DNA from: Clostridium sp. CMCC3677
GTDB lineage: Bacteria > Bacillota > Clostridia > Clostridiales > Clostridiaceae
NCBI RefSeq assembly: GCF_023845585.1
Contig: NZ_JAMQHS010000001.1
Span: 434,001-498,000, forward strand
Length of the DNA stretch: 64,000 nucleotides
Direction of reading: 5' to 3'
Shown here: positions 1-64,000 of the stretch, piece by piece
Numbering within the stretch: the first letter of the stretch is position 1
Layout of the letters: each line of letters begins with the position of its first letter
Program-made: the position numbers and the translations under genes
The notes under the pieces: generated by a model
Databases searched by the model: none
The model's input: only the letters and a program-made list of their open reading frames with translations
Told to the model about the DNA's origin: nothing

Positions 1-100
1 CCTGATTATAGAAAGCTTTTTTAGTTGAGAGAGATTTTTTTATTTGCATAAAGTTAGAATTTATATAATATATTTATAAAAAAGGCTTAGGGTTGATGAA

Positions 101-685
101 ATGAAAAGAAATTTTGCTTATTCTGCTGATTTTGATGAAAAGACAGAAAAATTATTTAAAGAAGGGAAATATCTTGGTCAAGGAAATAACGGAATAGTTT
201 ATGAATTACCAGGAAATAAAGTGGTAAAAATTTTCTTGACACAAAAAGTATGTAAGGATGAGGGAGGTATATTGTATAGAACAAATGGTTCAAAATATTT
301 TCCTAGACTTTATAAAAGAGGTAAACTATATGTAGTAAGAGAAATAGTTGATGGAGAAAGATTAGATTACTATATTAAGAAAAATGGTTTAAGTAAAAAA
401 TTAATAAAAAAGATATATAATTTGTTAACAGAGTTTAAAAAACTTAAATTTACTAAACTTGATACTAGATGTAAGGATATATTTGTATCTGAAGATGAAA
501 AGCTAATGATAATTGATCCTAAAAAAGCATATTCTAGAAAAGTAGATTATCCAAGACACTTAATGAAAGGACTAAAAAGAATTGGTGTTTTAGATGAATT
601 TCTTGAGGGCATTAAGGAAATAGATAAAAACAAAGCAAATCAATGGAGCATTAAATTCGACAGGTATTTTGACAATGAAAAATAA
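101..685 (+). CDS. Small atypical protein-kinase-like protein
   Basis: A 194-residue protein with the outline of a minimal protein kinase fold. A glycine-rich loop (GQGNNGIVYE, about residues 27-36) is followed by a lysine in VVKIF and a hinge-like VVREIVDGE. The catalytic-loop region reads LDTRCKDIFV instead of the usual HxDxxxxN, and the metal-binding DFG is replaced by IDP. The C-terminal lobe is short, well below the roughly 250 residues of a full kinase domain. It may be a pseudokinase or a reduced lipopolysaccharide/aminoglycoside-type kinase; substrate unknown. ATG start. It stands alone and ends at a terminator. Fold assignment is fairly safe, activity is not. Confidence 0.6.
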   Translation: MKRNFAYSADFDEKTEKLFKEGKYLGQGNNGIVYELPGNKVVKIFLTQKVCKDEGGILYRTNGSKYFPRLYKRGKLYVVREIVDGERLDYYIKKNGLSKKLIKKIYNLLTEFKKLKFTKLDTRCKDIFVSEDEKLMIIDPKKAYSRKVDYPRHLMKGLKRIGVLDEFLEGIKEIDKNKANQWSIKFDRYFDNEK

Positions 686-696
686 AAAAATTAAAG

Positions 697-745
697 CCGT
701 TAATCTAACTGATAATATAATCATTTAGATTAACGGTAATTTTTA
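697..745 (+). terminator. Terminator after the kinase-like gene
   Basis: Perfect 11-base inverted repeat (CCGTTAATCTA at 697-707, TAGATTAACGG at 726-736) followed by a T-rich run. It lies between convergent genes. A piece of a repeat-element end (747-760) follows directly. Confidence 0.85.
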
Positions 746-766
746 TTTTAAAACATAGTCTTATTT

Positions 767-2164
767 TTAGATTAGAAAAATTAAAGCAAACAGCACAGTT
801 GTAATTAATCCTATTGTAACAGGAAGAAAGTTTTTTCTTGCTAGCTCAAATGGGGATACTTTACAGACGGCAGCAACAGGAATTAATGCCCAGGGTATTA
901 AAGTTCCACCACCAATCCAAATTGTACAGATTTGACCTAAAGCTGCTAATGGAGATGAGTTTAGCGCTAGAGATGAAGAGAATAACCTAGTTGATGAACC
1001 AACAAGGGAGAGACCAGAGAAACCGGAACCATCTAATCCAGTTAATATTCCAACACCAGAAACGGTAAATGTTGCAATGATTTTATTTAAAGGAACAGCA
1101 TTGGAAAGAGCAACACCTAAATCATTAATTATTCCTTGAGAGTTATTAGATAAGGAATGTCCTATAATTTGTTCAAAACCACTACCACCCAAATAAAAAA
1201 ATGTAGCAATAGGAATTACAGCACCAAAAACTTTAAATGCAAACTGAAAACCATCTATTAAGTAAGATGTTAGTTGAGTTTTTTTTATATCTTTAAATAT
1301 ACTTAAAAAGATTATAAGTAATAAAAATAAAGTGGTTCCACCAATTAATGAAGTTGCATTCTCACCTTTAATAGATAGTAAAAACATAAAAGTAACATCC
1401 AGTGCATAAGAAAATAACACTAGAAAAGCTAAAAATCTTTTCTTCCAATTAGATATATTATCTTTAAAATCCTCTTTAAAATCCGTTTCTAAATCTGTAC
1501 TATCACTTATTGAATTAAGGTTATTATTTTTAATATCTTTCATTATAAAATAAAAAGCTAAAATACTTGTAGTAAATCCCATAACTAACTCTAGAATTAT
1601 TATTGATGGCATAAACTCATTAATAGCTATGCCAGCAGCGTCACAAGTTATTTTTGGAGCACCTTGTATTATGATATCACTTGATAAAGCAATACCATGT
1701 CCAAATATATTCATAGCAATTGCAGCACCTAATTTAGGTAAGCTTGCTTTTGCTGCTACTGGAACTAAAATAGCTCCAATTAGTGCTACGGCTGGAGAAG
1801 GCCAGAAAAACCATGAAATTATCATCATTGAAATACCAATAATCCAATACGCTAATACTTTATTTTTTATTAATTTAGCTAAAGGAGAAATCATAACTTC
1901 ATTTATTCCAGTTACAGAAAGAAGATTACTAAGAGCAGTAATTACGGAAATTATGAGTATTATAGGAAGTAATTCTTTGATTGCATAAAGAAAACCATTG
2001 AAAACAGACATAATAGATTCTGAAATGGAAAATTTAATCATAAATGCTATTACTAATATTCCTATTATACATATAATTGAAATATCTTTTTTTAGTATAA
2101 CAGACAGTAAGATTAATCCTATAAATACTAAGTAGACCCAGTGAATAGCTGATAATGTAATCAT
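767..2164 (-). CDS. Multi-pass membrane permease, substrate unknown
   Basis: A 465-residue integral membrane protein with about 11-12 hydrophobic segments and a hydrophilic acidic loop near the middle (SDSTDLETDFKEDFKD). The two halves look like related repeats with re-entrant Gly/Ser/Pro-rich stretches (SPAVALIGAILVP, GVGILTGLDGSGFSGLS), as in the ion-transporter superfamily of carboxylate and gluconate permeases. I cannot name a substrate. I place the start at the ATG at 2164, which has AGGAG 11 bases upstream. A longer reading from a TTG at 2230 has no ribosome binding site. Monocistronic; the upstream gap carries a repeat element. Confidence 0.6.
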   Translation of the reverse strand: MITLSAIHWVYLVFIGLILLSVILKKDISIICIIGILVIAFMIKFSISESIMSVFNGFLYAIKELLPIILIISVITALSNLLSVTGINEVMISPLAKLIKNKVLAYWIIGISMMIISWFFWPSPAVALIGAILVPVAAKASLPKLGAAIAMNIFGHGIALSSDIIIQGAPKITCDAAGIAINEFMPSIIILELVMGFTTSILAFYFIMKDIKNNNLNSISDSTDLETDFKEDFKDNISNWKKRFLAFLVLFSYALDVTFMFLLSIKGENATSLIGGTTLFLLLIIFLSIFKDIKKTQLTSYLIDGFQFAFKVFGAVIPIATFFYLGGSGFEQIIGHSLSNNSQGIINDLGVALSNAVPLNKIIATFTVSGVGILTGLDGSGFSGLSLVGSSTRLFSSSLALNSSPLAALGQICTIWIGGGTLIPWALIPVAAVCKVSPFELARKNFLPVTIGLITTVLFALIFLI

Positions 2165-2248
2165 ATAGATACAAGCTCCTATAATATTATTTACTAACAA
2201 ATTATGACTTATAACTCCTATATGTACCAAAATAAACTTTAAAATATA

Positions 2249-2332
2249 AGGTTGTATTTTAGAAGGATGTTGATATATGCATAAGCAAAGTGAATAGAGT
2301 AATTTAATATATTAACACATCTTAAAACATAG
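2249..2332. repeat. MITE-like inverted-repeat element, copy A (short)
   Basis: About 84 bases. The left end reads GTTGTATTTTAGAAGGATG followed by TTGATATATGCATAAGC; the right end reads TTAACACATCTTAAAACATAG. It matches the ends of the longer copies at 6856 and 59127 but lacks their middle. It fills part of the 334-base gap before enolase. Confidence 0.7.
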
Positions 2333-2498
2333 ATTAGTGCAAAAAATATTTAAAAATGTTTTTTGAATATTAGGGTTGAATATTAGCAATAATATTAAGG
2401 TAATTAAAAAAAATCTTTTCATTTTATGTTTTATATATTAAAATGATATTGATAAACATTATCAAATAACTTTATATAATTCAAAGGAGGGTAATTAA

Positions 2499-3794
<1,296 letters not shown>

Positions 3795-3829
3795 ATTTAT
3801 AAAACGAAATAAGATATATAGCATCTAAC

Positions 3830-3872
3830 AAAACTAAAAAACAGCTGCAATTTGTAGCTGTTTTTTAGTTTT
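3830..3872 (+). terminator. Enolase terminator
   Basis: A 17-base perfect stem (3830-3846 with 3856-3872) whose lower part is A-run against T-run and whose top is CAGCT/AGCTG. It should work in both directions. Confidence 0.9.
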
Positions 3873-4082
3873 ATAATTTCTAGAAGATGTTAATTCAAAT
3901 AATGGCAATACCAACAGGAATTAAGTATTATTTATATATTAGAAATTTGGATTTGAAAAGATTTATTCTGTATAAATTTAGAAGCTTTACATTAATAAAA
4001 AGTTGTAATAAAATAAATGTTATGTTACAATTTTAATAGATATATTATTTGTAACGAGTTAACTATATAGGAGGGATTACCT

Positions 4083-4316
4083 ATGCGAAGTATGTTAATG
4101 GGTGTAGAAGTACTATTAGGTTTATTAATAGTAGTAACTATATTTATGCAACCTAGTAAAGCTGATGCTTTAAGTGGATTAATACAAGGTGGATCAAAAG
4201 ATACATTCTTTTCAAAAAATAAAGCAAGAACTAAGGAAGTAATGCTTGTAAGATTAACTTGGATTTTTACAGCATTATTTGCACTTAATACATTAATATT
4301 AAACTTTATGAAATAA
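4083..4316 (+). CDS. secG: Preprotein translocase subunit SecG
   Basis: A 77-residue membrane protein with two hydrophobic helices (about residues 4-22 and 55-75) and the SecG-type middle stretch ALSGLIQGGSKDTFFSKNKARTKE. It is an auxiliary subunit of the SecYEG channel in the cytoplasmic membrane. ATG start with a strong AGGAGG site at about 4070. In Firmicutes secG commonly leads an operon with rnr and smpB. Here those genes lie downstream, but hppA has its own unit between them. A strong terminator follows at once. Confidence 0.93.
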   Translation: MRSMLMGVEVLLGLLIVVTIFMQPSKADALSGLIQGGSKDTFFSKNKARTKEVMLVRLTWIFTALFALNTLILNFMK

Positions 4317-4359
4317 AAGTAAGGACTACTTAATGAGAAGTAGTCCTTACTTTTATTTT
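4316..4359 (+). terminator. secG terminator
   Basis: A 15-base perfect stem (AAAGTAAGGACTACT at 4316-4330 with its complement at 4339-4353), 8-base loop, then a T-rich run. It begins inside the stop codon region of secG. Confidence 0.92.
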
Positions 4360-4400
4360 TTTAGAAAATTATAAAATCAGTAAATATAACAATATATGAT

Positions 4401-4460
4401 TAAGAATTGCAAAAGTTAAATTGCAATGATATTTAACCTATTGCATATATATAAACATAG
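4401..4460. repeat. Partial MITE-like element, copy B (right end only)
   Basis: Resembles the right-hand end of the long copy at 6856-7070: AAAGTTAAATTgCAATG, then a degraded CACTTTACC segment, then CTATTGCATATAT. The left end is missing. The rest of the 4360-4782 gap is AT-rich with no ORF or clear signal beyond the hppA ribosome binding site. Confidence 0.45.
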
Positions 4461-4782
4461 ATTAAAATAAAAATAATTACATTAAAGAATACCAATATAA
4501 AATATGTAAAAGGAATTGTGATAAAGTAGCCTTAATGATTTTTTATGTATAGTAAAATATAAGATATTTAAAATCTAAAAGTCTATATGCTAAAGGCTTA
4601 ACTTAAAATTAAGAGTTCTTTACTTAAATAAAATATGAAACTAAGATTTTGTACTAATAGACATATAATATAATAATGTATACTAAATAGACAAATAAAA
4701 TTATTTTGTTGTCATGAAATACAAAAATTATACATAAGAATAAATGATATACGAAAACCAATAAAATATAAGGAGGAAATGT

Positions 4783-6810
4783 ATGAATCTATTATACGTT
4801 TCATTAATTGCTGGTTTTATTGCTCTTATTGTTGTCATTTTTTTAGCAAAGGATATCTTGAAAAAAAGCCCTGGAAATGAAAAAATGATTGAAATTTCTG
4901 GTTACATTGAAGAAGGCGCAATGGCTTTTTTAAGAAAAGAATATTCTTACTTATGTGTGTTTATAGTAGTAGTTGCTATTGCTATACTAGTATTTTTAAA
5001 TTATAAAACAGCAATAGCATTTGTTGTTGGTGCACTATTTTCAATTATAGCAGGTTATATTGGCATGAGAATAGCTGTAAAATCTAATGTTAGAACAGCT
5101 GAAGCTGCGAAATCAGGAATAAAAGAAGCACTATCAGTTGCTTTTTCAGGTGGAACAGTAATGGGATTATGTGTAGTAGGACTAGGTATAATTGGATTAA
5201 GTATTTTTTCAATTGTATTTGATTTAAATGTAGAGTATATAACTGGATTTGGATTAGGTGCATCCTCTATTGCTTTATTTGCAAGAGTTGGTGGTGGGAT
5301 TTATACCAAAGCAGCTGATGTCGGAGCAGATTTAGTTGGTAAAGTTGAAGCTGGCATTCCAGAAGATGATCCAAGAAACCCAGCGGTTATAGCTGATAAT
5401 GTTGGTGATAATGTTGGCGACGTTGCAGGTATGGGCGCAGATTTGTTTGAATCTTATGTTGGTTCAATTATATCTGCAATAACACTAGGTGCTGTATTGG
5501 TTAGTGCATGGGGAAAAGAAATAGTAATTTTTCCTTTAGTTTTATCGTCAATAGGCATCTTGGCATCATTGATAGGAATTATATTTGTAAAATCATATAA
5601 AGGAGACAATCCACAAAAAGCTTTAAATTTAGGTAGTACAATTTCAGGTGTAATAGTATTAATAGTAGGATTTATAGCTTGTAAATCTTTACTTGGAAAC
5701 TACAAAATTTTCTTACCTGTAATAGCTGGATTACTTGTAGGGCTACTAATTGGTAAAATTACTGAATATTATACTTCTGCTGATTACAAGTCAGTTAAAT
5801 TCATTGCAAATGAGTCAGAAACAGGTGCTGCAACAAATATTATAGCAGGATTATCAGTTGGAATGAGATCAACAGTTATACCTATATTACTAATTGTTAT
5901 AGGCATAATAATATCATTTTTTGCAATAGGTGGAGCAAAAGATACTGCGTTAGGATTATATGGTATAGCTTTATCAGCTGTAGGAATGCTTTCAACAACA
6001 GCTATAACTGTTGCAGTTGATGCATATGGCCCAATAGCAGATAATGCTGGTGGAATAGCAGAAATGTGTGAATTAGACGAAAGTATTAGAGAAATAACTG
6101 ATAAATTAGATTCTGTTGGTAATACAACAGCAGCTATAGGTAAAGGCTTTGCTATAGGTTCAGCTGCACTTACAGCATTAGCACTTTTCGCATCATATTC
6201 ACAAATAGTAAATCTAGAAACTATAAATTTACTTAATCCATTGACATTGGTAGGTGTTTTAATTGGTGGTATGTTGCCATTTCTTTTTGGTGCATTAACT
6301 ATGGAATCTGTAGGAAAAGCTGCAACTCAAATGGTTGAAGAAGTAAGAAGACAATTTAGAGAAGATGATAGAATATTAAAAGGAACACAAAAACCTGACT
6401 ATTCAAAATGTGTTGAAATATCAACCAATGCAGCATTAAAAGAAATGATTGTTCCAGGATTACTAGCTATATTAGTACCATTATTAGTTGGGATATTATT
6501 AGGAACAGAAGCTCTTGCAGGTCTAATTGGTGGTGGCGTAGTTACAGGCGTTATGCTAGCAATTATGATGGCAAATGCTGGTGGAGCATGGGATAATGCT
6601 AAGAAATACATTGAAAGTGGAGTACATGGTGGAAAAGGCAGTGATGCTCATAAAGCAGGTGTTGTTGGAGATACAGTTGGAGATCCATTTAAAGATACTT
6701 CTGGCCCATCTATGAATATTTTAATAAAACTTATGACAATAGTTTCAGTAGTATTTGCACCAGTAATATTAAAATATGGTGGAGTTTTGATAAACCTATT
6801 TATCAAATAA
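4783..6810 (+). CDS. hppA: Membrane-bound, K+-dependent pyrophosphatase (ion pump)
   Basis: Hydrolyses pyrophosphate and pumps H+ or Na+ across the cytoplasmic membrane. 675 residues with about 15-16 membrane helices. The Mg-PPi site motifs are present: [30 protein letters not shown], and the C-terminal [19 protein letters not shown]. The determinant segment [16 protein letters not shown] has alanine where K+-independent pumps carry lysine, which places it in the K+-dependent class. Many anaerobe members of that class pump Na+, but the ion cannot be settled by eye. ATG with AAGGAGG ahead. Probably a single-gene unit; its terminator has been split by a repeat element. Confidence 0.95.
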
Positions 6811-6836
6811 ATAATTAGTTTAAAATAAATTAAAAA

Positions 6837-7110
6837 GATTGCAAATTAAATTTAAGGCTCTGTTTTAGCAGAGTGTTGATATATGCATAAGCAAAGTGAG
6901 CGGAGTAATTGAACTTAGGAATGCTAAAATGAGTATAGTCCCATTTTAGCTTGCTCCCAATATAAAATTGAGACAAGCAGTAAATGTGACAATACTCATT
7001 GAGAATTCTCAAAGTTAAATTACAATGCCACTTTACCTATTGCATATATCAACACACATTTAAAACAGAGTTAAATTTAATTACAAATTAATAATTTGCA
7101 GTCTTTTTTT
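6837..7110 (+). terminator. hppA terminator interrupted by a repeat element
   Basis: The two arms GATTGCAAATTA (6837-6848) and TAATTTGCAGTC (7092-7103) pair through 12 bases with one G-U, and the right arm runs into seven T residues. Normally the loop would be short; here it holds the 215-base element at 6856-7070. The element is itself palindromic at its ends and could still bring the arms together. Confidence 0.7.
6856..7070. repeat. MITE-like inverted-repeat element, copy C (longest)
   Basis: Ends are GGCTCTGTTTTA and TTTAAAACAGAG, followed inward by long imperfect inverted repeats (AGAGTGTTGATATATGCA on the left, TGCATATATCAACACAC on the right). The middle carries CGGAGTAATTGAACTTAGG and GAGTATAGTCC, shared with other copies, plus a private insert around 6943-7015. 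A 10-base direct repeat TTAAATTTAA flanks it exactly (6846-6855 and 7071-7080). No transposase gene. Confidence 0.8.
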
Positions 7111-7252
7111 CTTAAAATCAAATAAATTTTAATTTATAAGCAAATACTAAAGATAATTATAAAAAATATATATTATAAAATGTTATTGTGGTAGTATATA
7201 CTTAATATAATAGAAATATTTGCTATCAGTTAAGATAACAGGAGGACGTGTC

Positions 7253-9484
7253 ATGACAATAAAAGAAACATTATTAAGTTTTATGAAAGAACCTGCATAT
7301 AATCCAATGACTATTGAAGAGTTGGCTCTTGTTTTTGATATAAAATCACATGAATATGGTGATTTCAAAAAGATATTAAAAATTATGGAAAATGAAGGCT
7401 TGATTTCAAGTACTCAAAAAAATAAATATATTATAGCAGAGAGTGTAGGAGTAATAGCAGAGAGTGTAGGCTTAATTACTGGAAGGCTTCAAGCACATCC
7501 AAAGGGATTTGGATTTTTAATACCAGATGTAGAAGGAGAAAATGATGTATTTATCCCAAGTTCATGTATGAATGGAGCAATAAATGGAGATAAAATACAA
7601 GTTCAAATAACAAGGGAAAACTCAAATACTAAAAAAAGAGAAGGCGAAGTTTATAAAATCCTTGAAAGAAATACAACTAAAATAGTAGGAATATATGAAG
7701 ATAATAAAAACTTTGGGTTTGTTGTTTCAGAAGATACAAGAATTACTCAAGATATTTTTATTTCTAAAAAGGATAGAAATGGAGCAGAAAATGGTGATGT
7801 AGTTATAGTAGAAATAACTAAATGGCCTGATAGAAAAAGAAGTCCAGAAGGATTAATAAAAGAAGTATTAGGTAAAAAAGGCGATAAAGGTATTGATATT
7901 TTAACAATTATAAGAAAGTTTGGTTTACCAGAAGAATTTAGTAAAAAAGTTTTAAAATTTGCAGAACAAATTCCAGAAACTATAAAGCCTGAAGAATATA
8001 AAAGAAGAGTAGATTTAAGAGATCTTAGAATGGTAACTATAGATGGAGAAGATGCTAAAGATTTAGATGATGCTGTATCTATAGAAAAATTGGAAGATGG
8101 AAACTTTAAATTAGGAGTTCACATTGCAGATGTTACTCATTATGTTAGAGAAAATAATATATTAGATAAGGAAGCTTTGAAAAGAGCTACATCTGTTTAC
8201 TTAATAGATAGAGTTATTCCTATGTTACCTAAACAATTATCTAATGGGATATGTTCATTAAATCCAAAGGTTGATAGGTTAGCATTAAGTTGCTTTATGG
8301 TAATAAATAATAAAGGAACAGTCGTAGACCATGAGATAATGGAAAGTGTTATTAAAACAAGTGAAAGAATGACATATACTGATGTTACTAAGATATTAAG
8401 AGATAATGATGAAGAATTAATAAAAAAATATGATTATCTTTGTGAAGATTTTAAGTTAATGGAAGAACTTTGTTTAATATTAAGAAATAAGAGAATGAAA
8501 AGAGGAGCAATTGACTTCGATTTTGAAGAATCAAAGATAATCTTAGATGAAATGGGAAAACCAATAGATATAAAGCCATATGAACGTGAAATAGCTAATA
8601 AAATTATAGAAGAATTTATGCTAGTTTGTAATGAAACAGTTGCTGAGCATATGTTCTGGAGTAAACTTCCTTTTGTATATAGAGTTCATGAAAATCCAGA
8701 TGAAGAAAAGTTAGTTAAATTTAAAGAATTTATATATAATTTAGGATATAAAATTAATTGGAGTGAAGATGTAAATCCAAAAACTTTACAAAGTATATTA
8801 GAACAAGTTAAAGGAAAAAAAGAAGAAACAATAGTAAGTACATTATTATTAAGATCAATGATGCAAGCACGTTATGCACCAGAATGTGTAGGTCACTTTG
8901 GATTAGCTGCACAGTATTATTGTCACTTTACATCTCCAATAAGAAGATATCCAGACTTACAAATTCATAGAATAATAAAAGAACATCTTAATGGAGAAAT
9001 TGATGATGCAAGATTTAAAAAATTAGTACCAATAGTTGATGTAGCATCAAAACAATCATCTGAAAAGGAAAGAGTAGCTCAAGAAGCAGAAAGGGAAGTT
9101 GATGATTTAAAGAAAGCTGAGTATATGCTTGATAAAATAGGAGAAGAATTTACTGGAATGATATCCTCTGTTACATCATTTGGAATGTTTGTTGAATTAC
9201 CAAACACTATTGAAGGATTAGTTCATGTTACTGAGCTAGATGATGATTACTATATATTTGATGAAGCACACTTAGCGTTAATTGGTGAAAAGACAAAAAA
9301 TATGCATAAACTTGGAGACGAAGTAACAGTAAAATGTGTTAAGGTTGATATAGATAATAGAGAAATTTATTTTAAACTAGTGTCAACAAAAATAGATGAA
9401 GATAAAGAAGATAAAGAAGAGAAAAATAGTAAAGAAATTATAAAGGAACTTTTATCTTCAGAGGAAGAGCCCATTCTTAGTTAA
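7253..9484 (+). CDS. rnr: Ribonuclease R
   Basis: Processive 3'-5' exoribonuclease of the RNB family that degrades structured RNA and acts in tmRNA-linked quality control. 743 residues: N-terminal winged-helix domain (about 1-65), two cold-shock/OB domains (about 80-220), RNB catalytic domain with the acidic metal cluster DGEDAKDLDDAVS (near residue 265), and a C-terminal S1 domain (EFTGMISSVTSFGMFVELP, near 635) with a charged tail. The start is the ATG at 7253, which has ACAGGAGGACG just upstream. A TTG 33 bases earlier would bury that site. A 21-base tandem duplication encodes IAESVGV/IAESVGL (7433-7474). Confidence 0.96.
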   Translation: MTIKETLLSFMKEPAYNPMTIEELALVFDIKSHEYGDFKKILKIMENEGLISSTQKNKYIIAESVGVIAESVGLITGRLQAHPKGFGFLIPDVEGENDVFIPSSCMNGAINGDKIQVQITRENSNTKKREGEVYKILERNTTKIVGIYEDNKNFGFVVSEDTRITQDIFISKKDRNGAENGDVVIVEITKWPDRKRSPEGLIKEVLGKKGDKGIDILTIIRKFGLPEEFSKKVLKFAEQIPETIKPEEYKRRVDLRDLRMVTIDGEDAKDLDDAVSIEKLEDGNFKLGVHIADVTHYVRENNILDKEALKRATSVYLIDRVIPMLPKQLSNGICSLNPKVDRLALSCFMVINNKGTVVDHEIMESVIKTSERMTYTDVTKILRDNDEELIKKYDYLCEDFKLMEELCLILRNKRMKRGAIDFDFEESKIILDEMGKPIDIKPYEREIANKIIEEFMLVCNETVAEHMFWSKLPFVYRVHENPDEEKLVKFKEFIYNLGYKINWSEDVNPKTLQSILEQVKGKKEETIVSTLLLRSMMQARYAPECVGHFGLAAQYYCHFTSPIRRYPDLQIHRIIKEHLNGEIDDARFKKLVPIVDVASKQSSEKERVAQEAEREVDDLKKAEYMLDKIGEEFTGMISSVTSFGMFVELPNTIEGLVHVTELDDDYYIFDEAHLALIGEKTKNMHKLGDEVTVKCVKVDIDNREIYFKLVSTKIDEDKEDKEEKNSKEIIKELLSSEEEPILS

Positions 9485-9563
9485 ATATCTATTAATTGAT
9501 TAAAAATACTACTTATATTATAATTTTATATAAGAGTTAGTATGAAACCTAAATTATACATTA

Positions 9564-9644
9564 GGCTATGTTTTAAATGTGTGTTGGTATATGTAATCAG
9601 AGTAGCTTTACTTATTTACATATCAACACTCTGTTAAAATAGAG
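9564..9644. repeat. MITE-like element, copy D, with perfect target duplication
   Basis: An 81-base short copy, inverted relative to copy C: left end GGCTATGTTTTAAATGTGTG, right end CAACACTCTGTTAAAATAGAG. It is flanked by a perfect, non-palindromic 10-base direct repeat TTATACATTA (9554-9563 and 9645-9654), the clearest sign in the window that these elements transposed. It lies between rnr and smpB. Confidence 0.85.
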
Positions 9645-9682
9645 TTATACATTAAAATTTATGATTATTTGTGGGTGATTAA

Positions 9683-10153
9683 ATGGTAAGAAAAAAAAGT
9701 TCAAATACTTTAGCAGAAAATAGAAAAGCAAGACATGAGTATTTTATAGAAGAAACTATTGAAGCTGGTATTGCATTGGTTGGGACGGAAGTAAAATCTA
9801 TTAGAAATGGTAGAGCTAATTTAAAAGAATCCTATGCAGATATTAGAAATGGTGAAATTTTTATATTAAGTATGCATATAAGTCCGTATGAACAAGGCAA
9901 TATATTTAATGTTGAGCCTTTAAGAGAAAAAAAATTATTATTACACAAATCAGAAATTCATAGACTAGCAGGTCTAGTATCTCGAGATGGATATACTTTA
10001 ATTCCATTAACATTATACTTAAAAGCTGGGAAAGTTAAAGTAGCTTTGGGTATTTGTAAAGGTAAGAAAGATTATGATAAAAGAGATTCTATGTTAGAAA
10101 AAGCTCATAATAGAGAAATGCAAAGAGCTTTAAAAGAAAGAAGTAGATATTAG
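9683..10153 (+). CDS. smpB: tmRNA-binding protein SmpB
   Basis: 156 residues, standard length. It binds tmRNA and delivers it to stalled ribosomes. Recognisable core: [29 protein letters not shown], the conserved [12 protein letters not shown], and the basic C-terminal tail ending [17 protein letters not shown]. The neighbour rnr works in the same pathway. The ssrA gene often follows smpB in Firmicutes, but the gap here (10154-10512) holds only a terminator and a repeat element. ATG start with a weak GTGGGTGA site. Confidence 0.97.
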
Positions 10154-10177
10154 AGAGATGTTTATTTAAAATATAAT

Positions 10178-10230
10178 AAAAAACTAATTTAATGGAATTT
10201 TATTTGAATTTTATTAAGTTAGTTTTTTAT
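10178..10230 (+). terminator. smpB terminator
   Basis: Arms AAAAAACTAA (10178-10187) and TTAGTTTTTT (10219-10228) with a 31-base loop that can pair further; a T-rich tail follows. A repeat element begins 6 bases later. Confidence 0.7.
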
Positions 10231-10235
10231 TTTTA

Positions 10236-10360
10236 GATTATGTTTTAGCAGAGTGTTGATATATGTATATGCAAAATGGACGGAGTAATTGAACTTAGGA
10301 ACACTAAAATGATTATAGTTCCACTTTACCTATTACATATATCAACACATATTTAAAACA
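10236..10360. repeat. MITE-like element, copy E
   Basis: About 125 bases. Left end GATTATGTTTTAGCAGAG then TGTTGATATATG; middle CGGAGTAATTGAACTTAGG and a GATTATAGTTCC version of the shared core; right end CCACTTTACCTATTACATA, then TATCAACACATATTTAAAACA. No convincing flanking duplication. The rest of the gap up to 10512 is AT-rich without ORFs. Confidence 0.8.
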
Positions 10361-10512
10361 AAAAATTATAAATAAATAGAAAATATTTAAAAAATATACA
10401 TTTTAGTAAAATAAAATATTAATTAAGTAAAATTTCAAAAAACATTTTAAAAAATTATCCAATTAGTGTATATTTATAGTATGCATATAAAATCTGAACA
10501 GGGGGAACAAAA

Positions 10513-11400
10513 ATGTATAAGATAGTTAGTAAAAGAGAGCTTACAAATAATATTTTTTTAATGGATATAGAAGCTCCAAGAGTAGCAAAATCAGCAAAAC
10601 CTGGTCAATTCATAATAATAAAAAATGATGACAAAGGTGAAAGAATTCCTTTAACTATTGCAGACTATGATAGTAAAAAAGGAACAGTAACAATAGTTTT
10701 TCAAACTGTTGGAAAAAGTACAAAGGAATTAGCACAATATGAAGTTAATGATTATGTAAGTGACTTTGTTGGACCTTTAGGACAACCAACTGAATTCATT
10801 CATGAAGAGTTAGAAGAATTAAAAAAGAAAAATATTATTTTTGTAGCAGGTGGAGTTGGTGCTGCACCAGTTTATCCTCAAGTTAAATGGATGCACGAAA
10901 ATGGTATTAATGTAGACGTTATAGTTGGTTCTAGAAATAAAGAACTTTTAATATTAGAAGAAGAAATGAAAAAGGTTGCAGGAAATTTATATATATCAAC
11001 AGACGATGGAAGTTATGGATTTAATGGTAGAGTTACTGATTGTTTACAAAGCCTAGTTAATGACGGAAAGAAGTATGATCATGCAGTGGTTATTGGACCT
11101 ATGATAATGATGAAATTTATGGCAGCATTAACTAAAGAACTTGGAATTAAAACAACTGTTAGCTTAAATCCTATTATGGTAGATGGTACAGGTATGTGTG
11201 GTGCTTGTAGAGTTACAGTTGGAAATGAAGTTAAATTTGCTTGTGTTGATGGTCCAGAATTTGATGGACATTTAATTGATTTTGATGAATCAATGAGAAG
11301 ACAAGCTATGTATAAGAGTGAAGAAGGTAGAGCACAATTAAAGGTTGAAGAAGGAAATACTCATAGTCATGGTGGCTGTGGTTGCGGAGGTGATAAATAA
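10513..11400 (+). CDS. nfnA: NfnA: FAD/[2Fe-2S] subunit of ferredoxin-NADP transhydrogenase
   Basis: Small subunit of the NADH-dependent reduced ferredoxin:NADP+ oxidoreductase, the cytosolic electron-bifurcating enzyme of clostridia. 295 residues: FAD-binding barrel (RIPLTIADYD near 50), NAD-binding Rossmann part (VAGGVGAAPVYPQ near 115), and a C-terminal [2Fe-2S] cluster (DGTGMCGACRVT with a later cysteine in KFACVDGP). The tail SHGGCGCGGDK is an unusual Cys/His-rich extension. The stop codon overlaps the nfnB start by one base (TAATG), so the two are translationally coupled. GGGGGAA site before the ATG. The same fold occurs in dihydroorotate dehydrogenase and sulfide dehydrogenase subunits; the nfnB partner decides the call. 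Confidence 0.88.
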   Translation: MYKIVSKRELTNNIFLMDIEAPRVAKSAKPGQFIIIKNDDKGERIPLTIADYDSKKGTVTIVFQTVGKSTKELAQYEVNDYVSDFVGPLGQPTEFIHEELEELKKKNIIFVAGGVGAAPVYPQVKWMHENGINVDVIVGSRNKELLILEEEMKKVAGNLYISTDDGSYGFNGRVTDCLQSLVNDGKKYDHAVVIGPMIMMKFMAALTKELGIKTTVSLNPIMVDGTGMCGACRVTVGNEVKFACVDGPEFDGHLIDFDESMRRQAMYKSEEGRAQLKVEEGNTHSHGGCGCGGDK

Positions 11401-12791
11401 TGGATATGAAAGATAGAATGGTTAAGGTTCCTGTAAGAGAACAAGATGCAAAAGTTAGGGCAACAAACTTTGAAGAAGTATGTTTAGGATATAATGAAGA
11501 AGAAGCTAAAAAAGAAGCTTCAAGATGTTTAAATTGTAAGAATCCTAAATGTATAGAAGGATGTCCAGTAGCTATCAATATTCCAGGATTTATATCACAT
11601 ATAAAAGATAATAAATTTGAAGATGCAGCAAAGGAAATTGCAAAATATAGTGCACTTCCTGCTGTATGTGGTAGAGTATGTCCACAAGAAAGCCAATGTG
11701 AAGGTAAGTGTGTATTAGGAATAAAAGGTGAACCAGTATCAATTGGTAAACTAGAAAGATTTACAGCTGATTGGTCTGCAGAACACAATATCGACTTAAG
11801 TGAAACAGCTCCTTCAAATGGTAAAAAAATTGCAGTAATAGGAAGTGGTCCTTCTGGATTAACTTGTGCTGGAGACTTAGCTAAAAAGGGATATGATGTT
11901 ACTATATTTGAAGCTTTACATAAAGCTGGTGGAGTTTTAGAATATGGTATACCTGAATTTAGACTTCCAAAGGAAAAAGTAGTTAAAAATGAAGTTGAAA
12001 ACATTAAAAAATTAGGTGTTAAAATTGAAACTAATGTTATAATAGGAAAAACTATAACTGTAGATGAACTTTTTGAAGATGAAAAGTTTGAAGCCGTATT
12101 TATAGGATCAGGAGCAGGTCTTCCTAAATTCATGGGTATAAATGGAGAAAATGCAAATGGAGTATTCTCTGCAAATGAATTTTTAACAAGAGTTAACTTA
12201 ATGAAAGCATATTTAGATGAATATGATACTCCTGTTAAGAATGGTAAAAAAGTTGCAGTAGTTGGTGGCGGAAATGTTGCTATGGATGCTGCAAGAACTG
12301 CATTAAGACTTGGAGCTGAAAGTCATATAGTATATAGAAGAAGTGAATCAGAGCTTCCAGCAAGAATTGAAGAAGTTCATCATGCTAAGCAAGAAGGAAT
12401 AATTTTTGATTTATTAACTAATCCAAAAGAAATCTTAACAGATGAAAATGGATGGGTTAATGGTATGAGGTGCGTTAAGATGGAACTTGGGGAACCTGAT
12501 GCATCTGGAAGAAGAAGACCAGTTGAAATTGAAGGATCAGAATTTATTATGGATGTAGATACTGTAATAATGTCACTTGGAACTTCACCAAATCCATTAA
12601 TTTCTTCAACAACTGAGGGATTAGAAGTTAATAAGTGGAAGTGTTTAGTTGCAGATGAAAATGGCTTAACTACTAAAGAAGGTGTTTATGCAGGTGGAGA
12701 TGCTGTTACAGGTGCTGCAACAGTAATACTTGCAATGGGTGCTGGTAAGAAGGCAGCAGAAGCTATAGATGAATATTTACAAAGTAAATAA
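11400..12791 (+). CDS. nfnB: NfnB: GltD-like FAD/NADPH subunit of the transhydrogenase
   Basis: 463 residues. An N-terminal two-[4Fe-4S] region (CLNCKNPKCIEGCPVAINIP and CGRVCPQESQCEGKC, residues about 45-105) is followed by an FAD-binding GSGPSGLTCAGDLAKKG near 150 and an NADPH-binding VGGGNVAMDAARTALRLGA near 290. This is the layout of the glutamate synthase small subunit. No glutamate synthase large subunit is near, and an NfnA-type gene overlaps upstream, so the bifurcating transhydrogenase is the best reading: it makes NADPH from NADH plus reduced ferredoxin. A terminator follows after a short repeat element. Confidence 0.88.
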   Translation: MDMKDRMVKVPVREQDAKVRATNFEEVCLGYNEEEAKKEASRCLNCKNPKCIEGCPVAINIPGFISHIKDNKFEDAAKEIAKYSALPAVCGRVCPQESQCEGKCVLGIKGEPVSIGKLERFTADWSAEHNIDLSETAPSNGKKIAVIGSGPSGLTCAGDLAKKGYDVTIFEALHKAGGVLEYGIPEFRLPKEKVVKNEVENIKKLGVKIETNVIIGKTITVDELFEDEKFEAVFIGSGAGLPKFMGINGENANGVFSANEFLTRVNLMKAYLDEYDTPVKNGKKVAVVGGGNVAMDAARTALRLGAESHIVYRRSESELPARIEEVHHAKQEGIIFDLLTNPKEILTDENGWVNGMRCVKMELGEPDASGRRRPVEIEGSEFIMDVDTVIMSLGTSPNPLISSTTEGLEVNKWKCLVADENGLTTKEGVYAGGDAVTGAATVILAMGAGKKAAEAIDEYLQSK

Positions 12792-12843
12792 ATATTTAGT
12801 AAAATAAAAATGGTTGTATCAAATTACATTTATTTTAACTTAT

Positions 12844-12893
12844 GGCTGTGCTTTAGTAGCGTATTGATATATACACATATTTAAAATAGAGCC
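12844..12893. repeat. Minimal MITE-like element, copy F
   Basis: About 50 bases: GGCTGTGCTTTAGTAGCG, TATTGATATATA, then CACATATTTAAAATAGAGCC. The ends match the family (GGCTxTGxTTTA / TAAAATAGAGCC) with almost no middle. It lies between nfnB and its terminator. Confidence 0.6.
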
Positions 12894-12902
12894 TAATCTA
12901 TA

Positions 12903-12936
12903 AAAGGGGATTCATTAAAATGTGAATCCTCTTTTT
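12903..12936 (+). terminator. nfnAB terminator
   Basis: Stem AAAGGGGATTCA (12903-12914) with TGAATCCTCTTT (12923-12934) and one G-T pair, followed by T residues. About 110 bases after the nfnB stop because copy F lies between. Confidence 0.8.
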
Positions 12937-13082
12937 CAATGTACAGGGATTTTAAAATATGTATTTTTAGAAAATTTTTAGGGTTTTTAATCAAAATTTT
13001 CAAATTCAGTACTATTAACTAAAAAGCTTGAAATTTAGTTAAGCATCATTAAATAAGTGATATATCTTAATTTTAGATAATC

Positions 13083-14132
13083 TTAAAATAAGAATAAATC
13101 ATCAGTAGAAAATGTAAGATATATTAAATCTCCTTTGTGAAAATTAATGAGATCTTTAGTAAGCCTAAAGTTTATTAAGTTAGAAGTTGTTTTATTAGGA
13201 TTTTTAAGATATATTGTGTAATCAAATGGATTTTCTATTATATTTTCAACCATAAAAGGAAATGTATTAGCAATATTTTTATCATTACATAATGTTATAT
13301 TATGTTCTCTTATACCAATGTAACTAATATTATTTATATCACAATTAGATTTTATAATATATTCATGTCCCCAGTCTTCAGCATAGATTTTATTATTATC
13401 AATTATTTTTATATGAGATATATTTTTGCAGCCAGTTAATCTTGCTTCGGCAAGCGATTTTGGAGCATTAAATAATGATTTTTTCTCTCTCATATTAAGA
13501 GCAGTACCATTATCATAGACAATTATATTATCACATACTCTATAGGCCTCTTCTATGTCATGAGTAACAAAAATAACAGTACCATCATAATTTTTTAGAA
13601 TAGACAATAATTCTTTTTCCATGTTATGTCTAAGGTGATGATCTAAAGCTGAAAAAGGTTCATCTAAAAGTAGTATATCCGGAGAAGTAATTAAAGCTCT
13701 AGCTAAAGCAACTCTTTGTTGTTGCCCACCAGATAACTGCCAAGGATAATTTTTTTCTAATCCACTTAATCCAAATCTATTTATATATTTATTAACCAAA
13801 TTATTAACATTAGCTTTTTTTGAATTTAATAGTCCAACTTTAATATTTTCTTCAACAGTCATATTAGGAAATAAAGCATAGTTTTGAAATAAAAAACCTA
13901 TTTTTCTGTTTTTACATGAAATAGATATGTTTTTTTTTGAATCAAATAGAATAGTATCATTTAATATTATTTTTCCTTGTTCAGGCTTGTCTAAACCAGC
14001 AATACATTTTAAACTCATACTTTTACCTGAACCAGATGCCCCTAGAAATCCTAATATTCCTTTTTTATGATTAAATTCTACATTTAAAGAAATTGAAGAT
14101 AATTCTTTTTTTATGTTTACATATAAAGACAT
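13083..14132 (-). CDS. modC: Molybdate ABC transporter ATP-binding protein
   Basis: 349 residues. ABC ATPase domain with Walker A GASGSGKS near residue 32, the signature LSGGQQQRVALARAL near 128, Walker B DILLLDEPFSALD, and the switch histidine in VTHDIEEAYRV. It is followed by a C-terminal TOBE-like oxyanion domain (ISYIGIREHNI). It drives molybdate (or tungstate) import with ModA and ModB. I take the ATG at 14132, with GGAAGGAG upstream; the longer TTG reading at 14153 would run through that site. Last gene of modA-modB-modC, one base from the modB stop. Confidence 0.93.
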   Translation of the reverse strand: MSLYVNIKKELSSISLNVEFNHKKGILGFLGASGSGKSMSLKCIAGLDKPEQGKIILNDTILFDSKKNISISCKNRKIGFLFQNYALFPNMTVEENIKVGLLNSKKANVNNLVNKYINRFGLSGLEKNYPWQLSGGQQQRVALARALITSPDILLLDEPFSALDHHLRHNMEKELLSILKNYDGTVIFVTHDIEEAYRVCDNIIVYDNGTALNMREKKSLFNAPKSLAEARLTGCKNISHIKIIDNNKIYAEDWGHEYIIKSNCDINNISYIGIREHNITLCNDKNIANTFPFMVENIIENPFDYTIYLKNPNKTTSNLINFRLTKDLINFHKGDLIYLTFSTDDLFLF

Positions 14133-14133
14133 A

Positions 14134-14817
14134 TTACTTAATTCTCCTTCCAATGAGTTTAAGTTGTAAGTCTGACCAATAATTTAATAAAATAATCATA
14201 AATAATGATAGTGATACGATTATGATAACCCATAAAAGGGCTTTCTGCATGTCATCACCTTCCACTGCAAAAAATATTGCTAGTGGCATAGTTTGAGTTT
14301 TTCCAGGGATATTACCTGCAATCATTAAAGTAGCACCAAATTCCCCCATAGCTCTAGCAAAAGATAATACTAACCCTGCTATTATTCCAGGCCAAGATAA
14401 TGGAATAGCAATTTTATAGAATATTTGTAATTCACTTAATCCCAGTGTTCTAGCAGCTGAAATGATGTTAGTGTCTATTTGTTCAAAGGCAGATCTAGTT
14501 GTTCTATACATCATTGGAAAAGAGACAACTACTGCAGCTATTACTGTGGCTGTCCAAGAAAATATTAAAGATTTATCAAATATTAAAAATAACTTTCCTA
14601 TAAATCCATTTTTACCACATATAAGAAGTAAAAAGAACCCAACAACAGTTGGAGGAAGAATTAATGGTAAATTTAATAAACCATCAAGTAATCCTTTGAG
14701 TTTTCCATTAAAATTTGCTATCCAGTATGAAACAATAATACCTAATACAAAGGTAAGAGATGTCGCAACTAAAGATGTTTTTAAAGATATCCATAATGGT
14801 GAAAGGTCCATACCCAT
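14134..14817 (-). CDS. modB: Molybdate ABC transporter permease
   Basis: 227 residues with 5-6 membrane helices. The cytoplasmic EAA loop that contacts the ATPase is visible as AARTLGLSELQIFYKIAIPLS near residue 140. This is the membrane channel for molybdate. ATG start with GAGGAGGAATT ahead. It sits 22 bases after modA and directly before modC, a normal operon order. Confidence 0.93.
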   Translation of the reverse strand: MGMDLSPLWISLKTSLVATSLTFVLGIIVSYWIANFNGKLKGLLDGLLNLPLILPPTVVGFFLLLICGKNGFIGKLFLIFDKSLIFSWTATVIAAVVVSFPMMYRTTRSAFEQIDTNIISAARTLGLSELQIFYKIAIPLSWPGIIAGLVLSFARAMGEFGATLMIAGNIPGKTQTMPLAIFFAVEGDDMQKALLWVIIIVSLSLFMIILLNYWSDLQLKLIGRRIK

Positions 14818-14839
14818 ATTAATTCCTCCTCATAATTAA

Positions 14840-15661
14840 TTAGTCTATAGATTTATAGCCATATTTTTCAAAAATATTTTTAGCATCATCTGTAAACAAA
14901 AAATCCTCAAATTGTTTTGCAGTATCAACTTGTTTTGTAACATCTGATTTTGATGTATTTTTTACTATAGAAATAGGATAAGTAATAGGAGAATGGCATG
15001 TTTCAGGAATAGTTTCAATTATTTTAGCATCTTTATTATTTAAAGCATCGCTTAAATAAACAAATCCAACATCAGCATTACCGGATATTGACCATGCTAG
15101 TACCTCTTTTACATCCTTTGCAAATACTAATTTTGATTCTATATCAGATTTTATGTTTAAATTATTGAAAGTCTCATCAGCATATTTTCCAGCAGGTACA
15201 CTTGATGGTTCACCAGCTGCAATTTTTTTTACTTTATCGGTTTTTAAATCATTTATACTAGTAATAGTTGTAGACTTAGGACCAATAAGAACTAATTCAT
15301 TTTTTACTAAATCTTTTTTTGTAGATTCAAGTAATAAATTTTCTTCATCTAATTTTTTCATTTGACTTTGACCAGCTGAAATAAAGATATCACAAGGAGC
15401 ACCTTGTTCGATTTGTTGTTGTAAAGAACCTGATGAACCATAATTTATAACAAGATCAGCATTCGGTGCAATAGATTTGAACTTTTCTTGAATATCAGCC
15501 ATAGCTTCTTTTAAGCTAGCGGCTGCTGAAATGTTAAGTTCTATTTTTTCAGAGTTGTTAGATTGAGCAGAACTATTTTTTGTTTCCTTTTTTGCACATC
15601 CTGAAAGTAATACGATACAAGATGTAACTGCTAATAATGCGATTAAAATTTTGTTTTTCAT
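14840..15661 (-). CDS. modA: Molybdate-binding lipoprotein
   Basis: 273 residues. Extracellular substrate-binding lipoprotein: signal peptide with lipobox LLSGC (Cys at about 22), then the ModA fold starting ELNISAAASLKEAMADIQEKF, with NYGSSGSLQQQIEQGAPCDIFISA lining the oxyanion pocket. The start is the ATG at 15661, preceded by AAAGGGGAGA; the upstream in-frame codon at 15682 overlaps that site. First gene of modABC, divergent from a molybdate-type regulator. Two direct-repeat candidate operators lie just ahead of the gene. Confidence 0.95.
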   Translation of the reverse strand: MKNKILIALLAVTSCIVLLSGCAKKETKNSSAQSNNSEKIELNISAAASLKEAMADIQEKFKSIAPNADLVINYGSSGSLQQQIEQGAPCDIFISAGQSQMKKLDEENLLLESTKKDLVKNELVLIGPKSTTITSINDLKTDKVKKIAAGEPSSVPAGKYADETFNNLNIKSDIESKLVFAKDVKEVLAWSISGNADVGFVYLSDALNNKDAKIIETIPETCHSPITYPISIVKNTSKSDVTKQVDTAKQFEDFLFTDDAKNIFEKYGYKSID

Positions 15662-15673
15662 AAATATCTCCCC

Positions 15674-15723
15674 TTTTAACATTGTTTTGTATAGTTTTAT
15701 TGAGTTTTACACTGTTTTGTATA
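15674..15723 (-). promoter_or_regulatory. Paired direct-repeat operator candidate before modA
   Basis: On the minus strand TATACAAAACAATGTTAAAA (15674-15693) and TATACAAAACAGTGTAAAAC (15704-15723) repeat with a period of exactly 30 bases, close to three helical turns, so a dimeric or paired regulator would meet both on one face. They lie in the untranslated leader of modA. The divergent regulator at 15926 is the natural candidate to bind; this is inference. Confidence 0.55.
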
Positions 15724-15925
15724 TTTTTAATAATTTTACCATTATTTAAGAATTGATTCAACAACATAATTGCTAAAATAACAAAATTTTCCTTGGTAAA
15801 CATAATATTTTATAGCAACTATTATTTCTTAATGATAAAATTAATAAGAAGTGAAATATTCGTTAGAAAGATAAATAGCTTTCTATGAAATGTTACAACT
15901 AGATTATACAAGGGGGAGATTAATT

Positions 15926-16879
15926 GTGGACTCAGAAAGATCATTGACTGCACTTGAAGTATCAGAATTATTAAAAATAAATAAAAATACAGTTTATGAA
16001 CTTGTAAAGAGAGGCGAATTACCTGGATATAAGATAGGAAAAAAATTAAGGATAGATGAAAAAGATGTTTTTGAATATATAAATGATCAAAAATCTTCTT
16101 CAAGAAATAGTAAGAATATCACAAACAACTATTTAAATAATAATGTGAATATAAATTCTGAATTTAAAGTAGAAAATGATATCATAATTTCAGGACAAGA
16201 TATTATTTTAGATGTTTTAGCTCGTCATATTGAAGAAAAAACTGATAATATTAGAGTTTTACGTTCAAATGTTGGTAGTTACACGAGCTTGTGTGATTTA
16301 TATAATGATAAGATATCAATATCGTCATCACATCTTTGGGATGGTGATACAAATGAATATAATACAGCTTATGTAAGACGATTAATCCCAGGAATTCCCT
16401 GCATAATAATTAATTTAGCTTATAGAAGACAAGGTTTTTATGTAGCTAAGGGAAATCCACATAACATAACAACATGGAATGATTTAATAAAAAATGATAT
16501 AAGTATAGTGAATAGAGAAAAAGGATCAGGTACTAGAGTATTGTTAGATGAGAAGTTAAGATTATACAATGTTGAAGGCGAGTCTATTAAAGGTTATAAC
16601 TTTGAACAATCTTCTCATTTAGCAGTAGCAAGCAGTATAGCTGTGGGGGATGGAGACTTAGGGATAGGAATAGAAAAGGTTGCCCATCAAGTGAGTGAGA
16701 TTGATTTTGTACCTATACAAGAAGAACGATATGATTTGATTATAAAAAAATCCTCTTTAAAATATCCACTTTATAAGTTAATAATTGAGATAATTCAATC
16801 TAAAAAATTCAAAAAAGAAATCAAAGGATTGGGTGAATATGATTTAAGAGATATAGGTAAGATTCTTGCCGAAACTTAA
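15926..16879 (+). CDS. Helix-turn-helix regulator with periplasmic-binding-type sensor domain (molybdate-responsive candidate)
   Basis: 317 residues from a GTG at 15926, which has AGGGGGAG 7 bases ahead; an ATG at 15890 would place that site inside the gene. N-terminal excisionase/MerR-like DNA-binding domain (TALEVSELLKINKNTVYELV and GELPGYKIGKKLRIDEKDV, residues about 8-50), a polar linker, then a binding-protein-like domain (about 95-310) with NREKGSGTRVLLDE near 195. This pairing is known in clostridial genes next to molybdate or tungstate transporters. Its position divergent from modABC supports control of that operon by bound oxyanion. It is not classical ModE, which uses Mop domains. 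Confidence 0.8.
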   Translation: MDSERSLTALEVSELLKINKNTVYELVKRGELPGYKIGKKLRIDEKDVFEYINDQKSSSRNSKNITNNYLNNNVNINSEFKVENDIIISGQDIILDVLARHIEEKTDNIRVLRSNVGSYTSLCDLYNDKISISSSHLWDGDTNEYNTAYVRRLIPGIPCIIINLAYRRQGFYVAKGNPHNITTWNDLIKNDISIVNREKGSGTRVLLDEKLRLYNVEGESIKGYNFEQSSHLAVASSIAVGDGDLGIGIEKVAHQVSEIDFVPIQEERYDLIIKKSSLKYPLYKLIIEIIQSKKFKKEIKGLGEYDLRDIGKILAET

Positions 16880-16940
16880 AAGCTAGCATTAAGTTAAAAA
16901 ATATATTAAATATTATTAGAATATATATTTTGGAGGAATT

Positions 16941-17633
16941 ATGAATAATGTTACCATACAGGAACTTAGAAATTTAGAAATTTTTAAAAATATATGTGAT
17001 GATTCTTTGAATAAAATTATTGAAATGGGAATTTTAATTAAATACCCTTCAGGGAGGCATATTTTTAGAGATAAAGAAGATGTGAAAAATTTATATGTAG
17101 TATTAAGTGGTACAGTATCATTGTATAAATCAAATGAATGTGGACATAAGAGAGCCATCTTTATTTTAGGAAAAGGTAAGATGATTAATGATGTTATAAT
17201 ACAGGAATTACCATCATCCATTAATTGTGAAGTTTTCGAAGAAGCAGAAATTTTAAGTTTCAATAAAGAGGAATTCTTGAAACTTATGGAAGTGGATTTT
17301 ACATTAACCAAAAATGTAATGTGCTCATTATCAATGAAAGTAAGAAGGTTATATAGGCAGATTAAAAATTCAACAGGCGTTATAAAAATGGAAAAACGAT
17401 TATGTGCAAAACTGTGGAAATTAAGCAAGGATTATGGAATTGAAAAAAACGGTGAAGTAGTAGTTGATAAAAAGATAACTATTACCTATTTAGCAGATTT
17501 ATTAGGTTCGAAAAGGGAAACAATATCTAGGGCATTAAAAATATTATGTAATGAAAATTTAATTGAATATAAAAATAAGCAGATAATAGTAAGGAATCAG
17601 GAAAAATTATCGCAGTTTTTTAAAGCACCGTGA
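16941..17633 (+). CDS. Crp/Fnr-family transcription regulator
   Basis: 230 residues. N-terminal cyclic-nucleotide-binding-type beta roll (about 10-120; SGRHIFRDKEDVKNLYVVLSG), long dimer helix, and a C-terminal winged helix ADLLGSKRETISRALKILCNE (about 185-205). There is no N-terminal cysteine cluster of the FNR type and the cAMP-contact residues are not evident, so the signal is unknown. TTTTGGAGGAATT precedes the ATG. It lies just upstream of the sulfite reductase cluster on the same strand and may control it, though a terminator separates them. Confidence 0.85.
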   Translation: MNNVTIQELRNLEIFKNICDDSLNKIIEMGILIKYPSGRHIFRDKEDVKNLYVVLSGTVSLYKSNECGHKRAIFILGKGKMINDVIIQELPSSINCEVFEEAEILSFNKEEFLKLMEVDFTLTKNVMCSLSMKVRRLYRQIKNSTGVIKMEKRLCAKLWKLSKDYGIEKNGEVVVDKKITITYLADLLGSKRETISRALKILCNENLIEYKNKQIIVRNQEKLSQFFKAP

Positions 17634-17653
17634 TTAATATCACGGTGCTTTAA
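17622..17653 (+). terminator. Terminator overlapping the regulator's stop codon
   Basis: Perfect 12-base stem AAAGCACCGTGA (17622-17633) with TCACGGTGCTTT (17640-17651) and a 6-base loop. The TGA stop codon is the top of the left arm, so terminating ribosomes would cover the hairpin. The T tract is short and mixed. Confidence 0.75.
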
Positions 17654-17726
17654 TTCTTTAGAATATATACTTAGATTAATGGAAAGCATAATTTAAAATC
17701 GCAATTATGAAGGGAGATTTAATACG

Positions 17727-18494
17727 GTGTTTTGTGAAGAATTTAACAGTGTAGTAGTAGCTGCAAAAGCAAAGGTTAATTTACTAAAAAATAATAAATT
17801 AGGTTATTTTATTAGCTCAATGCTTGCAGGTGCTTATGTAGGAATGGGAATAATACTTATATTTACAATAGGTGGACTTTTAAGTAGTGCAGGATCACCA
17901 TTTACTAAAGTAATTATGGGAGCATCTTTTGGAGTAGCACTTAGTTTAGTAGTAATGGCAGGATCAGAACTTTTTACAGGAAATAATTTTGTTATGACAG
18001 CAGGATCCTTAAGTGGTGAAGTAACTTGGAGTGATACACTTAAAGTTTGGGGGCTTTGTTTTTTAGGAAATTTAGTTGGATCTATAATTACAGGAGCTAT
18101 GTTTTATTTAACAGGTCTTGCAACAGGTCCAGTAGGAGAGTTTATTGCTAGTACTTCAGCGGTGAAAATGAGTGTGCCTTTTTTACCATTATTAATGAGA
18201 GGTGTACTTTGTAATATACTAGTTTGCTTAGCTGTATGGTGTAGTTTTCGTTGTAAGAATGAAGTCGCTAAGTTAATTATGATATTTTGGTGTTTATTTG
18301 TGTTTATAACAGCTGGATTTGAACATAGTGTAGCTAATATGACACTTTTAACAGTAGGATTACTTTCACCAGGTGCAGCATATGTAAGTGTAATGGGATA
18401 TTTATATAACATCATAGTTGTAACACTTGGAAATATCATTGGAGGAGCTATATTTTTAGCAGTTCCATACTATTTAATATCAAAAAAGAAGTAA
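17727..18494 (+). CDS. Formate/nitrite-transporter family channel, probably hydrosulfide channel
   Basis: 255 residues, about six membrane helices, FNT fold: GAYVGMGIILIFTIGG near 35, the conserved ELFTGNNFVMTAG near 80, and GVLCNILVCLAVWCSF near 155. The FNT protein linked to asrABC in Clostridioides difficile is an HS- channel that exports the sulfide made by sulfite reductase. The same position immediately before asrA here makes that the likely role rather than formate or nitrite transport. GTG start with AGGGAGA upstream. 12 bases separate it from asrA. Confidence 0.85.
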   Translation: MFCEEFNSVVVAAKAKVNLLKNNKLGYFISSMLAGAYVGMGIILIFTIGGLLSSAGSPFTKVIMGASFGVALSLVVMAGSELFTGNNFVMTAGSLSGEVTWSDTLKVWGLCFLGNLVGSIITGAMFYLTGLATGPVGEFIASTSAVKMSVPFLPLLMRGVLCNILVCLAVWCSFRCKNEVAKLIMIFWCLFVFITAGFEHSVANMTLLTVGLLSPGAAYVSVMGYLYNIIVVTLGNIIGGAIFLAVPYYLISKKK

Positions 18495-18506
18495 GGGGAT
18501 ATCATT

Positions 18507-19517
18507 ATGGGATATAAATTAAATAAAACTGATGTAAATAATATTTTTGATAATTTATCAAGAGAATATGATATATATGCGCCTAAGCTATTTCTAGGAG
18601 AAGGAACTTATTCTGATACAGATAGAATTAGGTATGGAAAGGTAGAAAATATAGATGAAATAGTTTTTGATAAAAAAGCTGAATATTCATCTAAAGAAAT
18701 TTTATTACCAATATCTGAAACATTGTTCTTCTTTACAGAGGATGAGATAAAAGAAGCTAAGACTTCTAAAAAAGGTGCACTAGTATTTTTAAGAAGTTGT
18801 GATTTACATGCTATAAAACGTATGGATGATATTTATTTAAAAAATGGACATGAAGATTTTTATTATAAGAGATTAAGAGAAAAAACTAAGTTCATTTTAA
18901 TTGGATGTGAAAAATCATTTGAAAAATGTTTTTGTGTAAGCATGGAAACTAATAAAACTGATGAATATGCGGCATATTTAAAAGTTATAGGTGACGAAGT
19001 ATATATAGATGCTAAAGAAGAAGAATTCATAAAACTATTTTCAATTGGTGAAAATATAGAAGTGAAGCCTGACTTTGTAAGTGAAAACAATAAAAAGGTT
19101 TCAGTGCCAGATAATCTTTCATTAGATATTATAAATTCAAAAATGTGGGAAGATTATAGTGCACGTTGTATTGCATGTGGTAGATGTAATTTTGTTTGTC
19201 CAACTTGTACTTGCTTTACAATGCAAGATATATTCTACACTGATAATGGAAAAGCAGGTGAAAGACGTAGGGTATGGGCTTCATGTCAAGTAGATGGATT
19301 TACTGAGATGGCTGGTGGACATACTTTTAGAGCTGACAAAGGACAACGTATGAGATTTAAAGTTATGCACAAAGTATATGATTATAAAAAGAAATGGGGA
19401 TATCACATGTGTGTTGGATGCGGTAGATGTGATGATATTTGTCCAGAATATATATCTTTCTCTAATTGCGTAAATAAATTAGAAAATGGAATGAAAGAGG
19501 TGTCTTCTAATGAGTAG
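18507..19517 (+). CDS. asrA: Anaerobic sulfite reductase subunit A
   Basis: 336 residues. Iron-sulfur electron-transfer subunit of the cytosolic AsrABC enzyme that reduces sulfite to sulfide. The C-terminal half carries two cysteine-rich [4Fe-4S] motifs, CIACGRCNFVCPTCTCF near 223 and CVGCGRCDDICPEY near 305. The N-terminal half is the family-specific region (YFITEDEI-like and VFLRSCDLHAIKRMDDIY). ATG with GGGGATATC ahead. Its end overlaps the asrB start by 8 bases, indicating coupling. Confidence 0.95.
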   Translation: MGYKLNKTDVNNIFDNLSREYDIYAPKLFLGEGTYSDTDRIRYGKVENIDEIVFDKKAEYSSKEILLPISETLFFFTEDEIKEAKTSKKGALVFLRSCDLHAIKRMDDIYLKNGHEDFYYKRLREKTKFILIGCEKSFEKCFCVSMETNKTDEYAAYLKVIGDEVYIDAKEEEFIKLFSIGENIEVKPDFVSENNKKVSVPDNLSLDIINSKMWEDYSARCIACGRCNFVCPTCTCFTMQDIFYTDNGKAGERRRVWASCQVDGFTEMAGGHTFRADKGQRMRFKVMHKVYDYKKKWGYHMCVGCGRCDDICPEYISFSNCVNKLENGMKEVSSNE

Positions 19518-20304
19518 AAATGAATATATTCCTTTTTTATCAGAAATTAAGGAAGTTATTAAACATACAGATATTGAATATACTTTCAGAATGGAATTTT
19601 CAGGCGATGTAAAACCAGGACAATTTTTTGAAGTATCATTGCCTAAGTTTGGAGAAGCACCTATTTCAGTAAGTGGTATTGAAGAAAATACTGTTGACTT
19701 AACAATAAGAAGAGTTGGAAAAGTTACTAATGAAATATTCAATAATTATGTAGGTGATAAATTATATCTAAGAGGTCCTTATGGAAATGGATTTGATGTA
19801 AATGAATATAAGGGAAAAGATTTAATTATTGTAGCAGGTGGGACAGGTTTATCTCCAGTTAAAGGTGTAGTTGATTATTTTGCAAATAATATAGATAAAA
19901 TTAACAGTTTTACATTAATAGCAGGTTTTAAATCTCCTAATGACATTTTATTTAAATCAGATATAAAAGATTGGAACGATAAAATAAATGCTATTATTAC
20001 AGTAGATAATGCTGATGAAAGCTATGATGGAAAAGTAGGATTGGTTACTAAATATATACCAGAACTTGATATAAAAGATTTAAATAATGTTGCTGTTATT
20101 GTAGTTGGACCTCCTATGATGATGAAGTTCACAGTTGCAGAATTTTTAAAACTTGGAATAGAAGAAAAAAATATATGGATTTCTCAAGAAAGAAAAATGT
20201 GCTGTGGAATAGGAAAATGTGGACACTGTAAAATAGATGATACTTATATTTGTTTAGATGGACCTGTTTTTAATTATTCAAAAGGTAAGTCTTTACTAGA
20301 CTAG
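19510..20304 (+). CDS. asrB: Anaerobic sulfite reductase subunit B
   Basis: 264 residues. FAD- and NAD(P)H-binding subunit that feeds electrons to AsrA/AsrC. FAD barrel with GQFFEVSLPKFGEAPISVSG (about 35-55), nucleotide site VAGGTGLSPVKGV near 110, VVGPPMMMKF near 198, and a C-terminal [2Fe-2S] motif MCCGIGKCGHCKIDDTYIC. Middle gene of asrABC; ATG inside the asrA end, preceded by AAAGAGGTG. Confidence 0.95.
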   Translation: MSRNEYIPFLSEIKEVIKHTDIEYTFRMEFSGDVKPGQFFEVSLPKFGEAPISVSGIEENTVDLTIRRVGKVTNEIFNNYVGDKLYLRGPYGNGFDVNEYKGKDLIIVAGGTGLSPVKGVVDYFANNIDKINSFTLIAGFKSPNDILFKSDIKDWNDKINAIITVDNADESYDGKVGLVTKYIPELDIKDLNNVAVIVVGPPMMMKFTVAEFLKLGIEEKNIWISQERKMCCGIGKCGHCKIDDTYICLDGPVFNYSKGKSLLD

Positions 20305-20316
20305 GAGGAGTTAATT

Positions 20317-21279
20317 ATGGATTTAAATACAAAAAAAATCAAGAAAAATGCTTTTAGAGTTACTAAAGTAAGGGGATTAACTGCTTCTAGAGTTAGAGTT
20401 CCAGGAGGACATTTACAAGCAGATTTATTAGGCAAGATACAAGAAATATCGCAAATGTATGGTAATGGAAGTGTGCATATAACAACACGTCAAGGATTTG
20501 AAATACCAGGAATAAAATATGAAGATATTAATAAGGTAAATGAATTATTACAGCCAATTATAGAAAGTTTAGGTATAAATCAAGAAATACCAGGAAAGGG
20601 ATATACATCTGCTGGAACTAGAAATGTATCAGCATGTATTGGTAATAATGTTTGCCCATTTGCAAATTATAATACAACTAATTTTGCTAAAAGAATAGAA
20701 AAAGCTATATTTCCCAATGATCTACACTTTAAGATAGCACTTACCGGGTGCCCAAACGATTGTGTAAAAGCTAGAATGCATGATTTTGGGATAATAGGAA
20801 TGACTGAACCACAGTATGATAAAGAGAGATGTGTAAGCTGTGGGGCATGTGTAAGAGCTTGTAAGAAGAAGTCAGTAGATGCACTTAAAGCAGTAAATTA
20901 TAAAGTAGTAAGAAATGAAGAAAAATGTATTGGATGTGGAGAATGTGTTATAAATTGTCCTACTGGTGCGTGGACAAGAAGTAAAGAAAAATATTATAAA
21001 TTAGTTATAATGGGTAGAAGCGGTAAAAGAAACCCACGTCTTGCTGAAGATTTCTTAATTTGGTCAGATGAACAAAGTATAATTAAGATAATATTGAACA
21101 CTTATAAATTTGTGGCTAAGTATATAGATAAAAGTGCTCCAGGTGGCAAAGAACATATAGGATATATCATCGATAGAGTAGGATTTGAAGAATATAAAAA
21201 GTGGGCACTAGACGGAATAGAATTCCCAGAAAAAACAATAGTAAAGCAATGTGTTTATTGGAATGGAGTACATTTTTAA
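20317..21279 (+). CDS. asrC: Anaerobic sulfite reductase subunit C (siroheme subunit)
   Basis: 320 residues. Catalytic subunit that reduces sulfite at a siroheme-[4Fe-4S] centre. The siroheme ligand pattern C-x5-C (CIGNNVC, near 109) and C-x3-C (GCPNDC, near 147) is complete. A ferredoxin insertion follows with CVSCGACVRACKK and CIGCGECVINCPTGAW (near 175-220). The two-ferredoxin layout and about 320-residue size fit AsrC rather than the larger assimilatory enzyme. AGGAGG before the ATG. A terminator follows. Confidence 0.95.
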   Translation: MDLNTKKIKKNAFRVTKVRGLTASRVRVPGGHLQADLLGKIQEISQMYGNGSVHITTRQGFEIPGIKYEDINKVNELLQPIIESLGINQEIPGKGYTSAGTRNVSACIGNNVCPFANYNTTNFAKRIEKAIFPNDLHFKIALTGCPNDCVKARMHDFGIIGMTEPQYDKERCVSCGACVRACKKKSVDALKAVNYKVVRNEEKCIGCGECVINCPTGAWTRSKEKYYKLVIMGRSGKRNPRLAEDFLIWSDEQSIIKIILNTYKFVAKYIDKSAPGGKEHIGYIIDRVGFEEYKKWALDGIEFPEKTIVKQCVYWNGVHF

Positions 21280-21290
21280 TTAAACAACTT

Positions 21291-21328
21291 AAAAATCTCT
21301 ACAGAAATAAAACTGTAGAGATTTTTTA
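21291..21328 (+). terminator. asr operon terminator
   Basis: Perfect 14-base stem AAAAATCTCTACAG (21291-21304) with CTGTAGAGATTTTT (21313-21326), 8-base loop, T tail. Confidence 0.92.
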
Positions 21329-21363
21329 AACTTCATTTTAATTATGAAAGTTTTAAAAATTTT

Positions 21364-21418
21364 GCATTATTTTAAATGTGTGTTGATATTGTAATGCAAA
21401 CATTAATTTAAAATAGAG
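21364..21418. repeat. Degenerate short MITE-like element, copy G
   Basis: ATTTTAAATGTGTGTTGATAT on the left and TTAATTTAAAATAGAG on the right match family ends; the outermost bases are diverged. It lies between the asr terminator and the convergent cotJC gene. Confidence 0.5.
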
Positions 21419-21437
21419 CACAAAATTTGAAGAAATA

Positions 21438-22001
21438 TTATTTATTACATAAATGATCTTGGACGTTCATTAAAGCTTCACCAAATCTTTGATAGTGTAC
21501 AACTTCTCTTTCTCTTAAGAATTTTAAGACGTCTTTAATATCTTGTTCATCAGTTAATTGAATTAAATGTTCATAAGTTGCTCTAGCCTTTTGTTCTGCT
21601 GCCATATCTTCATGTAAATCTGCAATTACATCTCCTTTTGCTTGGATATAAGTTGCTGTCCAAGGGTTTCCAGTAGCATCAGTATAGAATAATGCTTTTC
21701 CATGATCAACATAATGTCCACCAAGACCTGCTTCTTTAAGTTCATCTAATGTTGCATTCTCCATAAGTTGATAAATCATAGTAGCAAGCATTTCTACATG
21801 CGCCATTTCCTCTGTACCTATATCAGTAAGTAATCCTTTGGATTTTCCAGTAGGCATTGTATAACGTTGATTTAAATATCTAAGTGCGGCACCTAATTCT
21901 CCATCAGGTCCTCCATATTGAGACATAAGATATTTTGCCATTGCAAGATCTTTACACTTTAAGTTTATTGGATATTCTAATGTTTTAACATAATACCACA
22001 T
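21438..22001 (-). CDS. cotJC: Spore coat protein CotJC (manganese-catalase-like)
   Basis: 187 residues, the standard size of CotJC. A ferritin-like four-helix protein with the di-metal ligands of manganese catalase visible in DGELGAALRYLNQRY, TEEMAHVEMLATMI (near 68) and AAEQKARATYEHL / REREVVHYQRF (near 140 and 170). It is a coat component in Bacillus; the metal site suggests peroxide protection of the spore. Third gene of cotJABC. AGGAGGAATAA before the ATG. Confidence 0.95.
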   Translation of the reverse strand: MWYYVKTLEYPINLKCKDLAMAKYLMSQYGGPDGELGAALRYLNQRYTMPTGKSKGLLTDIGTEEMAHVEMLATMIYQLMENATLDELKEAGLGGHYVDHGKALFYTDATGNPWTATYIQAKGDVIADLHEDMAAEQKARATYEHLIQLTDEQDIKDVLKFLREREVVHYQRFGEALMNVQDHLCNK

Positions 22002-22016
22002 AATCTTTTATTCCTC

Positions 22017-22268
22017 CTAATTTTCTTTTTCCCAAGGCCAAGATTTTTCTATCCAATAACGTGGATCTTCTTTAAAAGAAGTACCAAAATTAGTTAAAGG
22101 ACCGAAATTTTTTTCGTATTCATTAGTTAAACAAGTTAATTTAGCTGATACTATATCATAGTCTTTTTTTGCATTTTCATTATCAGGAAAATTATCAAGG
22201 AATAAATTTAGATCAACAGCTGAAAATTGATAAATTCTTATACTATCTAATAAATCTTTTTCATACAT
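22017..22268 (-). CDS. cotJB: Spore coat protein CotJB
   Basis: 83 residues; matches the CotJB family in size and landmarks: IYQFSAVDLNLFLDNFPDN near 11 and the C-terminal YGPLTNFG-type motif (FGPLTNFGTSF) ending in WPWEKEN. A small spore coat protein encoded between cotJA and cotJC with gaps of about 16 bases. GTGGGGTGAT upstream of the ATG. Confidence 0.93.
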   Translation of the reverse strand: MYEKDLLDSIRIYQFSAVDLNLFLDNFPDNENAKKDYDIVSAKLTCLTNEYEKNFGPLTNFGTSFKEDPRYWIEKSWPWEKEN

Positions 22269-22284
22269 AATATATCACCCCACA

Positions 22285-22452
22285 TTAACATTTACTTTTT
22301 TTCTTTTCATTATAAGGTTCGTAAAGGTCTTTAAAAATAGTTCCTTTAACAAAGCCTTCTTTACATGTGAATAGATTTTCATAAGGTTGAGGCATTATAT
22401 ATGCACGTGCATATTCTTTTAATTTATAGGTACAATTATCATTTTTGTACAT
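22285..22452 (-). CDS. cotJA: Spore coat-associated protein CotJA
   Basis: A 55-residue protein I read from the minus strand. It contains YARAYIMPQPYENLFT, the CotJA hallmark, and GFVKGTIFKDLYEPYNE. It ends in KKKSKC, 16 bases before cotJB. ATG at 22452 with GAAGGGATG ahead. First gene of the cotJABC set, which Bacillus expresses in the mother cell. Candidate sporulation promoter at 22491-22517. Confidence 0.9.
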   Translation of the reverse strand: MYKNDNCTYKLKEYARAYIMPQPYENLFTCKEGFVKGTIFKDLYEPYNEKKKSKC

Positions 22453-22490
22453 AAAATTTTTTCATCCCTTCATTTTGATTGCTTAATAAA

Positions 22491-22517
22491 TATAATATGC
22501 ATATAGAGAGATAAAGT
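22491..22517 (-). promoter_or_regulatory. Candidate mother-cell sigma promoter for cotJABC
   Basis: On the minus strand AC (22517-22516), a 16-base spacer, then CATATTATA (22499-22491) fits the sigma-K pattern AC-N16-17-CATANNNTA. The -10 also resembles sigma-E/F/G elements. It lies about 40 bases before cotJA. Confidence 0.5.
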
Positions 22518-22682
22518 GATTCTTGTGAAAAACATATATTTTTAAGTCTAAAATGTATGCAAATAAATATTAATTTTATCTTAAATTATACTTAAATAAA
22601 GAACATCTGTTTAATAATGCTATTATTAAGTAGATGTTTTTTATATAATTAACATATAATATAAAATGTGAAGGGGACTAAT

Positions 22683-24698
22683 ATGATAAAGTATAAAAAA
22701 ACAGCACGTACATTAGCTTTAATATTATCTGTGTTTATTATAAATTCATTTATAAATTATAATGTATTTGCAAGTGAAGTAATTAAGCAGAGCAATAATG
22801 AAATAAGGCTACAAGACAACTTCTATGAAGCTGTTAATAAGGAATGGCTAAAAAAATCAATACTTAAACAAGATGAAGAAGCTAAAAGTACTTTTACTGA
22901 AACAAAGGATAAGGTTAATAATGACGCAAAAAGAATATTTAATGATTTATTAATTCATGAAGATAAATATTTAAGTAATACAGACGAAAAGAAGATAATA
23001 AATTTATATAATAATTCTATTAATATTTCAGAAAGAAATAATCAAGGTGCAGAACCTATAAAGAAATATACAAATAAAATAAAGGAAGCTAAAAATATAA
23101 ATGAGCTTACAAAATTATTAGGCGATCCAACGATAAATATATTTAGTAATTTAATTAATTTTAGTGTTGGAAGCGATATTTATGATGAGAAAAACAATGC
23201 ACTATATATTTCATCAACAAGATTAGTTTTAGGAGATTCAGATCAATATAGAAATGAAACAGATAAAACTAAAGATAATAGAGAAAATATGGAAAAATAC
23301 TTAGTCAATATATTAATGTTAAGTGGATATTCTAGAGAAGAATCGATAATAAAAGTTAATAATTTATTTTATTTTGAAAATCAATTAGCACCATCTATTA
23401 TAGGTGTTAATGAATTTGCAGAGTATTATAATAACCAAAAAAATAACTATAAAACTTATAAAATCAGTGATGTTAATGAACTTTCAAGTAATTTAGATTT
23501 ATCATATATAATAAAAAACCTTGGATATGAAAATGTAGACAAAGTAATTTTATTTGAACCTAAATGGTTAAATAAATTAAATGAGTTATATAGTGAAGAA
23601 AATTTGCAAGTAATAAAAGATTATACTGAAGTTTGTATGATTTCTGCTGCAAGTAAATATCTAAGTGAAAATTTTAGAAATGAATATTTAGCTTTACAAA
23701 AATCATTATATGATATAGATAGTATATCATTAGAAGATGAAACTAAAGAACTTGTAAAAAAGAATTTCAATTCAGCTTTAAGTAAATTATATGTAGAAGA
23801 GGTCTTTAGTGAAGAGATAAAAAATGATGTGAAAAATATTACTGAAGAAATTATAAATACTTATTCAAATAGAATTAAAAATCTTGATTGGATGAGTGCT
23901 TCCACTAAAGATAACGCTATTAAAAAGTTAAAGAATATAAAAGTAAATATAGGCTATCCAGAAGAATGGACAGATTATTCAAATTTAGAAATAAAGTCAT
24001 ATAAAGAAGATGGATCACTTCTTGAAAATATAATAAATTTAGAGAAATTTTCATATAAACAACCTATAAGTTCTAGAGAATCATTTAACAAAATATCACC
24101 AGAAGATGTTAATGCATATTATGATGCTGAGTCTAATGAAATTACAATTCCAGCAGCTATATTGCAAAAACCGTTCTATGATATAAATGAAAGTAAAGAA
24201 AAAAATTTAGGTGGATTAGGAGTTATTATTGGACATGAAATTACTCATGCTTTTGATAATAATGGATCTAAGTTTGATGAAAATGGAAAAATAAAAAATT
24301 GGTGGAATGATGAAGATTATAAAAAATATGAAGATAAAATTAAAAGAATAGAAGAGGTTTATGGAAATATAGAAGCATTACCTGGGATAAAAGTGAATGG
24401 GGAAATTACTTTAGGTGAAAATATTGCGGATATTGGATCTATGACTTGTATGTTAGATATTTTAGATAAAATACCTAATGTAAATTATGATGAGTTTTTT
24501 AGAAATTTTGCTAGAGTATGGAGAGATGTAACTACTGAAGAATATAAAGTATTATTATTAAAAATAGACAGCCATTCACCTAGTGATATTAGAGTAAATA
24601 CAGTATTACAACAATTTGAAAAATTCTATGAAATTTATAATGTAACTGAAAATGATGATATGTATATAAAAGTAAAAGATAGATTATCTATTTGGTAG
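22683..24698 (+). CDS. Secreted M13-family zinc metallopeptidase
   Basis: 671 residues, neprilysin/PepO family. The N-terminal signal peptide (about 1-31) ends near VFASE, so export is likely. The zinc site is complete: HEITHAFD (near residue 518) with the third ligand in GENIADIGS (near 578). The conserved substrate-side NAYYDAESNEITIPAAILQ precedes it and the protein ends in RLSIW. It cleaves small peptides outside the membrane. The start is the ATG at 22683, with AAGGGGAC just upstream; an in-frame GTG at 22668 overlaps that site. Monocistronic. Confidence 0.9.
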   Translation: MIKYKKTARTLALILSVFIINSFINYNVFASEVIKQSNNEIRLQDNFYEAVNKEWLKKSILKQDEEAKSTFTETKDKVNNDAKRIFNDLLIHEDKYLSNTDEKKIINLYNNSINISERNNQGAEPIKKYTNKIKEAKNINELTKLLGDPTINIFSNLINFSVGSDIYDEKNNALYISSTRLVLGDSDQYRNETDKTKDNRENMEKYLVNILMLSGYSREESIIKVNNLFYFENQLAPSIIGVNEFAEYYNNQKNNYKTYKISDVNELSSNLDLSYIIKNLGYENVDKVILFEPKWLNKLNELYSEENLQVIKDYTEVCMISAASKYLSENFRNEYLALQKSLYDIDSISLEDETKELVKKNFNSALSKLYVEEVFSEEIKNDVKNITEEIINTYSNRIKNLDWMSASTKDNAIKKLKNIKVNIGYPEEWTDYSNLEIKSYKEDGSLLENIINLEKFSYKQPISSRESFNKISPEDVNAYYDAESNEITIPAAILQKPFYDINESKEKNLGGLGVIIGHEITHAFDNNGSKFDENGKIKNWWNDEDYKKYEDKIKRIEEVYGNIEALPGIKVNGEITLGENIADIGSMTCMLDILDKIPNVNYDEFFRNFARVWRDVTTEEYKVLLLKIDSHSPSDIRVNTVLQQFEKFYEIYNVTENDDMYIKVKDRLSIW

Positions 24699-24838
24699 AA
24701 TAGAATTTTAGTAGGTTAAGTTTAATTACTATGATAAGTTTTACTTATAGATATACTAGAGAAGTGAGAGTATAGATAATTCTGTGTAAATACAAAATTA
24801 TCTAATGTCTAGAGAGGTTAATGATTAGAATATAAATT

Positions 24839-25579
24839 TTAGTCATTAACCTCTATTATGTGCTTCCAATATCTTTTTGGCATCATTCTACTTTGTAATT
24901 TTAGATTTTTTCTTTCAACTATAGCTGTAGATTTGAAATATGTGCTCCAAAGTGTACCGTAGTTATCAGAATGTGTTTTCAATTTTTCATAATCTCTTAA
25001 ATCAAGAGGAATTATTTCATAATTTATTTTATTATAAATTATTGCTTTTTCCCTATTCAAATCATGAATTATAAAGTATTCATTTTTAAATCTTTTCTTA
25101 AAATGGTCAGCTATAAGTTCTAATATATCATTATCAGGTTCAATAGAAGAATAGAAAAATTTATTATTTATAAGGTTGAATCTAATAAATCCTTTAAATC
25201 TATGACTTTCATAAGTTACTTTTTTATTAATGGTATCTATAAGCCTAATTTCATCAATATTTAAAAAAGAATGAACATCCTTGTTTAATTTAAAAGCAAT
25301 TTTTAAATATTTAAGTAAGAGCATTTCTTTATTTTCGTAATTGCTTAAATATACAATATAGATTTTTTTTAGAGCTAATTTGTCTATTTTATAAATTATA
25401 GTATTTTGAACTTTCTCAGCAATATGAGAATTAGTATTTATATTAATAATTTCGCTTCCAAGCAAGGGTATATTATTTTTTTTACTACATATAAATAAAT
25501 TTGTCTGATCATAATTAAAACTTTTATATAAAGCATTTAAAAGCCCAAAGAAAGTATCATCATATATTAGTATTTTCAT
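24839..25579 (-). CDS. Partner protein of a DNA-repair radical SAM enzyme (TIGR03915/DUF4130 type)
   Basis: 246 residues. It begins MKILIYDDTFFGLLNALYKSF and ends RYWKHIIEVND, the landmarks of the DUF4130-domain family that is almost always encoded beside the radical SAM protein upstream. The C-terminal third has the ILPLDLRDYEKLKTHSDNYGTLWSTYF-type region (positions about 195-222). Function is inferred as DNA modification or repair; no catalytic residues are established. It starts 2 bases after the preceding stop. Long A-T stretches give many Lys/Asn/Ile codons, as usual here. Confidence 0.85.
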   Translation of the reverse strand: MKILIYDDTFFGLLNALYKSFNYDQTNLFICSKKNNIPLLGSEIININTNSHIAEKVQNTIIYKIDKLALKKIYIVYLSNYENKEMLLLKYLKIAFKLNKDVHSFLNIDEIRLIDTINKKVTYESHRFKGFIRFNLINNKFFYSSIEPDNDILELIADHFKKRFKNEYFIIHDLNREKAIIYNKINYEIIPLDLRDYEKLKTHSDNYGTLWSTYFKSTAIVERKNLKLQSRMMPKRYWKHIIEVND

Positions 25580-25581
25580 AA

Positions 25582-26907
25582 TTAAAAATCTCCATTTATA
25601 GAAGTTATTTTATCACTTAAGGTCTTAGTGTTCATTTCAAAAGAATCAAAAAATGATATTTGATTAATATTTATTTTGGAAGATGGTTTATAGGAATCTT
25701 CTAATAATTTATTTTTTATTATTAAATCATCAAAAGAAATATTTCCATAATATTTACCGTCACAAGTTATAAAATATTTAGATCTTTTTAAAATAACTCT
25801 TAATTTCTTCAAGTCTTCAAAAGTTAATCTATGAACTCTTCTGATCTTTAATATTTTTTTAGCAGAAGTAACACCAATACCAGGAATTCTTAATAATTTT
25901 TCATATGATGCAGTATTTATTTCTACAGGAAAATCATTTAAATTAGATAAAGCCCAAGAAGTTTTAGGATCAAAATTTAAATCAAAATTATCTGTACTAT
26001 TTTTTAATAATTCATTTGCCCTAAATCCATAAAACCTAATTAACCAATCAGCTTGATAAAGTCTATGCTCTCTAAGAACAGGAGGATGACTTATCACAGG
26101 TAGAAGGGGATTATCTTTTACAACAGGAACATATGCAGAATAATAAACTCTTTTCAAATTATAGTTATCATATAATGCTTGCGATAAATTTAATATTTTA
26201 GCATCGCTTTCAGGGGTAGCACCAACAATTAATTGAGTGCTTTGCCCACCAGGAACAAATAAAGGTGTACTTTTTATGTTTTTTTTCATTTCTTTATAAT
26301 TAATTATAGAATTTTTTATAGTATTCATAGGTTTTAATATACTATCTTTATTTTTTTGAGGAGCTAATAATTTTAAACTATCATTTGAAGGTAATTCTAT
26401 ATTTACACTCATTCTATCAGCATATTTTCCAGCTTCATTTATTAATTTTTGATCAGCGCCAGGAATCGCTTTCAAATGAATATATCCATTAAACTTCTCT
26501 TCTAGTCTTAATTTTTTCACAGTTTTAAGTAAAAGTTCCATAGTATAATTAGGATTTTTTATAATAGCAGAACTTAAGAATAACCCCTCTATATAATTAC
26601 GCTTATAAAAATTAATAGTAAGGTTACATACTTCTTCAGGAGTAAAACTAACTCTTAAAAAATCTTTAGATGAACCATTTATGCAATATTTACAATCAAA
26701 AACACAATCATTTGAAAATAATATTTTAAGCAATGAGATACAACGTCCATCTGAAGTAAAACTGTGACATATTCCACTACTAGAAGCATCTCCAAGTCCA
26801 TTGTTTTTATTTTTTCTTTTAGAACCTGATGATGAGCAAGAGACATCATATTTTGCTGCTCCAGAAAGAATTTTTAGCTTTTCCATTAATTCCATTTGTG
26901 TACACAT
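25582..26907 (-). CDS. Putative DNA modification/repair radical SAM protein (TIGR03916 type)
   Basis: 441 residues. Radical SAM cluster motif CVFDCKYC (CX3CX2C, near residue 71) in the N-terminal barrel, then GGQSTQLIVGATPESD near 225. A C-terminal helix-hairpin-helix DNA-binding motif KLLRIPGIGVTSAKKILKIRR lies near 335. The HhH supports action on DNA. Its partner follows 2 bases downstream. The promoter carries a LexA-type SOS box between -35 and -10, which fits a damage-induced repair role. The exact chemistry of the family is not known to me. Confidence 0.87.
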   Translation of the reverse strand: MCTQMELMEKLKILSGAAKYDVSCSSSGSKRKNKNNGLGDASSSGICHSFTSDGRCISLLKILFSNDCVFDCKYCINGSSKDFLRVSFTPEEVCNLTINFYKRNYIEGLFLSSAIIKNPNYTMELLLKTVKKLRLEEKFNGYIHLKAIPGADQKLINEAGKYADRMSVNIELPSNDSLKLLAPQKNKDSILKPMNTIKNSIINYKEMKKNIKSTPLFVPGGQSTQLIVGATPESDAKILNLSQALYDNYNLKRVYYSAYVPVVKDNPLLPVISHPPVLREHRLYQADWLIRFYGFRANELLKNSTDNFDLNFDPKTSWALSNLNDFPVEINTASYEKLLRIPGIGVTSAKKILKIRRVHRLTFEDLKKLRVILKRSKYFITCDGKYYGNISFDDLIIKNKLLEDSYKPSSKININQISFFDSFEMNTKTLSDKITSINGDF

Positions 26908-26943
26908 CCTTATATATTAATCTAAACATATATCCTTAATAAT

Positions 26944-26972
26944 ATTATACACAAACATATGTTCCCATACAA
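26944..26972 (-). promoter_or_regulatory. Promoter with embedded SOS (LexA) box
   Basis: On the minus strand TTGTAT (26972-26967), a 17-base spacer, TATAAT (26949-26944). The spacer contains GAACATATGTTT (26964-26953), matching the Gram-positive LexA operator GAAC-RNRY-GTTY. LexA binding would block this promoter directly. The remaining gap up to 27223 is AT-rich and shows nothing else. Confidence 0.7.
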
Positions 26973-27223
26973 GGGTTTTGAATTAGTGTATTTTAGGAAA
27001 AAAATGTGTGTTTTGTACTATTATATAAATAAATATATAACTTTATTTTTAGAATAAAATCTTAAATAAATTCATACCATAAAAGAAACTAAATTTTAAT
27101 TATGTATATTAAAAAATCCATGTATTTGAAATATAAAAATTATATTTTAAAATTAAGAAGGAAAGAAATATTTAATTAGAGAAAATAAATAATATTAAGA
27201 ATTTTATAGATAGGAGAATTTAT

Positions 27224-27853
27224 ATGGATAGTCTTATATTTGATTTAGACGGAACTTTATGGGATGCTACAGAAGCATTTTATATATGCTGGAATGAAGT
27301 TTTTTCAAAATACGATGAAACTAAGAAAGGAATGTCTCTTGAAGAAATTCAAAGTGTGATGGGAATGACAATGGATGATATATTAGAAAAGTTTTTCCCA
27401 CAGTTAAGTGAAAAATCGAGAAAAGATGTAATAGATGAATGCACTAAAATTGAATTAAAGTATTTATTAAAAAATGGGGGTAAATTATATCCAGAGTTGC
27501 AAGATACAATAAAAGAATTATATAAAAAATATAAATTATTTATAGTTAGCAATTGTGTGGATGGCTACATACAATGTTTTTTAGAGGCGCATAATTTAAA
27601 AAAATATTTTCTGGATTTTGAAGATCCAAGTAGAACAGGATTAGAAAAAGCTGAAAATATAAAAATAGTAATGCAAAGAAATAAATTAAATAATCCAGCA
27701 TATGTAGGGGATACTAAATGGGATGCAATAGCAAGTGAGAAAGCAGGAGTGCCATTTATATATGCTAGCTATGGATTTGGTGATTTAGATAAATATGATT
27801 ATAAGATAAATAATTTAAAAGAGTTATTAAATATTAATAATATAAAATGTTAG
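27224..27853 (+). CDS. HAD-superfamily phosphatase (phosphoglycolate-phosphatase-like)
   Basis: 209 residues. Catalytic motif I FDLDGTLWD at residue 6, a helical cap (about 15-90), motif II VSN near 108, motif III lysine in RTGLEKAENI and motif IV YVGDTKWDAIAS near 165. This is the subclass I HAD fold; the substrate could be phosphoglycolate, a sugar phosphate or a nucleotide. GGAGAATTT before the ATG. Monocistronic. Confidence 0.88.
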   Translation: MDSLIFDLDGTLWDATEAFYICWNEVFSKYDETKKGMSLEEIQSVMGMTMDDILEKFFPQLSEKSRKDVIDECTKIELKYLLKNGGKLYPELQDTIKELYKKYKLFIVSNCVDGYIQCFLEAHNLKKYFLDFEDPSRTGLEKAENIKIVMQRNKLNNPAYVGDTKWDAIASEKAGVPFIYASYGFGDLDKYDYKINNLKELLNINNIKC

Positions 27854-27867
27854 TAAGATATTACAAG

Positions 27868-27990
27868 GGCTATATTTTAGGTTACAGTGATATATTTAAT
27901 AGATAAAGTGCATCATAATTGGATTATATTCATTTTTAGTATTCCTAAGTTTAATAATTCAGTCTAATTTACTTATATATATCAATGATT
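27868..27990. repeat. Degenerate MITE-like element, copy H (reverse orientation)
   Basis: GGGCTATATTTTAGG at the left edge, then AGATAAAGTGcATCATAATT and GGATTATATTCATTTTTAGT and ATTCCTAAGTTTAATAATTC, which is the reverse complement of the family core seen at 59127-59267. It ends in ATATATCAATGATT. Diverged but colinear over about 120 bases. Confidence 0.65.
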
Positions 27991-28007
27991 TTTTTTACAT
28001 TGCAAAA

Positions 28008-28048
28008 AAAGATATAAAATTAATCGATTTCATTAATTTTATATCTTT
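28008..28048. terminator. Bidirectional terminator
   Basis: Perfect 16-base stem AAAGATATAAAATTAA (28008-28023) with its complement (28033-28048), 9-base loop, A tract before and T tract after. It serves the HAD gene and the convergent small membrane peptide. Confidence 0.85.
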
Positions 28049-28076
28049 CTTAAATTGAAGATATTTATAGTAAAAC

Positions 28077-28193
28077 TTATCTACTTTTTCTTTTAGCAGA
28101 GAATTTCTTATATAGTTTATAGATTAGTGCAACGGCAACTGAATATACCAATATAATACCGACTGTAAGTAACATTGATTTCATACGATCCAT
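28077..28193 (-). CDS. 38-residue single-pass membrane peptide
   Basis: MDRMKSMLLTVGIILVYSVA then a basic tail KLYKKFSAKRKSR: one hydrophobic helix (about 7-25) with positive residues on the cytoplasmic side. The ATG has AAAGAGGTG 7-8 bases upstream, and a bidirectional terminator follows. I do not recognise a family. The strong ribosome binding site, the terminator and the typical membrane-peptide composition argue that it is real. Confidence 0.6.
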   Translation of the reverse strand: MDRMKSMLLTVGIILVYSVAVALIYKLYKKFSAKRKSR

Positions 28194-28419
28194 AATTAAC
28201 ACCTCTTTTTGAAATATTTACTATATAAATTATTTTAACATAATAATTAAATGAAAAGAAGATAAAATATAAACACTACTTTAAAGTATGTGTAGTATTT
28301 AAGGTAAATAAGAGTAATCAGATAAGAATATTGACCAATTAAAAGAAAGATATTATTATGTAATAAAGAGTTAAAGTAAGTAGAAAATATAATGTTTAAT
28401 ATAGAGTAGGAGGAAAAAA

Positions 28420-29754
28420 ATGAGAGTAGTAATTGTTGGTGGAATAGCAGCAGGTACAAGTGCAGCTGCAAAATTAAGAAGAGTAAATCCTGAAGCTGAA
28501 ATAGTAATCTATGAGAAATCAGATATAGTATCATTTGGTGCTTGTGGATTACCTTACTTCGTAGGAAATTTTTTTGAAGACTCACAAAATATGATTGCAA
28601 GAACTCCTGAAGAATTTATAAAAAGTGGAGTAGATGTTAAAACTAATCATGAAGTTGTTAATATAGATTTTAAAAATAAATTGGTTACAGTAAAGAATCT
28701 GAAGGCGGGTTCTCAATTTAATGATAAATATGACAAATTAATGATAGCGACAGGTGCAAGGAGTATAATACCTCCAATTAAAAATGTTAATTTAAAAAAT
28801 GTGTACACATTAAAAAGTATGGATGATGGAAAGATTTTAAAAAGACTTTTAATGGAGAAAAATAATAAGAGTATAGCAATAGTAGGTGCAGGATTTATTG
28901 GATTAGAAGCAGTAGAAGCAGCTAAAAGCAATGGGAAAGAAGTTTCAGTATTTCAATTGGAGGATCGAATATTAAAGGATGTTTTTGATAAAGAAATTAC
29001 TGAAGTATTAGAACAGGAATTAAGAGATAAAGGTGTAAATTTATATTTACAAGAAACTGTTACTGAATTTATAGGAAATGATAAAGTCAGTAAGATACGT
29101 ACTAATAAAAGAGAAATAAATGCTGATATAGTAATTATAGCTACTGGAGTTAAACCTAATACAGAATTTATTAAAGATAGTGGAATAGAGATGTTATCTA
29201 ATGGCGCAATTATTGTAGATGAATATGGCAAAACATCAATTGAAGATGTTTATTCAGCTGGAGATTGTGCAACAATAAATCAAATAGTTACAAATGAAAA
29301 AAGTTATGTACCTCTTGCTACAGGTGCCAATAAACTTGGACGTATTGTTGGAGAAAATCTAGGGGGAACTAATTTACCATTTCAAGGTTCATTATCATCT
29401 AGTTGCATAAAAGTTTTAGATATTGAAGCTGGAAGAACTGGTATTACAGAAGAAAAGGCTAAACAAATGGGATTAGATTATAAGACTAAATTTATAACAG
29501 ATATGAATCAAACTAACTATTATCCAGGTCAAAATAAGATCTATGTTAAGTTGATTTATGAAGCTAAAAGTAAAAGAATATTAGGAGGACAGGTTGCAGG
29601 ATATAAAGATGCTGTACAGAGAGTTAATGTTATTGCTGCATGCATATTTGGAAAATTAACAACTAAAGAACTTGGAATGCTAGATTTATGTTATTCACCA
29701 CCATTTTCAAGAACTTGGGATGTATTAAATGTAGCAGGAAATATATGCAAGTAA
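28420..29754 (+). CDS. FAD-dependent NADH oxidase / CoA-disulfide reductase
   Basis: 444 residues, pyridine nucleotide-disulfide oxidoreductase fold. FAD site GGIAAGTSAAAKLRR at the N-terminus, redox cysteine in SFGACGLPYFVGN near 43, NAD site GAGFIGLEAVEAA near 155, second FAD motif VYSAGDCA near 275, and C-terminal dimer motif YSPPFSRTWDVLNVAGN. The single active cysteine (not CxxC) is that of NADH oxidase, NADH peroxidase and CoA-disulfide reductase; these cannot be told apart here. In an anaerobe it would serve oxygen or disulfide stress defence. GGAGGAAAAAA before the ATG. Confidence 0.87.
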   Translation: MRVVIVGGIAAGTSAAAKLRRVNPEAEIVIYEKSDIVSFGACGLPYFVGNFFEDSQNMIARTPEEFIKSGVDVKTNHEVVNIDFKNKLVTVKNLKAGSQFNDKYDKLMIATGARSIIPPIKNVNLKNVYTLKSMDDGKILKRLLMEKNNKSIAIVGAGFIGLEAVEAAKSNGKEVSVFQLEDRILKDVFDKEITEVLEQELRDKGVNLYLQETVTEFIGNDKVSKIRTNKREINADIVIIATGVKPNTEFIKDSGIEMLSNGAIIVDEYGKTSIEDVYSAGDCATINQIVTNEKSYVPLATGANKLGRIVGENLGGTNLPFQGSLSSSCIKVLDIEAGRTGITEEKAKQMGLDYKTKFITDMNQTNYYPGQNKIYVKLIYEAKSKRILGGQVAGYKDAVQRVNVIAACIFGKLTTKELGMLDLCYSPPFSRTWDVLNVAGNICK

Positions 29755-29780
29755 AATAAAGTGATAAGTTTAAAGTTTAG

Positions 29781-29816
29781 GGATATTAACTAATGAATCT
29801 AGTTAATATCCTTTTT
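29781..29816 (+). terminator. Terminator after the NADH oxidase gene
   Basis: Perfect 12-base stem GGATATTAACTA (29781-29792) with TAGTTAATATCC (29800-29811), then T5. Confidence 0.9.
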
Positions 29817-29950
29817 ATGTAGAGAAAATTATATAAAAGATTAAAATTAGAAAATAATAAAGATATTATATATTAACAAAGAAAAACATAATAAATCATC
29901 ATCAGAAAACGTTTTATTTTAAATATAAATTAAAAATAGGACAAAATTAA

Positions 29951-30010
29951 TGAAAATCATTTTCAAGTTTGGATAAAAGTGTTATAATATCATCATGATA
30001 ATAATTATCA
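29951..30010 (+). promoter_or_regulatory. Two Fur boxes around the feo promoter
   Basis: TGAAAATcATTTTCA (29951-29965) and TGATAATaATTATCA (29996-30010) are both perfect 7-1-7 inverted repeats of the Fur type. A TATAAT -10 lies between them at 29983-29988. Iron-bound Fur should clamp the promoter from both sides. Confidence 0.85.
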
Positions 30011-30087
30011 ACAGAAAAGATTATTCATTTTCATAAAAGGTGTACTATATATATTTGTATAAGTACATAATATGAGGAGGAGAAAAT

Positions 30088-30297
30088 ATGCCATTAATAT
30101 TAGCAAATACAGGACAAAGTATGCCAATTAAAAAAATTAGAGGTAATGATGAGACTAAAAAGTTCCTATCAAGTTTAGGATTTATTGCAGGAGAAACTGT
30201 AAGCATTATTTCTGAAATTGCAGGAAGTTTAATAATAAAAGTAAAGGGAAGTAGAATAGCATTAGATAAAGCTATGGCTAGTAGAATAATAGTTTAA
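30088..30297 (+). CDS. feoA: FeoA-type protein (first copy)
   Basis: 69 residues, SH3-like FeoA domain: MPIKKIRGNDETKKFLSSLGFIAGETVSI and a closing IALDKAMASRIIV. A small cytosolic partner of the FeoB ferrous iron permease. First gene of the feo locus behind two Fur boxes, with GGAGGAG before the ATG. The second feoA follows 13 bases later. The two copies are clearly diverged, so they probably have distinct roles. Confidence 0.9.
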   Translation: MPLILANTGQSMPIKKIRGNDETKKFLSSLGFIAGETVSIISEIAGSLIIKVKGSRIALDKAMASRIIV

Positions 30298-30310
30298 GGA
30301 GGAATTATTA

Positions 30311-30532
30311 ATGAATACATTAAAAGATATTAAATGTGGACAAACAGTTAATGTTCTTAAGATACAAGGAGTAGGTCCTATTAAAAGGCGTATTATGGAT
30401 ATGGGAATAACTAAGGGCTGCGAGATATTTGTACGTAAAGTAGCACCACTTGGAGATCCAATTGAAATAAAAGTTAGAAATTATGAATTATCACTTCGTA
30501 AAGCTGATGCAGAAATGATAATTGTTGGGTAA
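30311..30532 (+). CDS. feoA: FeoA-type protein (second copy)
   Basis: 73 residues. VLKIQGVGPIKRRIMDMGITKG and PLGDPIEIKVRNYELSLRKADAEMI are textbook FeoA signatures, closer to the consensus than the first copy. AGGAGGAATTATTA precedes the ATG. It likely supports FeoB in Fe(II) import. A 267-base gap with its own terminator and Fur box separates it from feoB. Confidence 0.93.
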   Translation: MNTLKDIKCGQTVNVLKIQGVGPIKRRIMDMGITKGCEIFVRKVAPLGDPIEIKVRNYELSLRKADAEMIIVG

Positions 30533-30663
30533 GTATTAAATTAATGTATTTTTTTATTCTTTAGAAAATTGTATTCTTGGAAAGATTGTGGATAACTGAA
30601 AGATAAATTTAGCTAAAGGTTAACAAATGAACCATGAAGAATAAAAAAGATAATTGTAGTCAC

Positions 30664-30699
30664 CTGCCATATTTTTCTCACATACGTTCAAAAAGGCAG
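30664..30699. other. Anomalous hairpin segment between feoA and feoB
   Basis: A CTGCC/GGCAG stem (30664-30668, 30695-30699) extends with TTTTT/AAAAA. This stretch and the following ATGCGTAAAAAATCGATACA look less AT-biased than the surrounding gap. No ORF. Possibly part of a dispersed repeat or an RNA structure. Confidence 0.35.
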
Positions 30700-30706
30700 A
30701 TGCGTA

Positions 30707-30750
30707 AAAAATCGATACAGATCTAAAGTCGCTTTAGCGATTTTGTTTTA
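30707..30750 (+). terminator. Terminator between feoA and feoB
   Basis: Outer stem AAAATCG/CGATTTT (30707-30713, 30738-30744) and a perfect inner stem CTAAAG-TCG-CTTTAG (30723-30737), then a T-rich run. It implies feoB can be transcribed apart from feoA. Confidence 0.75.
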
Positions 30751-30775
30751 TAATCATTTAATGATAATGATAATC
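30749..30775 (+). promoter_or_regulatory. Fur box and -10 before feoB
   Basis: TATAAT at 30749-30754, then GATAATGATAATC at 30763-30775, which matches the first 13 bases of the classic 19-base iron box. It supports a separate, iron-repressed feoB promoter. Confidence 0.7.
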
Positions 30776-30799
30776 TATATAAATTAAGGGGGAAGACAA

Positions 30800-32950
30800 A
30801 TGTCAATAAAGATAGGTCTTGCAGGTAATCCCAATTGTGGAAAGACAACTATGTTTAATGACCTTACAGGATCAACACAATATGTAGGTAACTGGCCAGG
30901 GGTAACAGTAGAAAAAAAGGGTGGTAAATTAAAATGGAATAAGGATGTTGAAATTGTAGATTTACCAGGTATATATTCACTTTCACCGTATACGCTTGAA
31001 GAAGTTGTGACACGTGATTTTATGATGAATGATAAACCAGATGTAATAATTAATATAATTGATGCATCTAATATTGAAAGAAACTTATATTTAACTACTC
31101 AAATTTTAGAACTTGGAATTCCAACAGTTTTAGCACTTAATATGATGGACATTGTTGAAAAAAATGGTGACAAGTTAAAGATAGAAAAGCTTTCAGAACT
31201 ATTAGGCTGTCCAATTGTTGAAACTTCAGCTATAAAAGGAAAAGGTATTAAAGAAGTTGTTGAAAAAGCAATTGAACTTTCAAAAAAAGAAAATGCTAAT
31301 AACTTTAAGCTAGAGCTATCACAAGAAGTAGAAAGTTCTATAAAAGATATTGAACAAGCTTTAGATAACAGCAGTTTTAAGAATGAAATAGATACTAGAT
31401 GGTTGTCTATTAAACTTTTTGAGCGTGATAAAAATATTTTAAGTAATAATAAATTTTCGAAAAATGTGTTAGATAAAGTAGAAGAAATAATAAATAAATG
31501 TGAAAATGAACTTGATGATGATAGTGAAAGTATAATTACGGGAGAACGTTATGATTTTATTGGAAAAGTAGTTTCTAAAGCAGTAAGAAAGAATAATAAA
31601 AATGATGAAACTACATCAGACAAAATTGATAAGATTGTAACAAACCGTTTTTTAGCGCTTCCTATTTTTGCATTAATTATGTGGGGAGTATATTACATAG
31701 CTGTAAGTTCACTTGGAACTATAGCTACAGATTGGACAAATGATACATTATTTGGAGAAATTATAAGTGGAAATGTTTCAACTTGGCTTGAAGGGTTAGG
31801 CGTAGCAGAATGGTTACAAGGATTAGTAGTTGATGGTTTAATTGGTGGAGTAGGAGCAGTATTAGGATTCGTACCTCAAATTATGATATTATTCTTCCTA
31901 TTATCAATACTTGAAGATTGTGGGTATATGTCACGTGTTGCGTTTATAATGGATAGAATATTCCGTAAGTTTGGACTTTCAGGAAAATCATTTATACCTA
32001 TGCTTATCAGTTCAGGTTGTGGAGTTCCAGGAATTATGGCAACTCGTACTATGGAAAATGATAGAGATAGAAAAATGACAATTATGTTAACTACATTTAT
32101 TCCATGTGGTGCTAAGGTTCCTATAATAGCATTGCTTGCAGGAGCAATATTTGGTGGAGCATCATGGGTAGCACCATCAGTATATTTTTTAGGAATTATA
32201 ATGATAATTATTTGTGGAATTCTTTTAAAGAAGACTAAACTATTTCAAGGAGAGCCAGCTCCATTTGTTATGGAACTTCCACAATATCATATACCAAGTT
32301 TAAAAGGCGTTCTTATGCATATGTGGGATAGAGGAAAGGCATTTATTATAAAAGCTGGTACAATTATATTTGTTGCTTGTGGAGCAATTTGGTTTATGCA
32401 ATCATTTAATTGGTCATTAGAAATGGTAGATGCTGGTGACAGTATACTAGCAAGTATAGGAAATGTTTTTGCACCAATTTTTGCACCATTAGGTTTTGGT
32501 AATTGGCAGTCTGCGGTTGCAACAATCACTGGACTTGTAGCAAAAGAAAATGTTGTAGCAACATTTGGTATACTGTTTGGTATTGCAGAAGCAACAGAAG
32601 AAGATCCAACACTTCTTATGAATGTAGCAGGAATGTTTACAGCAGTAAGTGCATTTTCATTCATAGCATTTAATATGCTTTGTGCTCCTTGTTTTGCAGC
32701 AATAGGTGCAATAAAAAGAGAAATGGGTTCATGGAAATGGACTTGGATTACATTAGGATTCCAAACAGGTACAGCATATCTTGTTGCATTATTAATAAAT
32801 CAAGTTGGTAATGCTTTATTCTATGGTGGAAATATAATAGGCGCACTTATATCTATCGCTATAGTAGTAGCAATAATAGCTGGAATTCTATTATCAAATA
32901 AAAAATCAGTAAATATAAATAGTAATGTTAAATTAAGTTATATAAAATAG
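30800..32950 (+). CDS. feoB: Ferrous iron transport protein B
   Basis: 716 residues. Cytosolic N-terminal G domain with G1 GNPNCGKTTMFNDLTG (residue 9), G3 DLPGIYSL, G4 NMMD; a helical GDI spacer (about 170-260); then a membrane domain of about 10 helices with the two Gate motifs (GCGVPGIMATRTMENDRDRK near 410 and NMLCAPCFAAIGAIKRE near 625). It imports Fe(II) under anoxia. AAGGGGGAAGAC before the ATG. A small Cys-rich FeoB-associated protein follows. Confidence 0.97.
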   Translation: MSIKIGLAGNPNCGKTTMFNDLTGSTQYVGNWPGVTVEKKGGKLKWNKDVEIVDLPGIYSLSPYTLEEVVTRDFMMNDKPDVIINIIDASNIERNLYLTTQILELGIPTVLALNMMDIVEKNGDKLKIEKLSELLGCPIVETSAIKGKGIKEVVEKAIELSKKENANNFKLELSQEVESSIKDIEQALDNSSFKNEIDTRWLSIKLFERDKNILSNNKFSKNVLDKVEEIINKCENELDDDSESIITGERYDFIGKVVSKAVRKNNKNDETTSDKIDKIVTNRFLALPIFALIMWGVYYIAVSSLGTIATDWTNDTLFGEIISGNVSTWLEGLGVAEWLQGLVVDGLIGGVGAVLGFVPQIMILFFLLSILEDCGYMSRVAFIMDRIFRKFGLSGKSFIPMLISSGCGVPGIMATRTMENDRDRKMTIMLTTFIPCGAKVPIIALLAGAIFGGASWVAPSVYFLGIIMIIICGILLKKTKLFQGEPAPFVMELPQYHIPSLKGVLMHMWDRGKAFIIKAGTIIFVACGAIWFMQSFNWSLEMVDAGDSILASIGNVFAPIFAPLGFGNWQSAVATITGLVAKENVVATFGILFGIAEATEEDPTLLMNVAGMFTAVSAFSFIAFNMLCAPCFAAIGAIKREMGSWKWTWITLGFQTGTAYLVALLINQVGNALFYGGNIIGALISIAIVVAIIAGILLSNKKSVNINSNVKLSYIK

Positions 32951-33020
32951 TATGTTAAATATTAGTAGGTAATTATTTAAAATTATCTACTAATAAATTT
33001 TATAAGGGGTGGTGATACTT

Positions 33021-33194
33021 ATGTTAGCTACAATAATAATAGCTAGTATTATATTTTTCATGATGGGATTAGTAGTGTTCAAAAGAGTAAAGAAAGCTAA
33101 AAATGGAGAAGGCGGTTGTGGTTGTGGGTGTTCTGGGTGTTCATCAGCAGCAATTTGTCATGGAAAAGATAATCAAGGAATAACTTTAAAATAA
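33021..33194 (+). CDS. FeoB-associated Cys-rich membrane protein
   Basis: 57 residues: one N-terminal membrane helix (MLATIIIASIIFFMMGLVVF), a basic stretch, then GGCGCGCSGCSSAAICHG with five cysteines. This is the small FeoB-associated protein family that follows feoB in many Firmicutes; a FeoC-like or metal-relay role is proposed, not proven. The start is the ATG at 33021, with AAGGGGTGGTG ahead; a GTG at 33009 lies within that site. A terminator follows 13 bases after the stop. Confidence 0.85.
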   Translation: MLATIIIASIIFFMMGLVVFKRVKKAKNGEGGCGCGCSGCSSAAICHGKDNQGITLK

Positions 33195-33207
33195 TATTAA
33201 TATAAAA

Positions 33208-33249
33208 AATAAGCTATAAGTATAAAAAAGTATACTTATAGCTTATTTT
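33208..33249 (+). terminator. feoB operon terminator
   Basis: Perfect 17-base stem (33208-33224 with 33231-33247), 6-base loop and T-rich tail; a short repeat element is inserted a few bases after it. Confidence 0.9.
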
Positions 33250-33256
33250 AAATTTA

Positions 33257-33298
33257 GCCTATGTTTTAAGTGTATTAACACTTTAGTAAAACATAGGC
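33257..33298. repeat. Minimal MITE-like element, copy I
   Basis: 42 bases with perfect 12-base terminal inverted repeats GCCTATGTTTTA / TAAAACATAGGC and a shorter inner repeat AGTGTTAA-type. TAAATTT is repeated on both sides (33249-33255 and 33299-33305), consistent with a target duplication. Confidence 0.65.
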
Positions 33299-33322
33299 TA
33301 AATTTTTATGAGAATAATAGAA

Positions 33323-33988
33323 TTAAATGCTTGTTGTTTCTAAATTGCTTCTTCTATTATCTAATGGATTAAGATTAATATGATGAACTGTTTGGTTTTC
33401 ATCAGGATTCATAAGTACCCTATCTAAATGTATTCTACCATTAGGTGTATTTGCAATAACACATAAATTATCATAATTTTTGTGAAGCACCCAAGTATAT
33501 GTATCAGTTACTACTTTTCTTAAATCTTCTTTAGATATTAATGCTTTATTTTGTACCTTACCATATTTATCTCTTAAAAGTATAGCTATAGTATCATCAT
33601 TAACCACTTCATAATCATTTCTTATGTTACGTTCAACTATTTCTAAATTAGATCTTCTATTATCTAAAGTATCTCCATTAATATGTCTAATAGGAGTCTT
33701 TGGATTAGTATCTAAAATTATAGATTGTAAACTTTGCTTTAGTGGTTTAGACTTTTTATTCATTTTAGTTAAGCTTATATTTTGTACTATATAGCTATTA
33801 AGATCTTTGTTCCATTCAGCGAACCAATTACCTAGTTCTTTAACTTTATTAAGATCTTCAACATCTATTTTAGTTGTAAGTTCTTCACCATTTTTCTTTA
33901 AAATTGTAATAAAAGCAATTTTGTTATTAATTTCATAGTTATTTTCTACATTTTTATAATTTGTTTTTATAATGAACACCTCTTTCAA
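33323..33988 (-). CDS. HNH-motif protein with two copies of the motif
   Basis: 221 residues. Two similar segments, PIRHINGDTLDNRRSNLEIV (about 98-117) and TVHHINLNPLDNRRSNLETT (about 200-219), each look like the HHINxxPLDNRRSNL core of phage-type HNH endonucleases. The first has lost the leading His-His pair. Each is preceded by a beta-rich region, so the protein may be an internal duplication. The start is uncertain: a TTG at 33988 gives this length, while AAAGAGGTG lies just inside it and would suit a start near 33979. No phage or intron context nearby. Possibly a solitary homing-type nuclease. Confidence 0.6.
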   Translation of the reverse strand: MKEVFIIKTNYKNVENNYEINNKIAFITILKKNGEELTTKIDVEDLNKVKELGNWFAEWNKDLNSYIVQNISLTKMNKKSKPLKQSLQSIILDTNPKTPIRHINGDTLDNRRSNLEIVERNIRNDYEVVNDDTIAILLRDKYGKVQNKALISKEDLRKVVTDTYTWVLHKNYDNLCVIANTPNGRIHLDRVLMNPDENQTVHHINLNPLDNRRSNLETTSI

Positions 33989-34063
33989 TCTTACATGACA
34001 ATAACAAGTATAACAGAGTAAGGTGCAAATACAAGATGTGTATTAAAGAAATTAAATAAAAAT

Positions 34064-34106
34064 AAAAACTTTTAAATTCAGCATATAAATGAATTCAAAA
34101 GTTTTT
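34064..34106 (-). terminator. Terminator after the DUF1540 gene
   Basis: Stem AAAAACTTTTAAATTCA (34064-34080) with TGAATTCAAAAGTTTTT (34090-34106), one mismatch; T-rich in the minus direction. Confidence 0.8.
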
Positions 34107-34123
34107 AATTTGATTAGAATAGT

Positions 34124-34450
34124 TTATTTAGCTTCAAAACTTTGGCAATTAGTTTCTATATACATGTTTGGATTTGCTCCACTAACATTTATTGATGAAA
34201 GATCACAAAGGTTATTGCAATTGTGAGTACAAGTTTTAACAGTACAAACTAGACAATCACATTCACCAGAACTATTTGAATTATTAGTTAAATCACTATA
34301 ATTTTTTTTATCTAAAAAAGATCCGCAGCAAGTATCACAATCTTTTTGTGCAGAATCTCCACCTATATCAACACGATTAGCGTAACAAACACCAGAACAG
34401 TTATGAGAACAATTATTTACGTCACAATTAATTTTTTGCATTAAAGACAC
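34124..34450 (-). CDS. DUF1540 cysteine-rich protein, two domains
   Basis: 108 residues. Two copies of the C-x4-C-x3-C-x3-C DUF1540 pattern: INCDVNNCSHNCSGVCYA at the N-terminus and CLVCTVKTCTHNCNNLCDLS near 67, each with later cysteines (DCDTCCGSF, ETNCQSF). These short cysteine-rich domains are common in clostridia and presumably bind metal; their function is not established. The neighbour is reverse rubrerythrin on the same strand, with a small repeat-like segment between. AGAGGAGTGTC before the ATG. Confidence 0.88.
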   Translation of the reverse strand: MSLMQKINCDVNNCSHNCSGVCYANRVDIGGDSAQKDCDTCCGSFLDKKNYSDLTNNSNSSGECDCLVCTVKTCTHNCNNLCDLSSINVSGANPNMYIETNCQSFEAK

Positions 34451-34478
34451 TCCTCTTAAAATAAAATTTTATATTTAT

Positions 34479-34507
34479 GCTATGTTTTAGTATTATATTT
34501 AAAATAA
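34479..34507. repeat. Tiny MITE-like remnant, copy L
   Basis: GCTATGTTTTAGTATTA then TATTTAAAATA: both family ends with no middle, 29 bases, between the rubrerythrin and DUF1540 genes. Confidence 0.4.
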
Positions 34508-34523
34508 TTTTAGATAGATATTT

Positions 34524-35066
34524 CTACTTAAAATATCTATCTAGTAGTCCATTGAATGCTCTACCATGTCTAGCTTCATCTTTACACATTTCATGAACTG
34601 TATCATGTATAGCATCTAAATTCTCCTTTTTTGCTAATGTAGCTAATTTCTTTTTACCATCACAAGCACCAAATTCAGCTTCAACTCTAGCTTTTAAATT
34701 AGCTTTTGTATCAGGAACTACTACTTCACCTAAAATTTCAGCGAATTTAGCAGCATGTTCTGCTTCTTCAAATGCAATTCTTTTATATGCTTCTGCAACT
34801 TCAGGATAACCTTCTCTATCAGCTTGACGAGACATAGCTAAATACATTCCAACTTCAGTACATTCTCCTGTAAAGTTAGCTCTTAAGTCTTCTATAAGTT
34901 CACTAGGGATGCCGCTTGCTATTCCTATTTTATGCTCATCAGCCCAAGCCATATCATCCTTCATTTCAATAAATTTATCTGCACCTACTTTACAAACAGG
35001 GCAAATTTCAGGTGGGGTATCTCCTTCATGAATATAACCACATACTGTACAAACAAACTTTTTCAT
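34524..35066 (-). CDS. Reverse rubrerythrin (NADH peroxidase component)
   Basis: 180 residues with the order reversed relative to classical rubrerythrin: an N-terminal rubredoxin domain ([20 protein letters not shown], residues 5-24), then a ferritin-like di-iron domain ([18 protein letters not shown] near 68, [15 protein letters not shown] near 103, EARHGRAF near 163). Clostridial reverse rubrerythrins reduce peroxide and oxygen with NADH through rubredoxin and are PerR-controlled. AGGAGGAAC before the ATG. A PerR-like palindrome lies 60-75 bases upstream. Confidence 0.93.
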
Positions 35067-35127
35067 TATATGTTCCTCCTAAAATTTATTCATTCTAAAA
35101 TAAGGAAAATTTATACTGAATTTCATA

Positions 35128-35143
35128 TTATAATTTAGTATAA
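35128..35143 (-). promoter_or_regulatory. Possible PerR operator before reverse rubrerythrin
   Basis: TTATAATTTAGTATAA is an imperfect TTATAAT...ATTATAA palindrome, one mismatch and one extra centre base from the PerR consensus. In such AT-rich DNA it could be chance; the position before a peroxide-defence gene supports it. Confidence 0.35.
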
Positions 35144-35303
35144 ATTTTAATCTAAATTAGAATTTAAATTTGTAAATTCAACGTAATCTATTTAAAGTAC
35201 GTTTTAACCTATTATTAGCACACAATAAAAGTATTCCCTCAAAAAACAAAAATATTTATTTATTATATTAATTCTGTTTATTATAATTTGGATTATTTAT
35301 ATA

Positions 35304-35358
35304 TTGAAGATAAAAAATGGTGGTGATATAATCATTACATAAGTGTATATACAGATGT
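35304..35358 (+). promoter_or_regulatory. nadABC promoter and candidate NiaR operator
   Basis: TTGAAG (35304-35309), a 17-base spacer and TATAAT (35327-35332) form a good promoter. Just after it, ACATAAGTGTATATACAGAT plus GT (35337-35358) is an inverted repeat centred on TGTATATACA, a plausible site for the niacin repressor NiaR that controls nad genes in Firmicutes. Confidence 0.5.
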
Positions 35359-35384
35359 AAAATAAAATTGAAAGTGGTGTAACT

Positions 35385-36296
35385 ATGTCTATAGATTTAA
35401 TAGATAAAATATTAAAGTTAAAAAATGAAAAAAATGCAATAATATTAGCTCATTATTATCAGCCAGATATAATACAAGAATTAGCAGACTATGTTGGAGA
35501 TTCGTATTATTTAAGTAAGATAGCTAGAAGTTGTAAAGAAGAGGTAATAGTGTTTTGTGGAGTTAAATTTATGGGAGAAAGTGCAAAGATATTATCTCCT
35601 AACAAAAAAGTATTAATGCCATGTATTGATGCAGGTTGTTTAATGGCAGATATGGCAAAAGAAAAAGAATTATTAACTTTAAAAGAAAAATATCCTAATG
35701 CTTATGTAGTATGTTATATAAATTCTACATATAAAGTTAAAGCATGTAGTGATGTTTCAGTTACCTCTTCAAGTGCATTAAAAATAATAAAGAATGTGCC
35801 TAATAAACAAATAATATTTTTACCAGATAAAAATTTAGGTCAATATATATCAGAATTTTTTAAAGAGAAGGATTTTATATTATGGGATGGATTCTGTCCA
35901 TGTCACAATAAAATTTTAAAAGAAGATATATTAATGTTAAAGGAACAATATACGGAAGCAAAAATATTAGTTCATCCAGAATGTACAAAGGAAATAAGAG
36001 GTTTAGGAGATTATATCGGAAGTACAAGTGAAATAATAAATTACGCAACGGAGGATAAAGGCAGTGAATTTATTATTTGTACCGAAGAAGGGATTTTGTA
36101 TGAATTAAAAAATAAAAATCCTAATAAAAAGTTTTATATTCCAGGAAAAAGTATATGCTGTGGGAATATGAAGAAGACAAGCTTAGAAAATTTATATTAT
36201 ACTTTGCTAAATATGAAAAATGAAATAACACTAGATGAAGATATTAGAAAGAGAGCATTAGTTTCATTAGAAAATATGCATAAGTTAGGGGAGTAA
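35385..36296 (+). CDS. nadA: Quinolinate synthase
   Basis: 303 residues, the normal NadA length. It condenses iminoaspartate with dihydroxyacetone phosphate to quinolinate using an oxygen-sensitive [4Fe-4S] cluster. Landmarks: ILAHYYQPDIIQELADYVGDS at the N-terminus, the three cluster cysteines in DAGCLMADM (near 85), WDGFCPCHNKI (near 170) and KSICCGNMKKTSLENLY (near 260), and VHPECTKEI. First gene of nadABC; GTGGTGTAAC ahead of the ATG. The stop is 5 bases from nadB. Confidence 0.96.
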   Translation: MSIDLIDKILKLKNEKNAIILAHYYQPDIIQELADYVGDSYYLSKIARSCKEEVIVFCGVKFMGESAKILSPNKKVLMPCIDAGCLMADMAKEKELLTLKEKYPNAYVVCYINSTYKVKACSDVSVTSSSALKIIKNVPNKQIIFLPDKNLGQYISEFFKEKDFILWDGFCPCHNKILKEDILMLKEQYTEAKILVHPECTKEIRGLGDYIGSTSEIINYATEDKGSEFIICTEEGILYELKNKNPNKKFYIPGKSICCGNMKKTSLENLYYTLLNMKNEITLDEDIRKRALVSLENMHKLGE

Positions 36297-36301
36297 TAAA
36301 T

Positions 36302-37615
36302 ATGGTTAGAAATAAATTTGTAGATGTTTTAGTAATAGGTTCAGGCGTATCAGGACTATACTGTGCATTAAATTTAAACGAAAACTTAAATGTTTTAGTA
36401 GTATGCAAATCTAGTGTTACATGTACGAATACTTATTTGGCACAAGGAGGTATATCTACATCAATAAGTAAAGAGGACATACCTATTTTTATAGAAGACA
36501 CTTTAAAAGCTGGACAATACAAAAATGATTTAAAAGCAGTAGAGGTTTTAGCTAATGAATCAATGAGTAATATAAAAAATTTAATATCTCTTGGTGTAAA
36601 TTTTGATAAGAACGATGATGGAACTTTAAATTATACTAAAGAAGGAGCACATTCAGTAAATAGAATTGTTCACACAAAAGATAACACTGGTGAAAATGTA
36701 GCAAAAGTACTTATTGAACAAGCAAAAGAAAAAGAAAATATAATGATTTATGAAAATACTTATTTTGTTGACATTATAGAAAATGAAAATAAATGTATTG
36801 GTGGAATATTATTAAAAGATAATGATCAAATAAATGTTTATGCTAAAAATGTAGTATTAGCCACTGGAGGAATAGGTGGATTATTTAGTGATTCAACAAA
36901 CCAAAGAATATTAAAAGGTGACTCATTAGCTATTGCTAAGAAGCATGATATAAAAGTGAAGGATATTAATTATATTCAAATTCACCCAACAGTATTTTAT
37001 GACGAAGGTAATTTTGAGAGAAGATTTCTTATATCAGAGTCTTTAAGGGGAGAAGGAGGAAAACTTTTAAATATTAATGGTGAAAGATTTATTAATGAAC
37101 TTTTGCCAAGAGATGTGGTTTCTAAAGCTGTGTATGAAGAAATGAAAAAAACAGACAGTGAATACGTATATTTAGATATAACATTTTTAGATAAAGATTA
37201 TATTATGAATAGATTTTCATCAATATATAAAGAATGTCTAAAAAGAGGAACTGATATAACTAAAGACTATATTAAAGTTTCACCAGCACAACATTTTTTT
37301 ATGGGAGGAGTAGAAGTGGATATTAATGCAGTAACTTCAATGAAAAATTTATATGCTGTTGGAGAGACAAGTTGCACTGGAATTCATGGAGCTAATCGCC
37401 TTGCAAGCAATTCACTATTAGAGGGACTTGTATTTTCAAAAAGGTGTGCAAATTTGATTAATTCAACAGAAAAATATATCAATTCTAATATTATATCAGT
37501 AAAAAATATAAATAAATCAATAGAAGAATTAAGTGAAGAAAAAGAACAGATAGTTAAAGAATTGCTTGTTTTAAATGGGGGAATGGTAACAAATGAATTA
37601 TTTAGTTGTAGATAA
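36302..37615 (+). CDS. nadB: L-aspartate oxidase
   Basis: 437 residues. Flavoprotein that oxidises aspartate to iminoaspartate for NadA. FAD motif VIGSGVSGLYCALNLN at residue 10, substrate region GGISTS and HSVNRIVHTKDNTG (near 120), and the succinate-dehydrogenase-type active-site motif HFFMGGVEVD and GETSCTGIHGANRLASNSLLEGL near 365. It lacks most of the C-terminal helical domain of the roughly 530-residue enterobacterial enzyme, as is usual in clostridia. The 3' end overlaps nadC by 23 bases. Confidence 0.95.
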   Translation: MVRNKFVDVLVIGSGVSGLYCALNLNENLNVLVVCKSSVTCTNTYLAQGGISTSISKEDIPIFIEDTLKAGQYKNDLKAVEVLANESMSNIKNLISLGVNFDKNDDGTLNYTKEGAHSVNRIVHTKDNTGENVAKVLIEQAKEKENIMIYENTYFVDIIENENKCIGGILLKDNDQINVYAKNVVLATGGIGGLFSDSTNQRILKGDSLAIAKKHDIKVKDINYIQIHPTVFYDEGNFERRFLISESLRGEGGKLLNINGERFINELLPRDVVSKAVYEEMKKTDSEYVYLDITFLDKDYIMNRFSSIYKECLKRGTDITKDYIKVSPAQHFFMGGVEVDINAVTSMKNLYAVGETSCTGIHGANRLASNSLLEGLVFSKRCANLINSTEKYINSNIISVKNINKSIEELSEEKEQIVKELLVLNGGMVTNELFSCR

Positions 37616-38432
37616 AATAATAAAAGAAGCATTATTAGAGGATATTCCAAATGAAGATATAACAACAAATTCAATAATAAAAGAAAGTAGCATATGCACA
37701 GTAGACCTATTATGTAAAGAGGAGGGAATACTTTCAGGATTAGAAGTATTTAAAAGAGTATTTGATATTTTAGGAAATGTTCAGATTGGATTTAATAAAA
37801 AAGATGGTGATAAAATATGTCCTGGTGAAAAAATTGCTTTATTGAAAGGTGATACACGTAATGTATTATTAGGCGAAAGAGTAGCATTAAATTTACTACA
37901 AAGAATGAGTGGTATAGCAACTCTTACAAATAAATTTGTTAACAAAATAGAGCATACAAGGGCTAAGTTATTAGATACTAGAAAGACAACTCCTAATTTA
38001 AGAATTTTAGAAAAGTATTCAGTAAAAATTGGTGGGGGAGATAACCATAGGTTTAATTTATCTGATGGAATTATGCTTAAAGATAATCATATAAGTGCAG
38101 CTGGTGGAATAAAAAAGGCAGTTGAGATGTGTAAAAAGAATTCATCATTTGTTAGAAAAATAGAAGTGGAGGCAGAAACATTAGATATGGTTAATGAAGC
38201 ATTAGAAGCTAAAGTGGATATAATAATGCTTGATAATATGAATTTGAAAACAGCAAAGGAAGCAGTAAGAATAATTAATAATAGGGTTTTAATAGAATTT
38301 TCAGGTAATGTAAATATAGATAACATAAAAGAAATAGCAGAAATAGGAGTTGACTATATATCAGTGGGGGCGTTAACTCATTCAGCTAAAATATTAGACT
38401 TAAGTATGAAAAATTTAAGTATTCTAGATTAA
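37593..38432 (+). CDS. nadC: Nicotinate-nucleotide pyrophosphorylase
   Basis: 279 residues. Converts quinolinate plus PRPP to nicotinate mononucleotide. Characteristic pieces: ALLEDIPNEDITTNSII at the N-terminus, LNLLQRMSGIATLT near 105, DTRKTTPNLRILEKYSVKIGGG near 130, HRFNLSDGIMLKDNHI, and EVEAETLDMVNEAL near 190. Last gene of nadABC, starting inside nadB behind GGGGGAATGG. A strong terminator follows. Confidence 0.96.
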   Translation: MNYLVVDKIIKEALLEDIPNEDITTNSIIKESSICTVDLLCKEEGILSGLEVFKRVFDILGNVQIGFNKKDGDKICPGEKIALLKGDTRNVLLGERVALNLLQRMSGIATLTNKFVNKIEHTRAKLLDTRKTTPNLRILEKYSVKIGGGDNHRFNLSDGIMLKDNHISAAGGIKKAVEMCKKNSSFVRKIEVEAETLDMVNEALEAKVDIIMLDNMNLKTAKEAVRIINNRVLIEFSGNVNIDNIKEIAEIGVDYISVGALTHSAKILDLSMKNLSILD

Positions 38433-38435
38433 AAT

Positions 38436-38502
38436 AAAATTGATATTATAAATGTAAGCTTAATTACTATAAATTAAATCTTACATTATAATATCAATTT
38501 TT
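38436..38502 (+). terminator. nadABC terminator
   Basis: A 23-base near-perfect inverted repeat (38436-38458 with 38480-38502), running from an A tract to a T tract, with a 21-base loop. Bidirectional by sequence. Confidence 0.88.
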
Positions 38503-38703
38503 GATTTAAGACCTATCAACTTAGCAGAAAATTTATATATTCATAAATTAAACAAGATTCTGTTTTAGTAAATTATATAAGCAAGTTAAAGACATAGAAT
38601 TTTAATAGAAATTTTATATTATAAACAATTAAAAAATAAATTTTAAATTTTTCTAATAAAGTATTGACAATAGTACAAAATAGAGATATTATAATATTGT
38701 AAA

Positions 38704-38718
38704 TGAGAATCAATCTCA
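38704..38718 (+). promoter_or_regulatory. Fur-like operator at the sRNA start
   Basis: TGAGAATcAATCTCA: five-base perfect outer arms and strong similarity to the TGATAATnATTATCA boxes at feo and at the AraC gene. Located a few bases after the predicted start point. Confidence 0.6.
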
Positions 38719-38970
38719 AAGCAAACATAACTCATTCAATGACAAATGAGACAAATTATTGCTATACACAATAAAAATTTTACCAAAGCAAAGATTTTAT
38801 GAAGTGTACTATGAAAAAATAAATTAGCAAGTATTGAAAGCACACACTCAAAATACTAATTTACTAAATAAATAATTGCGTGACCTTATTATTTAGTTTG
38901 GATTTTTTCTGTTCTCCCTAAGAAAAAGTACATTTCATCAAATTATATATTATAATTAATCATACGTATT

Positions 38971-39016
38971 AAAATAGAAACTGCTGATAAAATTGTTATC
39001 AGCAGTTTTTATTTTA
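38971..39016 (+). terminator. Strong terminator ending the gene-free region
   Basis: AAAATAGAAACTGCTGATAA (38971-38990) pairs with 38996-39015 with a single mismatch and a 5-base loop. No annotated gene lies upstream on this strand after nadC's own terminator, so it must belong to a non-coding transcript. Confidence 0.85.
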
Positions 39017-39192
39017 TCCATATTTTGAATAAATGTTTATATATTATTTAACATTAAATTTTAAAGAACTAAGAGTAATATGTTATTATAGTTAATGGAA
39101 AGAATTTTATATGAATAAGTTATTGAAGCAAAGTTTTAAAAAATATATAAATTATATATAGAACTTTATTTAATTAAGAAAGTGAGGAAATC

Positions 39193-40074
39193 ATGAATTT
39201 AGATAATTTTAGTAATAGAAGTAAAGGAATAATATTTATAATATTATCAGCATTTGGATTTGCAATGATGTCAGCTTTTGTTAAGCTTTCAGGAGATTTA
39301 CCATCTTTACAAAAATCATTTTTTAGAAATTTAGTAGCAAGTTTAATTGCTTTAAGTTTAATAATTAAACATAAAGAAAGCTTTTTTGGAAAAAGAGAAA
39401 ATCAAAAGATTCTTGTATTAAGATCTTTATTTGGAACACTGGGAATTGTATTGAATTTTTATACAATAGATAAATTAGTTTTATCAGATGCTAATATGCT
39501 AAATAAATTGAGCCCATTTTTTGTGATTATTTTTTCAGCTTTATTTTTAAAAGAAAAAATAAATACAAAACAAATCATATCTTTAATAATTGCATTTTTA
39601 GGAGCATTATTCATTATAAAGCCATCATTCAATCTTGAAGTAATATCGGCTTTAGCAGGAGTTGGTGGTGCTATATTTGCAGCAGCAGCTTATACTTGTG
39701 TAAGAGAATTGGGGGGAAAAGAAAAACATTATACGATAGTATTTTATTTTTCAACTTTTTCATCAATAGTATTATTTCCATTTATGATGCTATCCTATAA
39801 ATCTATGACTATGATGCAATTAATTTATTTGATATTAGCAGGTGTTTTTGCAAGTGTAGGTCAATTTGGAGTAACTTTAGCTTATAAGTATGCACCAGCT
39901 AAGGAAATATCAATCTTTGATTATTCTAACATATTATTCTCAGCTATAATAAGTTTAGTTATATTTGGAGCATTACCAGATCACTTAAGTATTATAGGAT
40001 ATTTAATAATATTTACAGCTTCATTATATATGTTTCTATACAATAAAAAATTAGACAAGGTTCAAAGTAAGTAA
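39193..40074 (+). CDS. DMT-superfamily EamA transporter
   Basis: 293 residues with ten membrane helices in two EamA repeats (about 12-135 and 150-285). The typical end-of-repeat sequence LNKLSPFFVIIFSALFLKEKI near 105 recurs as FDYSNILFSAIISLVIFGALP near 255. A drug/metabolite-family permease; the substrate cannot be told. ATG after GAAAGTGAGG. Monocistronic, just before the riboswitch region. Confidence 0.88.
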   Translation: MNLDNFSNRSKGIIFIILSAFGFAMMSAFVKLSGDLPSLQKSFFRNLVASLIALSLIIKHKESFFGKRENQKILVLRSLFGTLGIVLNFYTIDKLVLSDANMLNKLSPFFVIIFSALFLKEKINTKQIISLIIAFLGALFIIKPSFNLEVISALAGVGGAIFAAAAYTCVRELGGKEKHYTIVFYFSTFSSIVLFPFMMLSYKSMTMMQLIYLILAGVFASVGQFGVTLAYKYAPAKEISIFDYSNILFSAIISLVIFGALPDHLSIIGYLIIFTASLYMFLYNKKLDKVQSK

Positions 40075-40081
40075 ATGTTAC

Positions 40082-40110
40082 TTGAAAATAATTATAATAT
40101 TTGATATACT
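40082..40110 (+). promoter_or_regulatory. Promoter of the queuosine-salvage operon
   Basis: TTGAAA (40082-40087), 17-base spacer, TATACT (40105-40110); the start point would be about 30 bases before the riboswitch. Confidence 0.6.
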
Positions 40111-40148
40111 CAATAAGAAAATTTAATAAAAATCCACTTTGTTAAAAA

Positions 40149-40190
40149 GTGGGAGAGGTTCGAAGACCATCCCTCTATAAAAAACTAGGC
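40149..40190 (+). promoter_or_regulatory. preQ1 class I riboswitch
   Basis: GGGAGAGGTTCGAAG, then ACCATCCCTCTATAAAAAACTA: the P1 stem GAGGG/CCCTC type with the loop and the diagnostic A-rich tail ending AAAAAACTAG that forms the H-type pseudoknot. It agrees with the preQ1-I consensus in length (about 40 bases) and order. It is followed by terminators and the queuosine-salvage genes, so binding of preQ1 should cause termination. Confidence 0.9.
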
Positions 40191-40208
40191 AATTAAATAA
40201 GATTTAAT

Positions 40209-40237
40209 AAGTCGCATGGTTAATTGCGACTTTTTTT
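40209..40237 (+). terminator. Riboswitch expression-platform terminator (first)
   Basis: Perfect AAGTCGCA (40209-40216) / TGCGACTT (40225-40232) stem followed by T7, about 20 bases after the aptamer. Confidence 0.85.
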
Positions 40238-40244
40238 ATTTTTC

Positions 40245-40279
40245 ATGCTTTGAGATGGTTATTCTCAAGGCATTTTTTA
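40245..40279 (+). terminator. Second tandem terminator after the riboswitch
   Basis: ATGCTTTGAGA (40245-40255) pairs with TCTCAAGGCAT (40263-40273), one mismatch, followed by T6. Two terminators in series between aptamer and genes give tight shut-off, or one may belong to a different switch. Confidence 0.75.
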
Positions 40280-40409
40280 TTCTTTAGGAATTTATATTAT
40301 TAAAAAATTTGTGGATAACTTTTAAAATAATGTATTTTAAAACATAGCCTTAAATTAAAAAAATCTAATAATATATGTGTTTAGAGAGAATAATAGTGGA
40401 GAATTAGAT

Positions 40410-40463
40410 ATGAAGAGTAAGCGTTGTATTTGTGTTCTAAACACAAAAGGTAAGGAGAAGTAG
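40410..40463 (+). CDS. Possible 17-residue leader peptide
   Basis: ATG after GTGGAGAATTAGAT, reading MKSKRCICVLNTKGKEK and stopping 2 bases before the queK start, so translation could be coupled. Part of it lies in a long stem TGTGTTTAGA/TCTAAACACA. Two Cys codons (TGT) and one Asn codon (AAC, a queuosine-decoded codon). It may be only the ribosome-binding region of queK. Confidence 0.3.
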   Translation: MKSKRCICVLNTKGKEK

Positions 40464-40465
40464 TA

Positions 40466-41446
40466 ATGAATAAGAAAAAAATAATAATAGATTGTGATCC
40501 TGGAATTGATGATTCATTAGCAATCATGTTTGCATTAAAGTCTGAGGAATTAGAAGTAAAAGGTATAACTATTGTTTCTGGTAATGTACATGCTAAAAAA
40601 GGTGCAGAAAATGCTCTTAAAATATTAAAAGAACTTGGAAGGTTAGATATTCCTGTATATATAGGGGATGGGGAACCACTAACAAGAGAGCTAATTACAG
40701 CAGAAGATACTCATGGTGAAGATGGACTTGGAGAAACATTTTTACCGAAAGTAGAAGAAGCTAATTATAAAGAAGGCGCAGTAGATTTCATTTTAGATTC
40801 TTTAAAAGAAGAGGATGAATTATCAATAATAGCAATAGGTCCCTTAACTAATATTGCAAAAGCTTTAGATAAAGATAAAGAAACAACGAGAAAGATGAAA
40901 GAATTAATTTTAATGGGGGGAGCATTTAAGAGCTTTGGAAATTGTTCGCAAGTTGCTGAATTTAATTTTTGGGTAGATCCACATGGCGCAGAAAAAGTTT
41001 TTAATGAACTTAATAGAAAAATTACCATGGTTGGATTAGATGTAACAAGAGAAATTGTATTAACGCCTAACTATATAGAGATGTTAAAACAATTTAAGAA
41101 TCCATTAGCAGATTTAATAGTTAAAATAACAAGATTTTATGTGGATTTTCATTGGGAGCAAGAAAGAACTTTGGGGTGCGTGATAAATGATCCATTAGCA
41201 ATAGCTTATTTTATAGATCCAAGTCTTTGTAGTGGAAAAGAATATTACGTGGATATAGTTACAGAAGGAAAAGCAATTGGTATGAGCTTAGTAGATGAAG
41301 GGGATTTTTATAGAAAAGAACCAAATTGCCTGGTATTAACAGAAGTAAATTCAAAAGCATTCATGGAAATGTTTTTAACAAGGTTACTTCCAGAGCATAA
41401 GAAAGATATTTTTAATATATTAAATAATTCAAAGTACGGCAATTAA
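40466..41446 (+). CDS. queK: Queuosine-salvage nucleoside hydrolase (QueK-like)
   Basis: 326 residues, inosine/uridine-preferring nucleoside hydrolase family. Calcium-binding DCDPGIDDSLAIMFAL at residue 8, TEDTHGEDGLGE-type loop near 75, LILMGGAFKSFGNCSQVAEFNFWVDPHGA near 150, and the C-terminal NDPLAIAYFIDP. The family hydrolyses nucleosides in general. Here the preQ1-I riboswitch upstream and the downstream ECF S component and radical SAM gene match the queuosine hydrolase-transporter-lyase trio described for C. difficile. Specificity for queuosine is therefore inferred from context. Confidence 0.83.
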   Translation: MNKKKIIIDCDPGIDDSLAIMFALKSEELEVKGITIVSGNVHAKKGAENALKILKELGRLDIPVYIGDGEPLTRELITAEDTHGEDGLGETFLPKVEEANYKEGAVDFILDSLKEEDELSIIAIGPLTNIAKALDKDKETTRKMKELILMGGAFKSFGNCSQVAEFNFWVDPHGAEKVFNELNRKITMVGLDVTREIVLTPNYIEMLKQFKNPLADLIVKITRFYVDFHWEQERTLGCVINDPLAIAYFIDPSLCSGKEYYVDIVTEGKAIGMSLVDEGDFYRKEPNCLVLTEVNSKAFMEMFLTRLLPEHKKDIFNILNNSKYGN

Positions 41447-41469
41447 GCAATAAAAGGGGGAATTAAAAT

Positions 41470-42045
41470 ATGAAAAAAATAAATTTAAATGTAATGACAT
41501 TTATGTCTTTATGTATAGTTATAAATCTTGTAGGGGGATTTATAGCGCTAAGTTTTAAATTACCAATATATATTGATACAATAGGAACTTTATTAAGTGC
41601 AGTTTTACTAGGTCCAATTAATGGCGGAATAGTTGGTGGATTAACTTCAATAGTAAATGGAGCAACTTTTGATCCAATTTCATTTTACTTTATGCCTGTT
41701 CAAATAATTGTAGGTTTAAGTACGGGAGCATGTTTTAAAAATTCTAAATTTGAAGGTATTAGATCTGTATTATCAATTATATTAATTACTGTTTTAGGAT
41801 CAATAACGGCATCAATAGTAGCAGCATTTGTGTTTAATGGAGTAACGTCATCAGGTTCTAGCATAATTGTTGCTATATTTAAAAATTTAGGAATAAGTAC
41901 AATTACAGCAGTATTTTCTACTCAAATATTTACTGATTTATTAGATAAAGCCGTTAGTTTTGCATTAGTATTTTCAGTAATAAAAGCGATGCCAATGAAA
42001 TTTATTATGAATTTAGTTAGGAATGAAGTTAATGGACAGATATAA
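41470..42045 (+). CDS. queT: ECF transporter S component for queuosine precursors (QueT-like)
   Basis: 191 residues with about six membrane helices and the ECF substrate-binding layout: IYIDTIGTLLSAVLLGPINGGIVGGLTSIVNG (positions about 32-63) and FYFMPVQIIVGLSTGACFK. It captures a vitamin-like substrate in the membrane and shares the energising module, which is encoded elsewhere. Position between queK and queL behind a preQ1 riboswitch points to queuosine, queuine or preQ1. GGGGGAATT before the ATG; it overlaps queL by 23 bases. Confidence 0.83.
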   Translation: MKKINLNVMTFMSLCIVINLVGGFIALSFKLPIYIDTIGTLLSAVLLGPINGGIVGGLTSIVNGATFDPISFYFMPVQIIVGLSTGACFKNSKFEGIRSVLSIILITVLGSITASIVAAFVFNGVTSSGSSIIVAIFKNLGISTITAVFSTQIFTDLLDKAVSFALVFSVIKAMPMKFIMNLVRNEVNGQI

Positions 42046-42721
42046 TGTTATAAAAGAAAAAAATAAGAGAGAAATTGTTTTATTAAAAGGATTTCCATGT
42101 ATTTGGGGAAAATGTACATTTTGTGATTATATAGATGATAACTCAACAAAAGAGGAAGAAATAAATAAATTGGATTTTGAAGTTCTTGATAATGTAAATG
42201 GTGTTTATAAGACTTTAGAAGTAATAAATTCTGGGAGCTGTTTTGAATTACCAAAAGAAACATTAAATAAGATAAAAGAAGTAATAGATAAGAACGGTAT
42301 AAAAAAAATATTTTTAGAAAGTCATTGGTGTTATAAAAATAAACTACAAGAAATGAGAGATTTTTTTGGAATAGAAATAGTTTTTAAAATTGGAGTTGAG
42401 AGTTTCGATAATGATTTTAGAAACAAATTCTTAAATAAAAATGCTAACTTTAAAACATATGAAGAAGTAAAAGAGCATTTTCAATCAGTTTGTCTTTTGG
42501 TTGGGATAAAAGGACAAACTAAAGAAATGATAAAAAGAGATATAGATATAGTATTACATCATTTTGACTATGGAACAGTAAATATATTTACTGAAAATAC
42601 TACTGAAATAAAAAGGGATGAAGAATTAATAAAGTGGTTTGAAAAAGAATATCAATTCTTAAGAGATGTTGAAAAAATAGAAATATTATTTGAAAATACT
42701 GATTTTGGTGTTGGAGATTAA
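42023..42721 (+). CDS. queL: Radical SAM queuine lyase (QueL-like)
   Basis: 232 residues. Cluster motif near residue 26 is CIWGKCTFC, that is C-x4-C-x2-C rather than the canonical C-x3-C-x2-C. It is a compact protein with KIGVESFDNDFRNKFLNK near 123 and LLVGIKGQTKEM near 155, radical-SAM-like barrel strands. QueL of C. difficile converts queuine to preQ1 in a salvage pathway with QueK and an ECF transporter. The same gene trio and riboswitch here support that assignment. It starts inside the upstream gene and ends at a strong terminator. Confidence 0.82.
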   Translation: MKLMDRYNVIKEKNKREIVLLKGFPCIWGKCTFCDYIDDNSTKEEEINKLDFEVLDNVNGVYKTLEVINSGSCFELPKETLNKIKEVIDKNGIKKIFLESHWCYKNKLQEMRDFFGIEIVFKIGVESFDNDFRNKFLNKNANFKTYEEVKEHFQSVCLLVGIKGQTKEMIKRDIDIVLHHFDYGTVNIFTENTTEIKRDEELIKWFEKEYQFLRDVEKIEILFENTDFGVGD

Positions 42722-42726
42722 AAGTA

Positions 42727-42763
42727 TTAGCTAGTAAAAGTAGATTTTACTAGCTAATTTTTT
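42727..42763 (+). terminator. Queuosine-salvage operon terminator
   Basis: Perfect 13-base stem TTAGCTAGTAAAA (42727-42739) with TTTTACTAGCTAA (42745-42757), 5-base loop, T6. Confidence 0.93.
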
Positions 42764-42968
42764 ATGTATTTATCTTATAGAATTTTAAATTAGTGGGTTA
42801 GTAAAATTATACAAAAAAGAAGCTCTTTAAGATATGTATATTGCATAATCCATTTTAATTAAGTTACACTCCATAATAAAGAGAAGAATTTTCATTTAAC
42901 TATTATAAGACAATAAATAGCCCTTATTTTAAGAAAAAGTAACTTTTGGAAAGGAGCTTCCTTGACAA

Positions 42969-43050
42969 TTGACAGAGGAAAATATAAATGCTACGCTTTT
43001 AAAAGTTAGACTAGTCTTACATTTTTGTATAGCACGGGCATAGGTGTTAT
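42969..43050 (+). promoter_or_regulatory. Promoter, palindrome and leader hairpin before the first iron-binding protein
   Basis: TTGACA (42969-42974), 17-base spacer, weak TACGCT (42992-42997), then the perfect palindrome AGACTAGTCT (43008-43017) and a hairpin ATAGCAC/GTGTTAT (43029-43050). The same order recurs before the second binding-protein gene at 45203-45284, with a compensating base pair in the hairpin. The weak -10 fits an activator-dependent promoter. Confidence 0.6.
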
Positions 43051-43090
43051 TCAGGTTAAAAATAAGATGTTTATAAGGGAGAGATATAAA

Positions 43091-43984
43091 ATGAAAAAAT
43101 TATTGTCATTATTTTGTACAATATTTATGACTACTTTAATTTTAGTTGGTTGTTCTTCAGCTAAGGATACTACTAAAAAAGAAGAAGCTGTTCGTACTGT
43201 AAGTACTGTAAGAGGTGATGTTAATGTTCCTGCTAATCCTAAAAGAGTTATTGCTACTTATGGAATGGGTGATGTTTTGGCTTTAGGAGTTAAACCAGTA
43301 GCTACATATGATGCAAAAGGTAGTGCTTATGAAAAAGAGGTAGAGGGTTTACCTGTATGGGAAAAGTTTGAACCAGAAGAGATAATGAAATATGATCCAG
43401 ACCTTATTCTTGTTGTAAGCGAAGAAAAGATTGATGAATTTTCTAAGATTGCTCCTACAGTTTATATTCCTTTTACTACTCTTAATATGGAGGAGAGAAT
43501 AGCCTTTTTAGGGGAGGTTTTAAATAAAAAGGAAGAGGCAGAAAAGGCACAGTCTGATTTTAAAGAAAAGATAAATAATGCAAAGAAAGAATTGGATTCT
43601 AAAAAAATTATGGATAAGAAATTCAGTATTTTTGAAAGCAACCAAAATGGAGGAGTTTGGGTGTATGGTGATAAATGGGGCCGTGGAGGCGACCTAATTT
43701 ATAGTCAATTAGGATTCAAAGCACCAGATGTTATACAGAATGAAGTTATTGGTAAAGATCAGCATCGAGAGATTTCTCTTGAAACAATTAAGGATTATGC
43801 TGGAGATTACATAATATTTAGTGGAGAGATTGGGAAACTAGCGAACAATCCAGTTTGGCAGTCAATTCCGGCAGTTAAAGAAGGACATGTTATACCAATT
43901 GATTTTACATTATTTTATGATATAGATATTTACTCATCTAATGTACAGTTAGATTATATTATGAATAAATTACTAGAAAGTTAG
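43091..43984 (+). CDS. Iron-siderophore ABC transporter binding lipoprotein (first copy)
   Basis: 297 residues. Lipoprotein signal MKKLLSLFCTIFMTTLILVG with the lipobox Cys at about 21, then a FecB/FepB-type two-lobe fold: RVIATYGMGDVLALGVKPVA near 58, EEIMKYDPDLILV near 105, and a C-terminal W-S-I-PA-V motif (VWQSIPAVKEGHVIPID). It binds a ferric siderophore or heme outside the membrane. The ATG at 43091 has AAGGGAGAG ahead; a longer reading from 43025 lacks one. The N-terminus is nearly identical to the gene at 45323 and the rest is diverged. No permease genes of its own adjoin. Confidence 0.85.
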   Translation: MKKLLSLFCTIFMTTLILVGCSSAKDTTKKEEAVRTVSTVRGDVNVPANPKRVIATYGMGDVLALGVKPVATYDAKGSAYEKEVEGLPVWEKFEPEEIMKYDPDLILVVSEEKIDEFSKIAPTVYIPFTTLNMEERIAFLGEVLNKKEEAEKAQSDFKEKINNAKKELDSKKIMDKKFSIFESNQNGGVWVYGDKWGRGGDLIYSQLGFKAPDVIQNEVIGKDQHREISLETIKDYAGDYIIFSGEIGKLANNPVWQSIPAVKEGHVIPIDFTLFYDIDIYSSNVQLDYIMNKLLES

Positions 43985-44030
43985 TAAGAAAGATTAAGAT
44001 ACTTATGTGATATAAGTATCTTAAATTTTT

Positions 44031-44999
44031 TTATAAATTAAAAGATTTTCTAAAATAACTAGGAGTAATTCCATGTACATCTTTAAAGGCAGCAGCAAAT
44101 TTTGCTGGATTTTTATAGCCGCATAGTTCAGATATGTTACGAATACTTAGATGGTCAGCAGATAAAAGCTGCATGGCTCTTTTCATGGTTTCTATGCGAA
44201 TATATTTATAAAGGGGAATTCCATAGTGGTTTTTAAAAGATTCACGAAGCTTGCTTTCGCTCATTTCAGCTATTCTGCATAGTTCAATTATAGCTGGAGG
44301 GTTCAAAATATCCTCATCAATTTTAGTTTTCACTTCATAAATCTTTTGCTCATTTTCCCAAGTAACATAGTGACGGCGGCTGCTTCTTATTTTAGGTATA
44401 TCAGGGAAATTTCTAGTGATTGCAGATAATAGATGCAAAGTCATACCCTCAAAAGCAAGTAAAGGCATGTCTGTATTTCGTACAGCCCATCTAATTTGTT
44501 CCAAAATAAGCATTATATCAGGGGTATTGTAATGTTGTGTTTTCCAAAGCTTCGCATCCTCAACACTGATTTTAGGTGCATTGGTGCGATCTTTGAGAAA
44601 AGGTTTTATAAAGCCATCAAAAATTAAAACACTGGTAAAACAATAGTGTACGTCTTTAGAGAAAGTAAAGGTAAATTGTTTTTGAGGATTAATAATTAGA
44701 TGAGTGATAGGGGATAAAGCTTGCTTCTTCTTTCCTTGCTGTGAATAGACTATTTCTCCGCAGTCAATACAAAAAAGCAGCATAAAAGGATCACTAGAAT
44801 TTATTGTATGTACTATCTGTTCACTTGGAGTAAGCCAAGCACTTGAAACAAATAATCCTTTAGCAGGGTTTATTTCTGCAATCCATCCATTTGACCAATG
44901 ATGTGGAAAATCATAAATTTGCCCTTTGCCATAGGGTCTTTTAGTAAGATTATATTTATCCGCTAAAGCTTTCCAAGAAGAATCTTTATATTCATACAT
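44031..44999 (-). CDS. AraC-family transcription regulator of iron uptake
   Basis: 322 residues. C-terminal double helix-turn-helix AraC domain (about 230-320): PAIIELCRIAEMSESKLRES and LSIRNISELCGYKNPAKFAA, ending GITPSYFRKSFN. The N-terminal part is a ligand-sensing domain of the type seen in siderophore-responsive activators. It lies between two binding-protein genes that share upstream palindromes, and its own promoter overlaps a Fur box. The likely role is to activate both loci when the siderophore is present and iron is low. AGAGAGGTG before the ATG. Confidence 0.85.
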   Translation of the reverse strand: MYEYKDSSWKALADKYNLTKRPYGKGQIYDFPHHWSNGWIAEINPAKGLFVSSAWLTPSEQIVHTINSSDPFMLLFCIDCGEIVYSQQGKKKQALSPITHLIINPQKQFTFTFSKDVHYCFTSVLIFDGFIKPFLKDRTNAPKISVEDAKLWKTQHYNTPDIMLILEQIRWAVRNTDMPLLAFEGMTLHLLSAITRNFPDIPKIRSSRRHYVTWENEQKIYEVKTKIDEDILNPPAIIELCRIAEMSESKLRESFKNHYGIPLYKYIRIETMKRAMQLLSADHLSIRNISELCGYKNPAKFAAAFKDVHGITPSYFRKSFNL

Positions 45000-45055
45000 A
45001 AAACTTTCACACCTCTCTTTTCTTTGATTTAAAGTAAGAAAATTATATCATTATT

Positions 45056-45070
45056 TGAGAATGATTTTCA
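45056..45070 (-). promoter_or_regulatory. Fur box in the AraC-regulator promoter
   Basis: TGAGAATgATTTTCA, a 7-1-7 Fur-type repeat with one mismatch. On the minus strand it overlaps the -35 TTGAAA, with TATAAT 18 bases further on, so Fur would block the regulator's promoter. Confidence 0.75.
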
Positions 45071-45202
45071 ATATAAATATAATCCGTTTTATTTAAATTG
45101 CAATCCATAACGAAGAGAACTATTTTCATTTAACTCTTATAAAACAATAAATTACCATCATTTTAATAGAAAATGACTTCTGAAAATGAGCTTCTTAAGC
45201 GA

Positions 45203-45284
45203 TTGACAGGAGAAGTTATAAATGCTACGATTTTTAAAGTTAGACTAGTCTTACATTCGTATATAACGCAGGTGCCGGCGTTAT
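45203..45284 (+). promoter_or_regulatory. Promoter, palindrome and leader hairpin before the second iron-binding protein
   Basis: TTGACA (45203-45208), 17-base spacer, TACGAT (45226-45231), palindrome AGACTAGTCT (45242-45251), hairpin ATAACGC/GCGTTAT (45263-45284). Compared with 43029-43050 the stem keeps pairing although CAC/GTG changed to CGC/GCG. Confidence 0.6.
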
Positions 45285-45322
45285 CAGATTAATATAAGAT
45301 ATTTATAAAGGAGAGATATAAA

Positions 45323-46252
45323 ATGAAAAAATTATTGTCATTATTTTGTGCAATATTTATGACTACAGCAATTTTATATGGTTGCTCTTCATCTAAAAAT
45401 GCAGAGAAAAAAGAATCAACTGTTCGTACTGTAACTACTGTAAAAGGAGATATTACAGTTCCTGCTAAACCTGAGCGTGTGGTTGCAAACTGGTATGTTG
45501 GAGATGTTATTACTTTAGGGTTAAATCTAGTTGGATATAATGCTTGGGAACAAGAAACTATGCCTTTTTATAATAAACTTAAGGCTACAACAAAAATAGA
45601 AAAGTGGGAAGCAGAAGAAGTTATGGCTTTAGAACCAGATCTTATCATTACATATGATGAGGCAGACTTTGATAAATTCAGCAAAATAGCTCCAGTTCTT
45701 GTTATTCCAGAATCTCAAAGTTCTATTGATAGAATAAAGTTCATTGGAGAAGCTACAGGACGTACTACTGAAGCAAAAGAAGCTGTTGAGAAATTTGAAG
45801 AAAAACTTGATGTTGCGAAGAAAACTCTTAAAGGAGATGCGTTTACAGGAAAAACTTTCAGCATTATGGAAGATTGGGGTCCTTCTGGAGAATGGAGTGG
45901 TATATATTATGAGACAGGCTCTAGAGGTGGTACTTTAGTATATGACTATCTTGGCCTTAAATATCCAGCCAAGCTTAAAGAACTTATAGAGAAATCCGGA
46001 AAAGGCCGTGGATCTATAAGTTATGAAGTGGCTCATGAGTATTTTGGAGACTATATATTGTGGTTCAAACAAGAAGGTAAAGAATCTGAATATGCAAAAA
46101 CAGATATTTGGAAGAGCATTCCTGCGGTTGCAGCAGGCAGAGTTGTAGAAATACCAGGGAATTACTTAGGTCTTTTCTATTATTCTGATATTACAAGTCT
46201 TACTGAACAACTTGACTATATGATTAATGCAATAAATCCATTAGCTAAATAA
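45323..46252 (+). CDS. Iron-siderophore ABC transporter binding lipoprotein (second copy)
   Basis: 309 residues. Signal peptide with lipobox ILYGC, then the FecB-type fold: RVVANWYVGDVITLGLNLVG, EEVMALEPDLIITYDEADFDKF near 105, GSRGGTLVYDYLGLKYP near 208, IWKSIPAVAAGRVVEIPG near 270. First gene of an operon with two permeases, an ATPase and an exporter-type ABC protein. The N-terminal 20 residues and about 240 bases upstream resemble the gene at 43091, so the two arose by duplication. AAAGGAGAG before the ATG. Confidence 0.9.
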   Translation: MKKLLSLFCAIFMTTAILYGCSSSKNAEKKESTVRTVTTVKGDITVPAKPERVVANWYVGDVITLGLNLVGYNAWEQETMPFYNKLKATTKIEKWEAEEVMALEPDLIITYDEADFDKFSKIAPVLVIPESQSSIDRIKFIGEATGRTTEAKEAVEKFEEKLDVAKKTLKGDAFTGKTFSIMEDWGPSGEWSGIYYETGSRGGTLVYDYLGLKYPAKLKELIEKSGKGRGSISYEVAHEYFGDYILWFKQEGKESEYAKTDIWKSIPAVAAGRVVEIPGNYLGLFYYSDITSLTEQLDYMINAINPLAK

Positions 46253-46277
46253 TTTTAATTAAGAAAGGAAAATAAAT

Positions 46278-47306
46278 ATGCAAAAGACCTATAATAAAAA
46301 GCGACAATTAGGAGCTTTGAATTTTACAATCTATATGATTGCAGGGGTGGTTTTGTTGGTGATTATGTCAGCGGCGTCAATTTCTTTTGGCGCTGCCGAT
46401 ATGAATTTGTCTACAGCTTGGGGAGCCATTTTTAATTTTGACTCTTCTTTAACTGAACACCAGATTATTCAAACTCTAAGACTTCCTCGTATAGTAGCTA
46501 ATATAATTGTTGGGTCAAGCCTTGCCATATGTGGTGCTATAATGCAGGGAACTACAAGAAACCCTCTTGCTGATTCTGGGCTTATGGGTATAAGTAGCGG
46601 TGCTACTTTTGCTATAGCTTTTTGTATGGCATTTTTACCTGGTGGAAGTTATGGACAGATGATGCTTTTTGCCTGCATTGGTGCAGCTGTTACTACAAGT
46701 ATGACTTATTTTATTGCATCTATCGGTAGAGGAGGGATGAAACCACAGAGACTTGTCTTAGCAGGTATTTCTATATCAATGTTATTTGGTGCTTTTAGCC
46801 AATATCTTTCTATTAAATATAGACTCGGATATGCTTTAGCTTATTGGACTGCTGGAGGAACAGCAGGTGCTAAATGGAGTGAACTTGCTATAGTTTTCCC
46901 ATTCTTTATTGTAGGTATTATTGTAGCCCTTGTTATATCGCCTTCAATTACGGTTTTAAATCTTGGAGATGATGCAGCTATAGGTCTTGGACTTAATACT
47001 AAGAAGGTTAAAGGGATTTCTACTGTAGTTGTTTTAATACTTACAGGACTTTCTGTAATTGTTGTTGGACCTGTTGGCTTTATAGGATTAATAGTACCTC
47101 ATATTGTCCGCTACCTTATAGGGGTAGATTATAGATACATTGTTCCAGCTTCGGGATTATATGGAGCTTTGATTACTGTGGTAGCAGATTTAGTTGGAAG
47201 GCTTATTAATAAGCCTTATGAAACTCCAATTGGAATTATTTTTGCTGTAATAGGTGTTCCATATTTTCTTTATCTTACAAGGATGCAAAGGAGGGAATTT
47301 GAATGA
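46278..47306 (+). CDS. Iron-siderophore ABC permease (FecCD type), first
   Basis: 342 residues, about ten membrane helices, FecCD family. Landmarks: LRLPRIVANIIVGSSLAICGAIMQGTTRNPLADSGLMGISSGA (about 66-108) and GPVGFIGLIVPHIVRYLIGVDYRYIVP near 270. Forms the import channel with the next gene. ATG with AAAGGAAAAT ahead; it overlaps the following gene by 4 bases (ATGA). Confidence 0.93.
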   Translation: MQKTYNKKRQLGALNFTIYMIAGVVLLVIMSAASISFGAADMNLSTAWGAIFNFDSSLTEHQIIQTLRLPRIVANIIVGSSLAICGAIMQGTTRNPLADSGLMGISSGATFAIAFCMAFLPGGSYGQMMLFACIGAAVTTSMTYFIASIGRGGMKPQRLVLAGISISMLFGAFSQYLSIKYRLGYALAYWTAGGTAGAKWSELAIVFPFFIVGIIVALVISPSITVLNLGDDAAIGLGLNTKKVKGISTVVVLILTGLSVIVVGPVGFIGLIVPHIVRYLIGVDYRYIVPASGLYGALITVVADLVGRLINKPYETPIGIIFAVIGVPYFLYLTRMQRREFE

Positions 47307-48316
47307 AGAAAAAGGGTTATTCAGTTTCACGTGGTATAACTATTATTTTGGTACTTACCATTGCTATGTTAGTTGTGGCAGTAATAAGTGTGAATTCAGG
47401 TAAAATGAATCTCTCTCCTTCGGAAGTTTTTAATGTTCTTCTTGGGAAAGGCACAGCTAAACAAAATCTTATAGTATATGATTTTCGTCTTCCTCGTATT
47501 GTATTAACTATGCTTGTAGGTATTGGTATGGGAACAGCTGGATGTGTAATGCAGAGTTTACTTCGCAATGATATGGCTAGTCCTGGAACTTTGGGAATAA
47601 GTTCTGGGTCAGGGTTATTTGTATTATTGTTTATAGTTATTTTTAAGGTAGATAGTGTACCTTCGGCTATTGCTCTCCCACTTCTAGCTTTTGTAGGTGG
47701 AATGACAGCAGCAGTGCTTATATTTTTACTTTCCTATAGAAGAGGAAAAAATATATCACCTACAGGATTAATTTTGACAGGGGTAGCTGTTGGAAGTGGA
47801 TATAGTGCTGTTACTATGATGCTTACTTTAAAGCTAGATGAAAATCAGATGGATTTTGTTCAAAGATGGAGTGCAGGAAGTCTTTGGGGAGACAATTGGA
47901 CGTATATTTCTATTCTTGCACCTTGGGTATTGATTCTGTTTTTATATGTATTTTATAAATCTCGTATTTTGAATACTTTAAACCTTGGTAATCAAACTGC
48001 AACAGGCTTAGGAGTAGCAGTAAAGAGTGAATTCATAGGTCTAGCTGTAGCAGCTGTTGCTTTATCATCAGGTAGTGTAGCCTTAGGTGGAAACTTCTTT
48101 TTTGTTGGAATGATTTCACCACATATGGCAAGGAAGTTTGTAGGCTCAAATCATAAACTATTGATTCCTACGGCATCTTTAGTAGGATCAATAATTATTC
48201 TATTATCAGACACTATTACTAGAACTATAAGTCTTGGAACCGATGTTCCTACAGGAATTGTTATTACTGTATTAAGTACACCTTACTTCTTATACCTATT
48301 AGTAAAGTCAAATTAA
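47303..48316 (+). CDS. Iron-siderophore ABC permease (FecCD type), second
   Basis: 337 residues, same fold as its neighbour: DFRLPRIVLTMLVGIGMGTAGCVMQSLLRNDMASPGTLGISSGSG (about 55-99) and NFFFVGMISPHMARKFVGSNHKLLIP near 265. Two unlike permeases make the usual FecCD heterodimer. Translationally coupled to the first permease. It ends 10 bases before the ATPase gene. Confidence 0.93.
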   Translation: MKKKGYSVSRGITIILVLTIAMLVVAVISVNSGKMNLSPSEVFNVLLGKGTAKQNLIVYDFRLPRIVLTMLVGIGMGTAGCVMQSLLRNDMASPGTLGISSGSGLFVLLFIVIFKVDSVPSAIALPLLAFVGGMTAAVLIFLLSYRRGKNISPTGLILTGVAVGSGYSAVTMMLTLKLDENQMDFVQRWSAGSLWGDNWTYISILAPWVLILFLYVFYKSRILNTLNLGNQTATGLGVAVKSEFIGLAVAAVALSSGSVALGGNFFFVGMISPHMARKFVGSNHKLLIPTASLVGSIIILLSDTITRTISLGTDVPTGIVITVLSTPYFLYLLVKSN

Positions 48317-48326
48317 GGAGGTTTGT

Positions 48327-49157
48327 ATGAAAAGTATTGAAACTAAAAATTTAGATATAGCTTATGAGGATACTCTTATTGTAAAAGAATTAAATATGCA
48401 GATACCAAAGGGAAAGATAACTTCTATTATAGGAGCAAATGGCTGCGGTAAATCAACTATCTTGAAAGCTGTTGGACGTATATTAAAGCCTAAGAAGGGT
48501 ATAGTACATCTAAGTGGACAAGATATAAGTAAATTACCTACAAAAGAAATAGCTAAAAAGATGGCCATACTTCCTCAAACTCCTAATGCACCAAGTGGAC
48601 TTACTGTAAGTGAGTTAGTTGCATATGGACGTTTCCCTCATCAAAAAGGTTTTGGAAATCTCACGGAGGAAGATAAAAAAATTGTTAAATGGGCTTTAGC
48701 TGCAACTAAGTTAAGTGAATTTGAGAGAAGAGAAGTTGATACTTTATCAGGAGGGCAAAGACAGAGAGTTTGGATTGCTATGGCTCTAGCACAGCAAACT
48801 GATTTAATTTTATTAGATGAACCTACTACTTATCTTGACCTTGCTCACCAATTAGAGGTTTTAAAGCTTTTATATGAGCTTAACCGTAATCAAAAGTGTA
48901 CTATTGTTATGGTACTTCATGATTTAAATCTTGCTGCAAGATTTTCTGACTATATTATTGCTATTCAAAAAGGAGCCATCATAAAACATGGAACTCCTGA
49001 AGAAGTTATGACTCCAGAGGTTCTTAGAAAAACCTTCAATATTAATGCTGATGTTGTTATTGAGCCTAAGAGCAATCGTCCAGTATGCATTACCTATGAT
49101 ATTATAGATGAAAATGAGGATGTGCAATTGAAGGAAAAGGAGGCGGTAGGTATATGA
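48327..49157 (+). CDS. Iron-siderophore ABC transporter ATP-binding protein
   Basis: 276 residues, FecE/FepC type. Walker A IGANGCGKSTILKAVG near 34, Q-loop LPQTPNAPSGLTV, signature TLSGGQRQRVWIAMALAQQ near 138, Walker B LILLDEPTTYLDLAHQ, H-loop VLHDLNLAARF. It powers import through the two permeases. AAGGAGG before the ATG; the 3' end overlaps the next gene by 4 bases. Confidence 0.94.
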   Translation: MKSIETKNLDIAYEDTLIVKELNMQIPKGKITSIIGANGCGKSTILKAVGRILKPKKGIVHLSGQDISKLPTKEIAKKMAILPQTPNAPSGLTVSELVAYGRFPHQKGFGNLTEEDKKIVKWALAATKLSEFERREVDTLSGGQRQRVWIAMALAQQTDLILLDEPTTYLDLAHQLEVLKLLYELNRNQKCTIVMVLHDLNLAARFSDYIIAIQKGAIIKHGTPEEVMTPEVLRKTFNINADVVIEPKSNRPVCITYDIIDENEDVQLKEKEAVGI

Positions 49158-50878
49158 GGACCACTTTACGTATTTTTATAGGAGCCAGAAGATATTGGAT
49201 TTATTTAATATTAGCATTAATAGCTGTTATTATTTCTACTATAGCAGGATTTTATAATCCCTGGGCCTTAAGAGAGCTTACAAGTATAGCAACAGAAGGA
49301 AGCTCTGATTTTGGAGCTCAATCTTTACGAATAGGATTGATGCTTTTAGTTGCAACTATACTTCAATCAGCTGGAAGCTCTATTTCAGGATATTTAAACC
49401 ATCATGCAGCTTTGCATTATGTTGCAGATATGAGAACAGAACTTTACTCTAAGCTTCAACATATGGGGCTTAAGTATTTTAATAAAAGTCGTACAGGAGA
49501 TTTAACTAGCAGAGTTATTAATGATGTTATGGAGGTAGAGATTCTTTTAGCTCACGTAATTCCTGATTTTGTTGTTAATATATTGACTTTCGTAGGTGTA
49601 GGGATATTATTATTTTCTATTAATGTAAAGTTAGCTTTTATAAGTCTTGTTGCTATTCCTTTTCTTATTATAATTACTCTTTGGCAGAGTAAGTATCTTT
49701 CTCCTATATGGAAGCAGAATTCTATGGTTAGAGGAGAACTTTCTGGTACTGTGCAAGATAATTTTTCTGGAATTAAAGAAATACAGATATTCAATCAACA
49801 GGAAAGAGAAGAAAAAAGGATTAAGAACCTTTCTATGAAACATAGTAAGACATACTTAAGGGCAAGCTTCTTTTTTGAAACCACTTTTCCACTTCTTACA
49901 TTTTTCACGGCTCTAGGTTCTGTTATAGTTATAATATTTGGCGGATTTATGGTTTCAAGAGGAGAAGTTAATATTGGGGATATTGTAGGATTTTCTATGT
50001 ATCTTGGTATGTTTTATGGACCTATAAAGAGTTTTTCAAGGCTTATGGAAATGTCAGGTAACGCAGTTGCAGGATGTAGGCGTGTCTTTGAGGTTATGGA
50101 TGAAGTTACAGATGTTAAAGAAAAAGTTAATGCAAAGAAAATACCTAGGGTTAAAGGAGAAGTTGAGTTTAAGGGAATTTCTTTCTCCTACAATGATGAG
50201 ATAAACGTTTTGAAAAATATAAATTTAAAAGTAAATCCGGGAGAAACTGTAGCTTTCGTTGGGGCAACTGGAGTTGGTAAAACCACAATAGCTAGCCTTT
50301 TAAATCGCTTTTATGATCCTCAGAATGGAAGCATTTTAATCGATGGAATAGATATTAAAGATGTAACTTTAAAGAGTCTTAGGGACAATATAAGCATGGT
50401 TTTGCAGGACACCTTTTTATTTAACGGAACAATTTATGAAAATATTGTTTATGGCTGGAAAGAAGCTACTAGGGAGCAGGTTCTTGAGGCTTCAAAAGCA
50501 GCTAATGCTCATGATTTTATTGAGAATTTAGAAAATGGTTATGATACCATAATAGGTGAGCGTGGAGTACGTCTTTCTGGAGGACAGAAACAGAGAATTT
50601 CCATAGCTAGAGCAATTCTTAGAAATTCACCTATTCTTATTTTAGATGAAGCAACGTCAGCTCTTGATACAAAAACAGAGAAAGAAATTCAAGCTGCATT
50701 AGATGAAATTTCAAAAGATCGAACAACTATAGTAATTGCTCATAGATTATCAACTATCCTTAATGCAGATAAAATTGTAGTTTTAGAAGGAACAGGCATT
50801 AAAGAAACGGGAACCCATGATGAACTGATTCGTTCTGGAGGAACTTATGCTATGCTCTATAGAAGTCAGGTATCTTAA
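49154..50878 (+). CDS. Exporter-fold ABC half-transporter in the iron operon
   Basis: 574 residues. N-terminal six-helix type IV (MsbA-like) membrane domain (about 1-310) fused to an ATPase: Walker A VGATGVGKTTIASLLNRF near 374, signature RLSGGQKQRISIARAIL near 475, Walker B ILILDEATSALDTKT, H-loop AHRLSTI. A single half-transporter, so presumably a homodimer, or partnered elsewhere. In this position it could export a siderophore or import a ferric siderophore, like the exporter-fold importers YbtPQ and IrtAB. Overlap with the ATPase gene shows it belongs to the operon. Confidence 0.88.
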   Translation: MRTTLRIFIGARRYWIYLILALIAVIISTIAGFYNPWALRELTSIATEGSSDFGAQSLRIGLMLLVATILQSAGSSISGYLNHHAALHYVADMRTELYSKLQHMGLKYFNKSRTGDLTSRVINDVMEVEILLAHVIPDFVVNILTFVGVGILLFSINVKLAFISLVAIPFLIIITLWQSKYLSPIWKQNSMVRGELSGTVQDNFSGIKEIQIFNQQEREEKRIKNLSMKHSKTYLRASFFFETTFPLLTFFTALGSVIVIIFGGFMVSRGEVNIGDIVGFSMYLGMFYGPIKSFSRLMEMSGNAVAGCRRVFEVMDEVTDVKEKVNAKKIPRVKGEVEFKGISFSYNDEINVLKNINLKVNPGETVAFVGATGVGKTTIASLLNRFYDPQNGSILIDGIDIKDVTLKSLRDNISMVLQDTFLFNGTIYENIVYGWKEATREQVLEASKAANAHDFIENLENGYDTIIGERGVRLSGGQKQRISIARAILRNSPILILDEATSALDTKTEKEIQAALDEISKDRTTIVIAHRLSTILNADKIVVLEGTGIKETGTHDELIRSGGTYAMLYRSQVS

Positions 50879-50898
50879 AGGTAAAAAAATTAACTGCT

Positions 50899-50938
50899 TA
50901 AAATCGCCAAAGCAATTTTGAGTCGTTGATTTTTTTAT
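50899..50938 (+). terminator. Probable terminator at the end of the iron operon
   Basis: A weak AAATC...GATTT hairpin with T7 after it; it overlaps the end of the convergent DtxR-type gene. Pairing is short, so confidence is limited. Confidence 0.35.
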
Positions 50939-51315
50939 TTATTCTCATGTTCTGAAAGAAATTTTTGCATAGCATAAACAGAATCTGAACTAATAACATG
51001 TTCTATAGCACAAGCGTCTTCATCTGCAATAGAGATATCGATGTTTAGAATTTTTATAAAGAAATCTTTAATAATGTGATGCTTTTTAGATGTAAATCTA
51101 GCTATTTCTAAGCCTAAAGGAGTTAAAAATATTTCCTTATATCTTTCATTAGTTATAAGTCCCTTTTCAGCTAAAGTTACCATAGCGCTATTAGTGCTTG
51201 CTTTAGTTACTCCAAGCTTTTCTGCTATACGAGTCATTTTAACTCCGTTGCCTTCTTCTGATAACTCATAGATAGCTTCTAAATAATTTTCCATTACAAA
51301 AGTAAGTTTTTCCAT
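50935..51315 (-). CDS. DtxR/MntR-family metal-dependent repressor
   Basis: 126 residues. N-terminal winged helix (NYLEAIYELSEEGNGVKMTRIAEKLGVTKASTNSAMVTLAEKG) and the dimer/metal-binding domain with HHIIKDFFIKIL (about 78-89) and DEDACAIEHVISSDS near 100. The C-terminal SH3 domain of DtxR is absent, as in MntR and many short clostridial members. It senses Fe(II) or Mn(II). Convergent with the iron-uptake operon and probably linked to it in function. CAGGAGATTTG before the ATG. Confidence 0.9.
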   Translation of the reverse strand: MEKLTFVMENYLEAIYELSEEGNGVKMTRIAEKLGVTKASTNSAMVTLAEKGLITNERYKEIFLTPLGLEIARFTSKKHHIIKDFFIKILNIDISIADEDACAIEHVISSDSVYAMQKFLSEHENK

Positions 51316-51570
51316 ACAAATCTCCTGTGATTTTTAAAGTTGATTTTATTCACTCTATATTAATAAAAAGTCTTTTAATAATAATAACATATTTTTAATC
51401 ATATATAAAAGAGGGTCAAAGAAGTTTGATATATTTAATATGACAATAGGCTTTCTTTCTTCTTTTATCTAAATAAAAATTTAGTGAATTATGTAAATAT
51501 AAAAATTTTCATTTTCATTAATATATCCTAAATATTTAGAATATATTAAAACATAATAATCTGGTATATT

Positions 51571-51613
51571 TAAATGCATTGCTATAAAGAGGGGGAAGCT
51601 ATGCATTAAAACG
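51571..51613 (+). other. Hairpin in the nuclease leader
   Basis: AATGCATtGCT pairs with AGCtATGCATT around a purine-rich loop (ATAAAGAGGGGGA). Lies 33-75 bases before the nuclease start. Could be a regulatory or stabilising leader structure. The rest of 51316-51570 is AT-rich without features I can name. Confidence 0.4.
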
Positions 51614-51645
51614 GATTATTAATAAATATTTCAGGAGGCATAATA

Positions 51646-52932
51646 TTGAATAATGCAAAGTTTAAAATCAAAAGGTTTACATTGTCATTTATACTTAGTT
51701 TAGTCTTAGTTTTTTCTTTTTCTATACCTAACACAACATATGCTATGATTGGAAGTGGAACAAGCACAGAGCCATATTCAGTAACTGAAGCTATAGAAAA
51801 TCAAAACAATACATTAAAAACTGTTCAGGGATATATAATTGGACAGCCAATAGCTACTGATAGAGTTTTAACAAGTGTATATACTGGAGATACTGCTATT
51901 GCAATTGCAGATAGCGCAACAGAAACAAATACATTAAATATGATTTATGTTAAAATTCCTGCAACATATAGAAATTCTTTTGGACTAAAAACAAACCCAG
52001 ATTTACAAGGGAGTCAAGTTAATGTTACCGGTTATTTAACTTCATATTTTTCACATGATGGATTAAAAAATATTACTAGTATAACAAAAGTAACTTCTTC
52101 AGAGGTAAGTACTTCTGATACTGATTTAAGTGGAAATACATCAGCAGGTGAAAATAATTCAGATGTAATCATTGAGGATGATGTTAGTGGAAATGACGAG
52201 GTAAGTAGTAATGATACAATAATTACTGATACAGCAACTTCATATGATGATACCTATTATACAGATGCTATTGGAAAGAGTGGAAAAGCTTTAAAATCAT
52301 CACTTCATGAAATAATTGATGATAATAAAAAGTTATCATACGCTGCTGTTTGGGAAGCATTGATGGATACAGATGAAGATCCTAATAATACAAATAACGT
52401 AATATTATTATATACAGGTCGTTCTCAAGGAAAAAACACAAAAGGAGCAGGCGTGAATAATTGGAATAGAGAGCATGTTTGGGCAAAGTCACATGGTAAT
52501 TTTGGAACTAAAGCAGGTCCAGGAACAGATTTACATCATTTAAGACCAGCAGATGTATCTGTAAACAGTTCAAGAGGAAATTTAGATTTTGACAATGGCG
52601 GAGTTCCACATAGTGAAGCTACTTTATGTAAATATGATAATGATTCATGGGAACCAAGAGATAGTGTAAAAGGTGATATCGCTAGAATGTTATTTTACAT
52701 GGATGTAAGATATGAAGGTGATAGAGGAGAAGTAGATCTAGAATTGAATGATAAAGTTAATAATGGGGCTAATCCATACATGGGAAAATTAAGCACATTG
52801 CTTCAATGGAATAACCAAGACCCTGTTGATGAACTTGAAAAAAGGAGAAATGATATAATATACAAAAAATATCAGCACAATAGAAATCCTTTTATTGATC
52901 ATCCAGAATGGGCAAATGAAATTTGGAATTAA
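51646..52932 (+). CDS. Secreted endonuclease I with N-terminal OB-fold domain
   Basis: 428 residues from a TTG start that has TTTCAGGAGGCATAATA directly ahead. Signal peptide (about 1-33, cleaved near TTYAMIGSG), an OB-fold DUF6359-type domain (about 34-150; SVTEAIENQNNTLKTVQGYI), a Ser/Asp/Thr-rich linker (about 150-205), and an endonuclease I catalytic domain with NWNREHVWAKSH near 280 and DLHHLRPADVSVNSSRGN near 302. This is the plan of secreted Bacillus nucleases such as YhcR and Bsn. It degrades extracellular DNA or RNA, for nutrition or biofilm turnover. Confidence 0.9.
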   Translation: MNNAKFKIKRFTLSFILSLVLVFSFSIPNTTYAMIGSGTSTEPYSVTEAIENQNNTLKTVQGYIIGQPIATDRVLTSVYTGDTAIAIADSATETNTLNMIYVKIPATYRNSFGLKTNPDLQGSQVNVTGYLTSYFSHDGLKNITSITKVTSSEVSTSDTDLSGNTSAGENNSDVIIEDDVSGNDEVSSNDTIITDTATSYDDTYYTDAIGKSGKALKSSLHEIIDDNKKLSYAAVWEALMDTDEDPNNTNNVILLYTGRSQGKNTKGAGVNNWNREHVWAKSHGNFGTKAGPGTDLHHLRPADVSVNSSRGNLDFDNGGVPHSEATLCKYDNDSWEPRDSVKGDIARMLFYMDVRYEGDRGEVDLELNDKVNNGANPYMGKLSTLLQWNNQDPVDELEKRRNDIIYKKYQHNRNPFIDHPEWANEIWN

Positions 52933-52976
52933 AACTAAAAAATCTTAGGGAGTTTAAGTAAAAAAGTATGCTACTT

Positions 52977-53015
52977 AAAGTATGACTTCGATATTCTATT
53001 GGAGTCATACTTTTT
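52977..53015 (+). terminator. Nuclease gene terminator
   Basis: Perfect 11-base stem AAAGTATGACT (52977-52987) with AGTCATACTTT (53003-53013), T5 run. Confidence 0.85.
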
Positions 53016-53088
53016 AACTTTTTCTGTAATCTTTTTGATTATAAAAATCTATATATTCATCAAGAGAACATTTGGCTTTTCTTGACAT
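53014..53088 (-). pseudogene. Remnant of an IS3-type transposase reading frame
   Basis: 24 codons: MSRKAKCSLDEYIDFYNQKD then YRKS and stop. The first part resembles an IS3/IS150 OrfA start (MSRKxKxS) and the rest the C-terminal EYIDFYNxxR segment of OrfB, as if an internal deletion joined the two ends. The length and similarity are short, so this is a tentative call. Confidence 0.45.
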
Positions 53089-53093
53089 AAAAA

Positions 53094-53156
53094 ATACCCC
53101 CTTTATAAAAACAGTTTTATTATTTTAACTGTCTACTATAAAGGGAGCATATCATT
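53094..53156. mobile_element. Likely IS end or internally deleted IS remnant
   Basis: ACCCCCTTTATA (53096-53107) faces TATAAAGGGAG (53138-53148) with an inner AACAGTT/AACTGT pair, forming an inverted repeat of the kind seen at IS ends, next to the transposase-like remnant. Nothing else is visible in 53157-53264. Confidence 0.4.
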
Positions 53157-53264
53157 TTTTGGTTTATAATATTTCCTAATTATATATTTTTATAAAAATT
53201 ATTATCAATAAATAGTGTCTAATACGTAGTTTGTACAAAATTATTTATAAAGAATCACATGATT

Positions 53265-53843
53265 TTATAGTTCGGCTATTACCCTAGATGTAAGACCTGT
53301 TGCACCTCTTATATTAAGAGGAAAAGTGTGCATAGTAAAAGAATTATTTTTGGCCTCTGACCATAATAGATCAAGATTATTTATATTCTCAACAATAAAT
53401 ATATTTCTATCTGCACAATACTGATCTATATATCTGTGTTCAGAACTTTTTTTTATTCCAGGTGAATCTATTCCTATTAGACTAACTTTTCTATTTATTA
53501 AATAATCAATTAATTCCTTAGAAAGCTCAGGATAATCTGTTAAGTATTCAGCTGTTCCATAGCCCATCTCTTTTAAGTAGCCAGTATAAAAAATAATAAA
53601 GTGATTTTCCTTAATTTCGTTTAGGTTAATATCCTTTAATGAAATCTCACTATTTCTTATGTGAGATACATTAAATATTTTTCCAATTCTATTTATATAA
53701 TCAAGAGGAAACTTTTTATTCATAATATCAAAATGAGTTCCTATATGACCTATAGATCCGAAGGCTTTATCCTCATTTATTGCCTTCTTAAGAGTTGAGG
53801 AAAGTACTTCCTTGCTAATTTCTAATGTTAAATCAATTTTCAT
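53265..53843 (-). CDS. Cyclase-family metal-dependent hydrolase (kynurenine-formamidase-like)
   Basis: 192 residues. N-terminal MKIDLTLEISKEVLS and the metal-binding motif GHIGTHFD (near 33) of the cyclase/formamidase family, with IDSPGIKK near 125 and the family's C-terminal PLNIRGATGLTSRVIAEL. The substrate is unknown; members act on formyl-kynurenine, isatin and other amides or lactams. The start is the ATG at 53843 with GGAGG ahead. Divergent from a MarR-type regulator, with three related palindromes between, so it is probably that regulator's target. Confidence 0.82.
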   Translation of the reverse strand: MKIDLTLEISKEVLSSTLKKAINEDKAFGSIGHIGTHFDIMNKKFPLDYINRIGKIFNVSHIRNSEISLKDINLNEIKENHFIIFYTGYLKEMGYGTAEYLTDYPELSKELIDYLINRKVSLIGIDSPGIKKSSEHRYIDQYCADRNIFIVENINNLDLLWSEAKNNSFTMHTFPLNIRGATGLTSRVIAEL

Positions 53844-53870
53844 TTTTAAAACCTCCATTAAATTAAAAAC

Positions 53871-53984
53871 GTTTCCTTGGAAACTATTTTAATAATATCA
53901 TAAAGAAGGTTTCCTTGTAAACAATTTTGATAGTATTGAATAAAAAAATTTTTGAATTATAATATATATTGTTAACTAAGAAAC
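53871..53984. promoter_or_regulatory. Three related palindromic operators between cyclase and MarR genes
   Basis: GTTTCCTTGGAAAC (53871-53884, perfect), GTTTCCTTGTAAAC (53909-53922, one mismatch) and a weaker GTTAACTAAGAAAC (53971-53984). Spacing of 38 and 62 bases. A TATAAT at 53958-53963 serves marR; site 3 overlaps its transcript start. Confidence 0.7.
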
Positions 53985-54001
53985 TAAATGGGGGCAGATT
54001 T

Positions 54002-54517
54002 ATGATAATAGATGATAAGTCAGGGGCATTATTTGAAAAAGTGATTTCTTTTATAAATCATGTAAGTGATTCAAACAAAAACCAAGAGAAAAATTTAATT
54101 CAAGCAATTTTAAACATAAAAGAAGATGAAGAAGAGGTTAGGAAGGAACTTAGTAAAATATCAGAAGATGATATAAGAGATATATCATTATCAGAGTTTC
54201 ATGTTATTGAATGTATAGGTAAAAATAATATGGCTAATAATATATTCATAGCAAAAGAGCTTTATATGACTAAAGGTGGTATATCAAAAATAAATTCAAA
54301 GCTTCTTTCAAAGGAGATTATTAATGCAGATAAGATAGAAAATAATAAAAAAGAAATTTATTATAGCCTAACAGTGAAAGGTATGGCCTTGTTTAAATTA
54401 CATGAATATTTTCATAAAAAAGAACAAGAAAAGTTAATGGAAATTTTGAATAAGTATAAGGATGAAGAAATAACTACTATTTTAAAATTTTTAGATGATT
54501 TAAAAAAGATTATATAG
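54002..54517 (+). CDS. MarR-family regulator
   Basis: 171 residues from the ATG at 54002, which has GGGGGCAG upstream; a TTG at 53969 lies before that site. Winged-helix core SLSEFHVIECIGKNNMANNIFIAKELYMTKGGISKINSKL (about 60-100) with the wing KIENNKKEIYYSLTVKG. Long N- and C-terminal helices make the dimer. Divergent from the cyclase gene and from three palindromes it probably binds. The ligand may be the cyclase's substrate. Confidence 0.85.
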   Translation: MIIDDKSGALFEKVISFINHVSDSNKNQEKNLIQAILNIKEDEEEVRKELSKISEDDIRDISLSEFHVIECIGKNNMANNIFIAKELYMTKGGISKINSKLLSKEIINADKIENNKKEIYYSLTVKGMALFKLHEYFHKKEQEKLMEILNKYKDEEITTILKFLDDLKKII

Positions 54518-54712
54518 GAAATAGATTATAGATATTATGGAATATAAACAATGAAATTGGAGATACTGTAAATCATATATTATTATGATAAGTAAATATT
54601 ATAGTAACTTAGAGTTTACAGCGGAATAAAAAGATGAACTTCACTTAGGGGTTATACGGAAAGAAGTATTAGATTACAGGGTCTTTAATTAATATCGTAT
54701 TAAAATTTATAA

Positions 54713-54757
54713 ATAAGAAAGGCTTAGATGTATTATTATACTAAGTCTTTCTTATTT
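54713..54757. terminator. Bidirectional terminator between marR and the VanZ gene
   Basis: AATAAGAAGGCTTAG (54713-54727) pairs with the complementary arm ending CTTTCTTATT, with one bulge, flanked by A and T tracts. Confidence 0.75.
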
Positions 54758-54762
54758 TAATA

Positions 54763-55845
54763 TTATATAATAATATTTTTTGTATTACTCAATTTTTCAT
54801 AAAACAGCATATTATCTTTCTTTATTATACTTAGTAAAAGGTGTACAAATATTAATAAGTTAATTACTATAGCTATAAGCATGATGACAATAATATAATT
54901 AGCATAGTCAATTTTATTTAAGTCAATAGCAGTAAATAAGATTTTATTTACACCAAAAACTCCATAATAAAGAATTCCATATCGTATAAAAATTTCTTTA
55001 AATGATAGCTTTTCATGTTTTCCTTTAATTCTTATTTTAAACAAATATTTTCCAAGAGTTTGACCATTAGTTAAATAGACAAGTACAATAAAGTAAATAA
55101 ATACTATTAAAGATTTTACAAACAAATTGGAATTAATATTAGGAATAAAGCCCAATATAAACCAATCTATATAGAATGCAAAAAATCTTCTTACATATCC
55201 CACTTTAAGTTTTTGTAAATCTATATTGTCATCTAATGTATTTGATTTAGGAAGATAGTATGTAAATAATGGAGCTATTAAATAGCCTAAGAATCCACCA
55301 AAAGTATTTAAGATTAAATCATCCACGTCAAAAAGTCTATATGGAGCATTGTATATACCATACAAACCAGATAGTTGAGTAAGCTCAAAGAACAATGAAA
55401 CTAAAAAAGTTATAAGTATAGTTTTCTTTAAATCTTTTTTGAAATAATATCTTAAGTAAATACCAAGTGGCGTAAGTAAAATTCCATTAAATGCAGCTTG
55501 TAAAAAAGCTCTTTCTTTAAGAATATTTATATATGTAAAAGGTTTGGAAAATACAATATCAGTTTCTTTAAAAATGTCAATAATAAAATTAAAAGGTATT
55601 AATTGAATATGCTGAGTTCCTTCTGCTTGTAAACTACGAATGTCAGTAGTAAGAGGTAGTGGCAATATTATTAAATAATAAGTACATAATAAGTATAGTA
55701 AAAATGAATATAAAATAAGAGTCCTAAATTTATTAATATATCCATATTTTCTATATTGATATAAACTAAAAGGAATCGTAATAAATATAGCTAAAATAGA
55801 AAAAGTTAGCATAGCTATTTTAATAGGGAAAACATAATGCATCAT
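54763..55845 (-). CDS. VanZ-RDD fusion membrane protein
   Basis: 360 residues, about 9-10 membrane helices. The N-terminal two-thirds is a VanZ-like domain (LIPFNFIIDIF near 95, GILLTPLGIYLRYYFKK near 130, QLSGLYGIYNAPYRLFDVDDLILNTFGGFLGYL near 165). The C-terminal part is an RDD domain (VRRFFAFYIDWFILG near 215 and TNGQTLGKYLFKIRIKG). VanZ proteins reduce glycopeptide binding in some hosts, but the role of fusions is not known. I take the ATG at 55845 because GATGGAGGAT lies just before it; two ATGs at 55866 and 55863 lack a site. Confidence 0.8.
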   Translation of the reverse strand: MMHYVFPIKIAMLTFSILAIFITIPFSLYQYRKYGYINKFRTLILYSFLLYLLCTYYLIILPLPLTTDIRSLQAEGTQHIQLIPFNFIIDIFKETDIVFSKPFTYINILKERAFLQAAFNGILLTPLGIYLRYYFKKDLKKTILITFLVSLFFELTQLSGLYGIYNAPYRLFDVDDLILNTFGGFLGYLIAPLFTYYLPKSNTLDDNIDLQKLKVGYVRRFFAFYIDWFILGFIPNINSNLFVKSLIVFIYFIVLVYLTNGQTLGKYLFKIRIKGKHEKLSFKEIFIRYGILYYGVFGVNKILFTAIDLNKIDYANYIIVIMLIAIVINLLIFVHLLLSIIKKDNMLFYEKLSNTKNIII

Positions 55846-56079
55846 TTTTAAATTATCCTCCATCATTAGTAAAATTTTATCACAGTTACGATTTATATAT
55901 TAAGAAGTATATCAGCATAATAACACATCTACAATTAATATTTACAGTCATTTGAAATATATAGTGTAATAAAACAATAAAAAGAATCAAATCATAAATA
56001 AATAGAAATAAACTAAAGGAAATATGGTTAATAAAATTGAATATAAATTATAGTTTAATAACTTTGTATATAGACGATG

Positions 56080-56110
56080 AAAGGAGTATCTGAAAAAGGT
56101 ACTCCTTTTG
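56080..56110 (+). terminator. Orphan terminator upstream of the sigma factor gene
   Basis: AAAGGAGTA (56080-56088) / TACTCCTTT (56100-56108) with loop TCTGAAAAAGG. No gene precedes it on this strand. Its loop is shared with the terminator at 57872. The rest of 55846-56279 is AT-rich, with a possible TTTACA/TGTAAT promoter near 55950. Confidence 0.65.
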
Positions 56111-56279
56111 CTATTTAAGATTAAAAATTGCAATAAAATTGAATTAAAAATAATTATAAATATAAAGAGATTTTTTATGTTATAAGACTAAAATTTAAAA
56201 AAATAATAAATTAACAAAACCTAAATGATATAGTTATGCTCTTATATTATAGAATGCAAAAAGAAAGGAGATGTAAAAG

Positions 56280-56864
56280 TTGGATATCCAAGACACAATA
56301 ATGCGTTGTAAGCTAGGGGAAAAGGAGGCATTTCAGGAACTTTTGCAAACCGTAGAAAAGAAAGCATTGGCCACTGCTTATTTTTTATCTGGAAAAAGAG
56401 GAATTGCAGAGGACATTCTTCAGGAAACTTATATGAAATGTTTTATGGAAATAGATAAGCTTAAAGATCCTGAAGCATTTAAAATATGGTTTTTTAGAAT
56501 TCTTGTTCGCACAGGCTGGAAAATGTCTAAAAAACAATCAATGCTAGTTCCTACTGATATAACATCAGAAAATGAAGCTTTGTTTTATAATGAAAAACAA
56601 AATGAAGAAAATATAATTGATACTTATGAAACAAAGCACATAGTAAAAAGTGCAATTAATAATTTAAGTGAAAATTTAAAAACTGTTGTTATTTTATATT
56701 ACTTTAATGATATGTCAATAGAAGAAATTTCAAAAGTAACTGGATGCTTTAAAGCAACAGTAAAATCCCGTTTATTCTATGCAAGAGGTGCTTTAAAAAA
56801 GCAATTGGGTGATTGTTTTGAAAACCAAAATCATCTAGCAGAAGTTAAATGCAAACAAATATAG
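56280..56864 (+). CDS. ECF-type RNA polymerase sigma factor
   Basis: 194 residues from a TTG with AAAGGAG 9 bases ahead. Region 2 (about 8-75) includes EDILQETYMKCFMEIDKLKDPEAFKIWFFRI; region 4 (about 118-175) includes LSENLKTVVILYYFNDMSIEEISKVTGCFKATVKSRLFYARGAL. There is no region 3, as expected of the ECF class. The anti-sigma gene follows 36 bases later. Such pairs in Bacilli and Clostridia respond to cell-envelope stress. Confidence 0.92.
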   Translation: MDIQDTIMRCKLGEKEAFQELLQTVEKKALATAYFLSGKRGIAEDILQETYMKCFMEIDKLKDPEAFKIWFFRILVRTGWKMSKKQSMLVPTDITSENEALFYNEKQNEENIIDTYETKHIVKSAINNLSENLKTVVILYYFNDMSIEEISKVTGCFKATVKSRLFYARGALKKQLGDCFENQNHLAEVKCKQI

Positions 56865-56900
56865 TGTAAGTCAACTATATAGATAAAGGAGTGTATTAGA

Positions 56901-57833
56901 ATGAATAAGAATGATAAATTTGACAGTTTAATAAAATCAGCTATGGATGATAGTGCTAATAATATTAAAGCATCAAGAGATATTTTTAATGATGCTTGGA
57001 ATAAAAAAGAACAAGGAGTGACTAATATGAGTTATTTTAAAATAAAAAATATAAAAAAAGCGGCGTTGATTACTGCATGTTGTGCAGCATTTTCTATTGT
57101 TGGAGTTTTTACAGTTTCACCAGAAGTTAGAGCAGCTGCACAGGAAGTCTTTAGAACAATATTTATAACTGATGAATCTGGTAATATTGTAGAAAGATCG
57201 GAAGATGAAAAGGTTCCAGTTGGTTTTGGTGTTGTACCAATAACAGATGAGAATAAGGAAGATATGGAAAGAAGAATTGGTTTTAAAATTAATTTACCTG
57301 AAAAAATAGGAAATTATTCATATGAAAAAATAGAAGATTATGTTATGGAACCAGGTGTAACAATAATGGCTGATGGTGTAAAATATAAGGATTCAAGTGA
57401 GGTACGTGACAAATTAGAGAAGGCAATAGATGATGAGAAAACTTTTGATGAGCTTAGTAAGGATTATAAGGTTACTATGATGCCTGGTTTAACATATGTA
57501 GATAATCAAGGACACAAATTCCGATTAACCTTATTTAAATATAATGAAAATTCTTCAAAACAACTTGAAGATGATGAAAAAGAAATAAATATTAATGATA
57601 TTAAATGTAGAATATCACAAGGAAAAAATGTTAAATATAATGTGAAGAAGAATTCAGAAGGTGAAGGTGTAACTGATCTGGAAAATAAACCAATTGCCAT
57701 AGATGAACGTTATGATATGGAATGGAACTATGACGGAGTAAGATATTGTTTATATATTGGAAATGATTCTTCTCATGTTGATGCAGCAATACAATTTGCA
57801 GAAGATTATATAAAAATTTTGAAGCAATCATAG
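56901..57833 (+). CDS. Membrane-anchored anti-sigma factor
   Basis: 310 residues. Short cytoplasmic N-terminus (about 1-50) with FDSLIKSAMDDSANNI, one membrane helix (AALITACCAAFSIVGVFTV, about 53-71), then an extracytoplasmic part of about 235 residues beginning SPEVRAAAQEVFRTIF. The C-terminus resembles DUF4367 (YDGVRYCLYIGNDSSHVDAAIQF). Layout and position after an ECF sigma gene make it the cognate anti-sigma factor, probably released by signal-induced proteolysis. A terminator follows. Confidence 0.85.
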   Translation: MNKNDKFDSLIKSAMDDSANNIKASRDIFNDAWNKKEQGVTNMSYFKIKNIKKAALITACCAAFSIVGVFTVSPEVRAAAQEVFRTIFITDESGNIVERSEDEKVPVGFGVVPITDENKEDMERRIGFKINLPEKIGNYSYEKIEDYVMEPGVTIMADGVKYKDSSEVRDKLEKAIDDEKTFDELSKDYKVTMMPGLTYVDNQGHKFRLTLFKYNENSSKQLEDDEKEININDIKCRISQGKNVKYNVKKNSEGEGVTDLENKPIAIDERYDMEWNYDGVRYCLYIGNDSSHVDAAIQFAEDYIKILKQS

Positions 57834-57871
57834 AATAAAATATAAATATAAAAAAGTAGAATATGATTAAT

Positions 57872-57906
57872 AAAATGAGTAGCTGAAAAAGGTACTCATT
57901 TTTTAT
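57872..57906 (+). terminator. Sigma/anti-sigma operon terminator
   Basis: AAAATGAGTA (57872-57881) / TACTCATTTT (57893-57902), loop GCTGAAAAAGG, T tail. Loop and upper stem repeat those at 56080. Confidence 0.85.
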
Positions 57907-58015
57907 TGTGTTGGATTCAGTAAATATTATTGCTATTAATTTACTTTCAATAAATTATATAAATAAAATATGGTAAAATAGTAATTAATTAAAATAAAAA
58001 CGGAGGCTATAGTAT

Positions 58016-58993
58016 ATGGAAAATAAAATTAAAGTTGGAGTAATTGGATATGGGAATTTAGGAAGAGGGGTATTAAAGGCAATCAAACAAAATGACGACA
58101 TAGAGTTAGAGGCTGTATTTACAAGAAGAGAAGGAGTTTCTATTGAAGATGGCTTAAATGCTATACATATTTCAAAAATCGCAGAATATAAAGATAAAAT
58201 TGATGTTATGATACTTTGCGGAGGATCAGCTACTGACTTACCGGAACAAGGACCTAAGATCGCAGAAATGTTTAATACTGTAGATAGTTTTGATACACAT
58301 GCAAAGATTCCACAATATTTTGAAAGAATTGATAAGGTTGCTAAATCTGCTGGAACTTTAAGTATAATTTCAGTTGGTTGGGATCCAGGTTTATTTTCTT
58401 TAAATAGATTAATAGGTCAATCAATTTTACCAGAAGGAAAAGATTATACTTTTTGGGGTAAAGGTGTAAGTCAAGGTCACTCAGATGCTATAAGAAGAAT
58501 AGATGGAGTTAAAGACGGAAAACAATATACAATTCCTAAAGAAGAAGCATTATCAAAAGTTAGAACTGGTGAAAATCCAGAATTTACAACTAGAGAAAAA
58601 CATCTAAGAGTTTGTTATGTTGTATTAGAAGATGGTGCAGATAAGACAAGAGTAGAGAATGAAATTAAGACTATGCCAAATTATTTTTCAGACTATGATA
58701 CGGAAGTTAACTTTATAAGTGAAGAAGAATTAAAGAAAAATCATTCAGGAATGCCACATGGAGGTTTTGTTATAAGAACAGGGGTTACAGGTAATGGAAA
58801 TAAGGAGAAAATAGAATTTTCACTTTCATTAGAGAGTAATCCAGAGTTTACTTCAAGTGTATTAGTTGCATATGCTAGAGCAATTGTTAAGATGGCTAAA
58901 GAAGGAAAAACAGGTGCTTGCACAGTATTTGATGTTCCACCAGCATATCTTTCAGCAAAATCACCAGAAGAGTTAAGAAAAGAATTATTATAA
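58016..58993 (+). CDS. ddh: meso-Diaminopimelate dehydrogenase
   Basis: 325 residues. NADPH-dependent single-step route from tetrahydrodipicolinate to meso-diaminopimelate for lysine and peptidoglycan. NADP motif VGVIGYGNLGRGVLKAI at residue 7, LCGGSATDLPEQGP near 72, FDTHAKIPQYF near 97, and the catalytic-domain stretch VGWDPGLFSLNRL near 122 and GKGVSQGHSDAIRRIDGV near 152. Length matches characterised Ddh. AACGGAGGC before the ATG. Monocistronic. Confidence 0.95.
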   Translation: MENKIKVGVIGYGNLGRGVLKAIKQNDDIELEAVFTRREGVSIEDGLNAIHISKIAEYKDKIDVMILCGGSATDLPEQGPKIAEMFNTVDSFDTHAKIPQYFERIDKVAKSAGTLSIISVGWDPGLFSLNRLIGQSILPEGKDYTFWGKGVSQGHSDAIRRIDGVKDGKQYTIPKEEALSKVRTGENPEFTTREKHLRVCYVVLEDGADKTRVENEIKTMPNYFSDYDTEVNFISEEELKKNHSGMPHGGFVIRTGVTGNGNKEKIEFSLSLESNPEFTSSVLVAYARAIVKMAKEGKTGACTVFDVPPAYLSAKSPEELRKELL

Positions 58994-59076
58994 TATTTAG
59001 TATTTAAAAATTGCTAAAATGTTATATAGGCTAGCAAAGTATTATCTAGTAAATAAAAATTAAGTTATTAATTAAC

Positions 59077-59120
59077 AAAAGAGATAAATGGATTAATATA
59101 TAAGCTCATTTATCTCTTTT
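59077..59120 (+). terminator. ddh terminator
   Basis: Perfect 14-base stem AAAAGAGATAAATG (59077-59090) with CATTTATCTCTTTT (59107-59120). Its T tract runs into a repeat element at 59127. Confidence 0.88.
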
Positions 59121-59126
59121 ATTTAT

Positions 59127-59267
59127 GGCTATGTTTTAGCAGAGTGTTGATATATGCATAAGCAAAGTGGGCGGAGTAATTGAACTTAGGAATTCTAAAA
59201 TGAGTATAGTCCAATTACAATACCACTTCACCTATTGCATATATCAACACTGTTTTAAAACATAGTC
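59127..59267. repeat. MITE-like inverted-repeat element, copy K
   Basis: 141 bases. Left end GGCTATGTTTTAGCAGAGTG, then TTGATATATGCATAAGC; core GGCGGAGTAATTGAACTTAGG and GAGTATAGTCC; right end CCACTTCACCTATTGCATAT, then ATCAACACTGTTTTAAAACATAGTC. Flanked by TTATTTAT on both sides (59119-59126 and 59268-59275). Confidence 0.85.
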
Positions 59268-59340
59268 TTATTTATATATAATAATCTAGATTACTAATAA
59301 TATTTTATTTATTATATAAATTATTTACTAAAAGAAAATA

Positions 59341-60105
59341 TTATATTAAATTAACATAGTATTCTTCAAGTAAATTAATTATAGATTTATCAGGTAAATC
59401 TTCAGTAATAATACCATGAAAATCAACAGCATTTGAAAAAATAAAACTGCCATTTGTTTTAAATTTCTCATTTAACATTACTAAAAATAATTCTTTAGAT
59501 ATGCTTATTATAGCCTTTTTAGTACATGAATCCTCTGAAATGGCAGTGCTTATACTACCATCACTAAGGTCAATCCCAGTACAACCTAGAAATGCTTTAT
59601 TACAACGATATTCTTTTATTTGCTCAATGGAATACGATCCAATGCTACCACCTACAAATACATTATAGTCTCCACCAATAAAAATAAAATGTGTCTTTGA
59701 ATTTTCAGGAATTAATGATGATATTTCAAACATATTTGTGATTAAAGTTATGGGTGTATCATTTTTTACTATTAATTTTGCAATCATATATGAAATAGTT
59801 GATGCATCTAAAAAAATAGTATCATTTTCATTTATTTGATTAAAAGCTTTTTGAGCAACAATTTCCTTTAAATCAATGTTTTCAACCACACGTTTACTAA
59901 AACTTTGGCAATTAACAAGTGAATGTTTTACATTTATAGCACCACCGTAAGTACGCTGTAATAGATTTTTTTTCTCTAAAGCTTGAAGGTCTTTTCTAAT
60001 CATGCTTTCACTTACATTAAATTCTTTACTTAAATCTTTAACTAATACTTTCCCGTTTTTATCCAATAAATCTAAAATATATTTATAACGTTCTTCTATA
60101 AACAT
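59341..60105 (-). CDS. DeoR-family transcription regulator
   Basis: 254 residues. N-terminal DeoR helix-turn-helix (ERYKYILDLLDKNGKVLVKDLSKEFNVSESMIRKDLQALEKKNLLQRTYGGA, about 4-55) and a C-terminal sugar-phosphate sensor domain (NDTIFLDASTISYMIAKL near 92, IFIGGDYNVFVGGSIG near 140, LGCTGIDLSDG near 172). Divergent from a Cof-type phosphatase that it probably controls. Repeated ATGATAATAAA-type motifs lie between. AAGGAGATAT before the ATG. Confidence 0.9.
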   Translation of the reverse strand: MFIEERYKYILDLLDKNGKVLVKDLSKEFNVSESMIRKDLQALEKKNLLQRTYGGAINVKHSLVNCQSFSKRVVENIDLKEIVAQKAFNQINENDTIFLDASTISYMIAKLIVKNDTPITLITNMFEISSLIPENSKTHFIFIGGDYNVFVGGSIGSYSIEQIKEYRCNKAFLGCTGIDLSDGSISTAISEDSCTKKAIISISKELFLVMLNEKFKTNGSFIFSNAVDFHGIITEDLPDKSIINLLEEYYVNLI

Positions 60106-60121
60106 TTTTATATCTCCTTAA

Positions 60122-60198
60122 ATTATCATTTATTATCATTTTAATATAAAATAACTATAATTTCAATTGACAAATGATAATAAACGATATAAAATCAG
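60122..60198. promoter_or_regulatory. Shared promoter region with repeated operator motif
   Basis: TTATCATTTATTATCATTTT (60123-60142) contains two TTATCATT copies; AATGATAATAAACG (60173-60186) is the inverted counterpart in the spacer of TTGACA (60167-60172) and a TATAAA/TAAAAT -10. A good candidate DeoR-type operator. Confidence 0.6.
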
Positions 60199-60226
60199 AA
60201 TAAATAAGAAGATGGGGGATGGATTT

Positions 60227-61021
60227 ATGGAAAAGATTATATTTTTGGATATAGATGGAACATTATTAGATTGTTTTAATGGATTATTAGATATTACACC
60301 AAAAGTTAAAAAGGTAATTCGTTTCTTACAAGCTAATGAAAATTATGTTTTTATTGCTTCTGGTAGACCATATGCATTTTTGAGCCAAGCCATATTAGAG
60401 TTTGGATTTGATGGTTTTATTTTAGCAAATGGAGCTCAAGTGATAATTGATAATAAAACGATATATAGTGATCCTATTAATAAAGAGTTTGTAAAAAATC
60501 TAATATCTAAATTTGAAAGACATAATATCCAATATATTTTAGAAGGAGAACTTTACTCATATATGAAAGAAGATTATAAAGAGTTTTATAATTTTTATGA
60601 CAGTTTAGGGATTTCTAGAAGATATATAAAAAGTGATTATGATATTGAAGAAATTAATGTTCATAAAGTAGAAATGCTATGTACTGATGATGAAGCTTCA
60701 AGATTATGTTTATCATTAGTAAAGAGTAATTCTGATTATGATTATTTTAGCAGCATAGATGAGAAATCTTTTGAACTATATTCAAAGAAAAATACTAAAG
60801 CAACTGGAATATTAAAAGCTTTAGAACACTTAGATATTCCCATTGAAAATAGCTATGCATTTGGAGATGGAAAAAATGATATAGAAATGCTATCAACAGT
60901 TGGATGTGGAATAGCAATGGGAAACGCTTGCGATGAAGTTAAGAAATATGCAAAAAAAGTTACTGATACTGTACATAATGATGGGGTAGCAATAGGAATA
61001 GAAAGATATGTGGTTTGCTAA
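60227..61021 (+). CDS. Cof-type HAD phosphatase
   Basis: 264 residues, HAD subfamily IIB. Motif I FLDIDGTLLDC at residue 6, motif II ASGRPYAF near 45, a large alpha/beta cap (about 85-185) and motif IV AFGDGKNDIEMLSTVGCGIAMGNA near 210. It dephosphorylates sugar phosphates or related small molecules. The start is the ATG at 60227, with GATGGGGGATGG ahead; an earlier in-frame start at 60167 lies within the promoter. Divergent from the DeoR-type gene. Confidence 0.9.
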   Translation: MEKIIFLDIDGTLLDCFNGLLDITPKVKKVIRFLQANENYVFIASGRPYAFLSQAILEFGFDGFILANGAQVIIDNKTIYSDPINKEFVKNLISKFERHNIQYILEGELYSYMKEDYKEFYNFYDSLGISRRYIKSDYDIEEINVHKVEMLCTDDEASRLCLSLVKSNSDYDYFSSIDEKSFELYSKKNTKATGILKALEHLDIPIENSYAFGDGKNDIEMLSTVGCGIAMGNACDEVKKYAKKVTDTVHNDGVAIGIERYVVC

Positions 61022-61150
61022 GGAATAAAAAAAGTTTAATATATTGATTTCAAATAGAATTATATATTAATTATAATGATAAATTTATTAAATAAAAATA
61101 TTGATTTGGAGTTAGAAGATTAAAGATAGAAAATTAGAAGGTGTTGGGGT

Positions 61151-61190
61151 GAACCGTATCATAAATAAATAGATACGGTTCTATTTTTAT
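61151..61190. terminator. Terminator between phosphatase and secreted protein genes
   Basis: Perfect stem GAACCGTATC (61151-61160) with GATACGGTTC (61172-61181), loop ATAAATAAATA, T-rich tail. Confidence 0.88.
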
Positions 61191-61208
61191 CATAAATTTA
61201 TATATTAA

Positions 61209-61847
61209 CTATTTGAATTTTTGTGGAAATTGTTTAATTATACCGTCAGTAAGTATATCTGCAAACATAATCATATGTTTTTCACCTTTATCATATGATT
61301 CAATATCGGATTTCCAATCTTTATTTAAGCTGGCTACAACTTGATCTGTAACAAATTGTAGATGTTTATATAGCATATCTTTTAAAACTTTGTTTGAATA
61401 GTTAGGATTAGCAGAACTTAAAAAATCGGATATTTTATCAGCATTTTCATACCAAAGTTTATTATATTTTTCTAAATCATCTTTATTTTCACTTTTAGCA
61501 GCATCAGTAACTTGCCCTGCAAGTTCTATATGCTCCCTTAGTAGTACAGAAAGTTTATTTCCAGCAGCTTCTCCGTAATAAGGTTTAATTGAATTTCCAA
61601 TGTCATCTTGATTTTTAAGAAGTCTTTCTAGTACAGTTTTTTTATCTTCAAGTGAGGATAGATCACTTGTAATAAAGCTTTTAGTCCATGAAACATGATC
61701 TATCCAAAGAATTTGCTCTGACATTCTTAAATCACATGTAGCCTTGTTACAAGGGATACCTTTTTCTGACGCTTGAGATTTAACTGGTACTAAAATTAAA
61801 GTTAATAGAAATGATGATAATAATAAATTTCTTAAAATTCCTTTCAT
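61209..61847 (-). CDS. Secreted alpha-helical protein of unknown function
   Basis: 212 residues. Signal peptide (about 1-27, cleavage near SQASEKG), then an almost wholly helical mature part rich in polar residues. Conserved-looking pieces are SEQILWIDHVSWTKSFITSDLSSLEDK near 44, LLREHIELAGQV near 107 and MLYKHLQFVTDQVVASLN near 160. Two cysteines at CNKATCD near 33 could form a disulfide. Histidine and glutamate spacing recalls four-helix metal proteins, but I do not recognise a characterised family. Monocistronic. Confidence 0.65.
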   Translation of the reverse strand: MKGILRNLLLSSFLLTLILVPVKSQASEKGIPCNKATCDLRMSEQILWIDHVSWTKSFITSDLSSLEDKKTVLERLLKNQDDIGNSIKPYYGEAAGNKLSVLLREHIELAGQVTDAAKSENKDDLEKYNKLWYENADKISDFLSSANPNYSNKVLKDMLYKHLQFVTDQVVASLNKDWKSDIESYDKGEKHMIMFADILTDGIIKQFPQKFK

Positions 61848-62009
61848 AGTTATATAGTCATTTCAACAGTAAAATTTGATTTTAGTTTGTTCAAGATTAT
61901 ATAAATTTATACTGCTAAATATGGAGCGTGATTTGTTAAAAGTAGTAAATGAAGTAGACAATGAATGTATGCATACGATAATATTATAAATATTGCTATT
62001 AAAATATCC

Positions 62010-62070
62010 AATTTATCACAATAAAAGCATCTATAATATGATAATGGTTTTCATTTACAAGTGATAAATT
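62010..62070. other. Spaced 10-base inverted repeat before the chemoreceptor gene
   Basis: AATTTATCAC (62010-62019) and GTGATAAATT (62061-62070) are perfect inverted copies 41 bases apart. Otherwise the 461-base gap (61848-62308) shows only AT-rich sequence. Confidence 0.35.
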
Positions 62071-62308
62071 ATATGTTATATTATTTTTAGATTTAATTTT
62101 ATCATATCAAATCTGATTCTATTAGGTTCTTATGAAAAATAGATTAACATTTTGCAGAACTACTAATTCTTTGAAAGTTGAATAAGTTTGTTAATTAATA
62201 TTTTTTGTCAAACTACTTATCCAAGCTAAATTTATTGTGTTTCTAAAATTTGAGAAGAGCAATGCTCATATAACTTAACAGATGAGGAAAAATACTAAGG
62301 AGGATTTC

Positions 62309-63991
62309 ATGAAGATTAAAGATATGCCAATATATAAAAAACTAATAGTTTCATTTATTGGAATAGCAATAATTTCAATAATATCAGGTTTAATTGCACT
62401 TGGTTTTCTAATAAAAACTAATAAGGATTATCAATATGCTTTGGTTAATTATGGATTTTCACAAGGTGATATTGGGAAATTAGGTATGGAGATTCAAAAA
62501 TCTAGAGCGATTGTACGTGATATTATATTTTTAGAAAATAAGGATGAACTATTAGAATCTCAAAACTTACTTGATGAATGTGAGAATAAAATAAGTGAAT
62601 TATTACAAGAAATTGGAAATAAAAGTATGACAGATAAAGAAAAAGAAATATTTAATAATCTTAAGGATTCAGTTGAAAAGTATGATACTGTTAGAACAAA
62701 AGTAGTTAATTTAGGGCTAGGTAATAAAAATCAGGAATCATTAGATTTATTTAGAAAAGAAGGTAAACCTGTTATAGCAAATATAACTACTTTAGCAGAT
62801 GAACTTTTAAATAATAATATTATTGATTGTGATAAAGTTTCAAATAGATTAAGAATATTATCATTCATTGCAATATTGGCAGTAATATCATGTATAATAA
62901 TTTCTTTTGTATTAACTATAGTATTGGCAAAGCGTATTTCAAAGTTGATAAGTAATCCAATAAATGACATGGTAAATATTGCGAATGAAATATCACAAGG
63001 AAATTTAAATGTTTCAATTGAATCAACATCAAAGGATGAAATTGGAGAATTAACTGATGCATTTTCTAAAATGGTTAAATCTTTAAAGGCTTATATTGAT
63101 GATATAGAGAATGTTTTGGAGAATGTTTCAAATGGAAACTTGAACATAGAAACTGAAGTAGAGTATAAGGGAAACTTTCTTGAAATAAAAAGTTCATTAT
63201 ATAATATTTTGCAATCCTTAAATGAAGTATTTGGTGAAATTAGAGAGGCATCTAATCAAGTTACTGGAGGCTCAGAACAAGTTTCAACAACTGCACAAGT
63301 TTTATCAGAAGGATCTACAAATCAAGCAAGTTCAGTGGAAGAATTATCAGCATCAATGCAAAGAATAAATGAAAAAGTAAAAAATAATGCTGAAAATGCA
63401 GATAATACTAATGAGATAACAATTAAACTACTTGAAGATGTACAAAAAAGTAATGATGAAATGAAAAATATGTTAAGCTCAATGAATAAGATAGAAAAAT
63501 CATCCAATGATATAAATAATATTATTAAGGCTATTGATGACATAGCAGCACAAACTAATTTGCTTGCATTAAATGCTGCAATAGAAGCAGCTAGAGCAGG
63601 TGAGGCAGGAAAAGGTTTTGCTGTAGTGGCTGAAGAGGTAAGAAAGTTAGCAAATCAAAGTGCACAAGCTTCAAAACAAACAGCTATATTAATTGAAGAA
63701 GCAATAAATAACATAATTACTGGGAAAAATTTAGCAAATAATACAGCAGAAAATTTATTAGAAGTAGTTAATAAAGTAAATAAAGTTACAGCATTAGTTT
63801 GTGATATAGCATCTTCATCAGAAGAACAAGCAGAATCAATTGCACAAGTGAATAGTGGTATTATCCAAATTTCAGATATTATTCAATCTAATTCAGCAAT
63901 ATCAGAAGAAAGTGCTGCTGCAAGTGAAGAATTAACAGCACAAGCAGAAACTTTGAATACAATGATAAGAAGACTTAAATTGAGAAAATAA
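62309..63991 (+). CDS. Methyl-accepting chemotaxis protein
   Basis: 560 residues. First membrane helix about 12-32, extracytoplasmic four-helix sensor domain (about 33-180) with a [24 protein letters not shown] helix, second membrane helix about 190-212 ([20 protein letters not shown]), HAMP linker ([21 protein letters not shown]) and a methyl-accepting signalling domain with the conserved hairpin tip [41 protein letters not shown] (about 410-450). The ligand is unknown. The start is the ATG at 62309 after AAGGAGGATTTC; an ATG at 62282 lacks a site. The gene ends 9 bases before the window does. Confidence 0.94.
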
Positions 63992-64000
63992 ATTTAAAAT

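Follow-up and report, generated by a model that had tools for sequence, protein, structure and literature searches.

The gap between nadC and an EamA transporter gene in Clostridium sp. CMCC3677 holds, as a fairly probable overall explanation, a free-standing RNA gene that arose from a Fur-controlled flavodoxin–DUF3793 operon through loss of the protein-coding parts. Two elements of this explanation are firm as far as sequence comparison goes, namely common descent with an operon at the same locus in relatives and a conserved RNA pairing at the mRNA 3' ends of the intact relatives. The likeliest role suggested by these comparisons is that of a Fur-controlled regulatory RNA that is usually the tail of an mRNA. 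The window analyzed here is a stretch of 64,000 nucleotides (positions 434,001 to 498,000 of contig NZ_JAMQHS010000001.1, assembly GCF_023845585.1), and all positions are those of the window unless another locus is named.

The nadC gene ends at 38432 and the transporter gene starts at 39193. The intervening gap (38433–39192) was correctly described as free of ORFs in an earlier note on this DNA, but it measures 760 bases and not 690. No ORF of at least 50 aa was listed on its plus strand, and no ORF with conserved residues of the flavodoxin or DUF3793 families was found in the gap, the part encoding CGYWKVY being deleted. A hidden ORF was rejected, as only broken fragments of the old frame remain and the plus strand has no 50-aa ORF, and searches for a plasmid or phage origin of the region returned no match. 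Directly 3' of nadC, an AT-rich inverted repeat (38436–38501, 16/16 pairs) is probably the terminator of nadC itself. The features recognized in the gap are the following:

38664–38692, plus strand: promoter TTGACA-N17-TATTAT, score 11/12, with the same −35, spacing and −10 in relatives.
38699–39016, plus strand: expected RNA of about 310–320 nt with no ORF, deduced from promoter and terminator; fold z −4.5.
38704–38718, plus strand: Fur-like box TGAGAATCAATCTCA at the expected transcription start, 11/14; orthologous boxes in C. weizhouense and C. uliginosum.
38731–38750, plus strand: 5' hairpin CTCATT/AATGAG, for which no match to the old operon was found.
38793–38810, plus strand: 5' arm of helix P1, old DUF3793 codons Asp-Phe-Met-Lys-Cys, within a conserved 31-nt island.
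38820–38863, plus strand: hairpin P2 with loop GCACACACUC and CACAC at 38841; the loop aligns with old Lys-x-His-Thr-Leu codons.
38864–38901, plus strand: hairpin P3 with loop UUGCGUGACCU (UCGCGUGACCU in relatives); best but weak match to model R2 in the 64 kb.
38905–38926, plus strand: hairpin exposing GUUCUCCCUA, old codons ...Phe-Cys-Ser-Pro-stop.
38927–38944, plus strand: 3' arm of P1, old 3'UTR ahead of the terminator.
38970–39016, plus strand: intrinsic terminator, orthologous to the terminator of the relatives' operon.

The predicted fold of the 314-nt RNA was better than those of 100 out of 100 dinucleotide shuffles (z −4.5). A 12-base long-range stem and a hairpin with an exposed C-rich loop had been proposed earlier, and both were recovered. 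The stem joins 38799–38810 to 38927–38938 in 12 unbroken pairs, a length attained in 46 of 20,000 shuffles of the arm regions, and the 11 pairs that were checked had pair probabilities of 0.81–1.0. In the loop at 38911–38920, UUCUCCCUA was unpaired at 0.78–0.99. By alignment with the intact genes, the UUCUCCCU loop is formed by the old C-terminal Cys-Ser-Pro-stop codons, and the long-range stem pairs former codons with the former 3'UTR. P3 of the window, in its own fold, has 13 pairs with a bulge.

The promoter and the Fur-like box on its start point, both of which had also been predicted, are present as listed. Fur-like boxes were scored over 14 positions against a 7-1-7 consensus. The scores alone are not above chance: 17 promoter-like sites were observed in 2.4 kb against 21.5 expected, and Fur-like sites scoring at least 11 numbered 26 on the 64-kb plus strand, one shuffle having 33. 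The window promoter and box count as evidence because their positions match those in orthologous operons. The −35, spacing and −10 recur before the intact operon of C. weizhouense (L025) and before an RNA-only copy in C. puniceum described below, and the Fur box at the predicted promoter, the mark by which a Fur-regulated small RNA is recognized in sequence, has a placement common to the relatives. A site scoring at least 11 was found in 26 of 29 flavodoxin upstream regions, which include that of the window genome's own second operon, versus 165 of 2,000 shuffled upstream regions. Three PF01475 genes were found in the window genome. Three terminator-like sites were observed in 2.4 kb versus 0.2 in shuffles, two of them being both strands of 38970–39016; the strong terminator that had appeared to have no gene to serve is thus real, but it formerly served the flavodoxin and DUF3793 genes. 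On these sequence features, the window RNA is probably Fur-controlled and ORF-less, with exposed C-rich loops.

Descent from the operon was established by comparison with related genomes. When 68 genomes of the genus were searched at the DNA level, 16 had some match at E ≤ 0.001. In C. weizhouense (G067) and C. uliginosum (G065), the promoter and the 3' block matched at the orthologous locus, about 1 kb from each other, and the two blocks are separated by genes encoding a 137-aa flavodoxin (PF00258) and then a 207-aa DUF3793 protein (PF12672, E 1.5e-48 and 2.8e-46); the order in both species is nadB-nadC-[Fur box-flavodoxin-DUF3793-terminator]-EamA. A wider search for the 3' block in 206 genomes of the family found the same two species only, the other matches being short terminator or AT-rich stretches. 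The window promoter and Fur box are 75–77% identical to those of the relatives' operons, a 31-base island (38790–38820) is 90% identical to C. weizhouense and 87% to C. uliginosum, and the 3' block from 38862 and the terminator are also retained. No trace of the remaining parts of the two genes was found in the window by blastn. The distance from the Fur box to the P1 arm is 903 bases in C. weizhouense versus 74 in the window, and that from the P1 arm to the old stop is 192 versus 129 bases, i.e., 63 shorter, with further indels in this interval. The conserved DUF3793 stretches CGYWKVY and CPHELGLFLGIP are absent, and the RNA parts are retained. It is practically certain from this comparison that the stretch is the protein-free leftover of a flavodoxin–DUF3793 operon from the same locus. 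The idea of an independently built small RNA of the RyhB/FsrA design therefore had to be abandoned, since the region represents the remains of an operon found at the same locus in relatives.

The window genome carries a second flavodoxin–DUF3793 operon, 50% identical and with a Fur-like box of 12/14, in which no P1 partner within 420 bases of 3'UTR and no R2 match were found. Loss of the protein without loss of the RNA at the window locus makes sense because this other operon has no RNA domain. In C. gasigenes (L123, 2900–3620), a Fur-like box lies directly before DUF3793, without a flavodoxin gene, an arrangement that may be an intermediate of gene loss.

P1 was found to pair DUF3793 codons with the 3'UTR ahead of the terminator in 20 Clostridium species. 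These form clade 1 (n = 7: C. weizhouense, C. uliginosum, C. cibarium, C. vincentii, C. sp. DSM 8431, MAG SIG252, and C. gasigenes) and clade 2 (n = 13), of the C. beijerinckii type, which includes C. beijerinckii HUN142, C. puniceum, C. chromiireducens, and C. neonatale. In intact genes, the 5' arm consists of the codons Asp-Phe-Met-(Glu/Lys/Asn)-Cys; its 3' partner is in the 3'UTR, at most 30 bases after the stop in clade 1 and 79–335 bases after it in clade 2, where 15 to 17 of 17 pairs form without a gap and the terminator comes next. All 13 clade-2 loci had p 0.000–0.03 in an ungapped test; several of these species are close kin, and counts over clade 2 are not independent. In clade 1, the same test gave p 0.007 for C. 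weizhouense, 0.08 for C. uliginosum, and 0.38–1.0 for the five other loci, which fail because the pairing has a bulge or is partial. When bulges were allowed, six of the seven clade-1 loci reached p ≤ 0.008, and DSM 8431 had p 0.09. L065 was not among the parsed loci in the P1 counts.

Matched changes were seen in the two arms: Cys TGC in L051 and L066 goes with TGCA, and Asn AAC in L038 and L039 with GTT. When the 3' arms were re-dealt among 21 taxa, none of 20,000 deals was as good as the 326 of 354 pairs observed (re-dealt mean 90.0%); the margin is small because the P1 arms are conserved, and the force of the argument lies in the matched changes. In a cognate-arm test on eight taxa, 0.36% of all permutations were as stable. 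Compensatory changes can also be produced without selection by template-switch repair between inverted repeats.

P1 is not a general feature of DUF3793 genes: 12 of 57 loci had p ≤ 0.01 in the ungapped test, and most distant loci had no P1. L080 and L082, outside the family, had p 0.002 in the bulge-allowing test (45 loci), with pairing 23–24 bases after the stop; a 420-base ungapped test gave p 0.040 (at +191) and 0.98, and they were taken as unrelated. L132 (C. cadaveris) was likewise rejected, with p 0.033 in one test (33 of 80 loci parsed) and 0.997 in the ungapped test. An apparent lack of P1 in the C. beijerinckii group, suggested by 45–60 bases of 3'UTR, was discarded, given that P1 sits farther out in this group, at the distances indicated above.

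In the intact relatives, a conserved structure thus lies at the mRNA 3' end together with a terminator, as is expected of a regulatory RNA derived from an mRNA 3' end, and it is very probable from this pairing that the relatives share a conserved RNA domain. No relevant match to Rfam 15 was found in the 7 clade-1 or the 13 clade-2 loci; that library has no family with this fold.

The hairpin P3 consists, inside the DUF3793 coding end of most relatives, of the codons (Ile/Met)-Leu-x-Gly paired with Leu-Ala-x-Ser-Ile. An ungapped alignment of 19 species had 90.4% of its cells paired versus 84.7% in shuffles, and the covariation score was 0.290 versus 0.195, with none of 500 shuffles as high in either measure; slid registers paired at 29–51%. 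Weaker measures were the double-change pairs, reached by 41 of 500 shuffles, and the pair types, reached by 13 of 500. Alignment A5 excludes L051, which has a 3-base insertion. Three P3 pairs (columns 7-43, 10-40, and 13-37) link third codon positions on both sides, and each of the three is variable; two of them account for seven of the ten double changes, with at least one side synonymous in each. Columns 10-40 and 13-37 were unpaired in five and four of the 19 species, respectively, and P3 was poor in two clade-1 species.

The P3 loop of the relatives was kept as rare codons, with TCG in 18/19, CGT in 13/13 Arg, GAC in 17/17 Asp, and CTC in 14/19; in 19 other ORFs of the clade-1 loci, TCG represents 2.7% of Ser codons and CTC 0.1% of Leu codons. 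When synonymous constraint was ranked over 203 five-codon segments of DUF3793 in 19 species, L043 being entered with a shortened start, the P3 loop took the two top ranks, followed at ranks 3 to 5 by the P1 5' arm and the codons preceding it. In clade 1 alone, with eight-codon segments, the P1 arm was second, residues 74–81, with few comparisons, were first, and the P3 loop was outside the 15 segments listed. The C-terminal Pro of clade 1 was encoded by CCC in 5/5 cases, a codon used for 1.5% of Pro, and CCC-stop was present in five of the seven clade-1 loci. By these codon counts, clade 1 conserves the C-rich loop as a nucleotide sequence. It had been expected that the element would be conserved in relatives: the box, the stem, and the terminator are indeed kept, but conservation of the C-rich loop is confined to clade 1. 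Rather than this loop being a universal core, the wider family probably shares P1 and, in most members, hairpins with CACAC loops, as judged from the aligned loci.

From the stop to the P1 3' arm plus the terminator, 11 of the 13 clade-2 species have 3–5 CACAC each (overlapping counts). Over the 3'UTRs and terminators of all 20 relatives, 47 CACAC were counted against 1.7 expected from base shuffles. Among 34 CACAC-type motifs drawn from the 13 clade-2 loci, the C. puniceum copy, and the window, some of these species being close kin, 29 were in loops of perfect stems of at least six pairs, compared with 779 of 3,832 positions at large (20%). Such recurrence of one loop type on stems of differing sequence would fit a protein sponge, in which repeated CACAC-loop hairpins titrate an RNA-binding protein and do not pair with mRNAs. 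We find this reading doubtful: the window has a single CACAC hairpin (P2) and the C. puniceum copy two, CACAC is absent from the clade-2 loci L040 and L066 and occurs once across all seven clade-1 3'UTRs, and there is no candidate protein. As a separate observation, CTCCTCC, which resembles an anti-Shine-Dalgarno sequence, was seen immediately after the DUF3793 stop in L041, L046, L050, and L058, and AATTAACCACCATA recurs farther downstream.

A second RNA-only locus was found in C. puniceum DSM 2619. The P1 3'-arm pattern gave 14 matches in 12 of the 68 genomes and none in the backward control. Twelve matches were DUF3793 3'UTRs and one was new (G020:C98:136148, minus strand); the last (G067:C36), with no element seen by eye nearby and a weak R2 match (E 0.11) elsewhere in the locus, was taken as chance. 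At the new locus, TTGACA-N17-TATTAT is followed by a Fur-like box TGAGAATGATTTTCA (12/14) on the start point. Next come a P1 5' arm that over 33 bases shares 94% identity with the relatives' DUF3793 codons, a pair of hairpins whose loops are CACACGC and CCACACACG, the 3' arm of P1, and a terminator. No ORF of at least 80 aa was found in this copy, the longest open stretch on the own strand of the 242-base element being 30 codons, and its MFE was −41.9 versus −15.5 in mononucleotide shuffles. The Fur box and the P1 arm are 125 bases apart in the copy, compared with 906 in the intact C. puniceum operon (L041). Searches of the copy gave no P3 match, and a plasmid or phage origin was rejected after searches with no match. 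The promoter, Fur box, P1, CACAC hairpin, and terminator are common to the window and the C. puniceum copy. Comparison of these sequences suggests that RNA-only versions probably arose twice, each form being known from one genome; we infer separate events because the nearest relatives differ (clade 1 versus clade 2).

These loci also bear on whether the fold acts in cis only, through mRNA stability, termination, or control of flavodoxin–DUF3793 expression, with the RNA-only loci as by-products. In most species the fold does sit in an mRNA, with its closing arm ahead of the terminator. We nevertheless consider a purely cis-acting element unlikely, as the two ORF-less loci keep their own Fur promoter and therefore have no mRNA to serve, and as the multiple CACAC loops on differing stems resemble recognition sites for something else.

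Descent of the window piece from the operon being certain, the piece could be a dead operon, i.e., a decaying pseudogene in which the promoter and terminator are not yet eroded and the RNA is inert. Model R1, built from the seven clade-1 relatives, did not find the window element, and R2 gave 19 bits on the window P3, at E 0.35 for the whole 64 kb and E 0.0042 when the intergenic region was searched by itself; in the R2 family register, three pairs of the window P3 are broken. Decayed copies do exist: in G028 (L253, 1394–1801), a broken EamA duplicate is followed by a decayed DUF3793 3' end with 40 bits in R2. With two broken pairs versus three in the window, this remnant was rejected as a clean decay control for the stem. 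However, it has lost the loop motif and showed no match to the P1 3'-arm pattern, whereas the window keeps GCGUGACCU; the loop motif alone favors the window over the remnant. Moreover, the pieces that survive in the window are RNA parts (the island with the P1 arm, the P3 loop, the P1 3' arm, and the terminator), P1 retains its consecutive pairs, and the Fur box and P1 arm have been brought together at both RNA-only loci. We thus regard a dead operon as an improbable, if serious, alternative.

At 4-fold sites of the flanking genes, 139 of 250 positions (55.6%) were identical between the window and C. weizhouense, with 46% expected at random; these sites are close to saturation, yet the RNA parts have survived. 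By simple arithmetic, a 31-base island placed at random in the roughly 1 kb ahead of the 3' block has a chance of about 1.5% of covering the 17-base P1 arm. In C. paraputrificum (G019), the best EamA match to that of the window, neither a clade-1 operon nor a match to the element was found. On balance, the retained parts suggest that the window RNA is probably still functional; our estimate was held at this level because the decayed G028 copy outscores the window with R2.

We therefore return to the free-standing regulatory RNA as the preferred reading. At low iron, Fur would leave the box at 38704–38718, and an RNA of about 315 nt would then be made. P1 would close the domain ahead of the terminator, and the hairpins inside it would present unpaired C-rich and CACAC loops. 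These would act in trans, the likeliest mode being base pairing to the ribosome-binding regions of mRNAs. For most relatives, this domain would be the 3' end of the flavodoxin–DUF3793 mRNA, one transcript carrying both protein information and a regulatory RNA. The window species would have kept the RNA part alone, its other flavodoxin–DUF3793 operon having a Fur box and no RNA domain.

Seed complements were searched in the window genome and gave no convincing target, with 29 of the 111 sites of the second seed inspected. The AAGGTCAC seed had 11 sites versus 37 in the backward control; one was the element itself, and none of the other 10 was at a ribosome-binding site. The AGGGAGAA seed had 111 sites versus 105 in the backward control, and seven of those inspected lay before an ORF, with no clear Fe-S target. 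Action by mRNA pairing in iron starvation, a role suggested by the exposed loops, is accordingly put forward tentatively, at a little under an even chance. The chances appear evenly balanced that these loci represent a new Clostridium RNA family that is Fur-controlled, closed by P1, often CACAC-looped, carried as the tail of a flavodoxin mRNA, twice free-standing, and acting in trans at low iron through antisense seeds or as a protein sponge. If so, an iron-responsive RNA of Clostridium has been concealed in coding sequence, beyond the reach of screens of intergenic regions, and small RNA genes have been caught arising from mRNAs through loss of the reading frame. The mRNA of the little-studied DUF3793 would gain a testable second role, and the RNA-only cases in the window species and C. 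puniceum offer natural material for separating RNA function from protein function.

In a scan of the window with the 4227 families of Rfam 15, the sole match at gathering level was a preQ1 riboswitch (40149–40194, 53 bits). It is followed by genes for what we take to be a nucleoside hydrolase (40466), an ECF-type membrane protein (41470), and a radical-SAM-like protein (42023), presumably for queuosine salvage. Elsewhere in the window, two Fur-like boxes (12/14 and 14/14) at 29951–30010 precede a small ORF at 30090; 30800–32950 presumably encodes a FeoB-like protein, and together these would make up a Fur-controlled iron transport operon. Another box of the sequence seen in C. puniceum (12/14) lies at 45056, near what we assume to be genes for an AraC-type regulator (44031–44999, minus strand) and a siderophore-binding-like lipoprotein (43025–43984). 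Among the relatives' loci, a cobalamin riboswitch was noted near the DUF3793 operon of G003 (L050, 2983–3160) and a fluoride riboswitch in the C. weizhouense locus (L025, 7786–7845).

At 38600–39100, Rfam 15 gave mir-type matches only, all below their gathering scores. A known riboswitch or small RNA identity was rejected, with no relevant match in the window, the relatives, or the C. puniceum copy. Homology to RyhB, FsrA, or IsrR was likewise rejected for want of a match, the presence of these three models in the library being taken on trust; with the same proviso, the earlier note was right to see no likeness to RyhB or FsrA.

No description of the element was found in the listed open-access titles and abstracts on Clostridium Fur, iron, or flavodoxin small RNAs, on structured RNAs of Firmicutes, and on small RNAs from pseudogenes. 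In C. difficile, the flavodoxin gene fldX is strongly induced by iron limitation, has a second, longer transcript, and is described as monocistronic (PMC10913485). In the open-access literature searched, DUF3793 occurs in one paper, which concerns a fungus.

Several known systems share part of this design. RNAs of the CsrB/RsmZ type titrate an RNA-binding protein via repeated hairpin loops; they are similar in having several hairpins with one loop motif, but the motif is GGA and not CACAC, and no binding protein is known here. RsaC of S. aureus is a small RNA derived from the 3' end of the mntABC mRNA and, like the present domain, is a regulatory RNA carried by the 3' end of an mRNA under metal control; unlike RsaC, the Clostridium domain is closed by codon–3'UTR pairing and has RNA-only loci with their own Fur promoter. 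RyhB of enterics resembles the window RNA as a Fur-repressed small RNA between genes, and differs in that no Rfam match was found here. FsrA of Bacillus subtilis is similar in being Fur-controlled; it differs in that it is not known to be part of an mRNA and that no Rfam match was found here. In the accessible portion of one report, FsrA is said to bind Shine-Dalgarno sequences via a C-rich motif (PMC9410917), a further point of likeness. For IsrR, the same portion of that report describes a promoter with Fur boxes, a terminator, and C-rich single-stranded stretches within hairpins or next to them, all of which recall the window RNA; as a difference, an IsrR gene was present in all Staphylococcus genomes screened (PMC9410917). 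A codon–3'UTR helix, CACAC loops, and an origin from an mRNA are not among the features of IsrR described there (PMC9410917). By analogy with the features so described, IsrR of Staphylococcus is the nearest functional analogue of the Clostridium RNA.
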